From NCBI GenBank assembly GCA_027859085.1, contig JAQIBJ010000102.1:37366-101365 (forward strand): a stretch of 64,000 nucleotides of DNA, written 5' to 3'. Both the position numbers and the translations under genes were made by a program. Below the pieces are notes generated by a model, which was not told the origin of the DNA, ran no database searches, and worked only from the letters and a program-made list of their open reading frames with translations. The DNA comes from Mycoplasmatota bacterium (lineage in GTDB: Bacteria; Bacillota_I; Bacilli_A; Izemoplasmatales; Hujiaoplasmataceae). Position 1 is the stretch's first letter; each line of letters begins with the position of its first letter. Below, in pieces: positions 1-64,000 of this stretch.

Positions 1-2
1 GG

Positions 3-215
3 CGTGAAAAGGATTATGCAAGAATCATCAGTTATGCATTTACTGGAAAAGTGATTGGTTCAAAGATGAAAATCAATGACCATGAATCACTCGAATTAAA
101 ATATTTTGATTATACAAATTTACCATTGATTCATTCAATGGATACATTACAAATAATTGAGGCTTATTATCATCAAGAGTTTCAATTAATAGAGGGGAAA
201 AGATATCATGGATAA
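3..215 (+). CDS. NUDIX hydrolase, C-terminal part (truncated by window edge)
   Basis: An open frame runs from the window start to a TAA and overlaps the first 8 bases of valS. The readable peptide contains a segment like the C-terminal half of NUDIX proteins: an aromatic beta-strand, then E..ELKYFDYTNLP and an amphipathic end helix. The NUDIX box itself lies outside the window, so substrate (sugar nucleotide, oxidised NTP or other) cannot be judged. The overlap with valS suggests co-transcription and translational coupling. The family call rests on a short tail and is moderate. Confidence 0.6.
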   Translation, partial: REKDYARIISYAFTGKVIGSKMKINDHESLELKYFDYTNLPLIHSMDTLQIIEAYYHQEFQLIEGKRYHG

Positions 216-2778
216 ATTATACAATCCACAACTAGTAGAAAAAGGAAAATACGATTTCTGGCTTGAAAATAAATTATTTTCGAGTGGAGATTTATCAAAG
301 AAACCATTTACAATTGTCATACCACCACCAAATGTAACAGGAAAATTGCATTTGGGTCATACGTGGGACAATACGTTACAAGATATGGTCATTCGTAAAA
401 AGAGAATGCAAGGGTACGATGCACTTTATTTACCTGGTATGGATCACGCTGGAATTGCAACTCAAGCCAAGGTTGATCAGAAATTAAGAGATGCAGGAAT
501 TAATCGTTACGAATTAGGCCGAGAAAAGTATTTAGAACATGCATGGAAATGGAAAGAAGAATATTCTGAGTATATTAGAGAACAATGGAAAACCATGGGG
601 CTTTCTCTTGATTATGATCGCGAACGATTTACTTTAGATGAAGGTTTATCAAAAGCAGTTAATAAAGTATTTATTGACTTGTATGATAAAGGCCTTATTT
701 ATCAAGGTGTAAGAATTATACATTGGGATGTTCAAGCGAAAACAGCCCTTTCAAATATTGAAATTGAACATAAAGAGGTACAGGGTGCTTTATATTATAT
801 TAAGTATAAAGTTGTTGGTGAAGATCGATACGTTGAAATCGCAACCACAAGACCTGAAACCATGTATGGTGACACAGCATTAATGGTTCATCCAGAAGAT
901 GAAAGATTTGGTGATTTACATGGTAAAGAGGTGTTTATTCCTACAACAGAAACCAAGATAAAAATCATTACTGATGAATATGTAGATACTGAATTTGGTA
1001 CAGGTATTGTAAAAGTCACACCTGCCCATGACCCAAATGACTTTGAAGTTGGAAAAAGACATGGTTTAGAGATGCCACTTTGTATGAATGATGATGGTAC
1101 GATGAATCATTTGGCATATAAATATGAAGGTATCAACCGTTTTGAATGTCGCAAAGCTTTGGTTAATGAAATGAAAGACAAAAAAATAATTACTAAAGTC
1201 GAACCCATTACGCATAACGTCGGTCATTCAGAAAGAACCGATGTCATTGTTGAACCAAGATTGTCAAAACAATGGTTTGTTAAGATGGATGTTTTGGCGA
1301 ATAACGCTTTGGATAAAAGTACAGTGGAATTTATACCAGAACGTTTTAAAAAGATTTTTGTAAACTGGATGGAAGGTATTGAAGATTGGTGTATATCTCG
1401 ACAATTATGGTGGGGTCATAGAATTCCTGTTTGGTATAAAGAAGACGAAATCTATGTTGGAGAAGATGCACCAAAAGAAGATGGTTGGAAACAAGACGAA
1501 GATGTCTTAGATACATGGTTTTCTTCGGCGCTATGGCCGTTTTCTACATTGGGCTGGCCTGACACTACTGAAGACCTAAAACGTTATTATCCGAACGATT
1601 TAATGGTTACAGGGTATGATATTATATTCTTCTGGGTATCAAGAATGATATTTCAAGGAATAGAGTTTACTGGTGAAACACCTTTCAAACAATGTTTGTT
1701 GCATGGACTCATCCGCGATGAACAAGGTAGAAAGATGTCTAAGTCTTTAGGAAATGGTGTCGATCCAATTGATGTTGTGAATGAATATGGTATTGATGCC
1801 TTAAGATATTTTATTACGACGAATTCAGCACCTGGTCTTGATTTAAGATATGAAGAAGAAAAGGTTGAGTCTAGTTGGAATTACATCAATAAGATATGGA
1901 ATATTAGTCGGTTTGTTATTATGAATACCGAAGATATTATGGATGGCGATTTAACCATTAAACCTGAATCTTTGAATTTCGCGGACAAATGGATTTTAAC
2001 GAAATTAAATTTGTTGATACAAAACAGTGAAAGTTTCTTTGAGAGATATGAGTTTAATGAAGCAGCTCATTTAATATATAATTTTACATGGAATGATTTT
2101 GCATCTTGGTATGTTGAAATGAGTAAACTATCTGATGAATTATCAACAAAAAAAGTATTGATTTATGTGCTTGATAAGATTGTAAAGTTACTTCATCCAT
2201 TTATGCCTTTCGTGACTGAAGAAATATATCAACAATTACCACATGATGAAGTATCGATTATGGTTGCTACTTGGCCAGAATTCAATCCGGATTTAACTTT
2301 TAATGAGACACTAAATAGAGAATGGTTCTTTGAAATCATTAAGAAGATTAGAAGTATCCGTAACGATTATCATGTTTCTTGGTCAAAACCAATAGATTTA
2401 TACATTAGAACCAATGAAGAAAACAAAAAATTCATTGAAGAAAATGAAGTGTATATCAATAAGTTTTTAAATCCGGAAAATTTGTATATTAATAAAAAGC
2501 AAGCGGATTTAAAACAAACCGTATCTGTTATATTATCGGATATTCAAGTCAATATACCATTAGGTTCTCTTGTAAATATTGATGACGAAATCAAGAGAAT
2601 TGAAGAAGAAATAAATAGTTTAAATAAAGAAATTAATCGTTGTGAGGGCATGTTAAATAATAAAAACTTTATCAGTAAAGCGCCTGAGCAAAAAGTCAAT
2701 GAAGAAAAACAAAAATTGGTTGATTATACCAAAAGTTTTCAGGAAGCTCAAAAAAGGTTAACGGAGTTAAAAAAATAA
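208..2778 (+). CDS. valS: Valyl-tRNA synthetase
   Basis: Charges tRNA-Val with valine in the cytoplasm; class I aminoacyl-tRNA synthetase. The HIGH motif appears as HLGH at residues 48-51 after PPPNVTG, and KMSKS at about 509-513. An editing (CP1) domain lies between them, with the family-typical TTRPETMYGDTA. The last ~65 residues form the charged, coiled-coil-like tail of bacterial ValRS (KEINRCEGML, EEKQKLVDY). Length 856 aa is close to the usual ~880. The start has an AGAGGGG-type ribosome site. No T-box leader can be present directly upstream because that DNA is coding for the NUDIX protein. folC follows after one base. Confidence 0.97.
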   Translation: MDKLYNPQLVEKGKYDFWLENKLFSSGDLSKKPFTIVIPPPNVTGKLHLGHTWDNTLQDMVIRKKRMQGYDALYLPGMDHAGIATQAKVDQKLRDAGINRYELGREKYLEHAWKWKEEYSEYIREQWKTMGLSLDYDRERFTLDEGLSKAVNKVFIDLYDKGLIYQGVRIIHWDVQAKTALSNIEIEHKEVQGALYYIKYKVVGEDRYVEIATTRPETMYGDTALMVHPEDERFGDLHGKEVFIPTTETKIKIITDEYVDTEFGTGIVKVTPAHDPNDFEVGKRHGLEMPLCMNDDGTMNHLAYKYEGINRFECRKALVNEMKDKKIITKVEPITHNVGHSERTDVIVEPRLSKQWFVKMDVLANNALDKSTVEFIPERFKKIFVNWMEGIEDWCISRQLWWGHRIPVWYKEDEIYVGEDAPKEDGWKQDEDVLDTWFSSALWPFSTLGWPDTTEDLKRYYPNDLMVTGYDIIFFWVSRMIFQGIEFTGETPFKQCLLHGLIRDEQGRKMSKSLGNGVDPIDVVNEYGIDALRYFITTNSAPGLDLRYEEEKVESSWNYINKIWNISRFVIMNTEDIMDGDLTIKPESLNFADKWILTKLNLLIQNSESFFERYEFNEAAHLIYNFTWNDFASWYVEMSKLSDELSTKKVLIYVLDKIVKLLHPFMPFVTEEIYQQLPHDEVSIMVATWPEFNPDLTFNETLNREWFFEIIKKIRSIRNDYHVSWSKPIDLYIRTNEENKKFIEENEVYINKFLNPENLYINKKQADLKQTVSVILSDIQVNIPLGSLVNIDDEIKRIEEEINSLNKEINRCEGMLNNKNFISKAPEQKVNEEKQKLVDYTKSFQEAQKRLTELKK

Positions 2779-2779
2779 A

Positions 2780-4048
2780 ATGTTTAACACAAAAGAAGAC
2801 GCACAAAATTGGATAGAAAATATCAAAAGATTTGGTTCTAGATTGGATCTGTCAAGGATTACAAAAGCATTAGAAATGCTTGGCAATCCTCATTTAGAAT
2901 TTAAATCGATTCATGTTGCTGGAACCAATGGTAAAGGTTCAACATCTAATTTCATTAAGAACATCTTAGTAGAAGCGAACCAAAAAGTTGGGCTTTATAC
3001 ATCACCCTATGTGGTTGAATTTAATGAACGCATTAAGATTAATCACAAAAACATATCGGATGATGAGTTAATAAAATATACCAATATTCTACATGATATC
3101 TCTGAAAAACTGATTGAAGAAGAACCAGAAAATATTATTACCTTCTTCGAAGTTTTAACAGTGATTGCTTTTCTATATTTTAGAGATCAAGCGGTTGATT
3201 ACGCTGTTATTGAAGTTGGGCTTGGTGGCTTATTAGATGCAACAAATGTGATTATGCCAGAGATTTCAGTCATAACAAATGTATCGTATGATCATATGAA
3301 ACAATTGGGGAATAGCTTGGAATCAATTGCTCTTAATAAATTAGGCATAGTTAAAGAGAATGTTCCATTAATCACCGCCATTGAAGATATGCATTTATAT
3401 CCCTTAATTTATGAAGTCTCTGCCAAAAAGCATTCACGAGTAAAAATAGTTAATTTTGATTTAGTAAATAATGTAGAAATCAGTGAATTAACAGCTTTTA
3501 GCTATCAAGGAAATGATTATGTTTTAAATTTAACGGGACATCATCAAATGAAAAATGCTGTGCTATCTATTGAAGTGATACGTTTGCTAAGACTTATAAA
3601 TAATATTGAAATCAATGAAGAGAATATAAAAAACGGTTTGTTAAATACATATTGGCCTGGGCGGTTTGAAATATTTAAACATAAGATTGTGATTGATGGT
3701 GCACATAATATCGGCGGTATTCAAGCATTAAAAGAGTCTGTGAAGACTGTGTTTAAAGGTAAAAATATTAAATGTTTATTTTCGGTAATGAAAGATAAAC
3801 AACATAAACAAATGATTGAAGAACTAGATAATTTCTGTGATGAACTTTATTTTACTGAGTTTGAATATCAAAGAAGAGCAGATGCAGAAGAATTATACTT
3901 TGAATCAACACATTATAAAAAATCATATCATCATGATTATAAAGAAATATTTTATAAATTGGTGAATAACTTAAATCAAGATGATGTATTACTCATGACT
4001 GGTTCATTATATTTTATTTCAGAAGTTAGAAAATTATTAATTAAATAA
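2780..4048 (+). CDS. folC: Bifunctional folylpolyglutamate/dihydrofolate synthase
   Basis: ATP-dependent ligase adding glutamate to folates (and to dihydropteroate if bifunctional). The Mur-ligase-type P-loop GTNGKGST is at residues 48-55. It is followed by SPYVVEFNERI, the folate-binding region of this family, and by GLGGLLDATN. The C-terminal Mur ligase domain is visible around DGAHNIGG. Length 422 aa is normal. It begins one base after the valS stop and has no separate Shine-Dalgarno sequence, so translation is probably coupled; valS-folC is a common Firmicutes order. thyA and folA later in the window show that folate metabolism is retained. Confidence 0.95.
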   Translation: MFNTKEDAQNWIENIKRFGSRLDLSRITKALEMLGNPHLEFKSIHVAGTNGKGSTSNFIKNILVEANQKVGLYTSPYVVEFNERIKINHKNISDDELIKYTNILHDISEKLIEEEPENIITFFEVLTVIAFLYFRDQAVDYAVIEVGLGGLLDATNVIMPEISVITNVSYDHMKQLGNSLESIALNKLGIVKENVPLITAIEDMHLYPLIYEVSAKKHSRVKIVNFDLVNNVEISELTAFSYQGNDYVLNLTGHHQMKNAVLSIEVIRLLRLINNIEINEENIKNGLLNTYWPGRFEIFKHKIVIDGAHNIGGIQALKESVKTVFKGKNIKCLFSVMKDKQHKQMIEELDNFCDELYFTEFEYQRRADAEELYFESTHYKKSYHHDYKEIFYKLVNNLNQDDVLLMTGSLYFISEVRKLLIK

Positions 4049-4057
4049 AGAATTAAC

Positions 4058-4089
4058 AATCACCCGATGTATTATTTCATCGGGTGATT
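4058..4089 (+). promoter_or_regulatory. Perfect 12-bp hairpin covering the radC ribosome binding site
   Basis: AATCACCCGATG pairs with CATCGGGTGATT around an 8-base loop. There is no U-run after the stem, so it is not a normal terminator for folC. The only plausible Shine-Dalgarno element for radC (GGGTG, six bases before the ATG at 4093) lies in the 3' arm. Folding would hide the ribosome site. A role in translation control is inferred. Confidence 0.55.
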
Positions 4090-4092
4090 AAA

Positions 4093-4776
4093 ATGTATAT
4101 GATAAAAGATATGCCAAAATATGAACGGCCAAGGGAAAGATTACTATCCTTTGGTCCAGAAAGTTTAAATACTTATGAATTGGTAGCGATATTATTAAGA
4201 GTCGGTACGAAAAATGATTCAGTGATTGATGTTTCAAAACGATTGGTGAATACTTTAAACGAGTTAAATGAGTTAAGAAATCAAACCATTGATGAACTGA
4301 TAAAAATAAGAGGCATTGGTCAGACAAAAGCAATAACAATCCTTGCGGCACTTGAACTTGGAAAACGTGTTTTAGAAAATAAACAAGAAAAAATTCAGTT
4401 AAGTTCTCCTAAGGTTGTCTTTGATTTATTACATTATGAATTAAAAGATTTAAAGCAAGAAGTATTGATTGCTTTGTATTTAGACTTAAAAACCAACTTG
4501 ATTGCAAAGAAGGAAATATTTAGGGGTAGTTTAAATCAAAGTCTAGTTCATCCTAGAGAGATATTCAAATATGCAGTGAAATATTCTGCGTATCAAATCA
4601 TCTTGGTGCACAATCATCCTTCAGGTGATCCTTATCCTTCAAAACAGGATATTGAATTGACAAAAGCGATTGAAAAAGCAGGAAAAATGTTGCAGATATA
4701 TTTATTAGATCACATTGTGATTGGTGAAAAAAATTACTTGTCAATTAAGTCGTTTGAAGAAAATAAAAATCTTTAA
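4093..4776 (+). CDS. radC: RadC-family protein (JAB1/MPN domain)
   Basis: Member of the widespread RadC family; despite the name its role in DNA repair is not established. N-terminal UPF0758/helix-hairpin-helix part (YERPRERLL, IRGIGQTKA), then the JAMM metalloprotease-like domain with HNHPSGD at about 173-179 and a further conserved LLDHIVIG. The zinc-ligand pattern H-x-H...D looks intact. I prefer the ATG at 4093 over the GTG at 4084 in the ORF track because GGGTG is spaced six bases from it; the ATG at 4099 is also possible. About 227 aa, the usual length. Confidence 0.93.
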   Translation: MYMIKDMPKYERPRERLLSFGPESLNTYELVAILLRVGTKNDSVIDVSKRLVNTLNELNELRNQTIDELIKIRGIGQTKAITILAALELGKRVLENKQEKIQLSSPKVVFDLLHYELKDLKQEVLIALYLDLKTNLIAKKEIFRGSLNQSLVHPREIFKYAVKYSAYQIILVHNHPSGDPYPSKQDIELTKAIEKAGKMLQIYLLDHIVIGEKNYLSIKSFEENKNL

Positions 4777-4784
4777 GCTTTTGA

Positions 4785-4813
4785 TTGACTTTATCAAATA
4801 GTTTGTCTATAAT
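4785..4813 (+). promoter_or_regulatory. Sigma-A type promoter of the B12 riboswitch operon
   Basis: TTGACT (4785-4790) and TATAAT (4808-4813) are separated by exactly 17 bases. The riboswitch begins about 22 bases after the -10 box, as expected for a transcript starting just ahead of the aptamer. Confidence 0.85.
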
Positions 4814-4835
4814 GAGATTAATTGAATAAGTATTT

Positions 4836-4978
4836 ATAGGTGTAGCAATACATAACAGGGAATTAAGTTAAAAGCTTAAGCTGTCCCAGCAACCGTAATA
4901 CAGACGAAATGCAAAAAACCACTGCTTATAGCGGGAAGGTGCATAGTAGGATGAAGTTAAGCCGGTAGACCTACCTGT
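4836..4978 (+). ncRNA. Cobalamin (B12) riboswitch
   Basis: The stretch has the conserved cobalamin aptamer core in order: an ATAGGTG-like 5' segment, ACAGGGAA, the B12-box region CCCAGCAACCGTAAT, GCGGGAAGGTG, then AAGCCGGTAGACCTACCTG, the counterpart of the family's AGCCAGGAGACCTGCC. It lies between a consensus promoter and a terminator ahead of a putative B12 uptake operon. Binding of a cobalamin would be expected to favour termination. An Rfam covariance search (RF00174) would settle it. Confidence 0.9.
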
Positions 4979-5028
4979 AAATCAAATATTTTCTCCTGGG
5001 TAATGAGAAAGAAGTTTTTACTTTTTTT

Positions 5029-5050
5029 GACCTAGGGATAGGTCTTTTTT
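5029..5050 (+). terminator. Riboswitch-controlled intrinsic terminator
   Basis: GACCTA-GGGA-TAGGTC followed by six T. The aptamer's 3' segment (AGACCTACC) can also pair with the TAGGTC arm, giving an alternative structure. A second pair of perfectly complementary 11-mers (4987-4997 and 5057-5067) flanks the terminator. Confidence 0.85.
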
Positions 5051-5099
5051 ATTTTGAGGAGAAAATACATTCAAAAATACACTTTACTGAGGAGGAAGT

Positions 5100-6515
5100 A
5101 TGAAAAAAGTATTTTTAATGTTGTTTTTAATTGTGTTTGGAATGGTGGGTTGTAATGGTCAAGAGACTGAAGCAACAACCACAGAAGTAGTTTATGAGAA
5201 TTATGTATCAATTGTTATTGGTGATGATACACATTCTCTAGGTTTTAATCATCAGGATGATACATTATTTGATTTAATTCAATCATCTAATATCAATCTT
5301 GATTTTGAGGACACTGAATATGGTCCTATGGTCTCTGAAATTGGTGAATACCAACAAGATGAGTTTCATTGGATTAGTTTTACAAAGAACTCAGAATACG
5401 CTGAATCAGGATTAGATTCAATAGAATACCAAGATGGAGATGTTTTTCAATTCTTAGAAAACATGTCAACATGGGATCAAACATTTACAGCTGAACTTAA
5501 TTCTATTGATGGAGATTTATTATCATTCGAAATTGGAAATTATGAGGTTTTAATTAACAAAACCACCTTAAATAGTGAAGAATTTTATGTCGGTGGAAAT
5601 TATACAATGACTGGTCAACCGTCATCGATAACCAATAACGAAGTTATATTTACAGTGAGTGATTTTACCGCTAATTTTGAACACATTAGTATAATTATTG
5701 GTGATAACACATATGATTTGTTATATGAAGTAGGAACAGATAAATCTGCATTTGAACTCATCGATGATTCTGATATTGAATTAGAATATATAACAACTCA
5801 ATATGGTCCAATGATTACTAGAATTGGAGATTTACAACAAGATGATTTCCATTGGTTAAGTTTTATGGTTAATGATGAATTCGCTAGTTCAGGATTAGAT
5901 ACTTTAGAGTATCATGATGGTGATGTTATTACGTTCACTGAAGAAATAGCAACTTGGGAAGTTAACGTAAAAGCTGAAATTATTGAAATCAATCAAGATG
6001 AGATTATATTCCAAAATGAAAACCAAGCCTTTATTGTTGAAGTGATTGATTTACCAGAAACAGTAGTTGTTGGTGATTTAGTTGTTGGTTTTTTATATAA
6101 TTTAACTGGTTTAGTTGATGCAGAAGCATCAAATGAAATAATTAATTTCATTCCTTCATCTCTAGAATTGAATGTTGTTACTGATTTTACTAGCTTATAT
6201 GAATTAGAAGTGGGCGATGTAGTTATATTGCAATTTACAGTCACTTATATAGAAGATAGTTCAGAGTTTGGTATTGAAATATATGCGGAAGATATTAATG
6301 GTTTATCAAGTACAGAAATATCAAGTAGTATGAGTTATTCAAGTGCAACAAATTATATCTTTTACACCATTCCTAGTGATTATGATTTAGTTGTTAATCA
6401 AACATATATAGGTCGGTTTATATATCAAATAAATGAACCGAGTCAAATACCACAAATCACACTTTATGAACAAAGCATCAATGGAGAAGAAATCGATAGT
6501 GTTATTGTAGAATAG
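5100..6515 (+). CDS. Lipoprotein with two DUF4430 (transcobalamin-like) domains
   Basis: First gene behind the B12 riboswitch. The N-terminus is a lipoprotein signal with the lipidated Cys at residue 18 (GMVGC), so the protein should sit on the outer face of the membrane. Two copies of a DUF4430-like module, about 57-122 and 216-281, share LFDLIQSSNI / AFELIDDSDI, then TEYGPMVSEIG / TQYGPMITRIG, and ESGLDSIEYQDGD / SSGLDTLEYHDGD. DUF4430 resembles the C-terminal cobalamin-binding domain of transcobalamin and intrinsic factor. Residues ~290-471 are beta-rich with no family I recognise. I infer extracellular cobalamin (or cobinamide) capture that hands ligand to the S component two genes on. 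RBS GAGGAGG is well placed. Confidence 0.8.
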   Translation: MKKVFLMLFLIVFGMVGCNGQETEATTTEVVYENYVSIVIGDDTHSLGFNHQDDTLFDLIQSSNINLDFEDTEYGPMVSEIGEYQQDEFHWISFTKNSEYAESGLDSIEYQDGDVFQFLENMSTWDQTFTAELNSIDGDLLSFEIGNYEVLINKTTLNSEEFYVGGNYTMTGQPSSITNNEVIFTVSDFTANFEHISIIIGDNTYDLLYEVGTDKSAFELIDDSDIELEYITTQYGPMITRIGDLQQDDFHWLSFMVNDEFASSGLDTLEYHDGDVITFTEEIATWEVNVKAEIIEINQDEIIFQNENQAFIVEVIDLPETVVVGDLVVGFLYNLTGLVDAEASNEIINFIPSSLELNVVTDFTSLYELEVGDVVILQFTVTYIEDSSEFGIEIYAEDINGLSSTEISSSMSYSSATNYIFYTIPSDYDLVVNQTYIGRFIYQINEPSQIPQITLYEQSINGEEIDSVIVE

Positions 6516-6525
6516 GGGTATTTTT

Positions 6526-6978
6526 ATGATTATTAAAAATCATATAAAAATAATCATATCATTTGTTTTGATTGCTATTTTAGCGATAACCATATACTTG
6601 ATTTCTGATCGTTCAGATGATGATGTGAATACTGGTGGCGAACCACAAGGTGAAATATACTTTGAATTGTACGATGAATTTCAAACTTTAGTGATTGATG
6701 AAACATTGTCATTTTATGAAGAAGACAATTTATTTACCTTGCTTAATCGTAATTATGATTTGGTTTGTGCTAATGGTGATTATGAGCCCGATGATAGTTG
6801 TTCATATAGATTCTTATATGGACGTATTATATTGGGAATCGAAGAAGTAGACTCTGATTGGTATTCAACGGTTTTGAGTGTTTATATCAATGATAATTTA
6901 TCAACCAAAGGGGTTTCTTTAACTGAGTTATCTAATGGCGACAATATTACAATTAGAAAGTCGCATATCAATGAATAA
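6526..6978 (+). CDS. Membrane-anchored single DUF4430-domain protein
   Basis: 150 aa. An uncleaved N-terminal membrane helix (about residues 8-27) is followed by an acidic linker and one DUF4430-like module (LFTLLNRNYDLVC..., then TKGVSLTELSNGDNITI). The module contains two cysteines (VCANGDYEPDDSC) that could form a disulphide or bind ligand. It lies 10 bases after the two-domain lipoprotein and overlaps the ECF S gene by 8 bases, so the three are one operon. A second extracellular B12-binding subunit close to the transporter is the likely role (inference). Confidence 0.7.
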   Translation: MIIKNHIKIIISFVLIAILAITIYLISDRSDDDVNTGGEPQGEIYFELYDEFQTLVIDETLSFYEEDNLFTLLNRNYDLVCANGDYEPDDSCSYRFLYGRIILGIEEVDSDWYSTVLSVYINDNLSTKGVSLTELSNGDNITIRKSHINE

Positions 6979-7480
6979 ACATATTAAAGAAATAACACTT
7001 CTTGCTTTAGCAACCAGTATTTTGTTTGTACAGGAACTGATGTTTTCATTTATTCCAAACATTCAATTAACAACATTTCTAATCTTGGTTTATACCAGTG
7101 TGTTTGGTTTAAAGAAAACATATATGATTATTATTGTTCATGTGTTTATTGATAATTTGTTGTTTGGATCTCTAGGAATGTTAAATATATGGATACCGAT
7201 GGCTCTAGCTTGGTTATTGATTGCTTCTATTTTTTCTTTGATTAGGAAAAAAACAGATTCAATTATTGTGTTTGCATTATCGGGTTATATCTTTGGACAC
7301 ATCTATGGAATGATGTTTGTGCCGTTTCAAGCTTGGTTAATAGAAATTGATATTTTATTATATTTAATTGCTGATATTCCATGGCAAATCATTATGGGAA
7401 TTGCGAACTTTTTAACGATTTTGTGGTTATATAAACCGTTTGAGAAATTTTTAAATGAATTATATTCGAGATATATTTAA
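6971..7480 (+). CDS. ECF transporter S component, probably cobalamin-specific (CbrT-like)
   Basis: About 169 aa, five or six hydrophobic helices. The pattern FSFIPNIQLTTFLILVYTSVFG followed by VFIDNLLFG resembles the vitamin-binding S components of energy-coupling factor transporters, in particular CbrT-type cobalamin importers. The riboswitch context supports B12 as substrate. No ATPase or T component is encoded nearby, so it would share a group II ECF module encoded elsewhere. I chose the ATG at 6971, which overlaps the previous stop; the ORF-track start at 6935 lies well inside the previous gene and adds 12 unlikely residues. Confidence 0.75.
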   Translation: MNKHIKEITLLALATSILFVQELMFSFIPNIQLTTFLILVYTSVFGLKKTYMIIIVHVFIDNLLFGSLGMLNIWIPMALAWLLIASIFSLIRKKTDSIIVFALSGYIFGHIYGMMFVPFQAWLIEIDILLYLIADIPWQIIMGIANFLTILWLYKPFEKFLNELYSRYI

Positions 7481-7485
7481 AAATA

Positions 7486-7507
7486 AAAGTCGCAAAATTG
7501 CGACTTT
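7486..7507. terminator. Bidirectional terminator between the B12 operon and the lipase gene
   Basis: AAAGTCGCAA and TTGCGACTTT form a near-perfect hairpin with T-rich tails on both strands. It separates two convergent genes. Confidence 0.85.
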
Positions 7508-8426
7508 ATTTTTCTATAAAATTAAGAATGTCTTTATAAACTGATTTTTTATTTAATTCATTAAGAACTTCATGTCTTGCTTCAGGATAGATTTTCATAT
7601 TGATTTGATCGTAACCGAGGTCCCTCAATTTTTTAACTAATTTATGAATTTCTTTCCCATAATTTGAAAGTGGGTCATGACCACCAGATATAAACAAGAT
7701 GGGTTGATGATGATTTGCTTTTTTGATTCTTTTTATATTATTTGCTTCTTTAATCCAAATGAATAAATCATGATTGGCTTGTACCGTAAATGGTTGTCCA
7801 CACATTGGTGAGTGTTTATAGTAATCTTGGATTTTAGTATCTCTTGTTAACCATTCTTCATTTATACCATTTATAATACCGTCTTTTCTCATTTTTTTCT
7901 GATTCGAATCAATACTCATATCTTGTATAAGTTTTGATACATATTTAGGGCCTTTAAATAGTTTAACGAATGATGTTAAGAAAAGTCCGAAATTTAATAA
8001 AGTTTTAGGTGGGTAAGCGGTCCCTGAGAAAATAGCTTTTTCATATGCTTTTGGGAAATCTAATACCATTTTTCTTGCGAGAAATGATCCCATAGAATGA
8101 CCTAATAAATATATCGGTAAGTTATTATAATTTTGGTCTATCCATTCTTTTACTAAATTAAGTGAATTAAATGCAATTTTATCACCATCATTATCATCGA
8201 AATGAACATAATCTAATGTTTTTGTTGATAACCCATGGCCAAGAATATCGTGGCCAACAACAACATACCCATTCTTAGTCATGAACTCAGCAAACAATCC
8301 ATATCTGGCAAAATGTTCACTTGCTCCATGGATGATTTGTAAAACCCCTATTGGCTTTTGTTTTGGTTCATAAACGTAAGTATGAATATCATTGTTTAAA
8401 GCATCATTTAATATAAATTGTTTCAT
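7506..8426 (-). CDS. Alpha/beta hydrolase, monoacylglycerol lipase/lysophospholipase type
   Basis: 306 aa serine hydrolase of the monoglyceride lipase family (Hydrolase_4). Visible motifs: HGASEHFARY near the oxyanion region, GHDILGHGLS, the nucleophile elbow GHSMGS, the acid in SGGHDPLS and the catalytic His in ARHEVLNE. No signal peptide, so cytoplasmic or membrane-peripheral. It is divergent from glpK with an 81-base shared promoter region; the glycerol released from monoacylglycerol would be the GlpK substrate, so a linked role is plausible. RBS AGGAGGG precedes the ATG. Confidence 0.85.
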   Translation of the reverse strand: MKQFILNDALNNDIHTYVYEPKQKPIGVLQIIHGASEHFARYGLFAEFMTKNGYVVVGHDILGHGLSTKTLDYVHFDDNDGDKIAFNSLNLVKEWIDQNYNNLPIYLLGHSMGSFLARKMVLDFPKAYEKAIFSGTAYPPKTLLNFGLFLTSFVKLFKGPKYVSKLIQDMSIDSNQKKMRKDGIINGINEEWLTRDTKIQDYYKHSPMCGQPFTVQANHDLFIWIKEANNIKRIKKANHHQPILFISGGHDPLSNYGKEIHKLVKKLRDLGYDQINMKIYPEARHEVLNELNKKSVYKDILNFIEK

Positions 8427-8507
8427 AAAACCCTCCTAATGTTCTTATTATAACATTCTTTATTTATTTTTATAATAAGTTTTGATATAATTAATCCGGA
8501 GGTTCTT

Positions 8508-10010
8508 ATGGAAAAACAGTATATTGCAGCAATTGATCAAGGAACAACTTCATCTAGAGTTATTGTATTTAATGAGTTGGGATTAGTAGTCTCATCACAG
8601 TCTAAAGAATTCAAACAGTATTTTCCTAAACCTGGTTATGTATTACATGATGCAAATGAAATATGGGAATCAGTATTGTATTGTTTCAATAAAGCGTTAA
8701 AAAAGGCTGGTTTAGAGCCTGAAGACATTTCGGCCATTGGTATTACCAATCAAAGAGAAACCACTGTCATGTGGGATAAAACCACAGGAGAACCTATTTA
8801 TAAAGCAATCGTCTGGCAATCATCACAAACTCAAGAAATATCTGAGAGATTAATTGACAATGGATATCATGATTTATTTAAAGAAAAAACTGGTTTAATC
8901 ATTAATCCTTATTTTTCAGCCACAAAAATAAAGTGGTATTTTGAAAATGTTAAAGAGGCAAATGATTTGGCCAACGATCATAATCTTGCATTTGGTACGA
9001 TTGATAGTTGGTTGATATGGAAACTCACAAATGGAGAAAAACACATCACTGATTATTCAAACGCTTCAAGAACTTTAATTTATAATATTCATGATTTAAA
9101 ATGGGATGAAGAATTATTAAAGATATTGGAAATACCAAATTCAATTCTTCCAGAAGTTGTGCCGTCATCTGGAATTAATGCCTATGCTGCAAAAGAAGTA
9201 ATAGGTGCTAAAATTCCTATATCAGGGATAGCAGGTGATCAACAAGCTGCTTTGTTTGGTCAAACTTGCTTTCATAAAGGTGATGCGAAAAACACGTATG
9301 GCACCGGTTGTTTTTTATTAATGAATACTGGAGAGACTCCTAAACATTCTGAAAATGGTTTATTAACAACCATTGCTTGGGGTATTGATGGTAAAATAGA
9401 ATATGCAATTGAAGGTTCAATTTTTGTTGCAGGTAGTGCGGTTCAATGGTTGAGGGATGGATTAAAGATTATAAATTCCGCAGAAGAAACAGAGGCACTT
9501 GCTAAACAAACAAAATCTAATCTTGGTGTCTATTTTGTTCCAGCATTTGTTGGGTTAGGAACGCCTTATTGGATTGAAGAAGCAAGAGGTAGTTTCTTTG
9601 GTATCACAAGAGGTGTCACAAAGAATCATATTGTTAGAGCGACTTTAGAGGCCATTGCTTATCAAACGAAAGATGTTATTAATTTAATGGAAAAAGAAAC
9701 TGGTATTAATTTAAAGGTTTTAAAAGTTGATGGGGGCGCCAGTAAAAATAATTTTTTGATGCAATTCCAATCTAATATTCTTAATAATGTCATTAGAAGA
9801 CCAAAAATATTTGAAACAACTGCACTTGGTGCTTGTTATTTAGCTGGTATTGGTATAAAATTATGGGCGAAAGAAGATTTGGTTGATATGTGGAAATTAG
9901 ATGAAACATTCAGTCCTTCAATGAAAGATAAAGAAAGAACTGAATTGTATAGGAATTGGCAAAGAGCATTGAGAGCATGTGTTGCTTTTGCAGATAAAGA
10001 GAATTATTAG
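8508..10010 (+). CDS. glpK: Glycerol kinase
   Basis: Phosphorylates glycerol to glycerol-3-phosphate (FGGY kinase). DQGTTSSR at residues 10-17 is the phosphate-binding loop, ITNQRET and [11 protein letters not shown] (~242-252) are family signatures, and [11 protein letters not shown] lies in the C-terminal domain. Length 500 aa is normal. The residue that HPr phosphorylates in many Firmicutes GlpK (the His of HFYG just before the AGDQ motif) seems absent; the region reads [10 protein letters not shown], more like the Gram-negative form. No glpF or glpD is next to it. DUF3137 and lemA genes follow at 9- and 2-base gaps, probably in one transcript. Confidence 0.96.
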
Positions 10011-10019
10011 GAGGATGTT

Positions 10020-10922
10020 GTGGAAAAAAAACAAAATAAAATAGAATCATTTAATCAAAGGAAAAAAGAAGCTGAAAAGAAAATTATTTATGCAGGATTA
10101 ATCATTTTATTAGCGATGATTATTATGTTCTTTATATATTCAGAAGCATGGAGTCAAGATTTCTTTATCATACCAGGTGTTATACTGGTTATTGGGGTTA
10201 TTTTTATTGCTGTTGGTGCATCTGGTTTTTCAAAAGTTAAAAGAGAATTTAAAGAAACGTTTTTAGCAGATATGTTTAATGAATTAATTCCTGGAATAGA
10301 ATATAGACCAAAAGATGGTTTGGATAAACAAGTTGTTTATTCCGGAGAGTTTTTAAAGAAAGCTGATCGATACCACTGTGAAGATTACTTAGAAGGTAAA
10401 ATCGATGATATTGATTTTGTCTCAAGTGATGTTCGTATGGAAGAACGAAGAGTCAGACACACTAAAAACGGAACGCAGACTTATTATGTGCCATATTTCA
10501 TTGGTAGAGTATTTAAGTTTGATTTTCATAAAGAATTAGCTGGAAGTTTGCAGGTTTTAGAAACTGGTTCTCCTTATTCAAGAAGAAGATTTAAAAAGGT
10601 AGAATTAGAATCTATTGATTTTAATAAAAAATTTAAAGTTTATGCTGAAAATGAACATACAGCGTTTTATATTTTAACACCGGATATAATGGAAGCTATC
10701 TTCTCTTTAGAAAAAAGACATCCAGGAAGTATTAGTTTTTCATTTTTAGATCAACAGTTATATCTTGCTATTAATAATAATAAGAATACATTTGAATTAA
10801 AATTATTTACAAAAGTTTCACAAGAAATGATTGAGACATTTAGAAAAGATTTATTGGTTGTTAAAGATGTCATACATACTTTAAAACTTAATAATAGTTT
10901 ATTTAAGAAAAGGGAGGAATAA
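10020..10922 (+). CDS. DUF3137-domain membrane protein
   Basis: 300 aa starting at a GTG with AGGAGG five bases away from the start region. Two adjacent hydrophobic helices (about 25-45 and 51-70) are followed by a soluble domain beginning EFKETFLADMFNELIPG. This arrangement matches the DUF3137 family, whose function is unknown and which is often encoded next to LemA, as here. A role with LemA at the membrane is suggested only by that linkage. Confidence 0.75.
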   Translation: MEKKQNKIESFNQRKKEAEKKIIYAGLIILLAMIIMFFIYSEAWSQDFFIIPGVILVIGVIFIAVGASGFSKVKREFKETFLADMFNELIPGIEYRPKDGLDKQVVYSGEFLKKADRYHCEDYLEGKIDDIDFVSSDVRMEERRVRHTKNGTQTYYVPYFIGRVFKFDFHKELAGSLQVLETGSPYSRRRFKKVELESIDFNKKFKVYAENEHTAFYILTPDIMEAIFSLEKRHPGSISFSFLDQQLYLAINNNKNTFELKLFTKVSQEMIETFRKDLLVVKDVIHTLKLNNSLFKKREE

Positions 10923-10924
10923 TT

Positions 10925-11503
10925 ATGTTATTTAATCAAATTGAAAGTTGGGGCATTGCTTTAATCATCATTGGGGCTGTCTTGTTAATCATTATACTTT
11001 GGTATATTGGTGTAATGAACAAATTAAGACAACTTGAGTTAAAAGTGGATGAAGCAGAATCAGGTATTGATGTAGCATTAACAAAACGTTTTGATATGCT
11101 AACAAAAATGCTTCAAACAACTAAAGGATATGCAAAACATGAAGCAGAAACTTTAGAAAAAGTAGTAAAATGGAGAAATGGAATTCCTAATAATGCTACA
11201 TTAGAGGAAAAAGCACAGTTTCAAGAACAATTGAATCAAGTGGCTTCAGGAATCAATGTGGTTGTGGAAAGGTATCCTGATTTAAAAGCAAATACTGTAT
11301 TCTTAGATCTTCAAGCATCAGTGAGAAATGCAGAAGAACATTTACAAGCAGCAAGACGTTTGTATAATGCAAATGTTACTAAAATCAATCATATTATTGT
11401 TACATTCCCACAAAGCATTGTAGCGAATAAAATTAATATGATTAAAAAACCATATTTCGAAGCTGAAGAGAAAAAAAGAGAAGACGTAGAATTTAAATTT
11501 TAA
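10925..11503 (+). CDS. lemA: LemA family protein
   Basis: 192 aa. A single N-terminal membrane helix (about 10-28) and then a long helical domain with the family features VDEAESGIDVALTKRFDMLTK (LemA proteins usually have NQYQRRADLIPNL-like text here), VERYPDLKAN, and the C-terminal LYNANVTKINHIIVTFP. Function is not established; LemA proteins are short membrane-anchored helical bundles. It begins two bases after the DUF3137 stop with AGGGAGG. The terminator at 11540 closes the operon. Confidence 0.9.
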   Translation: MLFNQIESWGIALIIIGAVLLIIILWYIGVMNKLRQLELKVDEAESGIDVALTKRFDMLTKMLQTTKGYAKHEAETLEKVVKWRNGIPNNATLEEKAQFQEQLNQVASGINVVVERYPDLKANTVFLDLQASVRNAEEHLQAARRLYNANVTKINHIIVTFPQSIVANKINMIKKPYFEAEEKKREDVEFKF

Positions 11504-11539
11504 AACGCATTAATGATATTTATTTTATAAAAAAAGACT

Positions 11540-11575
11540 AGAAAAACTATTTAAGAATAGTTTTTCTTTTATTTT
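11540..11575 (+). terminator. Terminator of the glpK-DUF3137-lemA operon
   Basis: AGAAAAACTATT pairs with AATAGTTTTTCT around TAAG, followed by TTTATTTTG. Confidence 0.8.
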
Positions 11576-11678
11576 GCTCAAATATATATATATTATGAAT
11601 TTAATTTTATATTCTATAGCTGTTTATTGACTTAGGTGAATCTAAATGCGATTGATATACTTTCTTCAGGAGGTTAAT

Positions 11679-12014
11679 ATGAATCAACTAATATTAGTAG
11701 GAAGAATTGTTGAAGATCCTGAATTAACAGTTTTAGAAAGTGGTACAAAAGTATCAACCATCACACTGGCGGTAAAAAGAAGTTTCAAAAGTGGTGACTC
11801 AAATCAATATGAAACTGATTTTTTTAAATGTGTTCTCTGGAGTGGTATTGCGGAAGCCACAGTCAACTATTGTAGAAAAGGACATACTGTGGGTGTTAAA
11901 GCAAGAATACAACAGACACATTTTATTCAAGATAAGAAAAAAATATTTTCTTATCCAGAAATTATTGTTGAAAAAATTACTTTTATTAATAAACCTAAGC
12001 CTAAAGATGAGTAA
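11679..12014 (+). CDS. Short single-stranded DNA-binding protein (SsbB-like)
   Basis: 111-aa OB-fold protein: LILVGRIVEDPEL, TITLAVKRSFK, ETDFFKCVLWSG and VGVKARIQ are SSB signatures in the right order. It lacks the acidic DDDLPF-type C-terminal tail that recruits partners in main SSBs, ending in KPKPKDE, and so resembles B. subtilis SsbB, the short accessory SSB linked to competence. The ATG at 11679 has AGGAGG seven bases upstream; the ORF-track start at 11646 has none. It is a single gene closed by its own terminator. Confidence 0.85.
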   Translation: MNQLILVGRIVEDPELTVLESGTKVSTITLAVKRSFKSGDSNQYETDFFKCVLWSGIAEATVNYCRKGHTVGVKARIQQTHFIQDKKKIFSYPEIIVEKITFINKPKPKDE

Positions 12015-12021
12015 TTTTTTA

Positions 12022-12048
12022 AAACAGCCTTCGGGCTGTTTTTTTTCG
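12022..12048 (+). terminator. Terminator of the ssb-like gene
   Basis: AAAACAGCC-TTCG-GGCTGTTTT with a long T-run; a stable tetraloop hairpin. Confidence 0.9.
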
Positions 12049-12104
12049 CAAAAAGTTTGAGGAATGATATAAATACATGTTATAATAACTGAAGAGATTA
12101 AATA

Positions 12105-12139
12105 AGGAGGGAGTTATCTTTGGATAACGAATATTTATG
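12105..12139 (+). promoter_or_regulatory. thyA ribosome binding site with an intervening hairpin
   Basis: AGGAGG ends at 12110 but the only in-frame start is the ATG at 12137, 26 bases later; an in-frame TAA at 12125 excludes an earlier start. Between them GTTATC and GATAAC form a 6-bp hairpin with a TTTG loop (12113-12128). Folding it out leaves an effective spacing of about 10 bases. That the hairpin acts this way is inferred. Confidence 0.5.
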
Positions 12140-13003
12140 AGAGAATACTTAAACTTAATGGAGCATGTATTAAAAAATGGTGTGAAAAAAGAAGATAGAA
12201 CCAATACAGGCATTATATCAACATTTGGATATCAAATGCGTTTTGACCTTCAAAATGGTTTTCCTTTAATTACGACCAAGAATGTCCATTTTAAATCTGT
12301 ATTGCATGAATTATTATGGTTTATTAAAGGTGATACTAATATTCAATATCTAGCAAAAAATAATGTTCGTATTTGGAATGAATGGCCATATGAAATTTTT
12401 AAAAAGTCTGATGATTATCAAGACGAATCAATGAAAGAATTTATTGAACGCATTAAAAATGATGATGAATTCGCTAAAAAATATGGCGATTTGGGACCTG
12501 TATATGGGAAGCAATGGCGTGATTTTAGTGGTGTAGATCAATTAAAAAATGTCATTGATGGCCTTAAAAATAATCCCAATTCAAGAAGACATTTAGTTGT
12601 CAGCTGGAATCCTAGTGAAATTAAAGATATGGTTTTACCGCCTTGCCATATGATGTATCAATTTTATGTAGCGGATAATAAGTTATCTTTACAACTATAT
12701 CAACGAAGTGCAGATGTATTTTTAGGGGTCCCTTTTAATATTGCTTCATATGCGTTATTATTGCAAATGGTTGCAAAAATCACAGGATATATCCCTCATG
12801 AATTTATCCACACTTTAGGTGATACTCATATTTATCAAAATCATTTTGAACAAGTTAATACTCAATTGAAAAGAGAACCTTATAAATTGCCACAATTAAT
12901 CATTAAAGGCAATCAATCTTCAATTGAAGATTTTAAATATGAAGATTTTGAAGTAGTTAATTATAAACATCATCCCCACATAAAGGCAAAGGTGGCGGTG
13001 TAA
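12137..13003 (+). CDS. thyA: Thymidylate synthase
   Basis: Methylates dUMP to dTMP using methylenetetrahydrofolate, giving dihydrofolate. [25 protein letters not shown], the catalytic Cys at about residue 170 in [29 protein letters not shown] and GDTHIYQNH are all present. Length 288 aa is normal. folA follows with a TAATG overlap, so dihydrofolate made here is recycled by the next gene product. The ribosome site is unusually distant (see separate entry). Confidence 0.97.
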
Positions 13004-13473
13004 TGTTTACTTTAATATTAGCTTTGGATGTGCATGGATTAATTGGAAAAGATAATGATTTGCCATGGCATTTTCCTGAAGACTTAAAGTATTTCAAAGA
13101 GAGAACCCTAAATAAAAAAGTCTTAATGGGCAAAAAAACATTTGAATCAATCTTAACAAGATTGAACAAACCCCTACCTAAAAGACAAAGTATCGTTGTA
13201 ACAAGAAGTGATTTTACCTATGATGGTGTTCAAATAGTGAATGATTTAGAGGCGTTTTTACAACAATCTTTTAACGAAGAAGTTTTCATTATAGGCGGAA
13301 AACAAATTTTCGATCAAGCGTTAAAATATGCAGATAGAATGTATGTGACTCATATTAAACATCTTTATCAAGGTGATACATTTATGAATATTGATTATTC
13401 ATTGTTTAATCAAAAAGTCATTCATGAATCAGAAGATTTAATATATGTGTTATATGAGAGGAAATCACAATGA
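13003..13473 (+). CDS. folA: Dihydrofolate reductase
   Basis: Reduces dihydrofolate to tetrahydrofolate with NADPH. The catalytic acid is D27 in LPWHFPEDLKYFKERT, and VLMGKKTFESI and FIIGGKQIF are the NADPH-binding segments. 156 aa, normal. It overlaps the thyA stop by one base and the next gene by four, giving a tightly coupled thyA-folA-plsC group. Confidence 0.96.
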   Translation: MFTLILALDVHGLIGKDNDLPWHFPEDLKYFKERTLNKKVLMGKKTFESILTRLNKPLPKRQSIVVTRSDFTYDGVQIVNDLEAFLQQSFNEEVFIIGGKQIFDQALKYADRMYVTHIKHLYQGDTFMNIDYSLFNQKVIHESEDLIYVLYERKSQ

Positions 13474-14300
13474 TAGCGATTTTACAGATATTGGTAACTT
13501 TAGTATTAACAATCGTTTATGGTGTCTTTTTAATTGATTTTAATGGTTTAATTGATGTTTTAAAGGTAGTAGCCTTTTATTTAACCATTAATATTATATA
13601 TATATTGTTAATTATCCTTATTTTTGTTTTAATAGTATTGTTGACTGAAAAGTTAAGGAAAGATGCTTTATGGAAACATCAGTTATTAATGGCGTTTTCA
13701 AAATATTTCTTTTGTAGTTTGTTAAGAGTTAAGCTGATTGTCAAAGGCAAAGAAAATTTACCTAAAAATAATCGTTTTGTTCTATATTCAAATCATATTG
13801 AATACAATGACCCGCTTTATATTAAACAGATTTACAACCACACAAATTTAAGTTACGTTTCAAAGATACCATTGTTTAAATATCCAATTGTTAAAAATGT
13901 ATTGCGCGGTATCGGTTGTATACCAATTGGGAAATTAGCAGATAGAAAATCACTAGAAGCAATACTTGAGACTATTAAGGTTGTTAAATCTGGTCAACCT
14001 ATGGGTATATTTCCAGAGGGGAAAAGATCTTATTCTAATAATCTCGGATCTTTTAAACCAGGTGCTTTTAAAGTTGCTCAGAAAGCTAAAGCAGATATAA
14101 GTTTAGTGGTATTGTATGATTTCCATGAAATCAATCGTAAAATTTATAGAATCAAAAAAGTAAAAGTATATTTAACCATTCTACCTTTAATAAAATATGA
14201 AGATATTAAAGATTTAGATACAATTGTGATTAGTAACATGGCTTATCAACTTATTGATGAAGAATTGGATAAATATAAAAATAAATTTGATAGCAAATAG
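13470..14300 (+). CDS. plsC: 1-acyl-sn-glycerol-3-phosphate acyltransferase
   Basis: Adds the second acyl chain to make phosphatidic acid in membrane phospholipid synthesis. The catalytic NHxxxxD motif is NHIEYND and the substrate motif is FPEGKRS. Two N-terminal membrane helices occupy about residues 2-60, longer than in minimal PlsC; total 276 aa. The start overlaps folA by four bases (ATGA). Confidence 0.9.
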   Translation: MIAILQILVTLVLTIVYGVFLIDFNGLIDVLKVVAFYLTINIIYILLIILIFVLIVLLTEKLRKDALWKHQLLMAFSKYFFCSLLRVKLIVKGKENLPKNNRFVLYSNHIEYNDPLYIKQIYNHTNLSYVSKIPLFKYPIVKNVLRGIGCIPIGKLADRKSLEAILETIKVVKSGQPMGIFPEGKRSYSNNLGSFKPGAFKVAQKAKADISLVVLYDFHEINRKIYRIKKVKVYLTILPLIKYEDIKDLDTIVISNMAYQLIDEELDKYKNKFDSK

Positions 14301-14308
14301 GAGAGCGT

Positions 14309-14857
14309 ATGTATTTTAAATTATTTTGGACCTTCTTTAAAATAGGTTTATTTACATTTGGTGGTGGATATGCAATGATTCCGTTCATACACAAATTCGG
14401 TGTCGACAAGTATCAGTGGATCACTGAACAGGAGTTTATGAACATTATTGCTATTGCTGAATCAACACCAGGTCCCATTGCTATTAATTCAGCAACGTAC
14501 ATCGGACACAAAGTTAAGGGCGTTCGAGGAAGTGCAGCAGCTACTTTAGGTGTTTCTTTACCGTCATTTATCATCATCATTTTAATTGCAGCCTTCTTTA
14601 TGCAATTTAAAGACAATATGCATGTTGAATATGCATTTCAAGGGATTAGAATTGGTGTTGCTATTTTAGTCGTCAATGCAGCCGTTAGAATGTATAGAAA
14701 ACTTGATAAAAATTATATGTCATATATTTTAATTGCTATTGGCTTTGGGTTATTATTATTTGATTTCCTATCAGTTATTTATGTCATTATCGTTGGTGGA
14801 GGCATTGGAATTATCACTCAAATTTTAAAAGCTCGAGGTGAAGAAAATGTTGATTAA
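14309..14857 (+). CDS. Chromate transporter family protein, half-size subunit 1
   Basis: 182 aa membrane protein of the short-chain CHR family. The signature FFKIGLFTFGGGYAMIPF lies at the N-terminus and ESTPGPIAINSATYIG near residue 50; the rest is four to five hydrophobic helices. Pairs of half-size CHR proteins work together in other bacteria. The true substrate in most species is unknown (chromate or another oxyanion). Good RBS (AGGAG) before the ATG. Confidence 0.88.
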   Translation: MYFKLFWTFFKIGLFTFGGGYAMIPFIHKFGVDKYQWITEQEFMNIIAIAESTPGPIAINSATYIGHKVKGVRGSAAATLGVSLPSFIIIILIAAFFMQFKDNMHVEYAFQGIRIGVAILVVNAAVRMYRKLDKNYMSYILIAIGFGLLLFDFLSVIYVIIVGGGIGIITQILKARGEENVD

Positions 14858-15419
14858 ATTACTCGAACTGTTTGTCACTTTCTTTAAAATAGGAGTTTTC
14901 ACCTTTGGTGGTGGTTATGCAATGATTCCACTGATAACTGATGAAGTTATTGCTAAAGGTTGGCAAACAAAGGATACATTAATTGATTTCATTGCCATTG
15001 CAGAATCAACGCCAGGGCCTTTTGCAATTAATATCTCAACATTTATCGGGTATGAGCAACAAGGTATTATTGGTGCTATGTTTGCTACATTAGGTGTTAT
15101 CGTTCCATCATTTGTTATCATCATTATTATTGCTAAAGTCTTTAATAAATTCGCTGATAATAAATATGTCATAGGTTTCTTAAATGGTGCAAAACCTATC
15201 ATTGTAGGGGTTATATTCTCTGTTGGTATTGATTTTCTTTTATCTAGTGTCTTTAAGATTAAAGAAATAACATTGATTCGAGAAATGATATTTGATTGGA
15301 AAACAATTGTTATATTTTTAATTGTTTTTGGACTAACGAAAGTGAAAGAAAGAATGCATCCTATATTCATTGTTGTTTTATCTGGTTTATTAGGATACAT
15401 ATTATTTGGAATTATATAA
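14847..15419 (+). CDS. Chromate transporter family protein, half-size subunit 2
   Basis: About 190 aa. It repeats the family signature (FFKIGVFTFGGGYAMIPL, ESTPGPFAINISTFIG) and is the paralogous second half of the pair. The ATG at 14847 is chosen because GAGGTG sits six bases before it; the ORF-track GTG at 14838 is part of that ribosome site. It overlaps the first subunit by 11 bases, so the two are translationally coupled and probably form a heterodimer. Confidence 0.88.
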   Translation: MLIKLLELFVTFFKIGVFTFGGGYAMIPLITDEVIAKGWQTKDTLIDFIAIAESTPGPFAINISTFIGYEQQGIIGAMFATLGVIVPSFVIIIIIAKVFNKFADNKYVIGFLNGAKPIIVGVIFSVGIDFLLSSVFKIKEITLIREMIFDWKTIVIFLIVFGLTKVKERMHPIFIVVLSGLLGYILFGII

Positions 15420-15434
15420 TAAGAGGAGATGTTT

Positions 15435-15938
15435 ATGGAAATTAATATTAGAAATACCACAAATTATAATAAGGATTTGATTATAAAGTATAACAAATAC
15501 TATTCTAAAAGTTACATGAAGAAAAACTTTATAATCATTGGATTAGTATCATTAGGTTTTATTATTTATATGTTAATAGAGGAAAACTATGGATATGCAG
15601 CTTTATTGGTTGGATTAATGATTGCATATTATTTATTAACATTAATTTTACAGAAATTCACCATTAAAAGAATGTTATCTAAATCACCATTAGTCGATAA
15701 TCCTATTGAACAAACCTATGTATTTATGAATGACAAATTTAGAGTAACAAATAATGCTAAAACTTATGAAGTAAATTACGATCATATCAAATCAGCAAAA
15801 CAAGGACAAGAGTTCTTCTTATTACAATCATCTCATCGTAAGTCATACATCATCGATTTTAAGGGATTCGAGTCTGAAGAAGATAAGAAGAAGTTAAAAG
15901 ACTTCTTTATCATTCGCTTTAATATGAAATACAAGTAA
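15435..15938 (+). CDS. YcxB-like membrane protein
   Basis: About 167 aa. Two adjacent membrane helices (roughly residues 32-50 and 54-75) separate a short N-terminal tail from a soluble C-terminal domain with YVFMNDKFRVTNNAKTYEVNYDHI, the pattern of YcxB-type proteins of unknown function. The ATG at 15435 fits AGAGGAG with six-base spacing; the one at 15429 in the ORF track abuts it. It follows the chromate genes closely and a terminator ends the unit. Confidence 0.65.
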   Translation: MEINIRNTTNYNKDLIIKYNKYYSKSYMKKNFIIIGLVSLGFIIYMLIEENYGYAALLVGLMIAYYLLTLILQKFTIKRMLSKSPLVDNPIEQTYVFMNDKFRVTNNAKTYEVNYDHIKSAKQGQEFFLLQSSHRKSYIIDFKGFESEEDKKKLKDFFIIRFNMKYK

Positions 15939-15948
15939 AATCATAACA

Positions 15949-15980
15949 AAAGCACCTTTTTTTAAGGGTGCTTTATTATT
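15949..15980 (+). terminator. Terminator after the YcxB-like gene
   Basis: AAAGCACC and GGTGCTTT enclose a T-rich loop; the tail is ATTATTATT, so strength may be modest. Confidence 0.65.
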
Positions 15981-16071
15981 ATATATTATTATTATACTTT
16001 TATACTTTACATTTCATAAGATATTATATATAATAAACTTATAAGTCTAAACTTACTAGTTGGAGGTATGC

Positions 16072-17376
16072 ATGAATAAAGATAAAACGCAATTGCTCAC
16101 AGAAAATAAAAATTTGTTTGAAGAATCCATTAATGAATTTAGCGCCAAACCTTATGATATGGCTTCTGTGAACGAAATTATAAAAAGAAGTCAATACAAC
16201 AAAGGTAGTTTTTACTATCGTTTTAAAGATAAAAATGAGTTGTATATATCTTTATTAGATTATGTCTTTGTTCAACAGGTTGACTTGTTTAAAAAGTCAG
16301 GTTTTTCATTATTAACAAGTAATAATCCTAGAGAAGTACTTGTTTCTCTTTTCCAAAACTTGATAGATTTGTATCACTTTGATAAAAGGTATTATAATAT
16401 AGTAAGACTACTATATAACGAAGAGGATGATTTCATTCTTCAAACATTAGGTGATTCAGTTGGGTCATTATATGAAAGATTTAAGCTTAAACTTAAAAAA
16501 ATGACTGAAGTTAACGATTCTCAAATGATAATTATTGAATCTTTATATAAAAATCTTCCTGTTCTTAGTATAATTAATAGTAAGATCACAATTCAATCTA
16601 TTGTTGACCAAGTCATCAATGGTTCTAAAAACATGGCATCTGAACAAGAAACTGACAATTCTGACTTAATCACATTGATTGAAAAAAGTATTGAAGAACG
16701 TTTTAATTATATTGTTTTAGATGAAAAATATGATGATTTTGATAAGCGATGGTTTGATATCATCAAAGTTTCTCAAAATATTAAATTTTTGAAAAACAGA
16801 CTTAAATTTAAAATTTTTAGACTTAAATTAAATATAAAATCAATTTTAAACCGTTACAAGCATAAGCCTATATTTAATTATTTAGCTATTGAAAATTTGT
16901 TAAAATCAGACCTATACCCTAAAATAGTCAAAGATAAAGTATTATCAAACATAACTTATGGCCTAATTTATGCTATTATAGATTTAAGAGAATATATTCT
17001 TATCAATCAATCTTTAAAGTTTTTAAATGAAGAACAACGTGATATTTTATTTAACTACATATTGCCACTTAATGGAAAATTATCAAAAATAATCTTTATG
17101 GACCAATCAATCATTCTTAACAACAATAATATTGCATATTTCTATTATTATAACGAGTTTAGTGGTATTAAAAAATTACATGTAGATGGATTTAAAGATA
17201 AATACTATTTAAAAATTCATTGTCATTATAAGATTAACGATCAATTCTATCATGTTTATTACAATTCATTTCAATCGTTCTTGAGATTTTATCAGGACAA
17301 TGAAATTAATATAATTAAATTAGAAAGCACCCATGAATTACATTTAGGTGATTTAAGAGAGGTCGTGGAAGATTAA
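16072..17376 (+). CDS. TetR-type regulator fused to a degenerate ABC ATPase-like domain
   Basis: 434 aa, about twice the length of a TetR regulator. Residues 1-190 look like TetR: a helix-turn-helix with ASVNEIIKRSQYNKGSFYYRFKDKNELY and a helical ligand domain. Residues ~200-434 align by eye with the late part of an ABC ATPase: LSNITYG (291-297) in place of LSGGQ, YILINQS (308-314) in place of the Walker B LILDEP, FLNEEQRDILFNYI in place of the D-loop region, IIFMDQSI in place of the H-loop, then an ABC C-terminal-like tail ending LESTHELHLGDL. No Walker A is present and the Walker B acid and switch His are missing, so ATP hydrolysis is not expected. It is coupled (TAATG) to an ABC-2 permease. 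The ATG at 16072 has GGAGG five bases upstream. The TetR call is firm, the ATPase-derived call an inference. Confidence 0.72.
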   Translation: MNKDKTQLLTENKNLFEESINEFSAKPYDMASVNEIIKRSQYNKGSFYYRFKDKNELYISLLDYVFVQQVDLFKKSGFSLLTSNNPREVLVSLFQNLIDLYHFDKRYYNIVRLLYNEEDDFILQTLGDSVGSLYERFKLKLKKMTEVNDSQMIIIESLYKNLPVLSIINSKITIQSIVDQVINGSKNMASEQETDNSDLITLIEKSIEERFNYIVLDEKYDDFDKRWFDIIKVSQNIKFLKNRLKFKIFRLKLNIKSILNRYKHKPIFNYLAIENLLKSDLYPKIVKDKVLSNITYGLIYAIIDLREYILINQSLKFLNEEQRDILFNYILPLNGKLSKIIFMDQSIILNNNNIAYFYYYNEFSGIKKLHVDGFKDKYYLKIHCHYKINDQFYHVYYNSFQSFLRFYQDNEINIIKLESTHELHLGDLREVVED

Positions 17377-18098
17377 TGAAAAAGATTATTGATACAGTGA
17401 AAAATGATTTTGTTAATTATAGAGATTATCATTTCCTTGAAATAATGTTTATTTTAACCTTGTTTTTCGGATTGTTAATGGGGTTAACAAGTTTAATGCC
17501 ACCGATTATCTATATTTACTTGTCGGTATTTGTTTTACCAGTAATCACTTTTTCTGTAAGTTTATTTATTGAAGCTCAACAAAAGACTGTATTACCTAAT
17601 GTTTTAGATGATAATCATCATCCTAGTTTATACGCCATAGGGAAAATTTTATCAGCAACACTAATTCAAATTATTCCTATGATATTTTATTTAATGGTTA
17701 TGATATTTGTTTTAGGTTTAAGTTTTAATATATTATTCTTTATGATTGTCTATATGCTATCAACTGTCATCCATATTATCATTGGTTTGTCTTTGTCAAT
17801 CATTGCAAAAACAGCTTATACATTATCTTTATCATATTTAGTCTACTTAATAGTTTTTTCAGTAATTCCAATATTATATTCATTTGATTTTTTTAGCGCT
17901 GATTTAAGTTATATATTAATTATTTCTCCAGCGTTTTTATCAGGTGTCTTATTTGAATCGCTTGTCAATCAGTATTCAATGATGGACCCATGGTTCAATT
18001 ATATTTCTTTAGGGTTAATTCTCACATACATAGTTGTACTGTTTATGTATGTTATTAAGCCCTTTATTGTTCACTACTTAAAAGAAAATTATGAATAA
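17376..18098 (+). CDS. ABC-2 type permease (fluoroquinolone-exporter-like)
   Basis: 240 aa with six hydrophobic helices. The segment FIEAQQKTVLPNVLDDNHHPSLYAIGK matches the position and character of the E-K-x-Q...L.VTPL...YI.AK loop in ABC-2 permeases of the drug/fluoroquinolone export type. It shares a TAATG junction with the TetR/pseudo-ATPase gene and has no other ATPase gene beside it. Either it uses an ATPase encoded elsewhere or it now acts as part of a non-transporting sensor; both are inferences. Confidence 0.7.
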   Translation: MKKIIDTVKNDFVNYRDYHFLEIMFILTLFFGLLMGLTSLMPPIIYIYLSVFVLPVITFSVSLFIEAQQKTVLPNVLDDNHHPSLYAIGKILSATLIQIIPMIFYLMVMIFVLGLSFNILFFMIVYMLSTVIHIIIGLSLSIIAKTAYTLSLSYLVYLIVFSVIPILYSFDFFSADLSYILIISPAFLSGVLFESLVNQYSMMDPWFNYISLGLILTYIVVLFMYVIKPFIVHYLKENYE

Positions 18099-18101
18099 AG
18101 T

Positions 18102-18132
18102 AAAAGCAACTCTATTTTTGAGAGTTGCTTTT
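18102..18132. terminator. Bidirectional terminator
   Basis: AAAAGCAACTCT and AGAGTTGCTTTT form a 12-bp stem with T-rich tails, between the permease gene and the convergent protease gene. Confidence 0.85.
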
Positions 18133-18148
18133 TATTTATACTTTTATA

Positions 18149-18976
18149 TTATTCTATAATATTGTTTGAAACCAAAAAATTATAAACAACAAAGTTTGGG
18201 ATTGCAAAGGATGTCCCCCCGTCATTAATACCCCAGGTATTAACACCAATTAAATTACCATCAACATCAACTAAAGCGCCGCCACTTGATCCGTTGTATA
18301 TTTCAGCACTGTGTCTAATAACAATAAATTCAACATTTTCAATTTGAGTGATACCTTCATATATTCCAAACGATACTGTATTTGATAAGCTTAAAGGATT
18401 TCCTATGGCGAATACCAATTCATCGCTTTTGAATCGATAATCTAGTCTTTGAGTAATGTTAATTATCTCAACTTCAGTTCTGTTGTTTTTTTCGAATTTA
18501 ATGACCGCCAAATCTAACGTCTCACTTGAAAGAATAACAGAAGCACTTTGAGATTCACTATCTTCATAGGTTTTGACCTCATAAGTAGTTGGTCTTCCTT
18601 CACCATCTATGACATGATGATTGGTAATTGCGTAATAATGAGTGTCATCTTCCATAAAAACGAAACCTGAACCACTTTTAGTGTCATAACTAATGTTTTT
18701 AGTTATGGTTGAAGTTATTGCGACATTAGCTTTTATAATGTGTGCTTTTGTTTCCATTAAAACAGTATTATATTCATCAACATCATCTATACTATAAGTA
18801 GGGGATATATATATAGGTAATCTACTAAATTCATCATAATCATAAAAATCACCACTATATGTACCCTGTGAGACTTGGCTATTCGTTACGGGTATAAAGT
18901 AAGAACAATTACTAAGCCCTAATGTAAATATTATTAATAAAAGCAGTAAAATAAATCTTTTTCTTCGTTTTTTCAT
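18149..18976 (-). CDS. Trypsin-like serine protease lipoprotein (HtrA/DegP-like, no PDZ)
   Basis: 275 aa. Basic N-terminus, hydrophobic helix and a lipobox-like SNC (Cys24) suggest a lipoprotein on the outer face. A chymotrypsin-fold S1 protease follows, with catalytic H121 in TNHHVID, D155 in LDLAVIK and S231 in NGSSGGAL. GIYEGI and GVNTWG are typical of the HtrA branch. There is no PDZ domain after the protease. It is divergent from the first giant repeat-protein gene, sharing a 146-base intergenic region, so the giants are possible substrates (inference only). Confidence 0.88.
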   Translation of the reverse strand: MKKRRKRFILLLLLIIFTLGLSNCSYFIPVTNSQVSQGTYSGDFYDYDEFSRLPIYISPTYSIDDVDEYNTVLMETKAHIIKANVAITSTITKNISYDTKSGSGFVFMEDDTHYYAITNHHVIDGEGRPTTYEVKTYEDSESQSASVILSSETLDLAVIKFEKNNRTEVEIINITQRLDYRFKSDELVFAIGNPLSLSNTVSFGIYEGITQIENVEFIVIRHSAEIYNGSSGGALVDVDGNLIGVNTWGINDGGTSFAIPNFVVYNFLVSNNIIE

Positions 18977-19122
18977 AGATTATCACCTATTTTTCTACAA
19001 ATTACTATTTTTATAACTTCATTATACAATACTATGAATTTATTTTATAGTGATTAAGAAACTTATTTCTTTTTAAATTTTATAAAAATGATATAATAAA
19101 TATATTATTAGGAGGGGAATCC

Positions 19123-22100
19123 ATGGGCATTGAGAATATTGATTTTGCTTTGTATTTAAATATTTCGTTTTTTTCAGTATTGGCGATTGGTTTACTGTTT
19201 GGTTTATTAAAAGGATTTAGGAGATCACTATATACTTTTATTATTACCGTTATATTTATTGGTATATTCTTTTTAACGGTTAATCCTATTGTTACTTATC
19301 TATACAACCTTGAATTAAATTTCATTGGTGGGCTAGCAAGTAATGTATCTGGTGGTTTAAGTCAAGCAACAAGCGTCCAAGAAGCTGCAAGATTGTTTTT
19401 ATTTGAGCAATTTGGGGAAAACTTAGATACCAGTCAAACAAATCCAGAATTTTTAGCATTTGCAGATGCAATGGGTATGTTTGTTTTAAAAATCGTATAT
19501 ACTATCTTGTATTTTTCAATAATACAAGTTATTTATCGTTTAATTTTATTTATTGCTAGTTTATTTATTTTTAGAAAAGGAAGAAGTAAAAATAAAAAAG
19601 GAAAACGTGGCCGAGCTTTAGGCGGTGTTTTTGGTACATTAACAGCTGCAGTGAATGTCTTTGTAATGATTATAATGCTTAGTGGAATCATCAGTATTAG
19701 TGAGAGTTTGGTTTCTTTACAGGGAGAACCATTGGCTTATCAGATAGATCTAGACAGAAATACTAAACCTAACATTACAAGAATTGATCAATCACTCACG
19801 AAAATAGGAAAACTTAACCCTCAGCAAATGGCTGAAACAAATACTGCGTTAGATGATGCGATGGCATCATTAGAGACAATTATTACTGAATATAATAATA
19901 ATATCATTATTCAAGGGGTAAATGCTTTTCAAGTGGAAGACGAAGTAACAGGCGAAAATAAGAACTTAGCAATTATCTTGTTTGATGAGGTATTATCTAT
20001 TAATTATGAAAATGAGAGTATTGCATTAAGACAAGATTTGAGAACATTTACAGAAATTGCTGGAATATATTTAAACTCAGATTTTTATAATTCGAATGAT
20101 TTAGCTGATTTAAAGAGTCAAGAAGTTAATGATATGTTCTTGAAACTATCACAATCAAAATTAATCACAACCATTATACCAATTGGTATTGAAGTCGGTA
20201 TGGATTATATGGATGTTGATTTTGAATTAGAAAAAGAATTACTTTATGAAGATATTAATTGGCAAGAAGAGCTTGCACAACTTGGTGTTGTTGCTTCAAC
20301 AGGATTCATGATATTAGAAAATGCAGATGCATTTGATCCAGACACCGATTATAAAACCATTAGTTTAGATGGACAAGAAGTAGATGATTTGTTTACAGAA
20401 CTGTCTAACTCCAAACTAGTTGAATACGGAGCATATATCGCCATAGAACCTCTTTTAGAGGGCGCAACCCAGACTGTTCAGTCAGTTATCACAGTCCCAG
20501 AGGACATCGATTGGAAAGATGAATTCCAAGCATTCGGTATGATTGCGAATGAAATCTTATCAACTGGTTTAACAGTCGCTGATCTTGAAGGTGAAAATCA
20601 ACAAGATTTGTTGTTGTTATTCACAGAAGTTGATTTAACAGTTTTATTGAATTCTCAATTAACTTCAAACGCTTTGATTAATATATTTTCTGGAGAAGCT
20701 GAGATTGGATTTAATATCGAATTCTTAGTGATACCAAATGCGGATGATATTCAGTGGAATGATACAATTAATGAACTCACTGGAGAAGTGGCTCTCGCTG
20801 GAGAACTAAGAAATATTCTTACCAGTCTAAACATATTGGTCCAACAATTAGATAATATCGATATTGATAATCTTCAAATACAAGATTTATCAGGTATAAC
20901 TGACGATGAAATAGATCAAATGTTTGAATCTGTTATATTGGTTGCTTCGATTAGTCAGCTAATAACTGACTTAGATACTGGAGATTTTAACTTAGTGATT
21001 CCAGATCGTGTTTTAGATGAAAATCAATACATCATAAAAGAAGAAGTGACTAATATTTTTAAAGCATTAACTATGGCCTCAAGAGAAATACCTTGTGATG
21101 AAGGTAATACTGCTTGTGCTGATATAGGGTTCGATATGGATAAAGTGACTCAATTATCAACTGCGAACGTAGATACTCTGTTTTCTTCAGATATATTATA
21201 TGCAACTACTGCTTCAATGTTAACTGAGTTTGAAGAACTTATTATTCCTGAAGATATTAAGGAAGACTTACTAGTTGATTCTCAAATAGTAAGTTTACCA
21301 TCAAAAGAAGAAATTAAAAAAACATTCTCTGCAATTACTGCATTAGGCATTACTGATTTTCAAAATATTTCAATGAGCGGAGATTTATTGTTGAATTTAT
21401 CAGTTGATTCTGAGACTGATCCAACGACACTTGATACAACAAAAACAGATAAAATATTTGCTTCGGCAATATTACATGCAACTATATCATATTTTATACT
21501 TCAAGAAATAGATGTTACTCCTCCGGAAACATCGCCTTTAATCATCCCTTATTTTGCAGCTGAAAATTATGAAGGTACAACCTCTAATATTGTAAGATAT
21601 TATGATACTGCTGGAGAAGTAGATTATATTAGTTCTGAAGAATTAACTAATATAATTGCTGCAATATTAGTTTTAGATATTACGGATTTCAGTACATTTG
21701 ATACCATTGACATTAATACAATTATTTCTAATTCAGAAGTTATTCTTGATTCTGCTATTTTGCATGCAACATTTTCTGATCAAATTATGAATTTAAATGG
21801 ATCTGGTTTAGTCATTCCAAGTAAAGATGAATTAGATAATGATATAGTTATCATTTCCGGAGATATATTAGAAGAACAAACTACATATATTATTAAGTCC
21901 GAGTTAATTGCTACTTTAGATTCATTGGAAGTTCTTGAGATTACAGACTTTAATAACCCAACAATAGATGTTTCTGTATTAAACAAATTGGCTAAAGATT
22001 CTGCACCAACTGAACTAGATGAGGATAAAACAGCGTTACTATTTTCTTCGAAGATATTACATGCAACTATTACTGATTTCATTCTACAAGAAGCAGATGG

Positions 22101-25100
22101 TACTGCAACCGCTAGTTTAGTATTGCCTTATTATGCTTCAGAAAACTATGAATCAACAACCTCAAATGTTGTAAGAATTACCAATAGTTTAGATGAGGAA
22201 TACATTTCGATCAATGAACTTAACGCTTTAATAGCAGCGTTCTTGGTTTTAGATATAACTGATTTTACTGAAGTTGAAGCTTTAGATTTTACTAAAATCA
22301 CATCTAATTCAACTCTCATTTTAAAATCTGCTATATTACATGCAACAATTTCAAAACAAATGTTGGATTTAAATACAAGTGAAAGTTTAGTTATACCTAG
22401 TTTAGATGACCTTAATCAGCCTTTGAGAGTTACAACAGGTATTTTACCTGAAGAACAAACTGAATATATTATTAAAGATGAAATAACAGCGACATTAGAT
22501 GCACTTGATATTTTAGGAATCACTGATTTTAATAATGTGAACATAGATGCAAGTGTATTAACCAATTTAGCTGATGATACCGATTCAACACTCTTAGATA
22601 CTAATAAATCTGATACTTTATTGTCATCAAAGATTGCTCATGCAACTTTATCAAAAGTAATTTTGGATGCAGCTGCGCCTGATGAAATCACTGGTGAAAC
22701 TGATATTATAGTACCTTTTGTTGCAACAGAGAACTATGCAACTGGTAATGGTAATGTAAGGTTTGTGACTACAGATGATGATATTTATATCATAAAAGAA
22801 GAGTTAACCAATTTATTTAGAGCAATATTAATTTTAGATATAACTGATTTTACTCAAGTAAGCGGATTGCAACTATCAACAATCGCTACACATAAGGATA
22901 TTGTTTTAGATTCTGCTATATTACATGCAACAATTTCAGATCAAGTTATTGAATTAGGTAATTCTGAGAATTTAGTATTACCAGAACTTGATTTAAATAA
23001 TGATCCAATTTTAGTGACTAAAGGTGATGTTTTAATAGAAGAAACAGATTATATCATTAAAGATGAATTGAAGAATACTTTAGATGCTTTAGATATTTTA
23101 GATATCACAGACTTTAATAATGTCACCATTAATGCATCTATTTTACAAAAACTAGCCGATGATACCGATTCTACTTTACTTGATCCTACAAAATCAGCTA
23201 CGTTGTTATCATCAAAAATTGCTCATGCAACCATTTCTAAAGTTATTTTAGACGCTGCAGAAGCAGACCCAATTACTGGTGATACTAATCTAGTTGTTCC
23301 ATATTATGCAACAGGGAACTATACAGGAACATCAAGTGATGTCGTAAGATTTACAACAACGGCTTTGGATTACTACATAACTGAGTTAGAACTTACTGAA
23401 TTATTTGAAGCTATTTTAGTATTAGACATAGATGATTTTAATCAAGTTGAGGGATTATTATTATCTGATATTATTGATAATTCTACAACATTATTAGAAT
23501 CTGCAGTATTACATGCAACGATTTCAAAACAAGTTATTGAATTAAATGAAATGAGTTCAGATATATTAATACCTGAAACTAATGAACTTGGTAATTCAAT
23601 AATATTAGAGGATACATTAGGTGAAGGTGCAGAATTTATTACTAAAGTTGAATTAGAAGCAACTTTTTCAGCGATGGATTTATTGGGAATGACAGATATT
23701 GATTCTTTCGATGGAAACATTAGTTTAAGTCTTTTCTTTAAATCAAGTTATCCAATAGAGTATGCTGATAATCAAGATACATTACTTGCTTCATCAATTA
23801 TGCAAGCAACTATTTCGGATAAATTAGCAAATTTAGAAACATCTAATATGTTAATTATTCCTGGAGTTGATGATTTAAATCAACCTATAGAAGCTACTTA
23901 TGGTACTGATTATTTTGTACTTAAAACAGAAATCAAATCATTAATCAATGTTTTAGACATATTAGGTGTTAGTGATATTGAAACATTCGACGGAGCCATT
24001 AATTTAGGGTTATTCTTTGAATCAACTAACCCAACGACTTATCAAGACAATCAAGACACATTACTTGCGTCTTCAAGTATGCAAGCTACTATTTCAGATA
24101 AACTAGCTGACTTAGAATTAGGCGGTCAACTAATTATTCCGGCTGTAAATGTTTTAAGCCAAGCCGTAGAAGTCACTCATAATACTGACTATTTCATTTA
24201 TGATGATGATATTAAAGCTTTGATTAATGTCATGGATTTATTTGGAGTCACTGATATTGATTCATTTGATGGTGGTATTGATTTAGGTTTATTCTTTGAA
24301 TCAACAAATCCAACAACATATCAAAACAACCAAGACTTATTGATGGATTCATCAATTATGCATGTGACTTTGTCATCTAAATTGAGCAATTTAGAAACAT
24401 CTGGAGAATTAATTATCCCATCTGTTGATGTATTAAATCAAGCAGTTGAAGTGACAAATGGTGCTGATTATTATGTTTATGCATCAGAAATTAAATCATT
24501 AATCAATGCTATGGATGTTTTTGGAGTCACTGATATTGACACATTTAATGGAGAGATTTCAATAAGTAATTTCTCTTCAGAAACAAACCAAGATATATTA
24601 CTTGCTTCAGCCATTATGCATATGACTGTTTCAGATCAAATTCTGAGTAATACTACAACGACAGTTCCTGAAAAATCACTTGAAAGTAACTTAACAAACA
24701 TTGATATTCGCATTATTCAAAGTGGTAATGAATTTATATTGGGTGATGAGATTAAAGCATTGATCAATGTGATGAACTTAATTAGTACAGGTAACATCGA
24801 TCAATTTAGTGGAGAGATCACACTCAGCTTATTCGATGGCGATACAAACCCTGCAAATCAAGCAACATTATTGAGTTCAGCAATCATGCATGCAACTGTA
24901 TCTAAGCAAGTACTTGATTTAGATACTGCAAATACATTGGTTGCCCCAGAAGAAGATATTGATTCAGCGATTATAAGAAAAATTGTTATTGGTACTTATA
25001 TCAATACCGAATACTTAGTTAAATCAGAAATTGCTGCATTGATTGATGGTCTAAATGCAATGGGCTTAGGTAGCCAAAGCATTAGTTCATTTGCTGGTAC

Positions 25101-26622
25101 TATCGGTATTAGTGCTTTATCAACTGAAACTGTACAAAATGAAGTTCTTGCATCTGCGACATTACATGCAACCATTTCAAAACAAGTTATTGATTTAGAC
25201 ACTTCAAACACACTGGTTGCACCTAATAAAACTTTAGATGCATTAGACAATGAAATATTTATCAGATTAACAACAGGTAGTACTTTTACAACTGAATTTT
25301 TAATTAAAGATGAAGTAAAAGCTTTAATTGATGGTTTAAATATCTTAGGATTAGGTGGACAAAACATTAGTGACTTCGATGGTAATTTAAGCATTTCAAC
25401 ATTAGACACTAATCAAAAACAAACTGATGTGTTAGCTTCTGCAGTCTTGCATGCGACCTTCTCTGATAATCTAATTGTTATGGATGATCAAATATTATTT
25501 GTACCTAGCTATAGTGAATTAGGAGAAATACAAGCATATCGCATTAAATACATTGTTGACACCACTGATTTTATGATTAAAGACGAAATTAAAGCAATTA
25601 TTAATGCATTTACTGCTATGGGTTATTTAAGTCTTGATGATGTTGATTCAAGTTTTACATTAGATACATTCTTTGATAATCCTAATATTGTATTAGCGTC
25701 TTCATCAATACAAGCAACAGTATCAAATAAATTATTAAATGATACTGGAGGATCGTTAATCATTCCAGACGATGATATTAATGAAAATCCGGATAAAGTC
25801 ATTCGAATTGTACAAACAGATGTGACTTACATTGAATTAGTCGAATTAAAAGCTTTAATTGCTGGATTAGAGTCATTAGGCTTAACTAACTTTACTGGCA
25901 TGACATTTACACCGGCGAATATATTTGCTGCTGACTTTAACATTGTATTAACATCAGCTTCACTACAAGCCACTATTTCAGATACAATTCTAGCTGGTGC
26001 TGTAGATGAAAACAATATTACAAGTAGTAGTGATTTAATTATTCCTACATACTTTAGAGAAACAATTACTGTTGATTCAGTGAGTGCTACTCATATTGAA
26101 AAAACTGAGTTAAATAATCTATTAACTGGTTTAGAAGAATTAGGAGTTACATCATTTAGTGGTGGTGTAGACCCAACAATTGTAACTGGATTATCATCAA
26201 CTCAATTGAATACTATTTTAAATAGTGGTTCACTACATGTAACTATTGATAACATGTTACAAGCAAATGCTACTCTTACAATTCCAACATTTGTCTTAGT
26301 TGATTTATATAACATTGTTGGTTTGATAGAAAAAACTGAAATCGTTAACTTCATCGCATCAATAAATGCACTTGGTGAAACAGATGTTACAAATGCATCA
26401 TTCGATTTCGCAACAATTGCAGGATTAACACCTACTGAACAAAATATTGTATTAGAGTCAGCGATTGTTAGAGCAACCATTACACCTGATGTAGAGACAG
26501 CTAAAACAACTGGTGATATGTTAAATCCTTTAAATCCTTACACTGGTACTTGGGCATACGAAACCGATGGAACAACACTTACAAAACCTAGTATCCAAGG
26601 TTTTATTAATCACGTTTACTAA
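19123..26622 (+). CDS. Giant membrane-anchored repeat protein with CvpA-like N-terminus
   Basis: 2499 aa, the largest gene in the window. Residues ~8-195 hold four membrane helices arranged like CvpA/colicin V production proteins (FGLLKGFRRSLYTFIITVIF, then RALGGVFGTLTAAVNVFVM). The rest is an acidic, Cys-poor region built of modules of about 80-100 residues. Each module has a hydrophobic helix like SAILHATISKQVLDL, then LVIP, a short variable loop, YIIKDEIKALIDALDILGITDF, and FDGxIxLxxL. I count about 21 clear copies of the ATIS-type helix, with degenerate copies near the start (residues ~380-600). It ends with PYTGTWAYETDG...SIQGFINHVY. Strong RBS (AGGAGGGG). A surface or stalk-like structural role is inferred; I know no described family for the repeat. 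Confidence 0.75.
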   Translation: MGIENIDFALYLNISFFSVLAIGLLFGLLKGFRRSLYTFIITVIFIGIFFLTVNPIVTYLYNLELNFIGGLASNVSGGLSQATSVQEAARLFLFEQFGENLDTSQTNPEFLAFADAMGMFVLKIVYTILYFSIIQVIYRLILFIASLFIFRKGRSKNKKGKRGRALGGVFGTLTAAVNVFVMIIMLSGIISISESLVSLQGEPLAYQIDLDRNTKPNITRIDQSLTKIGKLNPQQMAETNTALDDAMASLETIITEYNNNIIIQGVNAFQVEDEVTGENKNLAIILFDEVLSINYENESIALRQDLRTFTEIAGIYLNSDFYNSNDLADLKSQEVNDMFLKLSQSKLITTIIPIGIEVGMDYMDVDFELEKELLYEDINWQEELAQLGVVASTGFMILENADAFDPDTDYKTISLDGQEVDDLFTELSNSKLVEYGAYIAIEPLLEGATQTVQSVITVPEDIDWKDEFQAFGMIANEILSTGLTVADLEGENQQDLLLLFTEVDLTVLLNSQLTSNALINIFSGEAEIGFNIEFLVIPNADDIQWNDTINELTGEVALAGELRNILTSLNILVQQLDNIDIDNLQIQDLSGITDDEIDQMFESVILVASISQLITDLDTGDFNLVIPDRVLDENQYIIKEEVTNIFKALTMASREIPCDEGNTACADIGFDMDKVTQLSTANVDTLFSSDILYATTASMLTEFEELIIPEDIKEDLLVDSQIVSLPSKEEIKKTFSAITALGITDFQNISMSGDLLLNLSVDSETDPTTLDTTKTDKIFASAILHATISYFILQEIDVTPPETSPLIIPYFAAENYEGTTSNIVRYYDTAGEVDYISSEELTNIIAAILVLDITDFSTFDTIDINTIISNSEVILDSAILHATFSDQIMNLNGSGLVIPSKDELDNDIVIISGDILEEQTTYIIKSELIATLDSLEVLEITDFNNPTIDVSVLNKLAKDSAPTELDEDKTALLFSSKILHATITDFILQEADGTATASLVLPYYASENYESTTSNVVRITNSLDEEYISINELNALIAAFLVLDITDFTEVEALDFTKITSNSTLILKSAILHATISKQMLDLNTSESLVIPSLDDLNQPLRVTTGILPEEQTEYIIKDEITATLDALDILGITDFNNVNIDASVLTNLADDTDSTLLDTNKSDTLLSSKIAHATLSKVILDAAAPDEITGETDIIVPFVATENYATGNGNVRFVTTDDDIYIIKEELTNLFRAILILDITDFTQVSGLQLSTIATHKDIVLDSAILHATISDQVIELGNSENLVLPELDLNNDPILVTKGDVLIEETDYIIKDELKNTLDALDILDITDFNNVTINASILQKLADDTDSTLLDPTKSATLLSSKIAHATISKVILDAAEADPITGDTNLVVPYYATGNYTGTSSDVVRFTTTALDYYITELELTELFEAILVLDIDDFNQVEGLLLSDIIDNSTTLLESAVLHATISKQVIELNEMSSDILIPETNELGNSIILEDTLGEGAEFITKVELEATFSAMDLLGMTDIDSFDGNISLSLFFKSSYPIEYADNQDTLLASSIMQATISDKLANLETSNMLIIPGVDDLNQPIEATYGTDYFVLKTEIKSLINVLDILGVSDIETFDGAINLGLFFESTNPTTYQDNQDTLLASSSMQATISDKLADLELGGQLIIPAVNVLSQAVEVTHNTDYFIYDDDIKALINVMDLFGVTDIDSFDGGIDLGLFFESTNPTTYQNNQDLLMDSSIMHVTLSSKLSNLETSGELIIPSVDVLNQAVEVTNGADYYVYASEIKSLINAMDVFGVTDIDTFNGEISISNFSSETNQDILLASAIMHMTVSDQILSNTTTTVPEKSLESNLTNIDIRIIQSGNEFILGDEIKALINVMNLISTGNIDQFSGEITLSLFDGDTNPANQATLLSSAIMHATVSKQVLDLDTANTLVAPEEDIDSAIIRKIVIGTYINTEYLVKSEIAALIDGLNAMGLGSQSISSFAGTIGISALSTETVQNEVLASATLHATISKQVIDLDTSNTLVAPNKTLDALDNEIFIRLTTGSTFTTEFLIKDEVKALIDGLNILGLGGQNISDFDGNLSISTLDTNQKQTDVLASAVLHATFSDNLIVMDDQILFVPSYSELGEIQAYRIKYIVDTTDFMIKDEIKAIINAFTAMGYLSLDDVDSSFTLDTFFDNPNIVLASSSIQATVSNKLLNDTGGSLIIPDDDINENPDKVIRIVQTDVTYIELVELKALIAGLESLGLTNFTGMTFTPANIFAADFNIVLTSASLQATISDTILAGAVDENNITSSSDLIIPTYFRETITVDSVSATHIEKTELNNLLTGLEELGVTSFSGGVDPTIVTGLSSTQLNTILNSGSLHVTIDNMLQANATLTIPTFVLVDLYNIVGLIEKTEIVNFIASINALGETDVTNASFDFATIAGLTPTEQNIVLESAIVRATITPDVETAKTTGDMLNPLNPYTGTWAYETDGTTLTKPSIQGFINHVY
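21460..23525 (+). repeat. Higher-order coding repeat (about 195-aa, 585-bp period)
   Basis: Within the giant gene two module types alternate (a shorter one and one with a YYATENY-like insert), giving a super-repeat. LLSSKIAHAT at 22618 recurs in equivalent form 585 bases later (23203), and a related copy (LLFSSKILHAT) lies 579 bases earlier. DNA identity is visible but diverged (for example TCATCAAAGATTGCTCATGC and TCATCAAAAATTGCTCATGC), pointing to duplication of two-module units. Confidence 0.75.
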
Positions 26623-26638
26623 AATAAGTTAAACTATT

Positions 26639-26668
26639 AGGAGCACTCAATTTGAGTGCTCCTTTAAT
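26639..26668 (+). terminator. Terminator of the first giant gene
   Basis: AGGAGCACTCAA and TTGAGTGCTCCT form a long stem followed by TTAATAAT. Confidence 0.8.
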
Positions 26669-26743
26669 AATATTGTATATATATTCATTGTTTTTTAAAT
26701 TTGTAGTATAATATATATAATATAAGTAGTAGGAGGAAAAAAT

Positions 26744-29700
26744 ATGATTCTAAATATTATGGCTTCAATTGATTTGTTATTTTATTTTATATTAGGTATC
26801 GCCATCTTCTTTGGCTTTTTAAGAGGTTTTAAAAAATCTTTATTTACATTTGTTGTGATGGCTATTTTCTATATTTTATTCTTTGTCACCTTAAACGCGG
26901 CTGTCAATATGATTTGGTCGATGAATTTAAGTTTCTTAGGTGGCATGTTTGGAAACATTGATCCAGGTTTATCTTCATTCCAATCATTTGAAAGTGATTA
27001 CCAATTAATTATTCAAACATTTTTTAATAATAGTTTTGATTTTACTCAACCCGAAATGGATTTATTGGCTGTTGGAATCATGCAATTTGCTGTTAAAATA
27101 ATATGGGCAATTGTCTATTTTACTGTTATATTATTACTATACAAAATAATTACTGGTATCATTCGTATGATATTTATTAAAGCTGGTAAACCTAAAAAAA
27201 GACTTTTCGGGTCTATCGTTGGTGGTTTGAACGGTGCAATGGCAGTGTTTGTTACCTTAATTGTATTGGGGGGAACGGTATCATTTATTGAAAGTGTTAC
27301 AATTTTAATGGATAATGAACCTGAACAACTTGCTAATAACTTAGTATATGAGCCTAGGACGACGATACTAGAGTTAAATCAATCTATCATTCCTGAAGAT
27401 AATGTTATTGAATTGGCTGAAACAGATCCTGTTGTTGATCCAGCTATGGTTGATACCATGAATGAATTGGTTGATAATTATCATAAGAATATCATTGTTA
27501 AACTCGCAAATACCATTAAAGTAGATTCTACTTTTAATGCAACTGAAAAAGTGCCTCTTCATATTGATTTATTTGATAGAGTCTTATCATTTAAATATGG
27601 AGATGATGAAATAGCATTAAGACATGAAATATCAATCTTTATGAACGCATATAATGTTATACAAGCCTCTGAATATGGTAATACTCAGAAAATAACTGAT
27701 ATTAAAGGTGAAGATATACGAGAAGCATTTACATATTTAGAATCATCTATATTATTGCCAACAGCTTTACCAATTGGTATTAAATATTACAGTAATCAAA
27801 ATGATATTAATTTATCAGTAACTGATGATGAGTTATTCAATTACAATTACACAACTGAAATTGAAAGATTGTCGAATATTCTAGCTGGTGTTTTTGATAT
27901 ATTAAATGAACAAGAAACATCAATCGATGAAGACGGTAATGAAGTAGTTATAGATGGTGCTTGGGTAAGAGATGTCTTTACAGATGTATCTGAATCTCGT
28001 GTTGTCTTATTGGCCACTGAATCAATATTGGTCCCAATGATAGAAGAAGGTAATGGTGAATCAGAGATTTTACAAATCATTGCACTTCCTAATCAAATAT
28101 CTTGGGAAGATGAATATGTAGCAATCGGTAATATCTTAGCAGAAATGATTGACGCTGGGATTTCTATACAAGACATTGAATCAACTGATTTAAACACTGT
28201 CTTAGAAACCTTCGCAAGTATTGATGCAAGTGTTATCGTCGGGTCAAAACTGATTTCTGAAGGGTTAATCAATATATTAAGCGGAGAAACATCTTTAGAA
28301 GGTTTAGATGCTTTAACCGTTCCACAAGATATTACATGGAGAAGTACTGATACTGAAACAGGTGAATTAGAATATGTATTGGTTGCTATACAAGCATTAA
28401 TAAATGAAATGGATAACTTAGATTTTGATAATGTTGATATTGATTTATTAACAGGACTTGATGACGAAACAATCGTTGCACTATTGGATTCATATATTAT
28501 TAGAGCGACCATGTCTGATCAAATTAATACGTTTGAACTTGGAACTTATCAGTTAGTAATACCTGATAATACAATTGATTCACAAGGTTATTATATAAAA
28601 GCAGAATTAGACGCTTTGGTTGAAAGTATCCAGTTATTAGCTGATGTAGATGGTTTTAGTATAGATACATTGTATACATTAACTGATAGTGATCTAGATA
28701 TTTTATTTGCATCTAGCATCATTCAAGCAACTGTTTCAGATATTGTTTTGGATCAAGCAGCATTATCAGCTGGAGCAACGGCAACATTAATCGTTCCAGC
28801 GTCTGTTAGAGAAAATATTGTTGTGAATACACAAACAATTGAACAAATTGAGTTGGATGAATTAAAAGCGATGATCAATGCCTTAAATACTTTAAATATC
28901 ACGGATCTTGATGGTGGTATTGATTCATCAATTATTACATCTGTTTCATCTAGTGATATAAATACCATCATTGAAAGTGAATCATTACATGCGACAATTT
29001 CAAATCTAATCGATACATTTGAATTAGGTGTTTATCAGTTAGTGATTCCTGACAATACAAAGGATTCACAAGGTTATTATACAGGAACTGAATTAGTTGC
29101 TATAATTGAAGGTATACAATTGTTGTCAGATGTTGATAACTTTAGTATTGAAATCTTGTATACATTAAGTAATAATAATTTAGATACATTATTTACTTCA
29201 AATATCATTCAAGCAACCATCTCAGATATTATTTTAGATCAAGCTACCTTGACGACAACCACACCACCGACATTAACCGTTCCAGGTACTTTAAGAGAAA
29301 ACATCGTTGTCGATACACTAACCATGGAACAAATTGAATTGGCAGAATTAAAAGCGATTATCACTGCTTTGAACACATTAGGTACAAGTAACTTTGATGG
29401 TGGTATTAATCCATTAGACATCACTTCATTGTCAACAGGTGACTTAACTACTATTTTAAATAGTGGCTCATTACATGCAACCATTGATGGTATGTTACAA
29501 GATAATAGTGCATTAATTAAACCTGATTTCATATTAAGTGATTTATATGGTTTCACTGATGTTGTTCAAAAAGCTGCTATCATAAACTTTATTGAAGCAG
29601 CACAAGAATTGGGTGAAACTGATATTAGTAGTGCTAGTTTAAACTTTGCTACAATTGCTACTTTAACAGCTTCTGAGCAAGCAACAATTCTTGAATCAGC

Positions 29701-29854
29701 AATTGTTAGAGCAACCATTACACCAGATGTTGAAACAGTTGTCACCAATGCTGCACTCATTGATCCTTATACAGGTACTTGGAATTATGAAACAGTTGGA
29801 AACGTTACTTTAACACAAGCAAGTATTCAAGGTGTTATTGATCAATATTATTAA
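26744..29854 (+). CDS. Second membrane-anchored repeat protein, paralogue of the 2499-aa protein
   Basis: 1036 aa. The N-terminus repeats the four-helix CvpA-like domain (FGFLRGFKKSLFTFVVMAIF; RLFGSIVGGLNGAMAVFV) and the same juxtamembrane region. Six clear repeat helices follow (YIIRATMS, IIQATVS, SLHATIS, IIQATIS, SLHATID, IVRATIT), so it has roughly a quarter of the modules of its neighbour. The extreme C-terminus is shared: AIVRATITPDVET then PYTGTWNYET...SIQGVIDQYY. It has its own RBS (AGGAGG) and lies 121 bases after the first gene, separated by a terminator, so it is probably transcribed on its own. A tandem duplication followed by expansion or loss of modules explains the pair. Confidence 0.78.
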   Translation: MILNIMASIDLLFYFILGIAIFFGFLRGFKKSLFTFVVMAIFYILFFVTLNAAVNMIWSMNLSFLGGMFGNIDPGLSSFQSFESDYQLIIQTFFNNSFDFTQPEMDLLAVGIMQFAVKIIWAIVYFTVILLLYKIITGIIRMIFIKAGKPKKRLFGSIVGGLNGAMAVFVTLIVLGGTVSFIESVTILMDNEPEQLANNLVYEPRTTILELNQSIIPEDNVIELAETDPVVDPAMVDTMNELVDNYHKNIIVKLANTIKVDSTFNATEKVPLHIDLFDRVLSFKYGDDEIALRHEISIFMNAYNVIQASEYGNTQKITDIKGEDIREAFTYLESSILLPTALPIGIKYYSNQNDINLSVTDDELFNYNYTTEIERLSNILAGVFDILNEQETSIDEDGNEVVIDGAWVRDVFTDVSESRVVLLATESILVPMIEEGNGESEILQIIALPNQISWEDEYVAIGNILAEMIDAGISIQDIESTDLNTVLETFASIDASVIVGSKLISEGLINILSGETSLEGLDALTVPQDITWRSTDTETGELEYVLVAIQALINEMDNLDFDNVDIDLLTGLDDETIVALLDSYIIRATMSDQINTFELGTYQLVIPDNTIDSQGYYIKAELDALVESIQLLADVDGFSIDTLYTLTDSDLDILFASSIIQATVSDIVLDQAALSAGATATLIVPASVRENIVVNTQTIEQIELDELKAMINALNTLNITDLDGGIDSSIITSVSSSDINTIIESESLHATISNLIDTFELGVYQLVIPDNTKDSQGYYTGTELVAIIEGIQLLSDVDNFSIEILYTLSNNNLDTLFTSNIIQATISDIILDQATLTTTTPPTLTVPGTLRENIVVDTLTMEQIELAELKAIITALNTLGTSNFDGGINPLDITSLSTGDLTTILNSGSLHATIDGMLQDNSALIKPDFILSDLYGFTDVVQKAAIINFIEAAQELGETDISSASLNFATIATLTASEQATILESAIVRATITPDVETVVTNAALIDPYTGTWNYETVGNVTLTQASIQGVIDQYY

Positions 29855-29873
29855 TGATTCAATATATAGTTAC

Positions 29874-29903
29874 GGGAATATCTTCTGATATTCCCTTTTT
29901 TTT
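29874..29903 (+). terminator. Terminator of the second repeat-protein gene
   Basis: GGGAATATC-TTCT-GATATTCCC followed by eight T. Confidence 0.92.
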
Positions 29904-29978
29904 CTTTAAAATTTGATATATAAGTTGTATAATTAAAAGATATAAATAAAATTCAAAACAAGGAGTCTACATAACTAT

Positions 29979-31625
29979 ATGAAAAAATTACTAAGTATAT
30001 TAGTCGTACTATCTTTATCTTTAGGGTTTTTTGGATGTAATAATTTTGTTGAAATTACAACTGAGCCACAAACAACTGTTGAGATAACCACAGAGATATC
30101 ATCAACAAATGTTCCAACCACTGAAGTAACAACTGTTGAACCTACAACAAGTCTTTCAACTACTGAAGAAACAACTGTTGAACCTACTACAGAAGTAACA
30201 ACCACCGAAGTAAACACAACTATTGAACCTACTACAGAAGATGAGTTTGTGACTATAAATTTATTTTCAATTAATGATTTCCATGGTGGTGCATATACAG
30301 ATATCAGTTTGATTTCTGGTATAGGTGCTTATATAAACTCTGTTCAGGGTCATAAAATTGCTGTTTCAAATGGAGACATATTCCAAGGCACTGCTATTTC
30401 TAATTATTATCACGGAGAAATTCTTGTTGATATATTAAATGAAGCTGGCTTTAAGGGGTTTGTGATTGGTAATCATGAATTTGATTGGGGATTAGACGCT
30501 ATTGAGAACTATAATGATGGTGATGAAACTAATGGAGAATTTAATCAACCAATTCTAGCTGCTAATATTGTTTATGAAGATACATTAGAACCATTAGATT
30601 TTACACAGCCTTATTTTATTGAAGAATTTGAAGGTGTTAGAATTGGTGTTATCGGTATGATGGGACAATTGTCAAATTCTATTGCTGCATCAAGAACTGA
30701 AAATATTATATTTTTAGATCCTGTTCTAACAGCGGCTAAGTATGCTAAAGAATTAAGAGAAGAACAAGATGTAGATGTTGTTGTATTGTACATTCATGAT
30801 AGTTCATGGAATAACGATGAATTTGCAGCCTTAAGTGGTTCTGAAAGAATAGACGCGATGTTTAATGGTCATTCTCATCAAGACGAAGGAACAGAGATTT
30901 ATCGAGGTGGTTTACCAATGCCATATGCACAAATGAATAACTTTGACACATCACTTGTTAGAATTCAATTAACTTATGATTTAAATCTTGATATGCTTAC
31001 AGACTATTCAATTAGTGAAATATCAACAATATTATTAGAAAGTATTAATGATAATCAAATCGATTTAGTGATTGAAGAGTATGCGACTAACCTTGACTAT
31101 GTTAATTTCATTGGTGAAGTCTTAACCACTTCAGAAGGTGATTTTTATAGAGGTGATTTATCTGAATGGGGCGCATCAGTGATAAGAGATTATGCAGGTG
31201 TTGATATTGGCGCAACCAATTCAGGTGGTTTCAGAGTATCAATGGAAGCAGGAGAACTTACTATGGGTGAATTAATCACTATTTATCCATTTGATAACAT
31301 TATTAAAACATCAGAAATGACTGGCCAACAAATCCAGAACTTCTACATAGAAATCATGAATGGTGGCGGAGATATCGTATTTGATGATGGATTGTTTTAT
31401 AATTACAGTACAAATCGACTTGAAATCAATGGCAATCCTATTGTATTAAATCAAACCTATACTGTAGGCGCTGTTGATTACATCTTTGATAAAACTGATT
31501 ATGATTTTATTGAGGGTCAAAACATTACACAAACCATTTATTTTATGAGAGATTTATTAGCAGATGATTTAAGAAATGAAACTGATTTGTTTAATCCTTA
31601 TGATGGATCAAACTATCCTGAATAA
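29979..31625 (+). CDS. 5'-nucleotidase / 2',3'-cyclic phosphodiesterase family lipoprotein (UshA-like)
   Basis: 548 aa extracellular metallophosphoesterase that would release nucleosides and phosphate from nucleotides. Lipobox LGFFGC (Cys19), then a Thr/Glu-rich low-complexity linker (about 25-88, TTEVTTVEPTT) that would hold the enzyme away from the membrane. Metallophosphatase motifs: INDFHGG, GDIFQG, GNHEFDWG, NGHSHQ. The C-terminal 5'-nucleotidase domain has NSGGFR and YPFDN. The pyrimidine-nucleoside phosphorylase gene downstream could use its products. Single gene with RBS AAGGAG. Confidence 0.93.
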   Translation: MKKLLSILVVLSLSLGFFGCNNFVEITTEPQTTVEITTEISSTNVPTTEVTTVEPTTSLSTTEETTVEPTTEVTTTEVNTTIEPTTEDEFVTINLFSINDFHGGAYTDISLISGIGAYINSVQGHKIAVSNGDIFQGTAISNYYHGEILVDILNEAGFKGFVIGNHEFDWGLDAIENYNDGDETNGEFNQPILAANIVYEDTLEPLDFTQPYFIEEFEGVRIGVIGMMGQLSNSIAASRTENIIFLDPVLTAAKYAKELREEQDVDVVVLYIHDSSWNNDEFAALSGSERIDAMFNGHSHQDEGTEIYRGGLPMPYAQMNNFDTSLVRIQLTYDLNLDMLTDYSISEISTILLESINDNQIDLVIEEYATNLDYVNFIGEVLTTSEGDFYRGDLSEWGASVIRDYAGVDIGATNSGGFRVSMEAGELTMGELITIYPFDNIIKTSEMTGQQIQNFYIEIMNGGGDIVFDDGLFYNYSTNRLEINGNPIVLNQTYTVGAVDYIFDKTDYDFIEGQNITQTIYFMRDLLADDLRNETDLFNPYDGSNYPE

Positions 31626-31628
31626 AAA

Positions 31629-31654
31629 AACAAGGACAATTAAATGTCCTTGTT
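31629..31654. terminator. Bidirectional terminator
   Basis: AACAAGGACA and TGTCCTTGTT with T-rich tails on both sides; shared by the nucleotidase gene and the convergent diguanylate cyclase gene, whose stop codon lies within it. Confidence 0.85.
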
Positions 31655-32728
31655 ATTTTTATCATCATACATGCGTTGATCAGCAATATTTAATAAAGCA
31701 TCTAAGTTGTTACCTTCTGTAGGGAATTCAGCATAACCAATACTAACACCAAAGAATGGTTGATTATAATGAAAATGATGATTGATATCCTTTTTAGTGG
31801 TCTCTATTGAAACTTCTTCACGAAGTGTAATCACAATAAATTCGTCACCAGATATTCTATAAACACCAACTCGAGTCTTGAAGGTTTTTCTTAATGCTTC
31901 AGAGAACTGAACCAAATAATAATCACCATTCATGTGACCAAATTGGTCATTAATATCTTTAAAACGATTTAAGTCCATATAATATAAAATATAGGGAGAT
32001 TCTTGTTGAGAAATTTCCTTAAAATCTTTATAAAGCGCCATTCTATTTTTTAATTTAGTTAGATGATCAGTATAAACTAAATTTGTTAATACCTTATTAT
32101 AACTAGAGGTACTGATGATTCTGTAGATAAAATAATAAGAAGCCATAATCATCATAATCATGGAAATATAAAAGATTAATAATGTATAGATAGAATCAAA
32201 ATCAATTAAGAATCTTAAAATATAGATGACGATAAAGTTAAGAATGGGAACAAAAACTGCCGTTTTAAATAACAAATAATCAATTGACGCGAGTACTTTT
32301 TTCAAAGTCTGTTTAATGAAAAAGATGATGATTGGTGTTGATATTAAAAATATCACCACTTGCGTCCACAAAAATGCATATTGATCATTATGACCACTTG
32401 TAATCATAAAGTAGTGGTAAACAAGGCCATTCACTAATAATGTGTGTGAGAATGAAAATGCCATAATGATAATTAACGTATGCAACTTATTTTCATACAA
32501 ATATATAAAAATAAGTAAGTATGTCCAAGAAAAAAGAATGATTAATATACTTGGAACTGAATCTATAAATATTAGAGGTAAGATATTTCTCAAGAATACA
32601 ATTATAATTAAAGAATACAAAATGATTATAAAATATGTCTTATATCGATTAAATTTTCTTTTTGCGACGTATTCAGTTGTTACAATATTAATAAGTAATA
32701 TCAAAATAAAAGAAAAAAGTTGTACCAT
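31640..32728 (-). CDS. Membrane diguanylate cyclase (GGDEF)
   Basis: 362 aa. Six or seven hydrophobic helices fill residues ~1-205, an unclassified membrane sensor, followed by a GGDEF domain: DHLTKLKNRMAL, YMDLNRFKDINDQFGHMNGD, the active-site motif as SGDEF (an accepted active variant), and GVSIGYAEFP. The inhibitory RxxD site five residues before the motif is not present (RVGVYRI), so product inhibition by c-di-GMP is not expected. It would make c-di-GMP from two GTP. RBS GAGGTGG precedes the ATG. Confidence 0.9.
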   Translation of the reverse strand: MVQLFSFILILLINIVTTEYVAKRKFNRYKTYFIIILYSLIIIVFLRNILPLIFIDSVPSILIILFSWTYLLIFIYLYENKLHTLIIIMAFSFSHTLLVNGLVYHYFMITSGHNDQYAFLWTQVVIFLISTPIIIFFIKQTLKKVLASIDYLLFKTAVFVPILNFIVIYILRFLIDFDSIYTLLIFYISMIMMIMASYYFIYRIISTSSYNKVLTNLVYTDHLTKLKNRMALYKDFKEISQQESPYILYYMDLNRFKDINDQFGHMNGDYYLVQFSEALRKTFKTRVGVYRISGDEFIVITLREEVSIETTKKDINHHFHYNQPFFGVSIGYAEFPTEGNNLDALLNIADQRMYDDKNNKDI

Positions 32729-32806
32729 ATGTCCACCTCATAATTAAATTATACTACTAAATGTAATTTGGTAGTTATAAAATTAAAAAAATACAAAAAT
32801 TTGTGC

Positions 32807-33388
32807 TTATGCTTGATCTAAAGGGTTTATATTATAATCAATAACTTTGATTTCTTGATCAAAACTTAATATATTAATTGAACAATTGGTTAATACTGTA
32901 TCATAATCAAAATTAGGAAGATTTTGAACCAAAATGGCTTTAATGACATGTGAATGAGCAATCATTAATACTTGTTTATGTTTATGGCTATTGTCATTAA
33001 AAAATAATTTAAAAAATATTTTTACTCTTTTTTCAATTTGTTCATCTGTTTCCATCCCTGGAATTAAACCTTCATGCACTGCCTCAAAATAACCTTCTTC
33101 TATACGATTACCATCAAAATCGCCAAAATCTCTTTCGATTAGTTCATCTTCAATATGGGTTTTAATCTTTAAACCCATTGAGTCTTTAATGATCTTAGCT
33201 GTCTCAATCGCTCTATCTAAAGGGGAAGACACACAATAATCAAAGTCTAAATTTAGAGATTTTAAATATTTTGCAGTTTGTTTGGCTTGTAATCTACCTG
33301 TTTCATTTAAAGGATTATCCGTTCTACCTTGGATAATCGCATTTTTATTTGCATCAGTTTGTCCGTGTCTTATTATATATATTCTCAT
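32807..33388 (-). CDS. Histidine phosphatase family protein (phosphoglycerate mutase-like)
   Basis: 193 aa. The catalytic RHG motif is IIRHGQTDAN at the N-terminus; SSPLDRAIETAKII, the acid in ERDFGDFDG and the second His in IAHSHVIKAIL complete the branch-1 histidine phosphatase active site. Members range from cofactor-dependent phosphoglycerate mutase to CobC alpha-ribazole phosphatase and broad phosphatases; the sequence does not tell which. Length fits the small phosphatase subgroup and not dPGM (~250 aa). Confidence 0.85.
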   Translation of the reverse strand: MRIYIIRHGQTDANKNAIIQGRTDNPLNETGRLQAKQTAKYLKSLNLDFDYCVSSPLDRAIETAKIIKDSMGLKIKTHIEDELIERDFGDFDGNRIEEGYFEAVHEGLIPGMETDEQIEKRVKIFFKLFFNDNSHKHKQVLMIAHSHVIKAILVQNLPNFDYDTVLTNCSINILSFDQEIKVIDYNINPLDQA

Positions 33389-33519
33389 TTTATCACCGAT
33401 ATTATTATACCCGTTATAAAATATAAATCAAATGATAATGACTATTATCAATTTACTATTAGCAATAAATATTGTATAATATTATGTATTATCGAGACAA
33501 AGTAGAAGAGGTGTTTATT

Positions 33520-34815
33520 ATGAGAATGGTCGATATAATTGAAAAAAAACGCGAAGGACTATCATTATCTGAAAAAGAAATTGAATTTGTGATTACTGGT
33601 TATACCAATAATGACATTCCTGATTATCAGGTATCAGCTTTATTAATGGCTATTTATTTCAAAGGTATGAATAATGAAGAAGCTGCTTTTTTAACAAAAG
33701 CGATGTTATATAGTGGGGATATAATTGATTTATCTAAAATCGATGGTGTGAAGGTCGATAAACATTCAACAGGTGGTGTTGGAGATAAAACAACCTTGGT
33801 ATTGGGTCCATTAGTCGCATCAATGGGTGCGAAATTAGCGAAGTTATCAGGTAGAGGTTTAGGTCATACTGGTGGTACTTTAGATAAGTTAGAATCAATT
33901 GATGGCTTCAATATTTCATTGTCTGAAGAAGACTTTATCAACCAAGTCAATAAAATTAGTATTGCTGTGGCGGGTCAAACAAAAAAACTTGTCCCTGCCG
34001 ATAAATTACTTTATGCATTAAGAGATGTGACAGCGACTGTTCCATCAATTCCTTTAATCGCATCAAGTATTATGTCTAAGAAATTAGCCAGTGGTGCTGA
34101 TGTGATTAGTTTAGATGTTAAAATTGGTGACGGTGCGTTTATGAAAACCATAGAAGATGCTAGAGCGTTGTCTAAGATCATGGTTTCTATTGGTGAATCA
34201 TTGGGTAAAAAGGTGAATGCTTTTATCACTAGTATGGATCAACCATTAGGTTTTGCGGTCGGTAATCGATTAGAAGTTAAAGAAGTTATTGATACCTTAG
34301 AAGGTCATGGACCAAGTGATTTAGAAGAGTTATGTGTTGTAATCGCTGGATATATGGCAAAAGATGCTTTGATAGTTGAAACTGTTGAAGAAGGTAAGAA
34401 ATTAGCACTTGAACATCTAAACAATGGTAAGGCACTTGCTAAATTCTATGAGTTTATTGAAGCGCAAGGCGGACACATTGGTGATTTAGATAACTTTATA
34501 CAAGTTGAAGAAGTCTATGAATATAAAGCAAAATCATCTGGTTACATTAAAAGCATTAAAGCTTTAAACATCGGTTTAGCTTCAATGAAAATTGGTGGTG
34601 GAAGAGAAACCAAAGACGATGATATTGATCCATCAGTTGGGATAGTCTTAACTAAAAAAATTGGTGATAAAGTCAAAAAAGGCGATGTCTTAGCTAAAGT
34701 TTATTTAAATTCTAAATTAACCGATATTGTCTTAGAAGATTTAAATGAAGCTTTTTCCATCACAGATGAAGTGCAAGAGAAAAAACCGATCATAAAGGAA
34801 ATTATTCATTTATAA
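33520..34815 (+). CDS. pdp: Pyrimidine-nucleoside phosphorylase
   Basis: Splits thymidine, uridine or deoxyuridine with phosphate to base and (deoxy)ribose-1-phosphate. Typical start MRMVDIIEKKREG, the phosphate/substrate motif DKHSTGGVGDKTTL, then KLSGRGLGHTGGTLDKLE and the C-terminal GYIKSI...GGGRE. I moved the start from 33472 to the ATG at 33520 because the added 16 residues do not belong to the family and an AGAAGAGG site lies upstream. About 431 aa, normal. Together with the 5'-nucleotidase it suggests nucleotide salvage from outside. Confidence 0.95.
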   Translation: MRMVDIIEKKREGLSLSEKEIEFVITGYTNNDIPDYQVSALLMAIYFKGMNNEEAAFLTKAMLYSGDIIDLSKIDGVKVDKHSTGGVGDKTTLVLGPLVASMGAKLAKLSGRGLGHTGGTLDKLESIDGFNISLSEEDFINQVNKISIAVAGQTKKLVPADKLLYALRDVTATVPSIPLIASSIMSKKLASGADVISLDVKIGDGAFMKTIEDARALSKIMVSIGESLGKKVNAFITSMDQPLGFAVGNRLEVKEVIDTLEGHGPSDLEELCVVIAGYMAKDALIVETVEEGKKLALEHLNNGKALAKFYEFIEAQGGHIGDLDNFIQVEEVYEYKAKSSGYIKSIKALNIGLASMKIGGGRETKDDDIDPSVGIVLTKKIGDKVKKGDVLAKVYLNSKLTDIVLEDLNEAFSITDEVQEKKPIIKEIIHL

Positions 34816-34871
34816 CAATTATTAAAATATAAATCATCGATTAATATAAGATTTATGATATAATATATTTA

Positions 34872-34960
34872 CATGGGGAGCTTAGTAAACTAGGCTGAGA
34901 GTATAACTATTAGTTATAGACCTTACCTGATCTGGGTAATGCCAGCGTAGGATAATATCC
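34872..34960 (+). ncRNA. TPP (thiamine pyrophosphate) riboswitch
   Basis: THI-box consensus is clear: GGGGAGCTT near the 5' end, GGCTGAGAG, ACCTGATCTGGGTAATGCCAGCG and AGGATAAT. It lies between a TATAAT-type -10 box (34859) and a terminator in front of thiT. Confidence 0.95.
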
Positions 34961-34967
34961 GAACGAT

Positions 34968-34993
34968 AGGTCCCTTTTTTATGGGGCCTTTTT
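34968..34993 (+). terminator. Terminator controlled by the TPP riboswitch
   Basis: AGGTCCC pairs with GGGGCCT (one G-T pair), followed by TTTTA. It lies directly after the aptamer and before the thiT ribosome site. Confidence 0.8.
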
Positions 34994-35024
34994 ATATTGG
35001 CCTCAAAAAAAGAAGGAGGAAGCA

Positions 35025-35654
35025 ATGAAAAAAGATGTAAGAGTATTTTCAGAAGTAGCGATTTTAGTAGGAGTAGCAGTGGTATTCGACATTGTCTTTG
35101 GGATTTTATCACAAGGCATATTTCCATGGGGTGGTTCAATATCACCAGCCATGTTACCGATATTTTTAATTGCCTATAGACGGGGAGTTAAAACTGGACT
35201 ATTTGCTGGTTTTATATTCGCTGTGATTCAATTGATGATTACTGGTATGATATCAAGTGGTGTAATAGCCGCAATTCCTGAATCAAATTATATTGGCCCT
35301 GGTTGGCTAAAATTAATATTGGTTTATCTATTAGACTATATCATTCCCTTCACTTTACTTGGTCTAGCGGGTATATTTAAGAATTCTTTAACCAAACTAA
35401 AACCATTTATCATGGGTATGGTCTTGGCCTCATTCATCCGTTATATCTTTCATGGTATTTCTGGAGTATTAATTTGGGGTAGCTACACAGAATGGTTTAA
35501 TGAGGAATTCGGAACAAATCTTAGCCCATTCCTCTATTCATTTGTCGCTTATAATCTACCATACATGGCTGCTTCATTAGTATTTTGTATTGTTGTGGGA
35601 TATATCTTGTTTAAGCGGGATATAGTGACTATAAATTTAGAAGTTAAAAACTAA
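35025..35654 (+). CDS. thiT: Thiamine ECF transporter S component
   Basis: 209 aa integral membrane protein with six helices that binds thiamine outside and delivers it through a shared ECF module. Family motifs: WGGSISPAMLPIFLIAYRRG, LLDYIIPFTLLGLAG and FIRYIFHGISGVLIWG, which in ThiT proteins line the thiamine pocket. It is single behind the TPP riboswitch. No thiamine synthesis genes are in the window. AGGAGG precedes the start. Confidence 0.95.
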   Translation: MKKDVRVFSEVAILVGVAVVFDIVFGILSQGIFPWGGSISPAMLPIFLIAYRRGVKTGLFAGFIFAVIQLMITGMISSGVIAAIPESNYIGPGWLKLILVYLLDYIIPFTLLGLAGIFKNSLTKLKPFIMGMVLASFIRYIFHGISGVLIWGSYTEWFNEEFGTNLSPFLYSFVAYNLPYMAASLVFCIVVGYILFKRDIVTINLEVKN

Positions 35655-35676
35655 GAGAGTTTTCTCTCTTTTTTTT
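35653..35676 (+). terminator. Terminator of thiT
   Basis: AAGAGAG-TTTT-CTCTCTT followed by T-rich sequence. Confidence 0.8.
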
Positions 35677-35685
35677 ATTTATTTT

Positions 35686-35712
35686 TTAGCACTCAAAACT
35701 TGACTGTGCTAA
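35686..35712 (+). promoter_or_regulatory. CIRCE-like operator (HrcA site) upstream of htpG
   Basis: TTAGCACTC-N9-CTGTGCTAA matches the CIRCE consensus TTAGCACTC-N9-GAGTGCTAA with a perfect left arm and two mismatches in the right arm. It overlaps the -35 box of the htpG promoter, as an effective repressor site would. HrcA itself is not in the window. Confidence 0.85.
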
Positions 35713-35727
35713 TATAAATGATATAAT
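35700..35727 (+). promoter_or_regulatory. htpG promoter
   Basis: TTGACT (35700-35705) and TATAAT (35722-35727), spacer 16 bases. The -35 lies inside the CIRCE-like operator. Confidence 0.8.
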
Positions 35728-35759
35728 GTTATTGATAAAAACAATTATAGGAGGCATAT

Positions 35760-37691
35760 ATGAGTAAAAAAACAATCGAATTTAAAACAGAATCCAAAAA
35801 ATTATTGGACTTAATGGTAAACTCTATTTATACCAACAAAGAGATTTTCTTAAGAGAAATAATATCAAATGCATCTGATGCAATTGATAAATATCATTTT
35901 AGAAGTTTAACAGAAGATGATTTAGAACATCGCAATGACTATGAAATACACATAGACATTGATAATAAACATCGTAAACTAAGAATTAGCGACAATGGTA
36001 TTGGTATGACATATGACGAATTAATCGAAAATATTGGAACCATTGCTAAAAGTGGTACACTTGATTTCTTGAGAAACATGAAGGGTAAAGATTTAAAAAG
36101 CACTGATTTAATTGGTCAGTTTGGTGTTGGTTTTTATTCATCATTCATGGTGAGTGATCAAGTAGACGTTATTACTAAATCACCTTATAGTGATAAAGCT
36201 TATCATTGGATTTCAAAGGGAGAAGAAGGTTTTACCATTGAAGAAACTGAAAAAGATGGTATTGGTACTGAAATTACATTAAAAATTAGAAAGAATCATG
36301 ATGATGAGAATTATGATGAATTCTTAGAAGAACATAAAATTACTGAACTTGTTAAAAAGTATTCTAATTATGTTCGTTATCCTATCACGATGGAAAAAGA
36401 AAAAGAAGTTCCAAAACTTGATGATGAAGGTAAAGAAATTGAAGATGAATTTGATTCTGTTGTTGAAAAAGAAACACTCAACCAAATGACCCCTTTATGG
36501 GAGAAAAACAAATCTGAAGTATCAGAAGAAGAATTGAATGAATTTTATAAAACTCAATATTACGATTATACAGATCCATTATTAAATATCTGGACCAATG
36601 TTGAAGGTAAACTAACTTATAAATCAATTATCTTTATACCAAAAAAAGCACCACAAAACCTATATTCAGAAAAATATGAAAAAGGTTTAGAATTATACGC
36701 AAAAGGTGTCTTTGTCATGGATAAATGTAAAGAATTAGTTCCTGATTATCTAAGATTCATTAAAGGGTTGGTCGTTTCACCTGATTTAGATTTAAATATT
36801 TCTCGTGAAGTACTACAAAAAAACACTCAATTAACTAAAATCCAAAAAAATCTAGAAAAGAAAATTATAAAAAGGTTAGAAAAACTATTGGATAAAGAAA
36901 GAGATGAGTATGTCACGTTCTGGAAAGAATTTGGTGTGAATATTAAATATGGTGTTTATGATAACTTTGGTATCAATAAAGACTTACTTAAAGATTTAAT
37001 TTTATTTGAATCTGTGAACGAAAATGATTACATTACTTTAAAAGAATATGTAGAAAAAATGCCTAAGGATCAAAAAGATATCTATTATGGTTCAACAGCC
37101 TCTAAAACAGCGATTAAAGGGTCACCACAAATGGATAAATTAAAATCTAAAGGGTATGACGTTCTAGTACTTACCGATGAAATTGATGAGTTTATGATAA
37201 GCATTTTAAATGAATATGATAAACATAAATTTAAATCAATTAATCAAGGAGACTTAGATTTAGTCGATGAAAAAGAAAAAGAAACGATTAAAAACTTAGA
37301 AACTAAAAATAAAGATTTGTTAGATAAAATTAAAGAAGCACTTAAAGGAGAAGTGGATGATGTTAAATTATCAACACGTCTAACCGATTCTCCAGTATGT
37401 TTAGTCAGTGGTGAAGGTGTATCATTTGAGATGGAAAAAGTGATGGATCAATTACCAGGTGATAAGGCAGGTCATCAAAAAGCTAAAAAAATTCTAGAAA
37501 TTAATCCTCAACATGAATTGTTTAAAGCCATTGATGACATGTATCAAAGTCATTCAGAAGATTTAGACGATTACGCAAGTGTATTATACAATCAAGCATT
37601 ATTAATAGAGGGATTAAAAATTAATGATCCTGTTGAATTTTCTAATAAAATGGTTAAAATATTAGTTAAAGCAGCAAAAAAAGGAGAATAA
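35760..37691 (+). CDS. htpG: Chaperone HtpG (Hsp90)
   Basis: Cytoplasmic ATP-dependent chaperone. The GHKL ATP-binding domain shows REIISNASDAIDK, DNGIGMTYDEL and GQFGVGFYSSFMV; the middle domain has LYVKGVFV-like text (ELYAKGVFVMD) and DLDLNISREVLQ. 643 aa, the usual length. Control by HrcA is suggested by the operator upstream. A small unknown gene follows after one base. Confidence 0.97.
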   Translation: MSKKTIEFKTESKKLLDLMVNSIYTNKEIFLREIISNASDAIDKYHFRSLTEDDLEHRNDYEIHIDIDNKHRKLRISDNGIGMTYDELIENIGTIAKSGTLDFLRNMKGKDLKSTDLIGQFGVGFYSSFMVSDQVDVITKSPYSDKAYHWISKGEEGFTIEETEKDGIGTEITLKIRKNHDDENYDEFLEEHKITELVKKYSNYVRYPITMEKEKEVPKLDDEGKEIEDEFDSVVEKETLNQMTPLWEKNKSEVSEEELNEFYKTQYYDYTDPLLNIWTNVEGKLTYKSIIFIPKKAPQNLYSEKYEKGLELYAKGVFVMDKCKELVPDYLRFIKGLVVSPDLDLNISREVLQKNTQLTKIQKNLEKKIIKRLEKLLDKERDEYVTFWKEFGVNIKYGVYDNFGINKDLLKDLILFESVNENDYITLKEYVEKMPKDQKDIYYGSTASKTAIKGSPQMDKLKSKGYDVLVLTDEIDEFMISILNEYDKHKFKSINQGDLDLVDEKEKETIKNLETKNKDLLDKIKEALKGEVDDVKLSTRLTDSPVCLVSGEGVSFEMEKVMDQLPGDKAGHQKAKKILEINPQHELFKAIDDMYQSHSEDLDDYASVLYNQALLIEGLKINDPVEFSNKMVKILVKAAKKGE

Positions 37692-37692
37692 A

Positions 37693-38157
37693 GTGGATAA
37701 AACCCTTAAAACTGTTGAAGAAGAACTCAATTGGTTGATTAAAGACTATAAAGCAACAACGGATTATAAACCAAACAAGCATGTTGAAACACTAAACTAT
37801 AATGTTGTTTATGATCGCAAAAATATTAAATTGACATTCCAATTTTTAATGTTGCCTAAAGAAGATAGTTTGGTCTTAAAAATCATCTATTTAATCAGAG
37901 ATAATCAAAAGGACTATCATCAAGTTGAATATCCTTTATCAAAGATTCGTACTGAATTAAACTTGCCAATGATCAATGAATATGACTATCAACGTATTCA
38001 TGACGTCATGGACTATGAAGTTTTAGGTGATAAAATCAAATCAACTGTTTCTCAATTGACGCAAGGGCTAACTTTCACTGAAGTCATTAGAAGAAATATT
38101 AAAGAAATTATTAAACACGGAAGAACATTAAGAAAAATACAACTTGAAAAAAACTAA
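37693..38157 (+). CDS. Uncharacterised small protein coupled to htpG
   Basis: 154 aa from a GTG start one base after the htpG stop, with AAAGGAG in the end of htpG as ribosome site. No signal peptide or membrane helix. Mixed alpha/beta composition, charged, with a basic C-terminal helix (EVIRRNIKEIIKHGRTLRKIQ). I recognise no family. The tight spacing and shared terminator say it belongs to the heat-shock transcript. Confidence 0.75.
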   Translation: MDKTLKTVEEELNWLIKDYKATTDYKPNKHVETLNYNVVYDRKNIKLTFQFLMLPKEDSLVLKIIYLIRDNQKDYHQVEYPLSKIRTELNLPMINEYDYQRIHDVMDYEVLGDKIKSTVSQLTQGLTFTEVIRRNIKEIIKHGRTLRKIQLEKN

Positions 38158-38186
38158 GCGATGAAAATTCATCGCTTAGTTTTTTC
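38152..38186 (+). terminator. Terminator of the htpG operon
   Basis: AACTAAGCGATGAA and TTCATCGCTTAGTT form a 14-bp stem followed by TTTTC. Confidence 0.92.
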
Positions 38187-38252
38187 ATTTAAATTATATA
38201 ATGGTATACTATAGATAAATGAATTTTAATATTATACGAGTGAGTTGATTAT

Positions 38253-40394
38253 ATGAAAAAAATAATTGTGATAACTGGTTTTTCTTTAGGGTTTATAATT
38301 TTATCATTTTTATTGATTAATGTTTTCAAAAAAAATGATGATGTTTATACAGAAAATGACATATCAATGGTTGCAATAACTAAAGATAAGTCTTTCCAAA
38401 TATACAAAAATGGTAATTTTAAATCTACATTTTTAACTGGGGTTAACATGGGTAGTGCAATTCCCGGAACGTTTCCAGGTGAACTAGCCATATCAAAAGA
38501 GATGTATTTGGAATGGTTTAGATATATTCATGACATGAACGCAGATGTGATTAGGGTCTATACAACGATGATGCCTCATTTTTATGAAGCGCTATATGAA
38601 TTTAACCAAACGGAGAATGATCCACTATATTTAATGCAGGGCGTTTGGTTAAATGAAGAGGATATTTTTGACATTAATGATGCTTTTGCAGAAGAAGAGA
38701 AGTTAAAAAACGATTTGATAATTGATGGTATTGATTTAGTCAATATTATTCACGGAAACGCTGTGTTGGAACCAAAACCTGGTTTTGCAAGTGGAGAATA
38801 TACTTATGATGTATCCAAATATGTTATTGGTTGGATTATTGGTGTTGAATGGAGTCCGAATTTTGTTCTTAATACCAATGAGAATAACCCAGATAAAACA
38901 AGTTTTTTAGGAAGTTATTTACAGACAACAGAAGACGCATCACCTTTTGAGGCGTTTTTAACTGAAGTTGGTAATGATATTATTCAATATGAAGTTGATA
39001 ATTATAAATTTATGAGACCTTTAAGTTTTGTGAATTGGCCAACCACTGATCATTTAACTCATCCCAATGAACCCGATCAAATAGAAGACTTGGTTGAAGT
39101 GAATATGAATCATATTAGCAAGACATTAGCCTACACTGCTGGATTTTTTGCGTCTTTTCATATATATCCTTATTATCCTGAATTTTTGAATTATAGTTTA
39201 GAATATAAAGAATTTATTGATCATAGAGGCAATGTAAATGCTTATCAGGGTTATCTTAAAGCATTAATTGATAAACTTGATATGCCTGTAATAGTCGCTG
39301 AATTTGGTGTCCCTGCCTCAAGAGGTAAAACTCATGAAGACATCAACCAAGGATTTAATCAAGGCAATCTTAGTGAAACTGAACAAGGTGAAGTTCTTAG
39401 TTATCTTTTAGAAGATATATACGAAAGTGGTTATGCAGGAGGATTGGTGTTTTCTTGGCAAGATGAATGGTTTAAAAGAACTTGGAATACGATGGATTTT
39501 GATTTGCCTTCTAGACGTCCTTTTTGGTCAAACATCCAAACGAATGAACAATACTTTGGGCTTTTAGCTTTTGATCCAGGCGAAGAAGAAAGGGTACGAT
39601 ATGTTGATGGTGCTTTAGAAGATTGGAAAGATGAGGCCCCTATATATAGTGATGATGAATTAGATTTATACACTTCTTATGATGAAAGATATTTATATAT
39701 ACGTGTCGATACTAATAGCATCGATTTATTAACAAATCAATTAATTATTCCAATTAGTACCATTGAAAATCAAGGAAACACATCAATTAATAATACTGAA
39801 GTGGAATTTTCTCATGCAGCTGATTTTTACATTAGTATTCAAGGAAAAGATTATGCTGAGATATTTGTTGATGCTTATTATGATAAGTTTTATTATCTAT
39901 TTCATGAAAAACTTGAAATGCTTGAAAAAAACCCGTTTTATAGAATGGAAAACTCCGGTATATTTAATTCAATTTATCAAGCACTATCTGCAGAACTATA
40001 TTTGCCTGAAGAAAATATTACTATTCCATTTATGAAACATAATACTGGACTGTTAGCTCATGGTAATGGGAATCCAATGGATGATACTTATTATTCTTTG
40101 TCAGATTACTATATAACAAGTAACTCAGTAGAAATTCAGATTCCTTGGTTATTATTAAATATTAGTGATCCATCAACAAAAATGCGATTGGCGAATTTAT
40201 ATGATGATGAGTGGTTTAGTTTTGAAGCAGTAGAAGATATATATATTGGCGCTTCAATCATAGAGAATAATGTGGCAAATACTATATTTATGGTATCTAA
40301 TACATGGGACAGTTGGCAAACGCCATCGTATCATATGCGTTTAAAGCAGTCATATTACATATTAAAAGATGCTTTTGCATCATATAATGATTAA
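38253..40394 (+). CDS. Predicted surface TIM-barrel glycosidase with C-terminal sugar-binding-like domain
   Basis: 713 aa. One N-terminal membrane helix (about 5-24) anchors it outside. Residues ~50-440 look like a clan GH-A (beta/alpha)8 hydrolase: GVNMGSAIPGTFPGELAI, NADVIRVYTTMMPHFYEAL, GWIIGVEW with a possible acid/base Glu, and VIVAEFGVPASRG with a likely nucleophile Glu. From ~455 an RYVDGALEDWKDEA segment followed by LDLYTSYDERYLYIRVD resembles CBM9/DOMON-like beta-sandwich domains. The exact GH family and substrate are not known to me. Processing of the polysaccharide made by the 46.3-kb synthase is a possibility, but the genes are 6 kb apart. Confidence 0.6.
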   Translation: MKKIIVITGFSLGFIILSFLLINVFKKNDDVYTENDISMVAITKDKSFQIYKNGNFKSTFLTGVNMGSAIPGTFPGELAISKEMYLEWFRYIHDMNADVIRVYTTMMPHFYEALYEFNQTENDPLYLMQGVWLNEEDIFDINDAFAEEEKLKNDLIIDGIDLVNIIHGNAVLEPKPGFASGEYTYDVSKYVIGWIIGVEWSPNFVLNTNENNPDKTSFLGSYLQTTEDASPFEAFLTEVGNDIIQYEVDNYKFMRPLSFVNWPTTDHLTHPNEPDQIEDLVEVNMNHISKTLAYTAGFFASFHIYPYYPEFLNYSLEYKEFIDHRGNVNAYQGYLKALIDKLDMPVIVAEFGVPASRGKTHEDINQGFNQGNLSETEQGEVLSYLLEDIYESGYAGGLVFSWQDEWFKRTWNTMDFDLPSRRPFWSNIQTNEQYFGLLAFDPGEEERVRYVDGALEDWKDEAPIYSDDELDLYTSYDERYLYIRVDTNSIDLLTNQLIIPISTIENQGNTSINNTEVEFSHAADFYISIQGKDYAEIFVDAYYDKFYYLFHEKLEMLEKNPFYRMENSGIFNSIYQALSAELYLPEENITIPFMKHNTGLLAHGNGNPMDDTYYSLSDYYITSNSVEIQIPWLLLNISDPSTKMRLANLYDDEWFSFEAVEDIYIGASIIENNVANTIFMVSNTWDSWQTPSYHMRLKQSYYILKDAFASYND

Positions 40395-40481
40395 TGTAAG
40401 CGATATTATATATACAACTTATTGAAAAATAAAAACAATTAATATATAATGAAGCAAATTAATCTTTGGAAGGGATGAATT

Positions 40482-41819
40482 ATGGTTTATACAAAGGAAG
40501 CTATTTTAAAAAACGCAGAAGAAGAAAATGTAAGGTATATACGTTTGATGTTTAGCGATATTATTGGAACAATAAAATCAGTTGAAATTCCGTTAGGACA
40601 ATTAGAAACAGCCTTAAACGGTGAAATTATGTTTGATGGTTCATCAATAGAAGGTTTTGTTAGAATTATGGAAGCTGATATGTTTTTAGTTCCTGATTTA
40701 AAAACTTGGTTGATATTAAGCTGGGAAGAAACAAAATACGGAAAAGTTGCAAGGCTTATTTGTGATGTTTACACACCAGATGGAACACCATCTAAAGCTG
40801 ATCCAAGATCAAACTTAAAGAAAACCATTAAAAAAATGGAAAAATTAGGTTTTTCTACTTTGAACATTGGATTTGAACCAGAATTTTTCTTGTTCAAATT
40901 GGATGAAAATAAAAATATACTTATGGATGTTGCAGATCATGGTGGATATTTTGATTTATCACCAATTGATGGTGCTGAATATTGTAGAAGAGACATTGTT
41001 CTTGAATTAGAAAGAATTGGTTTTAAAATAGAAGCCTCACATCATGAAGTGGCACCTGGTCAAAATGAGATTAATTTTGAATTTGCAGACGTTGTTGAAG
41101 CATGTGATAATTTACAAACCTTTAAATTGGTTGTAAAAAATGTTGCTAGAAGACATAATTTACACGCCACATTTATGCCTAAACCTATTGCTACAGTCAA
41201 TGGTTCTGGTATGCACACTAATTGTTCGTTAGCGAATAAAGATGGTAAAAATGCTTTTTATGACCCAAAAGATGAAATGGGATTATCAACTGTTGCAAGA
41301 CAATGGATTACTGGTATTCTTCGTCATTCAAAATCATTTTGTGCAATCACAAATCCAACAGTGAATTCATACAAACGACTTGTTCCTGGATATGAAGCAC
41401 CATGTTATGTATCATGGTCTGAACAAAACCGTTCAGTGATGATTAGGATTCCCGCAGCGAGAGGTAGAGCAACACGTGCTGAAATTCGCTCAGTTGATAC
41501 ATCAGCCAATCCATATTTAGCGATGTCAGTGATTCTAGCATCTGGATTGGAATCGATTGAAAAGAATTATCCAGTCGTAAATCCAATAAACGAAAATTTA
41601 TTTGAATTAACCCCACAACAAAGAAAAGACCTAGATGTTGATAGTTTGCCAGATAATTTAAAAGAAGCTGTTGATAACTTTAAAAAAGACCCGTTAATGA
41701 AAGAAGTTCTCGGTAATCATATTTTCCAAAAATTCATCGATTTAAAAACCAAAGAATGGGATGAATTTAGAATGACTGTTACTGAATGGGAAATTAAAAA
41801 ATATATTAATATTGTATAA
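40482..41819 (+). CDS. glnA: Glutamine synthetase, type I
   Basis: Makes glutamine from glutamate, ammonia and ATP. FSDIIGTIKSVEIP, FDGSSIEGF, the catalytic segment around EPEFFLF, GSGMHTNCSL, NPTVNSYKRLVPGYEAPCYVSWS and IPAARGRATRAEIRS are all GS-I motifs. 445 aa, the length of the Firmicutes GSI-alpha form, which lacks the adenylylation tyrosine loop. No glnR is adjacent. Single gene with its own terminator. Confidence 0.97.
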   Translation: MVYTKEAILKNAEEENVRYIRLMFSDIIGTIKSVEIPLGQLETALNGEIMFDGSSIEGFVRIMEADMFLVPDLKTWLILSWEETKYGKVARLICDVYTPDGTPSKADPRSNLKKTIKKMEKLGFSTLNIGFEPEFFLFKLDENKNILMDVADHGGYFDLSPIDGAEYCRRDIVLELERIGFKIEASHHEVAPGQNEINFEFADVVEACDNLQTFKLVVKNVARRHNLHATFMPKPIATVNGSGMHTNCSLANKDGKNAFYDPKDEMGLSTVARQWITGILRHSKSFCAITNPTVNSYKRLVPGYEAPCYVSWSEQNRSVMIRIPAARGRATRAEIRSVDTSANPYLAMSVILASGLESIEKNYPVVNPINENLFELTPQQRKDLDVDSLPDNLKEAVDNFKKDPLMKEVLGNHIFQKFIDLKTKEWDEFRMTVTEWEIKKYINIV

Positions 41820-41820
41820 A

Positions 41821-41844
41821 AAAAAGACGCTACGGCGTCTTTTT
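41821..41844. terminator. Bidirectional terminator between glnA and recU
   Basis: AAAAAGACGC-TACG-GCGTCTTTTT; T-rich tails both ways. Confidence 0.9.
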
Positions 41845-42415
41845 ACTTAATATAATGTTCATCTATCACTTTTAAATAATCAACTGGCTTACGATACCCT
41901 TCTGTGATTTCATGACCATTGGTTTCAATTTCTTTTAAAGTAATTGACTTTCTCGAATCTTTACTTCGATGGTAAAACTTTGATACATGTATTGCATCCA
42001 AGAAAAAGATACGATCTAATAATGAGAAATAGATAATGGTAAAGGCAATACCGCCATGATTTAAACATTGTTCTAAATGTAAGACTTGATGTTCGTGAAT
42101 GTTTTTGATTGGGAAGGATGTCTTATTTTTTGTTTCTTTAGCTTCAAAATCGATGTAACGACCTTTATATAGTCCGTTGTAATCGGTTGTTGAAGGTAAT
42201 TTATAATAAGCCTCAACAATTTTAGCGGCTGACCTTTGTTTGTAATCAACCTTAACAATTTGAATAGGAATCGGTTTTTTATGAATAACAGCAATATCAT
42301 TATTCAAGTAAAATTCATTGGTTTGGTTGATCATATTTTCAAAATTCATACCACGATTGGCTGTTGAAACTACTTTTCGATCTCGATGTTTCTTTTTATT
42401 TGGATAGTTAATCAT
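41843..42415 (-). CDS. recU: Holliday junction resolvase RecU
   Basis: Nuclease that cuts Holliday junctions in recombination and chromosome segregation in Firmicutes and Mollicutes. Features: NRGMNFENMINQTN near the N-terminus, KPIPIQIVKVDY, the catalytic cluster TDYNGLYKGRYIDFEAKETKNKTSFP with metal-binding D/E/K, and H(E)HQV..L. About 190 aa, normal. I place the start at the ATG at 42415 because AGGTG is six bases away; the GTG at 42424 in the ORF track lies inside that site. Divergent from the RNase J-like gene. Confidence 0.92.
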   Translation of the reverse strand: MINYPNKKKHRDRKVVSTANRGMNFENMINQTNEFYLNNDIAVIHKKPIPIQIVKVDYKQRSAAKIVEAYYKLPSTTDYNGLYKGRYIDFEAKETKNKTSFPIKNIHEHQVLHLEQCLNHGGIAFTIIYFSLLDRIFFLDAIHVSKFYHRSKDSRKSITLKEIETNGHEITEGYRKPVDYLKVIDEHYIK

Positions 42416-42553
42416 TGTCATCACCTAATATATTTTATCATAGACATTGATGAATGATAAGTGTTACTTTAATATTATCAATCATAACCTTTTAAAAAAT
42501 GTGAAATATGTTGTATAATAAATATGATATTTTTTATAGAAAGAGCGGTAAAT

Positions 42554-44248
42554 ATGAGTAAAATAAGATTTTTTGCCTTAGGTGGCTTAGGAGATATAGG
42601 TAAAAACCTATATGTATTAGAAATTAACAGTAAATTAATCATTTTAGATAGTGGATTACAACATCCGTCAGGAGATTTGTTAGGTGTCGATGCCTTGGTA
42701 CCTGATATATCTTATCTTGAATCAAGAAAGAATGATATTGTGGGTATTTTTCTATCACATGCACACGATAAAAGTATTGGTGCACTACCTTTATTACTAC
42801 AAACATTTAAAAAACCAGTTTTTGCGACGGATTATACAATAGAAATGGCGAAGGATTTATTGAAAGAATATGATATGGATCCTGAAAAATTTGATTTTAG
42901 AACAGTTCAATATAAAAATCCTATTAAGTTTAAAGACTTTAAGATTGAATATGTTCAAACAACACATTCAGTACCTTTAAGTGCAGCGATTGTTGTTTAT
43001 ACCAAAGATGGCGCTGTTGTTTATGCAACAGATTATACTTTTGACCAAAATGTTGATGAGAATTTTAAAACAGATTTCCAAAAATTAGCCAGAGTTTCTG
43101 ATTATGGTGTACTTGCATTCTTAGGTGAATCTGGTGGTGCTTTAAACATTGGACATTCAAGTACCGATGGTAATTTAAAGAGAACCATTAAAAAAACATT
43201 TAAAAGAGCGAAACATAGAATCCTTGTCAATATGTATTCAACGGAATTATCAACCATTCAAATGGTTGTTAATGAAGCGATTAAATCAAACAAAAAACTT
43301 GCGATTATCGGTCGTAAAGCCCAAAGATTAGTCTTTATTGGCGAACAAATGGGTTATATTAAAATACCAAGTGAGAGTCTAGTGAATTTAAAATTCATTG
43401 ATAATAACAATAAGAACGAGATGGATGATGTGGTCTTTTTAGTGACTGGTGAACGTCATGAACCATTCTTTATGTTACAAAGAATGGCCAAAGGTTATGA
43501 CAGATTGGTTCATTTAATTGAAACAGATACCATTCTAGCTATGGCACCTCCAGTTATCGGAACAGAAAAAATAGCAGCTAAAACATTTAACATCATCTCT
43601 GAAATCGGATGTGACGTGGTTAAGGTTGATAAAAACTATTTATCGCAGTTCCATGCAGCCAGTGAAGATATTAAGTTAATGTATTCTTTATTGAACCCTA
43701 AATACGTAATTCCAATCAATGGTGATTATCGTATGTTACAAGCACAAGCATCTATCGCAAAAGATTACGGTTTTAAAGAAGAGAATGTCTTGGTATTAGA
43801 CAATGGCGAAGTTATTGCATTTAATCAAGGAAACATCGAAAAACATCATGACATGGTAGAAAATGGTACAGTGATGATTGATGGTAACTTTGAATCTGAT
43901 TTAAATTCAATTGTTTTAAAGGAAAGAGAATTACTGTCTCAAGATGGGTTCTTAATCATTACAGCCAACATTGATGCAAAAGAAAAAGTCATGTTAAACA
44001 AACCAGAAGTTGTGTCAAGAGGATATTTATTTATGAAAAACAATGAAGAGATTATCAAACAAATTGAAATCATTTATGAATTAGAAACTCAAAAACAGTT
44101 TGCTAAACGTAGAATTGATTGGAAGAATTACAAAGATAATCTAAGACATCAAATCCAACGATATTTAGTTCAAGCGACAAAAAGAAAACCGATTATCATT
44201 CCTGTGATAATTGATACATCTAAAGATCACGAATGTAGAATGATATAA
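42554..44248 (+). CDS. RNase J family protein, J2-like, with degraded metal site
   Basis: About 564 aa beta-CASP metallo-beta-lactamase protein starting SKIRFFALGGLGDIGKN, as RNase J does. The HxHxDH motif reads H69-A-H-D-K-S74, losing the second Asp and last His; HVSGHG is reduced to FHAASEDI; and the later PxHGEYR is PINGDYRML, with Asn for His. D in YATDYTFD is kept. This pattern is like RNase J2, the weakly active partner of J1 in B. subtilis. A non-catalytic or scaffold subunit is inferred; an active J1 should be elsewhere. The ATG at 42554 is preferred to 42524 because it gives the family N-terminus. Confidence 0.85.
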   Translation: MSKIRFFALGGLGDIGKNLYVLEINSKLIILDSGLQHPSGDLLGVDALVPDISYLESRKNDIVGIFLSHAHDKSIGALPLLLQTFKKPVFATDYTIEMAKDLLKEYDMDPEKFDFRTVQYKNPIKFKDFKIEYVQTTHSVPLSAAIVVYTKDGAVVYATDYTFDQNVDENFKTDFQKLARVSDYGVLAFLGESGGALNIGHSSTDGNLKRTIKKTFKRAKHRILVNMYSTELSTIQMVVNEAIKSNKKLAIIGRKAQRLVFIGEQMGYIKIPSESLVNLKFIDNNNKNEMDDVVFLVTGERHEPFFMLQRMAKGYDRLVHLIETDTILAMAPPVIGTEKIAAKTFNIISEIGCDVVKVDKNYLSQFHAASEDIKLMYSLLNPKYVIPINGDYRMLQAQASIAKDYGFKEENVLVLDNGEVIAFNQGNIEKHHDMVENGTVMIDGNFESDLNSIVLKERELLSQDGFLIITANIDAKEKVMLNKPEVVSRGYLFMKNNEEIIKQIEIIYELETQKQFAKRRIDWKNYKDNLRHQIQRYLVQATKRKPIIIPVIIDTSKDHECRMI

Positions 44249-44253
44249 TTGTT

Positions 44254-44280
44254 AAAAGATGATTTCGGTCATCTTTTTTT
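44254..44280 (+). terminator. Terminator of the RNase J-like gene
   Basis: AAAAGATGA-TTTCGG-TCATCTTTT plus further T. Confidence 0.85.
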
Positions 44281-44338
44281 ATTTGAAATTGCTAATTTTC
44301 TTCAATAAACATGATATAATTAAAAAAAGAGGTGGATT

Positions 44339-46318
44339 ATGTATCGTAAAATAAGCGATAACATCTATTTGATATCAAAAGAAAATAATAACATCATTCA
44401 TTGTAATACTTATTTAATTGTAGACAAAGAAGAAGCAATACTTATCGAACCAGGTAATATTGCTGATTTTGAAGCTGTTTTTAGTGATATTAAATCTATT
44501 ATTAATCTATGCTTAATAAAATACATAATTATCAGTCATCCAGATCCTGATTTAACAGCTTCTTTACCTTTATTTGAAGAAGCATTAAATGACGTTCAAA
44601 TCATTACTGAGTGGCGCACTGCGGAAATTATTACTTTTTATAATTTAAAATCAAAATATTATTTAATCAAAGAAAACAATCATGAATTAAGACTAAAATC
44701 CGGAAGGGTATTAAGATTTATTCCCACACCATTCGCCCATTATTCAGGTTCATTTATTACTTATGATATGACTACTGAAATGTTATTTTCAGGAGATTTA
44801 TTTGGTGCGATATCAAAAAAATGGACGTTATATGCTGATGAATCATATGTTGAATCAATGGCTATATTCCATGAAAATTATATGCCTAGTAGTGATTTTA
44901 TTAGACCGATAATGAAAGATCTATTGGATTATAATATTAAGTATATTTTGCCTCAGCATGGTTCAGTTATTAAGAGTAACCTTGTCTCTAAAAGTATATT
45001 ATTCTTATATCATTTAGATTTTTATAACACACCTAGACGTATTGTTAATAAAAACAACACATCAACTGAAATTGATTTCTTATCTAGACTTGTCCAAATT
45101 GTGATCCGTCTAAATCAAGTTTTTTCAAGTGACGATATAAAAGAAACATTTATAGGGTCTCCTATTACAATGAATTTTGAACCTGTAAATATTACAAGTG
45201 CAATAAATGGTTATAAGTTATGGCATATGTTTTTTGATATCGTCTACGCTAAACGTGGTGATTACTGGTTAAACGCAGTCGAGACTTTGGTCAATCGTAT
45301 ATCTGAAACATATAATATTGATAAACCAAATATCTATGATTTAAGGTTAAGGAAATTAAAAGAACAAAATATAGAAATAACAACAAAATATTCTAATTTA
45401 GAAGAATCATTAAAACAAACCGCTGAAGCATTTAGTAAAACTAAAGATTTACTCACAAGATGCCCGATTACTGGTTTATACAACAAAGACATGGCCATCA
45501 GGTATTTAGAAGATCATTATGATGATTTAACCAATCATGGATATCTAATTAATATCGATATCGATCAAATTGTCCTTATTAATCATGAATATTCTAATAA
45601 AGTTGGCGATGATATGATTAATGTTTTAAAATATGTCATTAACAATAATTTAGAAGATGATGAATTATTGTTTAAAGGTAAAGGATCGAGTTTAATCTTA
45701 TTAAAACAAAAATCAAGTAATCCTCAAATTAAAAAAAGAGCTGAAGATATTCGAAATATAATTAGTAAGAGTGACCAGTTTATAGAAAAGGTATCTGTTA
45801 GTATGGGAATTGTTCGTTTAAAACCTGAAGAAATGGTGGCGCCTACGCAACAGATTAATGAATGGATGCATTTATTAGAATCTAGATTAGAATATGCTAA
45901 ATCACAAGGTGATGGTCAAATAATATTTGAAGGGCAAAAAGAGCTCATTTACTATAGAAATACAATTTTATTGGTTGATGAGGAACAAATTAACATTAAT
46001 TTAATTACAAAGTACTTCCAAGAACAAAGTTTTAAGGTCATCCACGCAATTAATCCAATGACGGCTTTAGAGGTATTAGAAAAACAAAAAGTTGATTTAA
46101 TTATATCTGAAATCAATTTATCTAAATTAGATGGTTTTTCTTTAAAGAAATCATTAAACGAGAAACCGTATTTTGCTAAACTACCGTTTATATTTCTTTC
46201 TCATATAAAAAATGAAACATTAATTGATCGAGCTAATCGATTAAATGTAAATTATTTTCTAAAGAAACCATTCTACATGAATGAGCTCATTGGGCTTGTG
46301 AAGCGGGCGATAAAATGA
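44339..46318 (+). CDS. Three-domain sensor: ODP-type MBL fold, degenerate GGDEF, degenerate receiver
   Basis: 659 aa, soluble. Residues ~1-215: metallo-beta-lactamase domain of the flavodiiron/ODP branch, with a di-metal site H67-x-D69-x-D71, H134 (HYSGSFITYD), D153 (LFSGDLFG) and H207 (PQHGS); ODP proteins bind di-iron and react with O2 or NO. Residues ~215-345 helical. ~375-525: GGDEF fold (CPITGLYNKDMA, NIDIDQIVLINHEYSNKVGDD, VSVSMGIV) but the active motif is GKGSS, so no cyclase activity. ~540-659: receiver domain (ILLVDEEQ, FLKKPF) with Glu591 where the phosphoacceptor Asp should be. Its stop overlaps the glycosyltransferase start (ATGA), so it most likely senses a gas or redox signal and controls that enzyme. 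Confidence 0.82.
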   Translation: MYRKISDNIYLISKENNNIIHCNTYLIVDKEEAILIEPGNIADFEAVFSDIKSIINLCLIKYIIISHPDPDLTASLPLFEEALNDVQIITEWRTAEIITFYNLKSKYYLIKENNHELRLKSGRVLRFIPTPFAHYSGSFITYDMTTEMLFSGDLFGAISKKWTLYADESYVESMAIFHENYMPSSDFIRPIMKDLLDYNIKYILPQHGSVIKSNLVSKSILFLYHLDFYNTPRRIVNKNNTSTEIDFLSRLVQIVIRLNQVFSSDDIKETFIGSPITMNFEPVNITSAINGYKLWHMFFDIVYAKRGDYWLNAVETLVNRISETYNIDKPNIYDLRLRKLKEQNIEITTKYSNLEESLKQTAEAFSKTKDLLTRCPITGLYNKDMAIRYLEDHYDDLTNHGYLINIDIDQIVLINHEYSNKVGDDMINVLKYVINNNLEDDELLFKGKGSSLILLKQKSSNPQIKKRAEDIRNIISKSDQFIEKVSVSMGIVRLKPEEMVAPTQQINEWMHLLESRLEYAKSQGDGQIIFEGQKELIYYRNTILLVDEEQININLITKYFQEQSFKVIHAINPMTALEVLEKQKVDLIISEINLSKLDGFSLKKSLNEKPYFAKLPFIFLSHIKNETLIDRANRLNVNYFLKKPFYMNELIGLVKRAIK

Positions 46319-49152
46319 TTGATTTGATTGTAACCCTTTTTATTATTAGTGGAATTATAATTACACTATTAATTATCGCTATTTTATTACAAAAACTATA
46401 TTTATTAAGATTAAAAAACACTGAACCTATTATAAGAAATCATGTGTTTAATAAATTAAATCATCTTCAAACAAAACCAATTCATTTCTCTGAAAAGCGT
46501 TTATTCCGTAGTCTTCAATTAATTGAAGATCAAATTCAGTTATCTGGAAAAGACAGAGAAATGTTATTAGAAGAAGTGTTCACAGATAAGTTTTTAAAGA
46601 AACTAAAAAAAAGCACTAGAAGTCCTTTTTCTTTTAAAAGGCTAATTAGTGCTTATCAATTAAGTTATTGTATTGACTCTACGAATACTTTGCAACATTT
46701 AATTAGAATTGAAAAAAATGATGTGGTTTTGTATTATTTATTCTATTTTTCGATTAAACACATGAATCAAGCAATATACAATGAGTTGATTGATAAATTA
46801 GATGATATCAATGATACTGTATTAAACAGATTTTCAGTTCTTTTTGTAAATCATTATGATATTTTTAAACGTTATCTTTCTCAGAGTTTAGAAGCAATCA
46901 GTTATCCAATGTTATTGATTCATTTAAAGGTTTCAATAAATCATTCGGATTTTCAATTACCAAAATCAGTTTATAATTATATCAAAACCTTAATTTTTAA
47001 AGATGAATTAACAGAAGAAGAACTGACTCTTAGAGATTTAGGTTTGTCATTAATGGTGAGAAGAGAAGATGATTTTCTTTTAACCACAGATGTATTGCGA
47101 CATCATTTATTATCGGTAAGAAAGCATGGATATCATTTATTAGCAAAGCTAAAAACCATGCGCAGTATTGATCAATTATTTGATGCTTTAAACAATGATG
47201 AAGAAAATAATCAAATCGTCATTCAATCGATTATTGATATATTGAGTGATGGTGCTATGTTTAATAAATTGTTTTTTTACTACAATAAGTTTCCTTCAGG
47301 GATTAAAAGAAGAATCCTTGCTAAAATTGTTTCTGAGCGCATTAATTATTTAATCTTAAGATTGAATTCTAAAGATGATGAAATGGCAAGAAAAAATATT
47401 GAATTAATCATTGAACAACGCTATCTTGCGGGTATTATTGCTTTTATCAATAATAATAATGATTTAAATCTAGAAAAAACCATCTTTGAATTATTAGAAC
47501 CCGTTCTAAAACGAGATCCAAAAGCAAGAGATGAATTTCGCATGTATGTAAATCCTAGAATTCTATCTAGCTATGGTTATGAACCATTAGTTGTGGTTCC
47601 AGAACCTAAAGAAAAACAACCAAAAGAGCTTTCCAAAGTGATTTGGCTTACGATCATGTTTGTTTTTGCAATCATTCTATATCCATTGCTGTCCGTCATC
47701 AACCAATGGTCTAATATTGGAAGTATATCTTTATTTGAATTTCTAAAGAATATGGTATTAGATACCAATAAAAACTTGATTTATTATTTCTTAATTGCTA
47801 ATTTTATCTATTTAATGTTATTGATTATCTCTTTAAGAGGAAGTTATAAACAAAATCAATTATGGCAGATTAAATCACAGACCATGCTTTATGAAACGAA
47901 ACTTTTACCAGCCATTTCTATTATTGCGCCAGCTTATAATGAAGAAGTAAACATTATCACTAGCGTTAAATCGTTATTAAACTTGAAATATCCTGAATAT
48001 GAAGTCGTTGTGGTGAACGATGGTTCTAAAGACCAAACCTTAAGAGCACTTATTGAATACTTTAAATTAAAAAGACATAATTTAAATATCTTACCATACC
48101 TTAAAACAAAAGAAATTAGGGGGGTATACATTAATCCTGAATATCCTAATTTAGTGGTTGTTAATAAAGCCAATGGTGGTAAAGCTGATGCTTTAAATGT
48201 TGGAATAAATGTAGCAAAATACCCATATATATGTGGGATAGATGCAGATAGTGTCTTAGAACAAGATGCATTATTAAGACTCATGTCTACAATTTTAGAC
48301 CATAAACATCAACCTGTTGCAATGGGTGGCAATATTGTTCCAGCTAATGGCTGTGTGATTGATCATGGTTATGTTGAAGAAAAACATTTTCCTAAAGAAT
48401 CTTTAACACGTTTTCAAGCATTAGAATACTTAAGAGCCTTTACAACCGGTCGAATTGGTTGGAGCGAAATGAAGAGTTTGTTAATTATATCAGGTGCTTT
48501 TGGCTTGTTCTATAAAAAAGACATCGTGAATATAGGTGGTTATATCACAAGTTCTGGAAAATTAAAAAAAGACAGTGTTGGTGAAGATATGGAATTAGTG
48601 GTTCGTTTAACCATTAATCGCATGAAACGGAATAAGAAACAATATATTGGCTACGTCTATCATGCGAATTGCTATACTGAATTGCCAAGTGATTTATCCA
48701 CACTCTTAAGTCAAAGAAATAGATGGCATCGTGGACTGATTGATATCTTAAGTTATCATCGAAAAGTATTATTAAATCCAAAATATAAACAAATTGGCTT
48801 AATTGCTACACCATATTTTTATATTTTTGAAGTATTGGGTCCATTCTTTGAATGGATTGGTTATTCAATGTTGGTGATTAGCCTAATATTAGGCTTTGCA
48901 GCACCAATGATTGTGATTGGCATCTTTGGATTATCGATTGCCCTCGGAATGGTCATATCATTATTTTCATTGTTAATTGAAGAATCTCAATCTACATTTT
49001 CCACAAGAAAAGAGTCTTTTTATCTCCTCTTGTATGCAATACTAGAGAATTTTGGTTACAGACAAATACTTTCTTTACATAGAATCTATTCATTCTTCAC
49101 CGCGTTATTTGAAAAAGGTAAATGGGGTGAACAAAAACGTAAAGGCATTTAA
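46315..49152 (+). CDS. Membrane glycosyltransferase family 2 with N-terminal helical-repeat domain
   Basis: 945 aa processive polysaccharide synthase-like protein. One helix at residues ~4-28, then ~400 residues of Leu-rich helical hairpins resembling HEAT repeats on the cytoplasmic side, helices near 445-465 and 485-505, and a GT-A catalytic domain from ~530: APAYNEEVNI, VVVNDGSKDQT, D-x-D as DADS (~642), SGAFGLFYKKD, GEDMELV (~755) and QRNRWHRG (~800), the QxxRW of cellulose, hyaluronan and PNAG synthases. Three or four C-terminal helices. It should make and export an exopolysaccharide; which sugar is unknown. No PilZ domain is evident, so control probably comes from the coupled sensor through the helical repeats (inference). 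Confidence 0.87.
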   Translation: MIDLIVTLFIISGIIITLLIIAILLQKLYLLRLKNTEPIIRNHVFNKLNHLQTKPIHFSEKRLFRSLQLIEDQIQLSGKDREMLLEEVFTDKFLKKLKKSTRSPFSFKRLISAYQLSYCIDSTNTLQHLIRIEKNDVVLYYLFYFSIKHMNQAIYNELIDKLDDINDTVLNRFSVLFVNHYDIFKRYLSQSLEAISYPMLLIHLKVSINHSDFQLPKSVYNYIKTLIFKDELTEEELTLRDLGLSLMVRREDDFLLTTDVLRHHLLSVRKHGYHLLAKLKTMRSIDQLFDALNNDEENNQIVIQSIIDILSDGAMFNKLFFYYNKFPSGIKRRILAKIVSERINYLILRLNSKDDEMARKNIELIIEQRYLAGIIAFINNNNDLNLEKTIFELLEPVLKRDPKARDEFRMYVNPRILSSYGYEPLVVVPEPKEKQPKELSKVIWLTIMFVFAIILYPLLSVINQWSNIGSISLFEFLKNMVLDTNKNLIYYFLIANFIYLMLLIISLRGSYKQNQLWQIKSQTMLYETKLLPAISIIAPAYNEEVNIITSVKSLLNLKYPEYEVVVVNDGSKDQTLRALIEYFKLKRHNLNILPYLKTKEIRGVYINPEYPNLVVVNKANGGKADALNVGINVAKYPYICGIDADSVLEQDALLRLMSTILDHKHQPVAMGGNIVPANGCVIDHGYVEEKHFPKESLTRFQALEYLRAFTTGRIGWSEMKSLLIISGAFGLFYKKDIVNIGGYITSSGKLKKDSVGEDMELVVRLTINRMKRNKKQYIGYVYHANCYTELPSDLSTLLSQRNRWHRGLIDILSYHRKVLLNPKYKQIGLIATPYFYIFEVLGPFFEWIGYSMLVISLILGFAAPMIVIGIFGLSIALGMVISLFSLLIEESQSTFSTRKESFYLLLYAILENFGYRQILSLHRIYSFFTALFEKGKWGEQKRKGI

Positions 49153-49153
49153 A

Positions 49154-49180
49154 AAGACGAAACTACTTAGTTTCACCTTT
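49154..49180. terminator. Probable bidirectional terminator
   Basis: GAAACTA-CT-TAGTTTC with a T-run to the right (CCTTTTTTTG) and CGTCTTTTT on the minus strand. A short stem, so moderate confidence. Confidence 0.6.
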
Positions 49181-50404
49181 TTTTGCTTTAATAATCTTTT
49201 CATTCTTTTTATATTCTTCAGCATAAGCACTTTCGATTTTTGTGTGTGTTTGTGGCTGATAATAGACTTTACCTTGTAATTCTTTGGGTAAGTAATCCTG
49301 ATTGACAATATGATTTGGATAATCATGCGCGTATTTATAGTCTTTGGCATTGTCATAAGTCGGATTATTGATTAAATGTGATGGTACTTGATAGGTTTTG
49401 CCTTCTTCGACATCTTTAGCCGCTTGTCCAATGGCTAAATGAGCTGCATTAGATTTTGGCGAAATACACATGTCTATTGTTATCGCACTTAAGGCGTTAT
49501 AAGCTTCAGGTAATCCGATTTCTTCAGCAATACTACAAGCTGCATGAACTTTCACACCCATCATTGGACTTGCAAGTCCAATGTCTTCATAAACAATCGC
49601 TTTAATACGTCTTACAAGAGATTTTAAATCCCCTGCCGCTAATAATCTAGCTAAATAATATAAAGCAGCGTTTACATCGCTACCTCTGACTGATTTATGA
49701 AATGCACTTAAGACATCATAATAGTCATCACCTGTTTTAAAGGCAGAAATTTGGGCTTGTGGTAAATACTTTTTTGCTTCATCAATCGTTAAGTGTGTTT
49801 GATCACTAGCATTAATGATGAGTTCAAGCATATTAATCGCTGAACGCACTTCATTATTCGACGCCACTGCGATCAAATGGTAGACAAAATCATCAATAGA
49901 TATTTTTGGTAATAAAGATGATAAATCTAGTGATTTCAAATAACTTTCAATTTGTTCAGTACTTGGTTTGGTTAATTTATAGATTGACACACGACTTCTT
50001 ACAGCAGGATTCACTGCAATGTAAGGGTTCTCTGTGGTTAAACCAATCATGATGATAATGCCTTTTTCGACATATGGCAACAAATAATCTTGAATATCAC
50101 GATTCATTCGATGAATCTCATCGATGATTAAAAGTGTCTTATCATACATCTTCGCTGCTTCAATAATCTCTCTTAAAGACTTTTTGTTGTCAGTAGAAGC
50201 ATTGAAGTTAAAATGGTTTAATGGATAGTAACTGGCGATGATTTTAGCCAAGGTTGTTTTTCCAACGCCTGTAGCGCCATAAAGAATTAAAGATGTTAAA
50301 CGATCTTTTTTGATTAAATTTTCTAAAACACCAATTAAACGATCATTACCAATGACTTCTTTAAATGATGTTGGTCTTAATTTATCCGCTAATGGTTGAT
50401 ACAT
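49163..50404 (-). CDS. rarA: Replication-associated recombination protein A (RarA/MgsA)
   Basis: 413 aa AAA+ ATPase acting at stalled replication forks. Starts PLADKLRPTSFKEVIGNDRL, Walker A GATGVGKTTLAK, Walker B LLIIDEIHRMN, sensor 1 GLTTENPY, then AVRSRV. The C-terminal tetramerisation domain has SVRGSDVNAALYYLARLLAAGD and the ending LIKNPTYDNAKDY-like text (LINNPTYDNAKDYKYAHDYP). Good RBS (AGGAGG). Confidence 0.95.
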   Translation of the reverse strand: MYQPLADKLRPTSFKEVIGNDRLIGVLENLIKKDRLTSLILYGATGVGKTTLAKIIASYYPLNHFNFNASTDNKKSLREIIEAAKMYDKTLLIIDEIHRMNRDIQDYLLPYVEKGIIIMIGLTTENPYIAVNPAVRSRVSIYKLTKPSTEQIESYLKSLDLSSLLPKISIDDFVYHLIAVASNNEVRSAINMLELIINASDQTHLTIDEAKKYLPQAQISAFKTGDDYYDVLSAFHKSVRGSDVNAALYYLARLLAAGDLKSLVRRIKAIVYEDIGLASPMMGVKVHAACSIAEEIGLPEAYNALSAITIDMCISPKSNAAHLAIGQAAKDVEEGKTYQVPSHLINNPTYDNAKDYKYAHDYPNHIVNQDYLPKELQGKVYYQPQTHTKIESAYAEEYKKNEKIIKAKKGETK

Positions 50405-50501
50405 TTTGACCTCCTGAATACTATATTATTATATCATAACTTGGCAAATAGATGAAAAAATCATATAATGGTTGTATGACTAAATTATAAAGGGTGATCA
50501 T

Positions 50502-51398
50502 ATGTTTAAAAAAGAGATTGAACGATTAAAAAAAGAAAAAAATGCCGTCATTCTAGCCCATTTTTATCAAAATGATGAGGTTCAAGATATTGCGGATTAT
50601 GTAGGGGATTCATTGGCGTTAAGTAAAATAGCCGCATCCACAAAAGCGGACATTATTGTTTTTTGTGGGGTGTATTTTATGGCAGAAACCGCTAAAATAC
50701 TTTCTCCAGATAAAAAAGTATTATTGCCAAAGTTAAATTCATTATGTCGCATGGCATCTATGATTGATTATAATGAGTTAAAATCATATAAAGAAGCCAA
50801 CCCTGACACAATGATAGTCACTTATGTCAATACCAGAGCGAATATTAAAGCGTTATCCGACATCATTGTGACCAGTTCAAATGCTGAAAAGATTGTGAAA
50901 AACTTCCCAAAAAAGAAAATCATGTATGTACCTGATAAGAATTTAGGGACTTATTTAAGACATATCACGAATCAAGACATCTCTGTTTGGCCAGGTTTTT
51001 GTTATATCCATGATTTATTAACTGCTAAGGAAGTCAAAAAAATGCGTGAAGAACATCCCGAAGCTAAAGTATTGGTTCATCCTGAAGCACCGTTAAAAGT
51101 GCTATTAGAAGCAGATTTTGTTGGGTCTACAAAGAATATATTAGATTATACAAACAATTCTGATGTTAAAGCATTTATCATTGGGACCGATAAAGGCTTA
51201 ATTCATGCTTTAAAGAAGCAAAATCCTGATAAATCATATTACTTATTATCAAAGGGATTAAATTGCTTAAACATGAAAACCATAACCTTAGAAGATGTAT
51301 ATCATTCACTTAATGAAGAAAAATTTGACATAGAAGTCGAAAAAGAAATTCAAGAGAAAGCAGTCATTGCCTTAAATCGCATGATGGAACTCAGTTAA
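50502..51398 (+). CDS. nadA: Quinolinate synthase
   Basis: 4Fe-4S enzyme condensing iminoaspartate with dihydroxyacetone phosphate in NAD synthesis. The three cluster cysteines are at the expected places: C82 (LCRMASM), C167 (WPGFCYIHD) and C255 (GLNCLNM). ILAHFYQNDEVQDIADYVGDS is the typical start. 298 aa, the short form found in thermophiles and Firmicutes. It overlaps nadB (TAATG). nadC is not in the window. Confidence 0.96.
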   Translation: MFKKEIERLKKEKNAVILAHFYQNDEVQDIADYVGDSLALSKIAASTKADIIVFCGVYFMAETAKILSPDKKVLLPKLNSLCRMASMIDYNELKSYKEANPDTMIVTYVNTRANIKALSDIIVTSSNAEKIVKNFPKKKIMYVPDKNLGTYLRHITNQDISVWPGFCYIHDLLTAKEVKKMREEHPEAKVLVHPEAPLKVLLEADFVGSTKNILDYTNNSDVKAFIIGTDKGLIHALKKQNPDKSYYLLSKGLNCLNMKTITLEDVYHSLNEEKFDIEVEKEIQEKAVIALNRMMELS

Positions 51399-52897
51399 TG
51401 AAAAAGACAGATGTATTGATTGTTGGCACTGGATTGGCCGGCTTATTCACTGCTTTAAACCTAGATGAATCAATCAATGTGGTGATTATATCTAAAACAA
51501 AGATTCAATTGTCCAATTCTGTACTTGCACAGGGTGGTATCGCTTGTGAGTACAACGATGATCAACAATTACATCAAGCGCATATCAATGATACATTAAA
51601 AGCTGGATCAATGTTAAATGATCCAGAATCCGTTGAATTTTTAGTTGAAAAAGCTCATGAATCAGTCAAAAAACTGATATCTTTTGGTGTTCAATTCGAT
51701 ATTGGGGATGATAATTTGTTCTTAGTGACTAAAGAAGGCGGTCATTCATCAAGAAGAATCTTTCATAGTGGTGGTGATGCGACAGGTAAAAATGTCACAG
51801 GTTCACTGATTATTCAATTAATGCAAAAGAAAAACATTGAATTTATGGAAGAAACCATGGCGTTAAACTTGTTGGTGGATGATAAAGAAGTTATTGGCAT
51901 GTCATGTTTGGATAGGCATGAGCAAATATTCCCTATATACGCTAAAAAAGTTGTTTTGGCGACTGGAGGTATTGGTTCTGTATATAATTCAACCACAAAC
52001 GATTTATTGGCCACTGGTGATGGTATTGGCATCGCTTATCGACAAGATGTCCATATAAGTCATATGGAATTTGTTCAATTCCATCCCACTGCATTTTATA
52101 ATGAAAACAATCATTCAAGACAACGGTTTTTAATCACTGAAGCATTACGTGGAGAAGGCGCATACCTTGTAAACGTTGAAAATGAACGATTTATGAAGAA
52201 ATATAGCCCGGAATTGATGGAATTAGCACCTAGAGACATTGTTTCTCAAGCAATTTTTAAAGAAATGTATGATACTTGGACAGATCATGTCTTTTTAGAT
52301 ACAAGACATTTAGATCCTAAATATTTACAATCACGTTTTCCAACAGTATTTAACCATTTAAAGGAAAATGGTGTAATTTTAGGGGTGGATTTAATCCCTG
52401 TTGCGCCTTGTGAACACTTTTTATGTGGTGGTATAGACACTGATTTACGTGGAAGAACCAGCTTAAAAAGCCTATACGCAGTGGGTGAAACAGCAAATAC
52501 TGGTGTTCATGGCGCCAATAGATTGGCATCTAATTCATTATTAGAGTGTTTGGTCTTTGCGATGGCTGCTTCAGGAGATATTTATAAAAACTTAAAAGAT
52601 TCAAAACCAATGAAAGAAATGTCAATAGCATCAAATGATGTCTATAATTACAACTATAAACCCATTCGTAAGAAGATTGGTGATTATATGGATGAGCATG
52701 TCAGTATCGTTAGAGAACAATCTGGGTTACAATTAACCATAGAGGTTATTGAAAAAATCCTTATAAACTTAGAAAAGTATCCAAACCAAACTAAAAACTA
52801 TTATGAAACGTTAAATTTGGCATCTACAGCTTATTTAATCACAAAACAAGCATTAGAACGTGTTAAAAGCATCGGATGTCATTACAGAATAAATTAG
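51398..52897 (+). CDS. nadB: L-aspartate oxidase
   Basis: FAD enzyme oxidising L-aspartate to iminoaspartate for NadA. Dinucleotide-binding motif GTGLAGLFTALNL at the N-terminus, VLAQGGIACEYN, HSSRRIFHSGGDATG, QFHPTAFY and AVGETANTGVHGANRLASNSLLE, all typical of NadB. 499 aa, near the family's usual ~520. Translationally coupled to nadA. Confidence 0.95.
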   Translation: MKKTDVLIVGTGLAGLFTALNLDESINVVIISKTKIQLSNSVLAQGGIACEYNDDQQLHQAHINDTLKAGSMLNDPESVEFLVEKAHESVKKLISFGVQFDIGDDNLFLVTKEGGHSSRRIFHSGGDATGKNVTGSLIIQLMQKKNIEFMEETMALNLLVDDKEVIGMSCLDRHEQIFPIYAKKVVLATGGIGSVYNSTTNDLLATGDGIGIAYRQDVHISHMEFVQFHPTAFYNENNHSRQRFLITEALRGEGAYLVNVENERFMKKYSPELMELAPRDIVSQAIFKEMYDTWTDHVFLDTRHLDPKYLQSRFPTVFNHLKENGVILGVDLIPVAPCEHFLCGGIDTDLRGRTSLKSLYAVGETANTGVHGANRLASNSLLECLVFAMAASGDIYKNLKDSKPMKEMSIASNDVYNYNYKPIRKKIGDYMDEHVSIVREQSGLQLTIEVIEKILINLEKYPNQTKNYYETLNLASTAYLITKQALERVKSIGCHYRIN

Positions 52898-52905
52898 GAG
52901 GCATT

Positions 52906-53697
52906 ATGAGAATACAAAACTATAAAGCAAACTACCATACCCACTGTCACCTATGCAATCACGCAATAGGCACAGTCGAAGATTATGTTGTAAAAGCCAT
53001 CCATAATGGTTTTCAAGCCATTGGCATAAGTGATCATGCACCTTTAGATTTCCTTGAAGAACGCTCTTTACGTATGTCTGTAGATGATTATCCTAAATAT
53101 ATTAAGGAATTGAAACACGCTATTGTGCATTATTTAGAGTATATATTGATCTATCGCTCTTTAGAAATAGAGTATTTTCCATTCCTACATGAACATTATC
53201 AAGACTTATTAACCCAATTAGACTACTTAATACTTGGTCAACACTACATTCAAGATGGAGATGACTTAAAAAGTGTCTTTAAAATAAGATCGTTAAATGA
53301 ATTAAAAATATATAAAGACACAGTAATTGAAGCCATGAACACAGGTTATTTCAAAATATTAGCCCATCCAGACATCTTTTTAATCAATCAAGGGGCGTTA
53401 AGCCAAGAGATTTTAGATATGTGTGAAGAGATTATTGATGTGGCAATAGAGAATAATGTCTTATTGGAATTGAATGCAAATGGACTAAGAAAGAAAAAAC
53501 ACAAAGAAGATGGCATCTGGTATCCTAAATATCCGAGGAATGAATTTTGGGAAATCGTAAGCCAAAAGAAAGCCAAAACAATTATCAGTGCAGATGCTCA
53601 TGATCCGAATCACTTAGTTGATGAAGCAATGGATGAAGCATATGAATTAGCAAGGCATCTCTCATTAGAAGTAGAAGAAGAATTGGTCTTAGACTGA
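52906..53697 (+). CDS. PHP-domain histidinol-phosphatase-like phosphoesterase
   Basis: 263 aa. PHP metal-binding motifs: NYHTHCHLCNHA, ISDHAPLDF, GQHYI, LAHPDIF and SADAHDPNHLV, matching the HisJ/HisK class of histidinol phosphatases. No histidine genes are near, so another phosphate ester could be the substrate. The start at 52906 is set by GGAGG five bases before the ATG; the ORF-track start lies inside nadB. It follows nadB by 8 bases, probably in the same transcript. Confidence 0.82.
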   Translation: MRIQNYKANYHTHCHLCNHAIGTVEDYVVKAIHNGFQAIGISDHAPLDFLEERSLRMSVDDYPKYIKELKHAIVHYLEYILIYRSLEIEYFPFLHEHYQDLLTQLDYLILGQHYIQDGDDLKSVFKIRSLNELKIYKDTVIEAMNTGYFKILAHPDIFLINQGALSQEILDMCEEIIDVAIENNVLLELNANGLRKKKHKEDGIWYPKYPRNEFWEIVSQKKAKTIISADAHDPNHLVDEAMDEAYELARHLSLEVEEELVLD

Positions 53698-54217
<520 letters not shown>

Positions 54218-55195
54218 ATGAAAAAAATCTACATGATATTCACTGGAGGTACAATATCGATGAAACTCGATAATACATCTCACAGTGTTAAACCTGCTCT
54301 TTCTGCTGAAGAAATTATGCAAAACTTTTTAGGACCAGATTTCACACATGATACTGAGGTCATTGAATTCTCAGAAATTCCTTCACCATCAATGTCACCT
54401 GATATGATGCTTGAAATATCTCATATTATAAAAAGGATCATTCGCGACGAAGATCCATTAGGGTTTATTGTTGTTCATGGGACAGATACTTTAGAGGAAA
54501 CAGCTTTCTTTTTAGATACATCCATTGAAACTGAGTTACCAATTGTATTAACCGGTTCAATGAAAAGCTCATCTGATTTAGGATTTGATGGTGTTAATAA
54601 CCTTGTGTCATCTATTTTAGTGGTTCGTTCACCTCGTTCTAGAGGTCGTGGTGTTTTGGTTGTAATGAATGATCAGATTAATGCAGCTAGTGAGGTAACA
54701 AAAAGTAACACATTAACCTTAGATACTTTTAAGTCACTTGATTATGGTCCTGTCGGTATAGTTGATAATAAAGAGGTTATATACCATCGTTTAGTCACAA
54801 TTTTCCGAAATAAGGTTCAAATAGATAATCTTGTCCATGATGTTCATCTAATCAAGGCCTGTGCCGGTCAAGATTCACTGATGATGAACTATCTCATCGA
54901 CCAAGGCGCAAATGGCTTTGTTATTGAGGCTTTAGGTAGAGGAAATGTCCCACCATTGATGATTAAAGGCATACAAAAGGCAATTGATCATGATATTCCT
55001 GTTGTTATTGCTTCAAGATGTCCTTCAGGAAGAACTTTAGACAGTTATGGTTATGTTGGTGGCGGTAAGTATTTAACTAATATGGGCTGTATTATGTCTA
55101 CTTCTTTAAATGGTCAAAAAGCGAGAATCCTATTAATGCTTGCGTTATCGAAGTCTAAAGAATATGATTTTTTAAAAGGATTATTTACAATATAA
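54218..55195 (+). CDS. ansA: L-asparaginase, type I (cytoplasmic)
   Basis: Hydrolyses asparagine to aspartate and ammonia. The two catalytic Thr motifs are FTGGTISM near the N-terminus and VVHGTDTLEETA at about residue 90; ASRCPSGRT is the C-terminal family motif. No signal peptide, so cytoplasmic. About 325 aa, normal. The ATG at 54218 has AAAGGTGG with six-base spacing and is preferred to the one at 54212. Aspartate produced could feed NadB. Confidence 0.93.
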   Translation: MKKIYMIFTGGTISMKLDNTSHSVKPALSAEEIMQNFLGPDFTHDTEVIEFSEIPSPSMSPDMMLEISHIIKRIIRDEDPLGFIVVHGTDTLEETAFFLDTSIETELPIVLTGSMKSSSDLGFDGVNNLVSSILVVRSPRSRGRGVLVVMNDQINAASEVTKSNTLTLDTFKSLDYGPVGIVDNKEVIYHRLVTIFRNKVQIDNLVHDVHLIKACAGQDSLMMNYLIDQGANGFVIEALGRGNVPPLMIKGIQKAIDHDIPVVIASRCPSGRTLDSYGYVGGGKYLTNMGCIMSTSLNGQKARILLMLALSKSKEYDFLKGLFTI

Positions 55196-55197
55196 AA

Positions 55198-55232
55198 AAA
55201 ACTCCTGATTTATTCTTCATCAGGAGTTTTTT
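55198..55232. terminator. Bidirectional terminator between ansA and the ruvA side
   Basis: AAAACTCCTGAT and ATCAGGAGTTTT, a 12-bp stem with T-rich tails. Confidence 0.9.
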
Positions 55233-55311
55233 GTTTGCCTTCTTTTGTTTTCAATAATTCATTTATTTGTTTAACTTCTTTTTTATATTTCTTTTGTGGA
55301 ACAATAAGATG
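55210..55311 (-). other. Open, protein-like frame continuing in frame after the ruvA stop
   Basis: After the ruvA TAA the same frame stays open for 33 codons, reading HLIVPQKKYKKEVKQINELL and a charged tail ending TPDEE, and stops in the terminator loop. Composition (Lys/Glu-rich, helix-like) looks like real C-terminal protein, yet it has no clear start or ribosome site. It may be a remnant of a longer ruvA or of a lost neighbour; chance cannot be excluded. Confidence 0.35.
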
Positions 55312-55863
55312 TTATTTTAGCATTAAAGACAATGCATCTTTGATTAAAGCATTGGTATCTTTTGATTCATCTAACTTAGACATTACTTTAGAAATCTCTC
55401 TAGGACTATAGCCTAAAGCTTTTAAGGCTTCTTCAACTTCCATAAAGGTTTCTGAGACCACTTTTGTCTCTAAATCAATCTTTCCTTGTAAATCAAGGAT
55501 GATTTGCTTAGATGATTTCGGTCCAATACCAGGAAATTTCTGTAAATACTTGGCATCGCCTGATTCAATAGCATCAGCAATTGAGTTCACTGGACCACTG
55601 GCCAATATAGCCACTGCACTTTTTGGGCCAATTCCTGATACAGAAATCAACTTCATGAATAATTCCCTTGCCTCTTTTGTTTTAAAACCATACAAACTGA
55701 TATCATCATCACTGACCTTTTGATAGGTATAGATAATGATGTCTTCATCTAATTTAAAATTATAAGGATTTGGTGTCACAATTAAATAACCAATACCATG
55801 ATTCTCAATGGTTAAGTATTTAGGGGTAATTTCTTTAACTGTCCCTTTAATATAACTATACAT
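55312..55863 (-). CDS. ruvA: Holliday junction branch migration protein RuvA
   Basis: DNA-binding subunit of the RuvAB motor. N-terminal OB domain MYSYIKGTVKEI...NHGIGYLI, two helix-hairpin-helix motifs (LISVSGIGPKSAVAIL and LQKFPGIGPKSSKQIILDL), and the small C-terminal domain III (VEEALKALGYSPREI) that contacts RuvB. 183 aa. The ATG at 55863 has AGGAGGATCT directly upstream; the 15 extra residues of the ORF track do not fit the family. ruvB does not follow; the DNA to the left is the asparaginase gene on the other strand, so ruvB must be elsewhere. Confidence 0.95.
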   Translation of the reverse strand: MYSYIKGTVKEITPKYLTIENHGIGYLIVTPNPYNFKLDEDIIIYTYQKVSDDDISLYGFKTKEARELFMKLISVSGIGPKSAVAILASGPVNSIADAIESGDAKYLQKFPGIGPKSSKQIILDLQGKIDLETKVVSETFMEVEEALKALGYSPREISKVMSKLDESKDTNALIKDALSLMLK

Positions 55864-55982
55864 AGATCCTCCTGTCAAAATTCCATCACATTTATAACAT
55901 ATAAGCAACTTATAAACATTACTTTATAATCAATTAAATAATATATTCTTATAACATTTCCAACACTTTGTTTTTTGAAAAT

Positions 55983-57260
55983 TTATGCAATAAACTCAAA
56001 CTCTAAATCATAGATAACGATGGTGTCACCATTTTTAGCACCGGCTTCACGTAATAGCTTATCTAATCCAGCTTTTCTTAGTTTTTGTAGGAATGCTTGA
56101 ACATTCTCGTCTGTTGCTAAAGTACGTTGTCTATAGTATTTTTCTATCAGTTTTCCTGTTACATTGTAAACATCTGCTTTTGTACGTCTAATTTCTATTT
56201 CTTTATCTTCTTCAAAGTTATATTCTACGTATTCTTCAACAATTTCAGGTTTTTCATAGAAGAATGGTGTTTGATCAAGTAGTTGTTTTGTCTCATAAAC
56301 TAATTCTTTAAGATTTTGATTGGTCATCGCAGAAACCGGGAATACGATAATATCTTCAGGTAATTTTTCTTTAAATTCTGCGTATCTATCATCTGCGCCT
56401 TCTTCATCCATTTTACTTGCGACCACGATTTGTGGGCGATCTAGTAAATTGTATTCGTAGTTTTCTAATTCATTATTAATGGTTAAATAATCTTCATAAG
56501 GATCTCTTAATGACGTTGGTGACATATCAACAACGTGAATTAATATCCTTGTTCTTTCTATGTGCTTAAGAAATTGAATACCAAGTCCAGCACCTTTTGA
56601 TGCGCCTTCGATAATACCTGGCATATCTGCTAAAACGAATGGTTCAACGCCTGCATATTCCACTACACCTAAATTTGGGGTGATGGTTGTAAATGGGTAT
56701 TCTGCAATTTTAGGCGTTGCTTTAGAAAGAATTGTGATTAAAGTTGATTTTCCAACTGAAGGAAATCCAATTAATCCAACATCAGCCAATAGTTTTAATT
56801 CAATTCTTAATTCTAGTTCTTTTCCTAATTCACCGTTTTCTTGGAATTTCGGTGCTTTATTTCTAGAATTAGCAAATTGTGCATTTCCGCGTCCACCGCG
56901 TCCACCTTTAGCGACCAAGAGCCTTTGATCTTGTTTTGTTAAGTCTGCAATAATTTCATTGGTTTCTAAATCATAAATGATTGTTCCAATTGGAACTTTT
57001 ACGGTGATGTCTTGTGCATCTTTACCAGCCATATTTTTTGTTTTTCCTGCTTCACCATCGTCAGCAAAAACATGCTTTTGAAATTTTAAATCTGTTAAAG
57101 TCGATTTTCCTTGATCAGCTTCAAAGTATACTGATCCACCTTTTCCACCGTTTCCACCAGATGGTCCACCTTTAGGAATATATTTTTCACGTCTAAAAGA
57201 GACCATTCCGTCTCCACCTTTACCAGACTTTACTACTATTTTTACTTCATCTATAAACAT
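55983..57260 (-). CDS. obgE: GTPase Obg/CgtA
   Basis: Ribosome-assembly GTPase. Glycine-rich Obg fold (FRREKYIPKGGPSGGNGG, GGRGGRGNAQFANS), G domain with G1 GFPSVGKSTL, G3 DMPGIIEGAS and SKMDEEG-type G4, and the C-terminal OCT domain ending GDTVIIYDLEFEF-like text. 425 aa. As in many Firmicutes it lies downstream of rplU-rpmA, but here two genes and a terminator intervene. RBS GAGGTG. Confidence 0.97.
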   Translation of the reverse strand: MFIDEVKIVVKSGKGGDGMVSFRREKYIPKGGPSGGNGGKGGSVYFEADQGKSTLTDLKFQKHVFADDGEAGKTKNMAGKDAQDITVKVPIGTIIYDLETNEIIADLTKQDQRLLVAKGGRGGRGNAQFANSRNKAPKFQENGELGKELELRIELKLLADVGLIGFPSVGKSTLITILSKATPKIAEYPFTTITPNLGVVEYAGVEPFVLADMPGIIEGASKGAGLGIQFLKHIERTRILIHVVDMSPTSLRDPYEDYLTINNELENYEYNLLDRPQIVVASKMDEEGADDRYAEFKEKLPEDIIVFPVSAMTNQNLKELVYETKQLLDQTPFFYEKPEIVEEYVEYNFEEDKEIEIRRTKADVYNVTGKLIEKYYRQRTLATDENVQAFLQKLRKAGLDKLLREAGAKNGDTIVIYDLEFEFIA

Positions 57261-57290
57261 TCTTGCACCTCATATTCATTATAACATAAA

Positions 57291-57767
57291 TCAAACAATT
57301 AACTCGTATGCAAGACGGTTAATTGATTCAATGTATCCTTTGTACTGAAAACCCATTTTTAAGATTAAACCTTGCATTTTATGATTGTCAGGATGTGTAT
57401 CAACTTTTAAACTAAGATAGTCATGTTTTGTTAATTCAATAGCTTTTTCAAACATGGCTTGACCAATCCTATGTTTTTGATAATCGGGATCGACAAGTAA
57501 TCTGTGAATCACAAGACTATCATTCATTTCCCATTTGATTTCTTGATAAGGAGGATCATTTTCTTCTAGAATTGTTATAGAAGCTATGATTTGATCATCC
57601 ATTAAATAGATGTATAACCCAGATTTTAAGTAATCTTTGTAAAAACTATCGTATTTAGGGTAATCACCAACCCATTGATTTAATCCGCTTTCAAGCATAT
57701 TTGTTTTTGTTTTTTTAGATAATTCATAGATGATTCGAATTTCTGACTTATTTGCTTTTCTAATCAT
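57291..57767 (-). CDS. GNAT-family N-acetyltransferase
   Basis: 158 aa. Acetyl-CoA-binding region visible as LVIHRLLVDPDYQKHRIGQAMFEKAIEL, with Q-x-x-R/H-x-G-x-A like the GNAT motif A, then LSLKVDTHPDNHKMQGLILKMGFQ. The WVGDYPKYDSF segment is common in uncharacterised Firmicutes GNATs. Substrate unknown. It overlaps the galactokinase-like gene by 8 bases and so is co-translated with it. Confidence 0.85.
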   Translation of the reverse strand: MIRKANKSEIRIIYELSKKTKTNMLESGLNQWVGDYPKYDSFYKDYLKSGLYIYLMDDQIIASITILEENDPPYQEIKWEMNDSLVIHRLLVDPDYQKHRIGQAMFEKAIELTKHDYLSLKVDTHPDNHKMQGLILKMGFQYKGYIESINRLAYELIV

Positions 57768-58353
57768 GATTGACCTCGGATATTAATGGTTGTCCATAAG
57801 TATTTTTAAATGATTCTTTCATTTTTTTAATAAAGGTTTGTTTTTTATTGTCTTTAACCAAACAAACTAAATGATTATCAGAGATATTAGCGCCTAATGC
57901 ATGATGTTGTTCTGTTAATATCATTAAATAATCTTGTTTTTGTGTGGTAGTTTGATAATAATATTTAAATGAATTGTAAGAATCTTTCATTAATCTCGCT
58001 ATTTTATTGTATTGATTTGTTTGAATCAATTCATCAATTTGATTCATCCGGTAATATTCATGTAAACAATGGAAAAAAACATCTTTATCCTCTTGGTCAA
58101 CCAATAAAGACTCATATTGATAGAAATCTTCAACATTGAGTTCATATAATGATAGTTTGTGCTCGTTTAATATGTTGATAATTCTTGTTTCCTTATCATT
58201 ATAAGTACGAATCTCTTTGTTAAAAGATAAAACAATGATGGCATAATCATTATGAATGGTTAATACATCATTAAATTTAATTGTTTTATCTGTCAGCACT
58301 TGAATATTCTTTTGCAATCCAAGTCCAAATAGATAAATTGAATTATTTTTCAT
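57760..58353 (-). CDS. Truncated galactokinase-like (GHMP kinase C-terminal) protein
   Basis: 197 aa. It aligns by eye over its length with the C-terminal half of galactokinase: YAIIVLSFNKEIRTYNDKETR resembles the VICNTNKKR..DSKYNERR strand, LYELNVEDFYQYESLL resembles the LGELTPEQF segment, and ARLMKDSYNSFKYYYQTT resembles the GKLMNESHASLRDDYEVS helix. LGANISDNHLVCLVKD stands where LGARMTGAGFGGC is expected. The N-terminal GHMP half, with GRVNLIGEHTDY and the ATP loop GxGLSSS, is absent, so kinase activity is not expected. It sits in the ribosomal protein/obg neighbourhood, not with sugar genes, and has its own start. A domesticated fragment or a decaying gene are the two readings. Confidence 0.68.
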   Translation of the reverse strand: MKNNSIYLFGLGLQKNIQVLTDKTIKFNDVLTIHNDYAIIVLSFNKEIRTYNDKETRIINILNEHKLSLYELNVEDFYQYESLLVDQEDKDVFFHCLHEYYRMNQIDELIQTNQYNKIARLMKDSYNSFKYYYQTTTQKQDYLMILTEQHHALGANISDNHLVCLVKDNKKQTFIKKMKESFKNTYGQPLISEVNHD

Positions 58354-58399
58354 ATAATCACCATAAATATTATATACTATATTATAATTTTTTCATAAA

Positions 58400-58423
58400 A
58401 AAAACAGGAATTATCCTGTTTTT
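58400..58423 (-). terminator. Terminator of rplU-rpmA
   Basis: On the minus strand AAAAACAGGA-TAAT-TCCTGTTTTT runs into further T. It separates the ribosomal genes from the galactokinase-like gene. Confidence 0.88.
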
Positions 58424-58428
58424 AATGA

Positions 58429-58716
58429 TTAAGCTTGTGGATAAACACTTGCGCGTTTTTTATTTCTACCGATTTTCTCGTATTTAACTATACCATTTAT
58501 TTTAGCAAATAATGTATCATCTTTTCCGATTCCTACGTTTTCACCAGGATGGATTTTTGTTCCTCTTTGACGAAAGATAATAGAACCAGCTTTACAACTT
58601 TGTCCATCTGCTAATTTAGCTCCAAGGCGACGACCTGCTGAGTCACGACCATTTTTAGTTGATCCAACACCTTTTTTCGAAGCCATAAGTTCAAGTATAT
58701 TTAGATTAAGTAACAC
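58429..58716 (-). CDS. rpmA: 50S ribosomal protein L27 with N-terminal extension
   Basis: Ribosomal protein near the peptidyl-transferase centre. [28 protein letters not shown] and [22 protein letters not shown] are unmistakable. Translation seems to start at a GTG with GGAGGTG eight bases upstream, adding [11 protein letters not shown] before ASKKG; the internal ATG has no ribosome site. This extension resembles the MLRLDLQFF|A peptide that protease Prp removes in Firmicutes, but the FF|A cleavage site is changed to LM|A. The prp gene, normally between rplU and rpmA, is missing here. Confidence 0.93.
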
Positions 58717-58747
58717 TTAAAACACCTCCAAATTTGATATTTCTTTA

Positions 58748-59059
58748 TTATTTTAGATTAATTTTTTCAATAGTAAGCTTTGTATAAGGTTGTCTATGAC
58801 CTTTTTTTCTATGATAGTCTTTTTTCGCTTCGTATTTATAAACGATGACTTTCTTAGCTTTACCATTTTTAACAACTTTAGCTGTAACAGTTACACCTTT
58901 AAGATAAGGTGATCCAATTTTTGTTTTGTCGCCACCGACCATTAATACTTTATCGAAAGTATAATCTTGATCTGCTTCAACTTCTAGTCTTTCAACAAAA
59001 ATATCTTGTCCTTCTTCGACTCTTACTTGCTTTCCGCCTGTTTCAATGATTGCATACAT
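58748..59059 (-). CDS. rplU: 50S ribosomal protein L21
   Basis: 103 aa. [36 protein letters not shown] and [24 protein letters not shown] are the L21 signatures. First gene of the rplU-rpmA unit, with a strong promoter and an ~90-base leader. L27 follows after 31 bases with no gene between. Confidence 0.97.
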
Positions 59060-59148
59060 TTTACTGCACCCCCTCTATTTTTTAAGACTCGCCATCGTTG
59101 GTAGTTCAAAGAACATTTTCGGAACCAATTCTGTGCGGTATGCGTACG
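59060..59148 (-). ncRNA. Possible L21 leader RNA
   Basis: The transcript from the promoter at 59155-59183 carries an untranslated leader of roughly 90 bases, including TTGGTTCCGAAAATG and GAACTACCAACGATGGCGAG, which can form short stems. Firmicutes rplU genes often have a structured autoregulatory leader (Rfam L21_leader). I cannot confirm the consensus by eye. Confidence 0.4.
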
Positions 59149-59154
59149 TTAAGT

Positions 59155-59183
59155 ATTATACACAATTTGACATTATAAGTCAA
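59155..59183 (-). promoter_or_regulatory. Promoter of rplU-rpmA
   Basis: On the minus strand TTGACT (59183-59178) and TATAAT (59160-59155) with a 17-base spacer, the expected strong ribosomal promoter. Confidence 0.88.
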
Positions 59184-59331
59184 TAAAAAACATTTAAATG
59201 AAAGTTATTAATTTTTAAGCCTTAGAATATATGTTTTAAAACAATTATTCTAGTGGATAACCATAAATCATTTATGATGTTTAATGTTTATTTTGTCTAT
59301 CTTATGATAAAATATATATGGAGGTTTGTCA

Positions 59332-60279
59332 ATGCCAGATATTATATATTTTTTACTTGGAGTCTTAGGTTTACTCCTTATATATTTTATAATTAGTTAT
59401 CGTTTATATATAACGTTATTTTTTAAGTTTAAATATAAACCAGTGAAACTTGTTGATGAAGAAGATCCATTTTATGTTGATACTTACAAATGGTATGAAG
59501 ATATTCCAAAAGATGATGTGTATATTACATCATACGATAAGTTAAGTTTACATGGTGTCTTTATTCCATCACATGATAAAAAATCAACTAAATTAGCCAT
59601 CGTAATTCATGGTTATCAATCAAAAGCTCAAGATATGGCAATCATCGCTAAAATGTATTCTGATTTAGGTTTTAAAGTATTGGTAATTGATCAAAGAGGA
59701 CATGGTTTATCACATGGTAAATTTACCTCTATGGGTTATTATGAAGCTTATGATTTAAAGAAATGGTTGCATTATGCGACCAGAAACTATGGGGCCAAAA
59801 TCAATATCTTATTACACGGTGTATCAATGGGGGCAGCGACTGCCATCATGGTTACAAAATTTCGTGAAAGTAAACAAGTAAAAACACTGATTCTAGATTC
59901 ATGCTTTACAAATTTCAGGGATTCACTTAAGTTATCAGTTAAAAACCCTATATTGCGTATCTTCTTGCCAGGCTTATCATTGATGAGTTATCTCTTTTTA
60001 AAGTTTTTCTTGAAAGATGTTAACCCGCAAAAGATGATTAAGAATATTTGTATACCAACTTTATTTATTTACGGGGCCAAAGATAAGGTCATTACAAAAG
60101 AAATGACTGATCAATTATATGAAGACATTAAAACTAAAGATAAAGAGTTATTAGTCATTGATGATGCAAGACATGCCAAAGGTTTTGAAGTGAATAAAAA
60201 TGCTTATATAAAACAAGTCATTAAAATAACCAATGAAGTGTTTAATATAAGAAAGGGCGATATTAAATATTGTAAATAA
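59332..60279 (+). CDS. Membrane-anchored alpha/beta hydrolase
   Basis: About 315 aa. An N-terminal helix (about residues 4-24, LLGVLGLLLIYFIISY) anchors it. The hydrolase fold follows with VIHGYQSKAQDM, VIDQRGHGLSHG, nucleophile LLHGVSMGAAT, acid YGAKDKVIT and catalytic His in DDARHAKGF. This type (YqkD-like, serine aminopeptidase S33 family) is poorly characterised; esterase or peptidase activity cannot be told apart. The ATG at 59332 is seven bases from GGAGG; the ORF track starts two codons earlier at a TTG. Single gene with terminator. Confidence 0.85.
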   Translation: MPDIIYFLLGVLGLLLIYFIISYRLYITLFFKFKYKPVKLVDEEDPFYVDTYKWYEDIPKDDVYITSYDKLSLHGVFIPSHDKKSTKLAIVIHGYQSKAQDMAIIAKMYSDLGFKVLVIDQRGHGLSHGKFTSMGYYEAYDLKKWLHYATRNYGAKINILLHGVSMGAATAIMVTKFRESKQVKTLILDSCFTNFRDSLKLSVKNPILRIFLPGLSLMSYLFLKFFLKDVNPQKMIKNICIPTLFIYGAKDKVITKEMTDQLYEDIKTKDKELLVIDDARHAKGFEVNKNAYIKQVIKITNEVFNIRKGDIKYCK

Positions 60280-60306
60280 CCACTGAGGTGGTTATTTTTT
60301 TTTACA
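60274..60306 (+). terminator. Terminator of the alpha/beta hydrolase gene
   Basis: AAATAACCAC-TGAG-GTGGTTATTT then a run of T. Confidence 0.9.
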
Positions 60307-60434
60307 GAAATATATAGATAATGAATCTGTATGTGTTGATATGCAAATCAATATATAAAGATATTCATCTTAGGCGATATAAACATAAAAATTTTGGTAT
60401 AATAGAATAGAATAATAAAACCAAGGAGGAAATT

Positions 60435-63164
60435 ATGTTAAAAAAACTATTATTAGCTAATTTAATATTTGTTATGGGATTTATTTTTTTATCTTGTACA
60501 GATGAAATCGTTACTACAGAAACTTTAACAACTGAACAAGATAACTATGAAGGGGCATTGCTATATGTCCATTACTTTAGATTTGATGAAAATTATGAAC
60601 CATGGTCATTATGGCTATGGCAAAGTGAACCAGATGATTCAGAAGGTGCTCAATACTTTTTTGAAGGTGAAGATGACTTCGGTGTACATTCAGCTGTACC
60701 TATTGAAGGAAATTTTTTAGAAGGTGCAACTTCAATTGGTATCATTGTTCGAGATGATGACTGGGGAAAAGATGTTAATATGGACCGTTTTATAGATATG
60801 TCAACTCCAGATGAAAACGGAGATGTGCATGTATACTTAGTTGAAAACACAGTAGAGATTGCTTATAGTGAGGATGATGTAAATATGGGCGATCGTATTA
60901 ATTCAAGTCAGTTTACTGATGAAACCATTATTGAGTTTAAAGTAACAACTGCTGTCACTCAAGATCAAGTAACGGTTTTAAAAAATGATGTACCTGTATC
61001 TATTTCAAGCTTTTCAATGACTGAAAATGAAGGAATGATAGAAATAAGTGACCCTGTGAATTTAAATAATGTATATCATTTACAAATCGAATTTGATGAG
61101 GAAAATATTTTTAAAACATTAATTAGATTTGATGGCTTCTATGACAGTGAAACTTTTAATGATGCTTTTTATTATGAAGGAGAACTTGGTGCTATCTACA
61201 CAAATCAACAAACGACATTTAGATTATGGGCACCTATATCTCAATCAGTTGTCTTGAATTTGTATGAAAAAGGACACGGCGCAGATGAAGTCGATTATGA
61301 TGGAATCGCTGGTGTTGATAATCCATATGACACCATCACTATGACTAAACAAGATAAGGGCGTTTTTGAAGTTGTTGTCACAGGTGATTTAGACGGGAAA
61401 TATTATACTTACACAATCACTAATGATGACCAAGAATTTGAAGTTATCGATCCATATGCATTTTCTTCAGGTGTTAATGGAGAAAGAGGTATGGTAATTG
61501 ATTTTAGCCAAACAAATCCTAGTAATTGGGAATACGGTGCTAGACCTGATACAATTACAAATTATACAGACGCAATTATATATGAGATTCATGTAAGAGA
61601 TTTAACCAGTCATGAATCGTGGAATGGGACAGAAGCGAATCGTGGTAAATTCCTTGGATTAACTGAACGTGGCACTACTTATCAAAATGTATCGACTGGT
61701 TTAGATCATATCATTGACTTAGGTGTCACACATGTTCAATTTGTACCCATCTTTGATCATGGTATCATCGATGAAACTAGATTAAATGATGAAAGTTATT
61801 TCGGTATCCATGATGGTATTTTTAATTGGGGATATATGCCTGAAAACTTTAATGTTATTGAAGGAAGTTATTCTACTGATCCATACAATGGTCATACAAG
61901 AGTTGAAGAATTAAAAACAATGATTCAAACTTTCCATGATAATAATTTAAGAATCATTATGGATGTTGTATACAATCATACTGGTAAATCCGCCGATTCT
62001 AACTTTGATAGAATTTTACCAGGATATTATTTTAGAATGACTGAAGATGGTGGATTTTCAAATGGTAGTGGCACAGGAAATGAGACCGCTTCTGAACGAG
62101 CCATGGTTCGTAAATATATTGTTGATTCTGTATTATTTTGGGCAGAAGAGTATAATATAGATGGCTTTAGATTTGATTTGATGAAGTTACATGATATTGA
62201 AACAATGAATGCAGTTGTTGAAGCGCTACATGCAATTGATCCGACCATTATGGTGTATGGAGAACCTTGGGATGCCGGTGGATCAATGTTGCCAGAATAC
62301 ATGGCGGCTTATAAAGCCACATTAAATCAAATGCCTGGTGTTGGAATCTTTAATGACAATACAAGAGATGGCGTTAAAGGATCAGTATTTAATGCGGGTG
62401 AAACCGGATTTGTTCAAGGCAATAACTCAATGGATAATCGATTAATTGATGGTATTATTGGTGCTAATAGTCCATCGCAAACCATCAATTATGTGACTGC
62501 ACATGATAACAATACACTTTTTGATAAATTAAGATTGAGTACAGATATCCTTACGATTGATGATTATATAAAAATGCAAAGACAAGCTAATGCTATTATT
62601 CTATTTGCAGAGGGAATTCCTTTCTTACATGGTGGCGTAGAAATCATGAGAACGAAACCTTGTGTAGTGGCAGAAGGTGGAGAAAACACATGTGATCCGG
62701 ATAATTTATATGATCATAACTCATATCGTTCACCAGATGAAACCAATCAATTTGATTGGCAATGGAAAGTTGATTACTATGATACATTTGAATATTATCA
62801 ATCTTTGATTAGATTAAGAAAAGAAAAAGATATTTTCCGTTTACCTACTTCATCTGAAGTGAATTCTGCATTAACCATTTTAGTTGATGATCAAACTGGT
62901 TTGGTTGCTTATCTATTAGAAGATGCAACAGATTACTGGAAAACAACTTATGTAATTCATAATAATGGTTCTAAATCAAGAGAATACACACTTGTTGAAG
63001 GAACATCTTGGAATGTAGTTGTTAATAGTGATGAATTTGGTGATTGGTTAGATAATACTGATGGAAATATTCTCTCAACTATCACAACATATAATGGTGG
63101 AACAACTATCACCCTTGAACCAAATGATACGTTAGTTCTATACAGTACAGAAATTATAGAATAA
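60435..63164 (+). CDS. pulA: Type I pullulanase lipoprotein
   Basis: 909 aa extracellular enzyme cleaving alpha-1,6 branches of pullulan, glycogen or starch. Lipobox FIFLSC (Cys21). An N-terminal CBM41-like starch-binding domain (LLYVHYFRFDENYEPWSLWLW), a beta-domain, and a CBM48-like domain (TTFRLWAPISQSVVLNLYE) precede the GH13 barrel. Barrel motifs: FNWGYMPENFN (the YNWGYDP pullulanase signature, altered), DVVYNHT, GFRFDLMKL (nucleophile Asp), VYGEPWDAGG (acid/base Glu) and YVTAHDNNT. AGGAGG precedes the start. It would release linear dextrins outside the cell; no maltose transporter lies in the window. Confidence 0.96.
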   Translation: MLKKLLLANLIFVMGFIFLSCTDEIVTTETLTTEQDNYEGALLYVHYFRFDENYEPWSLWLWQSEPDDSEGAQYFFEGEDDFGVHSAVPIEGNFLEGATSIGIIVRDDDWGKDVNMDRFIDMSTPDENGDVHVYLVENTVEIAYSEDDVNMGDRINSSQFTDETIIEFKVTTAVTQDQVTVLKNDVPVSISSFSMTENEGMIEISDPVNLNNVYHLQIEFDEENIFKTLIRFDGFYDSETFNDAFYYEGELGAIYTNQQTTFRLWAPISQSVVLNLYEKGHGADEVDYDGIAGVDNPYDTITMTKQDKGVFEVVVTGDLDGKYYTYTITNDDQEFEVIDPYAFSSGVNGERGMVIDFSQTNPSNWEYGARPDTITNYTDAIIYEIHVRDLTSHESWNGTEANRGKFLGLTERGTTYQNVSTGLDHIIDLGVTHVQFVPIFDHGIIDETRLNDESYFGIHDGIFNWGYMPENFNVIEGSYSTDPYNGHTRVEELKTMIQTFHDNNLRIIMDVVYNHTGKSADSNFDRILPGYYFRMTEDGGFSNGSGTGNETASERAMVRKYIVDSVLFWAEEYNIDGFRFDLMKLHDIETMNAVVEALHAIDPTIMVYGEPWDAGGSMLPEYMAAYKATLNQMPGVGIFNDNTRDGVKGSVFNAGETGFVQGNNSMDNRLIDGIIGANSPSQTINYVTAHDNNTLFDKLRLSTDILTIDDYIKMQRQANAIILFAEGIPFLHGGVEIMRTKPCVVAEGGENTCDPDNLYDHNSYRSPDETNQFDWQWKVDYYDTFEYYQSLIRLRKEKDIFRLPTSSEVNSALTILVDDQTGLVAYLLEDATDYWKTTYVIHNNGSKSREYTLVEGTSWNVVVNSDEFGDWLDNTDGNILSTITTYNGGTTITLEPNDTLVLYSTEIIE

Positions 63165-63171
63165 AATGTTT

Positions 63172-63200
63172 AGACTATATCGAAATGATATAGTCTTTTC
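63172..63200 (+). terminator. Terminator of pulA
   Basis: AGACTATATC-GAAAT-GATATAGTCT followed by TTTC. Confidence 0.85.
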
Positions 63201-63217
63201 TTTGTAATCAAAATATT

Positions 63218-63249
63218 AAAAAAGATATTCAACTAAGAATATCTTTTTT
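63218..63249. terminator. Second, bidirectional terminator between pulA and the lipoprotein gene
   Basis: AAAAAAGATATTC-AACTAA-GAATATCTTTTTT; can serve both converging genes. Confidence 0.88.
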
Positions 63250-63273
63250 AATTATCTAAAAATTATTTAATAA

Positions 63274-63867
63274 TTATTCAGTTACTTCAATAGCGCCTAA
63301 CCAACGTACACCATCTATATATGCAAATACCATAGTATATGTTCCAGCATCAAGCATAATAGGGTTGTCATTCCAACTACCTAATCCATCAACAAAATCG
63401 TCGCCATCAGGATCAACATAATTAGGAATATATAGTGTGTCTGGAGTTAAATTATTAATTTCGCCACTTTCAGGAGATGGAGCCCACCATGTAGGAATTG
63501 CTTCTCCGTCAATCATTTCAATACGAGCAAATTTAACTGTTTGATTACCAGTAACTTCAATTTCTACACCATCAATTGTGTAAGATACAGTCCAACCAGC
63601 ATCTTCAGCTGAGAATGTAGCTTCGATAACATAAAGTAATTCAGCACCGTCTAAATCGTCTTTAATACTTGAAATTCTTTCATCATTTAAAGCGATTGCT
63701 TCCATTTTGTAATCTTCATTTGCGAAAGCATTTCCCCAGTCAGCAAATTGACCAGTAATGTAATAATCATATGTTTCATCTACTAAGATAACATCGTCAT
63801 TATTACATGCAGCAATTGTAAATAGTCCTACGACTAATAATGCAAATAAACTTAACTTCTTAATCAT
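63274..63867 (-). CDS. Small acidic lipoprotein, possibly carbohydrate-binding
   Basis: 197 aa with lipobox FTIAAC (Cys21) and an acidic mature part. The opening YDYYITGQFADWGNAF resembles the start of beta-sandwich starch-binding domains such as SusE/SusF-type or CBM modules (YxxGxFNxW), and conserved-looking Trp residues (GW, TWWAP, GLGSW, VRWLGA) suit sugar stacking. The C-terminal half repeats a strand pattern (AGTYTMVFAYIDGVRWLG). It converges with pulA, so a dextrin-binding partner is plausible but not shown. Strong promoter and RBS (AAGGAGAG). Confidence 0.6.
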   Translation of the reverse strand: MIKKLSLFALLVVGLFTIAACNNDDVILVDETYDYYITGQFADWGNAFANEDYKMEAIALNDERISSIKDDLDGAELLYVIEATFSAEDAGWTVSYTIDGVEIEVTGNQTVKFARIEMIDGEAIPTWWAPSPESGEINNLTPDTLYIPNYVDPDGDDFVDGLGSWNDNPIMLDAGTYTMVFAYIDGVRWLGAIEVTE

Positions 63868-63906
63868 TTTTCTCTCCTTCTAAAATCAGATTAAATTCTA
63901 TATATA

Positions 63907-63935
63907 ATTTTATCACTAAAACAAAGCAGTGTCAA
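63907..63935 (-). promoter_or_regulatory. Promoter of the 197-aa lipoprotein gene
   Basis: Minus-strand TTGACA (63935-63930) and TAAAAT (63912-63907), spacer 17. The consensus -35 suggests high expression. Confidence 0.82.
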
Positions 63936-64000
63936 TCTGTTGTCTTGATTTAGAATAAATATTATATCTATTTTAATACCACGGATGTCATTGGTCCAAT

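Follow-up and report, generated by a model that had tools for sequence, protein, structure and literature searches.

The window analysed here, a 64,000-nucleotide stretch of DNA from a Mycoplasmatota genome of 1.7 Mb, carries on its plus strand two overlapping genes that appear to form a dedicated module controlling a processive, membrane-bound polysaccharide synthase. The first encodes a soluble regulator of 659 residues (44339..46318, +), in which an ODP domain, a helical middle region, a degenerate GGDEF domain and a degenerate receiver domain (REC) follow one another. The second encodes a synthase of 945 residues (46315..49152, +), consisting of an N-terminal transmembrane (TM) helix, a HEAT array, a TM pair, a processive GT2 domain and further TM helices. 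In the reading we favor, with a probability of about 0.55, this two-gene module would work independently of c-di-GMP, being gated by the ODP domain where its metal site survives and acting on the synthase by contact through the dead domains.

The strongest result of the analysis is the linkage of the two genes. Conserved pairing had been set beforehand as a test, with unlinked genes counting against the idea, and both co-occurrence and adjacency proved essentially complete. Of 392 genomes drawn evenly from the window's phylum, 15 have both proteins, always side by side, and none has just one of them. The apparent lone HEAT match in one genome (G350) was rejected, as its alignment is confined to the TM portion of the profile. 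A first survey of 61 genomes, comprising the window's own and its relatives, found the regulator preceding the synthase wherever the contig permits. Public genomes yielded 69 HEAT-GT2 loci, with the regulator upstream in all 65 that have readable upstream DNA (directly upstream in 61; cut, frameshifted or mis-called in 4), while the remaining 4 begin at or near a contig edge. These 65 loci span Bacillota, Spirochaetota and a Fibrobacteria MAG. Among 247 genomes of the Sphaerochaeta phylum, 8 contain HEAT-GT2, and the regulator is adjacent in 7; in the eighth, both genes terminate at contig edges. The pair is thus conserved across Izemoplasma-like Mollicutes, Clostridia and Spirochaetota, with hosts including Acetobacterium, Parasporobacterium, Fusibacter, Anaerobium, Trichococcus, Sphaerochaeta, Rectinema and Treponema-type MAGs. 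Chance cannot account for linkage of this completeness. Note that a Tepidanaerobacteraceae MAG (L150:641-3471) has HEAT and GT2 as separate ORFs, and that no regulator is visible there, the locus lying at a contig edge.

The four-base overlap between the ODP-GGDEF-receiver gene and the GT2 synthase gene, reported in the preliminary description, is present as an ATGA stop/start at 46315..46318 (+). Of 61 homologous loci paired automatically, 31 have the same overlap (gap -4). Much longer overlaps proposed by the ORF caller (gaps of -1330, -376 and -128 nt) were rejected and read as in-frame upstream extensions. Upstream of the regulator, a TATAAT (44315-44320) and a ribosome-binding-like GAGGTGG (44329-44335) can be read from the sequence (44315..44335, +), and the pair looks like a transcription unit of its own after RNase J. 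In the neighborhoods read, no third partner gene was found, other neighbors not being conserved, and neither conserved export or modification genes beside the synthase nor a histidine kinase gene linked to the pair were present. Some Acholeplasmataceae encode an extra GGDEF protein directly downstream of the pair (L086:8778-9722, L089:8772-9704, L091:8796-9701 and L093:6476-7423).

Pfam recognized three domains in the regulator: ODP (PF19583, E 4e-60), GGDEF (E 5e-13) and Response_reg (E 6e-18). The ODP domain, of metallo-beta-lactamase fold (residues 20-208; 44396..44962, +), scored 203 bits against a curated PF19583 cut-off of 27.2 and thus belongs to the ODP family. In structure comparison its closest fold match was 6qwo, and the top matches were the T. 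maritima and T. denticola ODP proteins, among them the peroxy-diiron form 6r9n. Taking the reference ligands from the PDB chain sequences of these two proteins, we found all six (H67, D69, D71, H134, D153 and H207) to match the solved chains 6qrq/6qwo and 6qnm/6r9n. The resulting pattern, HxDxD...H...D...H, is unlike the HxExDH of flavodiiron enzymes. The window's genome also encodes a second ODP/flavodiiron-like protein of 417 residues (L002, G000:C66:2966-3553), which is probably an FprA-type enzyme.

The helical middle region (residues 226-340; 45014..45358, +) falls into no Pfam family, a scan of residues 248-374, which include part of it, giving no match, and it is present in most homologues. 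A long helix defined by AlphaFold and DSSP (residues 331-373; 45329..45457, +) may serve as a signaling helix into the GGDEF domain (residues 376-525; 45464..45913, +), which is followed by the receiver (residues 543-654; 45965..46300, +). In the AlphaFold model of the regulator (pLDDT 86.6) the domains are individually well predicted, while their mutual arrangement is not (pTM 0.41).

The preliminary description had assumed an intact di-metal site, and had named non-conservation of its ligands as an observation that would speak against the proposed gating. For the window protein the assumption stands; for the family it holds only in part. Of 75 pairs, a count in which some genomes entered under two locus ids, 30 have all six ligands, 33 have lost them, and 12 lack the domain altogether. 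Ligands or domain are therefore missing in 45 of 75 pairs (about 60%), so that metal sensing is not the universal function of the regulator. On a quick, midpoint-rooted synthase tree of 62 dereplicated rows, at least 5 changes, counted without regard to direction, separate intact from not-intact sites. Two members of the window's own genus lack the ligands and still have the pair, and the pair survives in two Izemoplasma-type genera and some spirochaetes in which the ODP domain is missing. By sequence, metal function is thus lineage-specific, and it is probably old, because intact sites occur on either side of the midpoint root. The obligate unit is the dead GGDEF-REC together with HEAT-GT2, with the ODP domain as an optional input.

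Two further observations concern the ODP domain. A 245-residue gene upstream of ODP-less regulators was considered as a detached ODP domain and rejected, since on reading the sequence it looks like a glycerophosphodiester phosphodiesterase and not like ODP. Genome G002 contains a decayed ODP regulator copy with 25 stops (L084:5238-6729, -) beside decayed copies of RNase J and glutamine synthetase; no synthase remnant was found, and a metal-less pair is carried elsewhere in the genome. This copy could reflect real decay or an assembly problem.

The repeated loss of ligands or of the whole domain, while GGDEF-REC and HEAT-GT2 are always kept, is also what would be expected if the synthase could not do without the regulator as a scaffold or assembly subunit, acting via GGDEF-REC, with an ODP domain that is a relic or structural element and senses nothing. 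The degraded, ligand-less ODP folds retained in many lineages fit such a role. However, the presence of all six ligands in lineages as distant as Acetobacterium, Fusibacter, Sphaerochaeta and the window clade needs selection for metal binding there. Moreover, both genes are under purifying selection relative to genome G001, the window's ODP domain included, and the low dN/dS of this domain (dN 0.15, dS 1.7) argues against a relic. We therefore regard a purely structural role as unlikely, though it is the most serious of the alternatives.

The GGDEF domain was described in advance as dead, and the homologues bear this out. Its signature reads KGKGS in the window, and none of 81 partner GGDEF domains carries GG[DE][DE]F, which excludes them from the active diguanylate cyclases. 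Degenerate GGDEF domains can nevertheless serve as receptors: PelD (Pel), BcsE (cellulose) and PssE (Listeria) are degenerate GGDEF receptors of exopolysaccharide systems (PMC8461298, PMC4125290). Like the window's regulator, they are encoded together with an exopolysaccharide synthase, which they are needed to switch on. A regulator that activates its synthase upon binding c-di-GMP would have this precedent (PMC8461298, PMC4125290) as well as a likely supply of the nucleotide: at least four of the ~15 GGDEF proteins in the window's genome have an intact signature, and c-di-GMP is therefore probably made in the host. In contrast to PelD and PssE, which bind c-di-GMP through an RxxD I-site, the window protein lacks this motif and only 2 of 81 homologues have it, placing the regulator outside the PelD/PssE-type receptors. 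In addition, the first metal (Mg-binding) Asp is kept in only 6 of 81 domains, whereas the neighboring Asp is kept in 80 of 81. The ODP domain offers the regulator an input that PelD, BcsE and PssE do not have. A c-di-GMP receptor thus seems improbable, and c-di-GMP has no conserved site in the regulator-synthase pair. PilZ was not found in 34 genomes (the window's own and related ones), although it occurs in some other hosts of the pair. Together, the absence of an active GGDEF domain, of the I-site and of PilZ supports the earlier proposal of control independent of c-di-GMP.

The receiver likewise proved to be dead, as anticipated. Its phospho-acceptor position is occupied by E591, and Glu is found there in 74 of 85 homologues, so that these domains do not qualify as phosphorylatable receivers. 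The consistency of the Glu points to a conserved replacement and not to random decay. Among classified regulators with an ODP fold, the window's included, Glu replaces the acceptor Asp in 61 of 63. The acceptor Asp was observed in 8 of 12 ODP-less regulators, compared to 1 of the 63 with an ODP fold, and the ODP-less regulators that have Asp mostly carry Val in place of the conserved Ser/Thr. Asp in ODP-less regulators possibly reflects an exchange of inputs, but the independent events are few and Val often stands at the Ser/Thr position. That a histidine kinase still regulates the receiver, the ODP part being accessory, is very unlikely: these Asp-bearing ODP-less forms and the separate phosphorylatable REC genes found ahead of HEAT and GT2 genes in a number of other phyla would favor it, but the near-invariant Glu of the ODP-fold regulators, the Val at the conserved Ser/Thr and the absence of a linked kinase gene stand against it.

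The synthase begins with a TM helix predicted by hydropathy (residues 1-34; 46315..46416, +). It is followed by a HEAT-type alpha-solenoid (residues 60-420; 46492..47574, +), TM helices ahead of the catalytic domain (residues 437-519; 47623..47871, +), the GT2 catalytic domain with ND, DxD, GED and QRNRW motifs (residues 534-815; 47914..48759, +) and C-terminal TM helices (residues 831-892; 48805..48990, +). Pfam matched the GT2 domain to PF00535 (E 1.8e-22). D569, D643 and D645 are kept in 103 of 103 homologues and QxxRW is near-invariant; with the D, DxD, (G)ED and QxxRW motifs and the TM helices, the protein is a processive GT2 synthase. The fold is of the hyaluronan/cellulose synthase type, with hyaluronan synthase as the best solved match. 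A score of 103.9 bits against a cut-off of 422.3 for the TIGR03937 equivalog sets it apart from the PgaC/IcaA poly-N-acetylglucosamine synthases.

No PilZ domain was detected in the synthase by Pfam, which separates it from the BcsA-type c-di-GMP-activated class. The preliminary description had proposed HEAT-like repeats in its place. The window sequence alone falls below the Pfam HEAT cut-off, but homologues match HEAT_2 (E 1e-14 to 1e-8), and AlphaFold confidently predicts a succession of ~24 helices across residues 60-420. By homology and predicted solenoid, the repeats are HEAT. They are probably cytoplasmic, since positive residues come after the N-terminal TM helix. The window synthase thus shares GT2 motifs, TM layout and fold with the PgaC/IcaA, hyaluronan and BcsA-type synthases, but differs from them by an N-terminal HEAT array of ~360 residues, predicted to be cytoplasmic, and by the lack of PilZ.

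How might the regulator act on this enzyme? By analogy to the ODP of spirochaete chemotaxis, the ODP domain would bind a di-iron site and report O2 or the Fe(II)/redox state. The signal would travel through the middle region and along the long helix to the dead GGDEF and receiver domains, whose change in conformation would be read out by protein interaction with the neighboring HEAT-GT2 synthase at its cytoplasmic face. GGDEF-REC contact would then switch polymer synthesis. Gating by the iron/O2 state of the ODP would operate only where the metal site survives. Accordingly worded, the O2/NO/redox gating of exopolysaccharide synthesis proposed beforehand is, given the characterized ODP sensors, a good guess for the 30 of 75 pairs with an intact site and, as a mechanism of part of the family at most, does not extend to all of it.

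Evolutionary rates point to GGDEF-REC as the output and contact part of the regulator. Between the window and G001, the receiver, the slowest-evolving regulator domain (dN 0.058), resembles the GT2 catalytic domain (0.063), both being slower than ODP, GGDEF and HEAT. In a mirror-tree comparison, itself weak evidence for physical contact, GGDEF-REC distances gave a partial correlation of 0.60 with the catalytic core and of 0.16 with HEAT, the latter above all 500 permutations but small, with HEAT near saturation at 15-20% identity. The HEAT array, earlier put forward as the docking surface, received no specific support, as it persists without ODP and the regulator co-diverges more with the catalytic core. 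It is a plausible dock, not favored by the co-divergence test.

Elsewhere, these elements occur as separate genes. In relatives from Bacteroidota, Balneolota, Neomarinimicrobiota, Elusimicrobia, Chloroflexi and Actinomycetota, a gene of its own for HEAT immediately precedes the GT2 gene, and in the first three phyla it is itself immediately preceded by a free receiver with the phospho-Asp. Neighboring stand-alone genes for REC (phospho-Asp kept), HEAT and GT2 are seen, for example, at L157:4000-6888, L160:4325-7377, L164:4573-7515 and L159:4534-7443. The clusters of Bacteroidota, Balneolota and Neomarinimicrobiota, which we did not find described, have the three elements adjacent, as in the window, and a synthase core 41-45% identical, but HEAT has its own gene, the receiver is free and keeps its phospho-Asp, and ODP and GGDEF are lacking. 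By sequence they look like an unfused relative of the module. The separate HEAT-GT2 genes in six other phyla indicate that HEAT is an old companion of the GT2 core, and a receiver beside HEAT-GT2 is a recurrent theme.

The ODP domain, too, has other settings. In T. denticola, ODP senses O2 for chemotaxis, and deleting it alters CheA ordering (PMC7666581). The stand-alone ODPs of T. denticola and T. maritima (PF19583) act as O2 sensors on a signaling partner and share with the window domain the fold and all six ligand positions; they are single domains beside a chemoreceptor, whereas the window ODP forms one protein with dead GGDEF and REC domains and is encoded next to a polysaccharide synthase. 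In spirochaetes, an intact-looking ODP is fused to a SpoIIE-type phosphatase and TPRs (L182:902-3004, -; L183:1609-3678, +), and in another protein to an adenylate/guanylate cyclase catalytic domain (L184:1078-2709, +), the ODP motif being visible in all SpoIIE- and cyclase-fused spirochaete proteins. From these fusions, ODP is a re-used sensor module.

In the open literature searched, we found no description of the regulator-synthase pair. Its component parts are known; the combination, its breadth and its apparent independence of c-di-GMP were not found described. More tentatively, the pair may represent a widespread, undescribed form of exopolysaccharide control in anaerobes: a di-iron O2/redox sensor would gate the synthase by direct contact, bypassing both c-di-GMP and phosphorylation, with exchangeable inputs and a dead relay that is kept. 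Accounts of how synthase-type exopolysaccharides are controlled usually center on c-di-GMP. The pair, phylogenetically broad, nearly inseparable and devoid of a conserved c-di-GMP site, lends itself to a clean test of control by protein contact, with the natural losses of the ODP site as built-in controls. Pairs with an intact site predict a direct switch from oxygen or iron to polymer in anaerobes, and ODP would be a general sensor module beyond the chemotaxis case.
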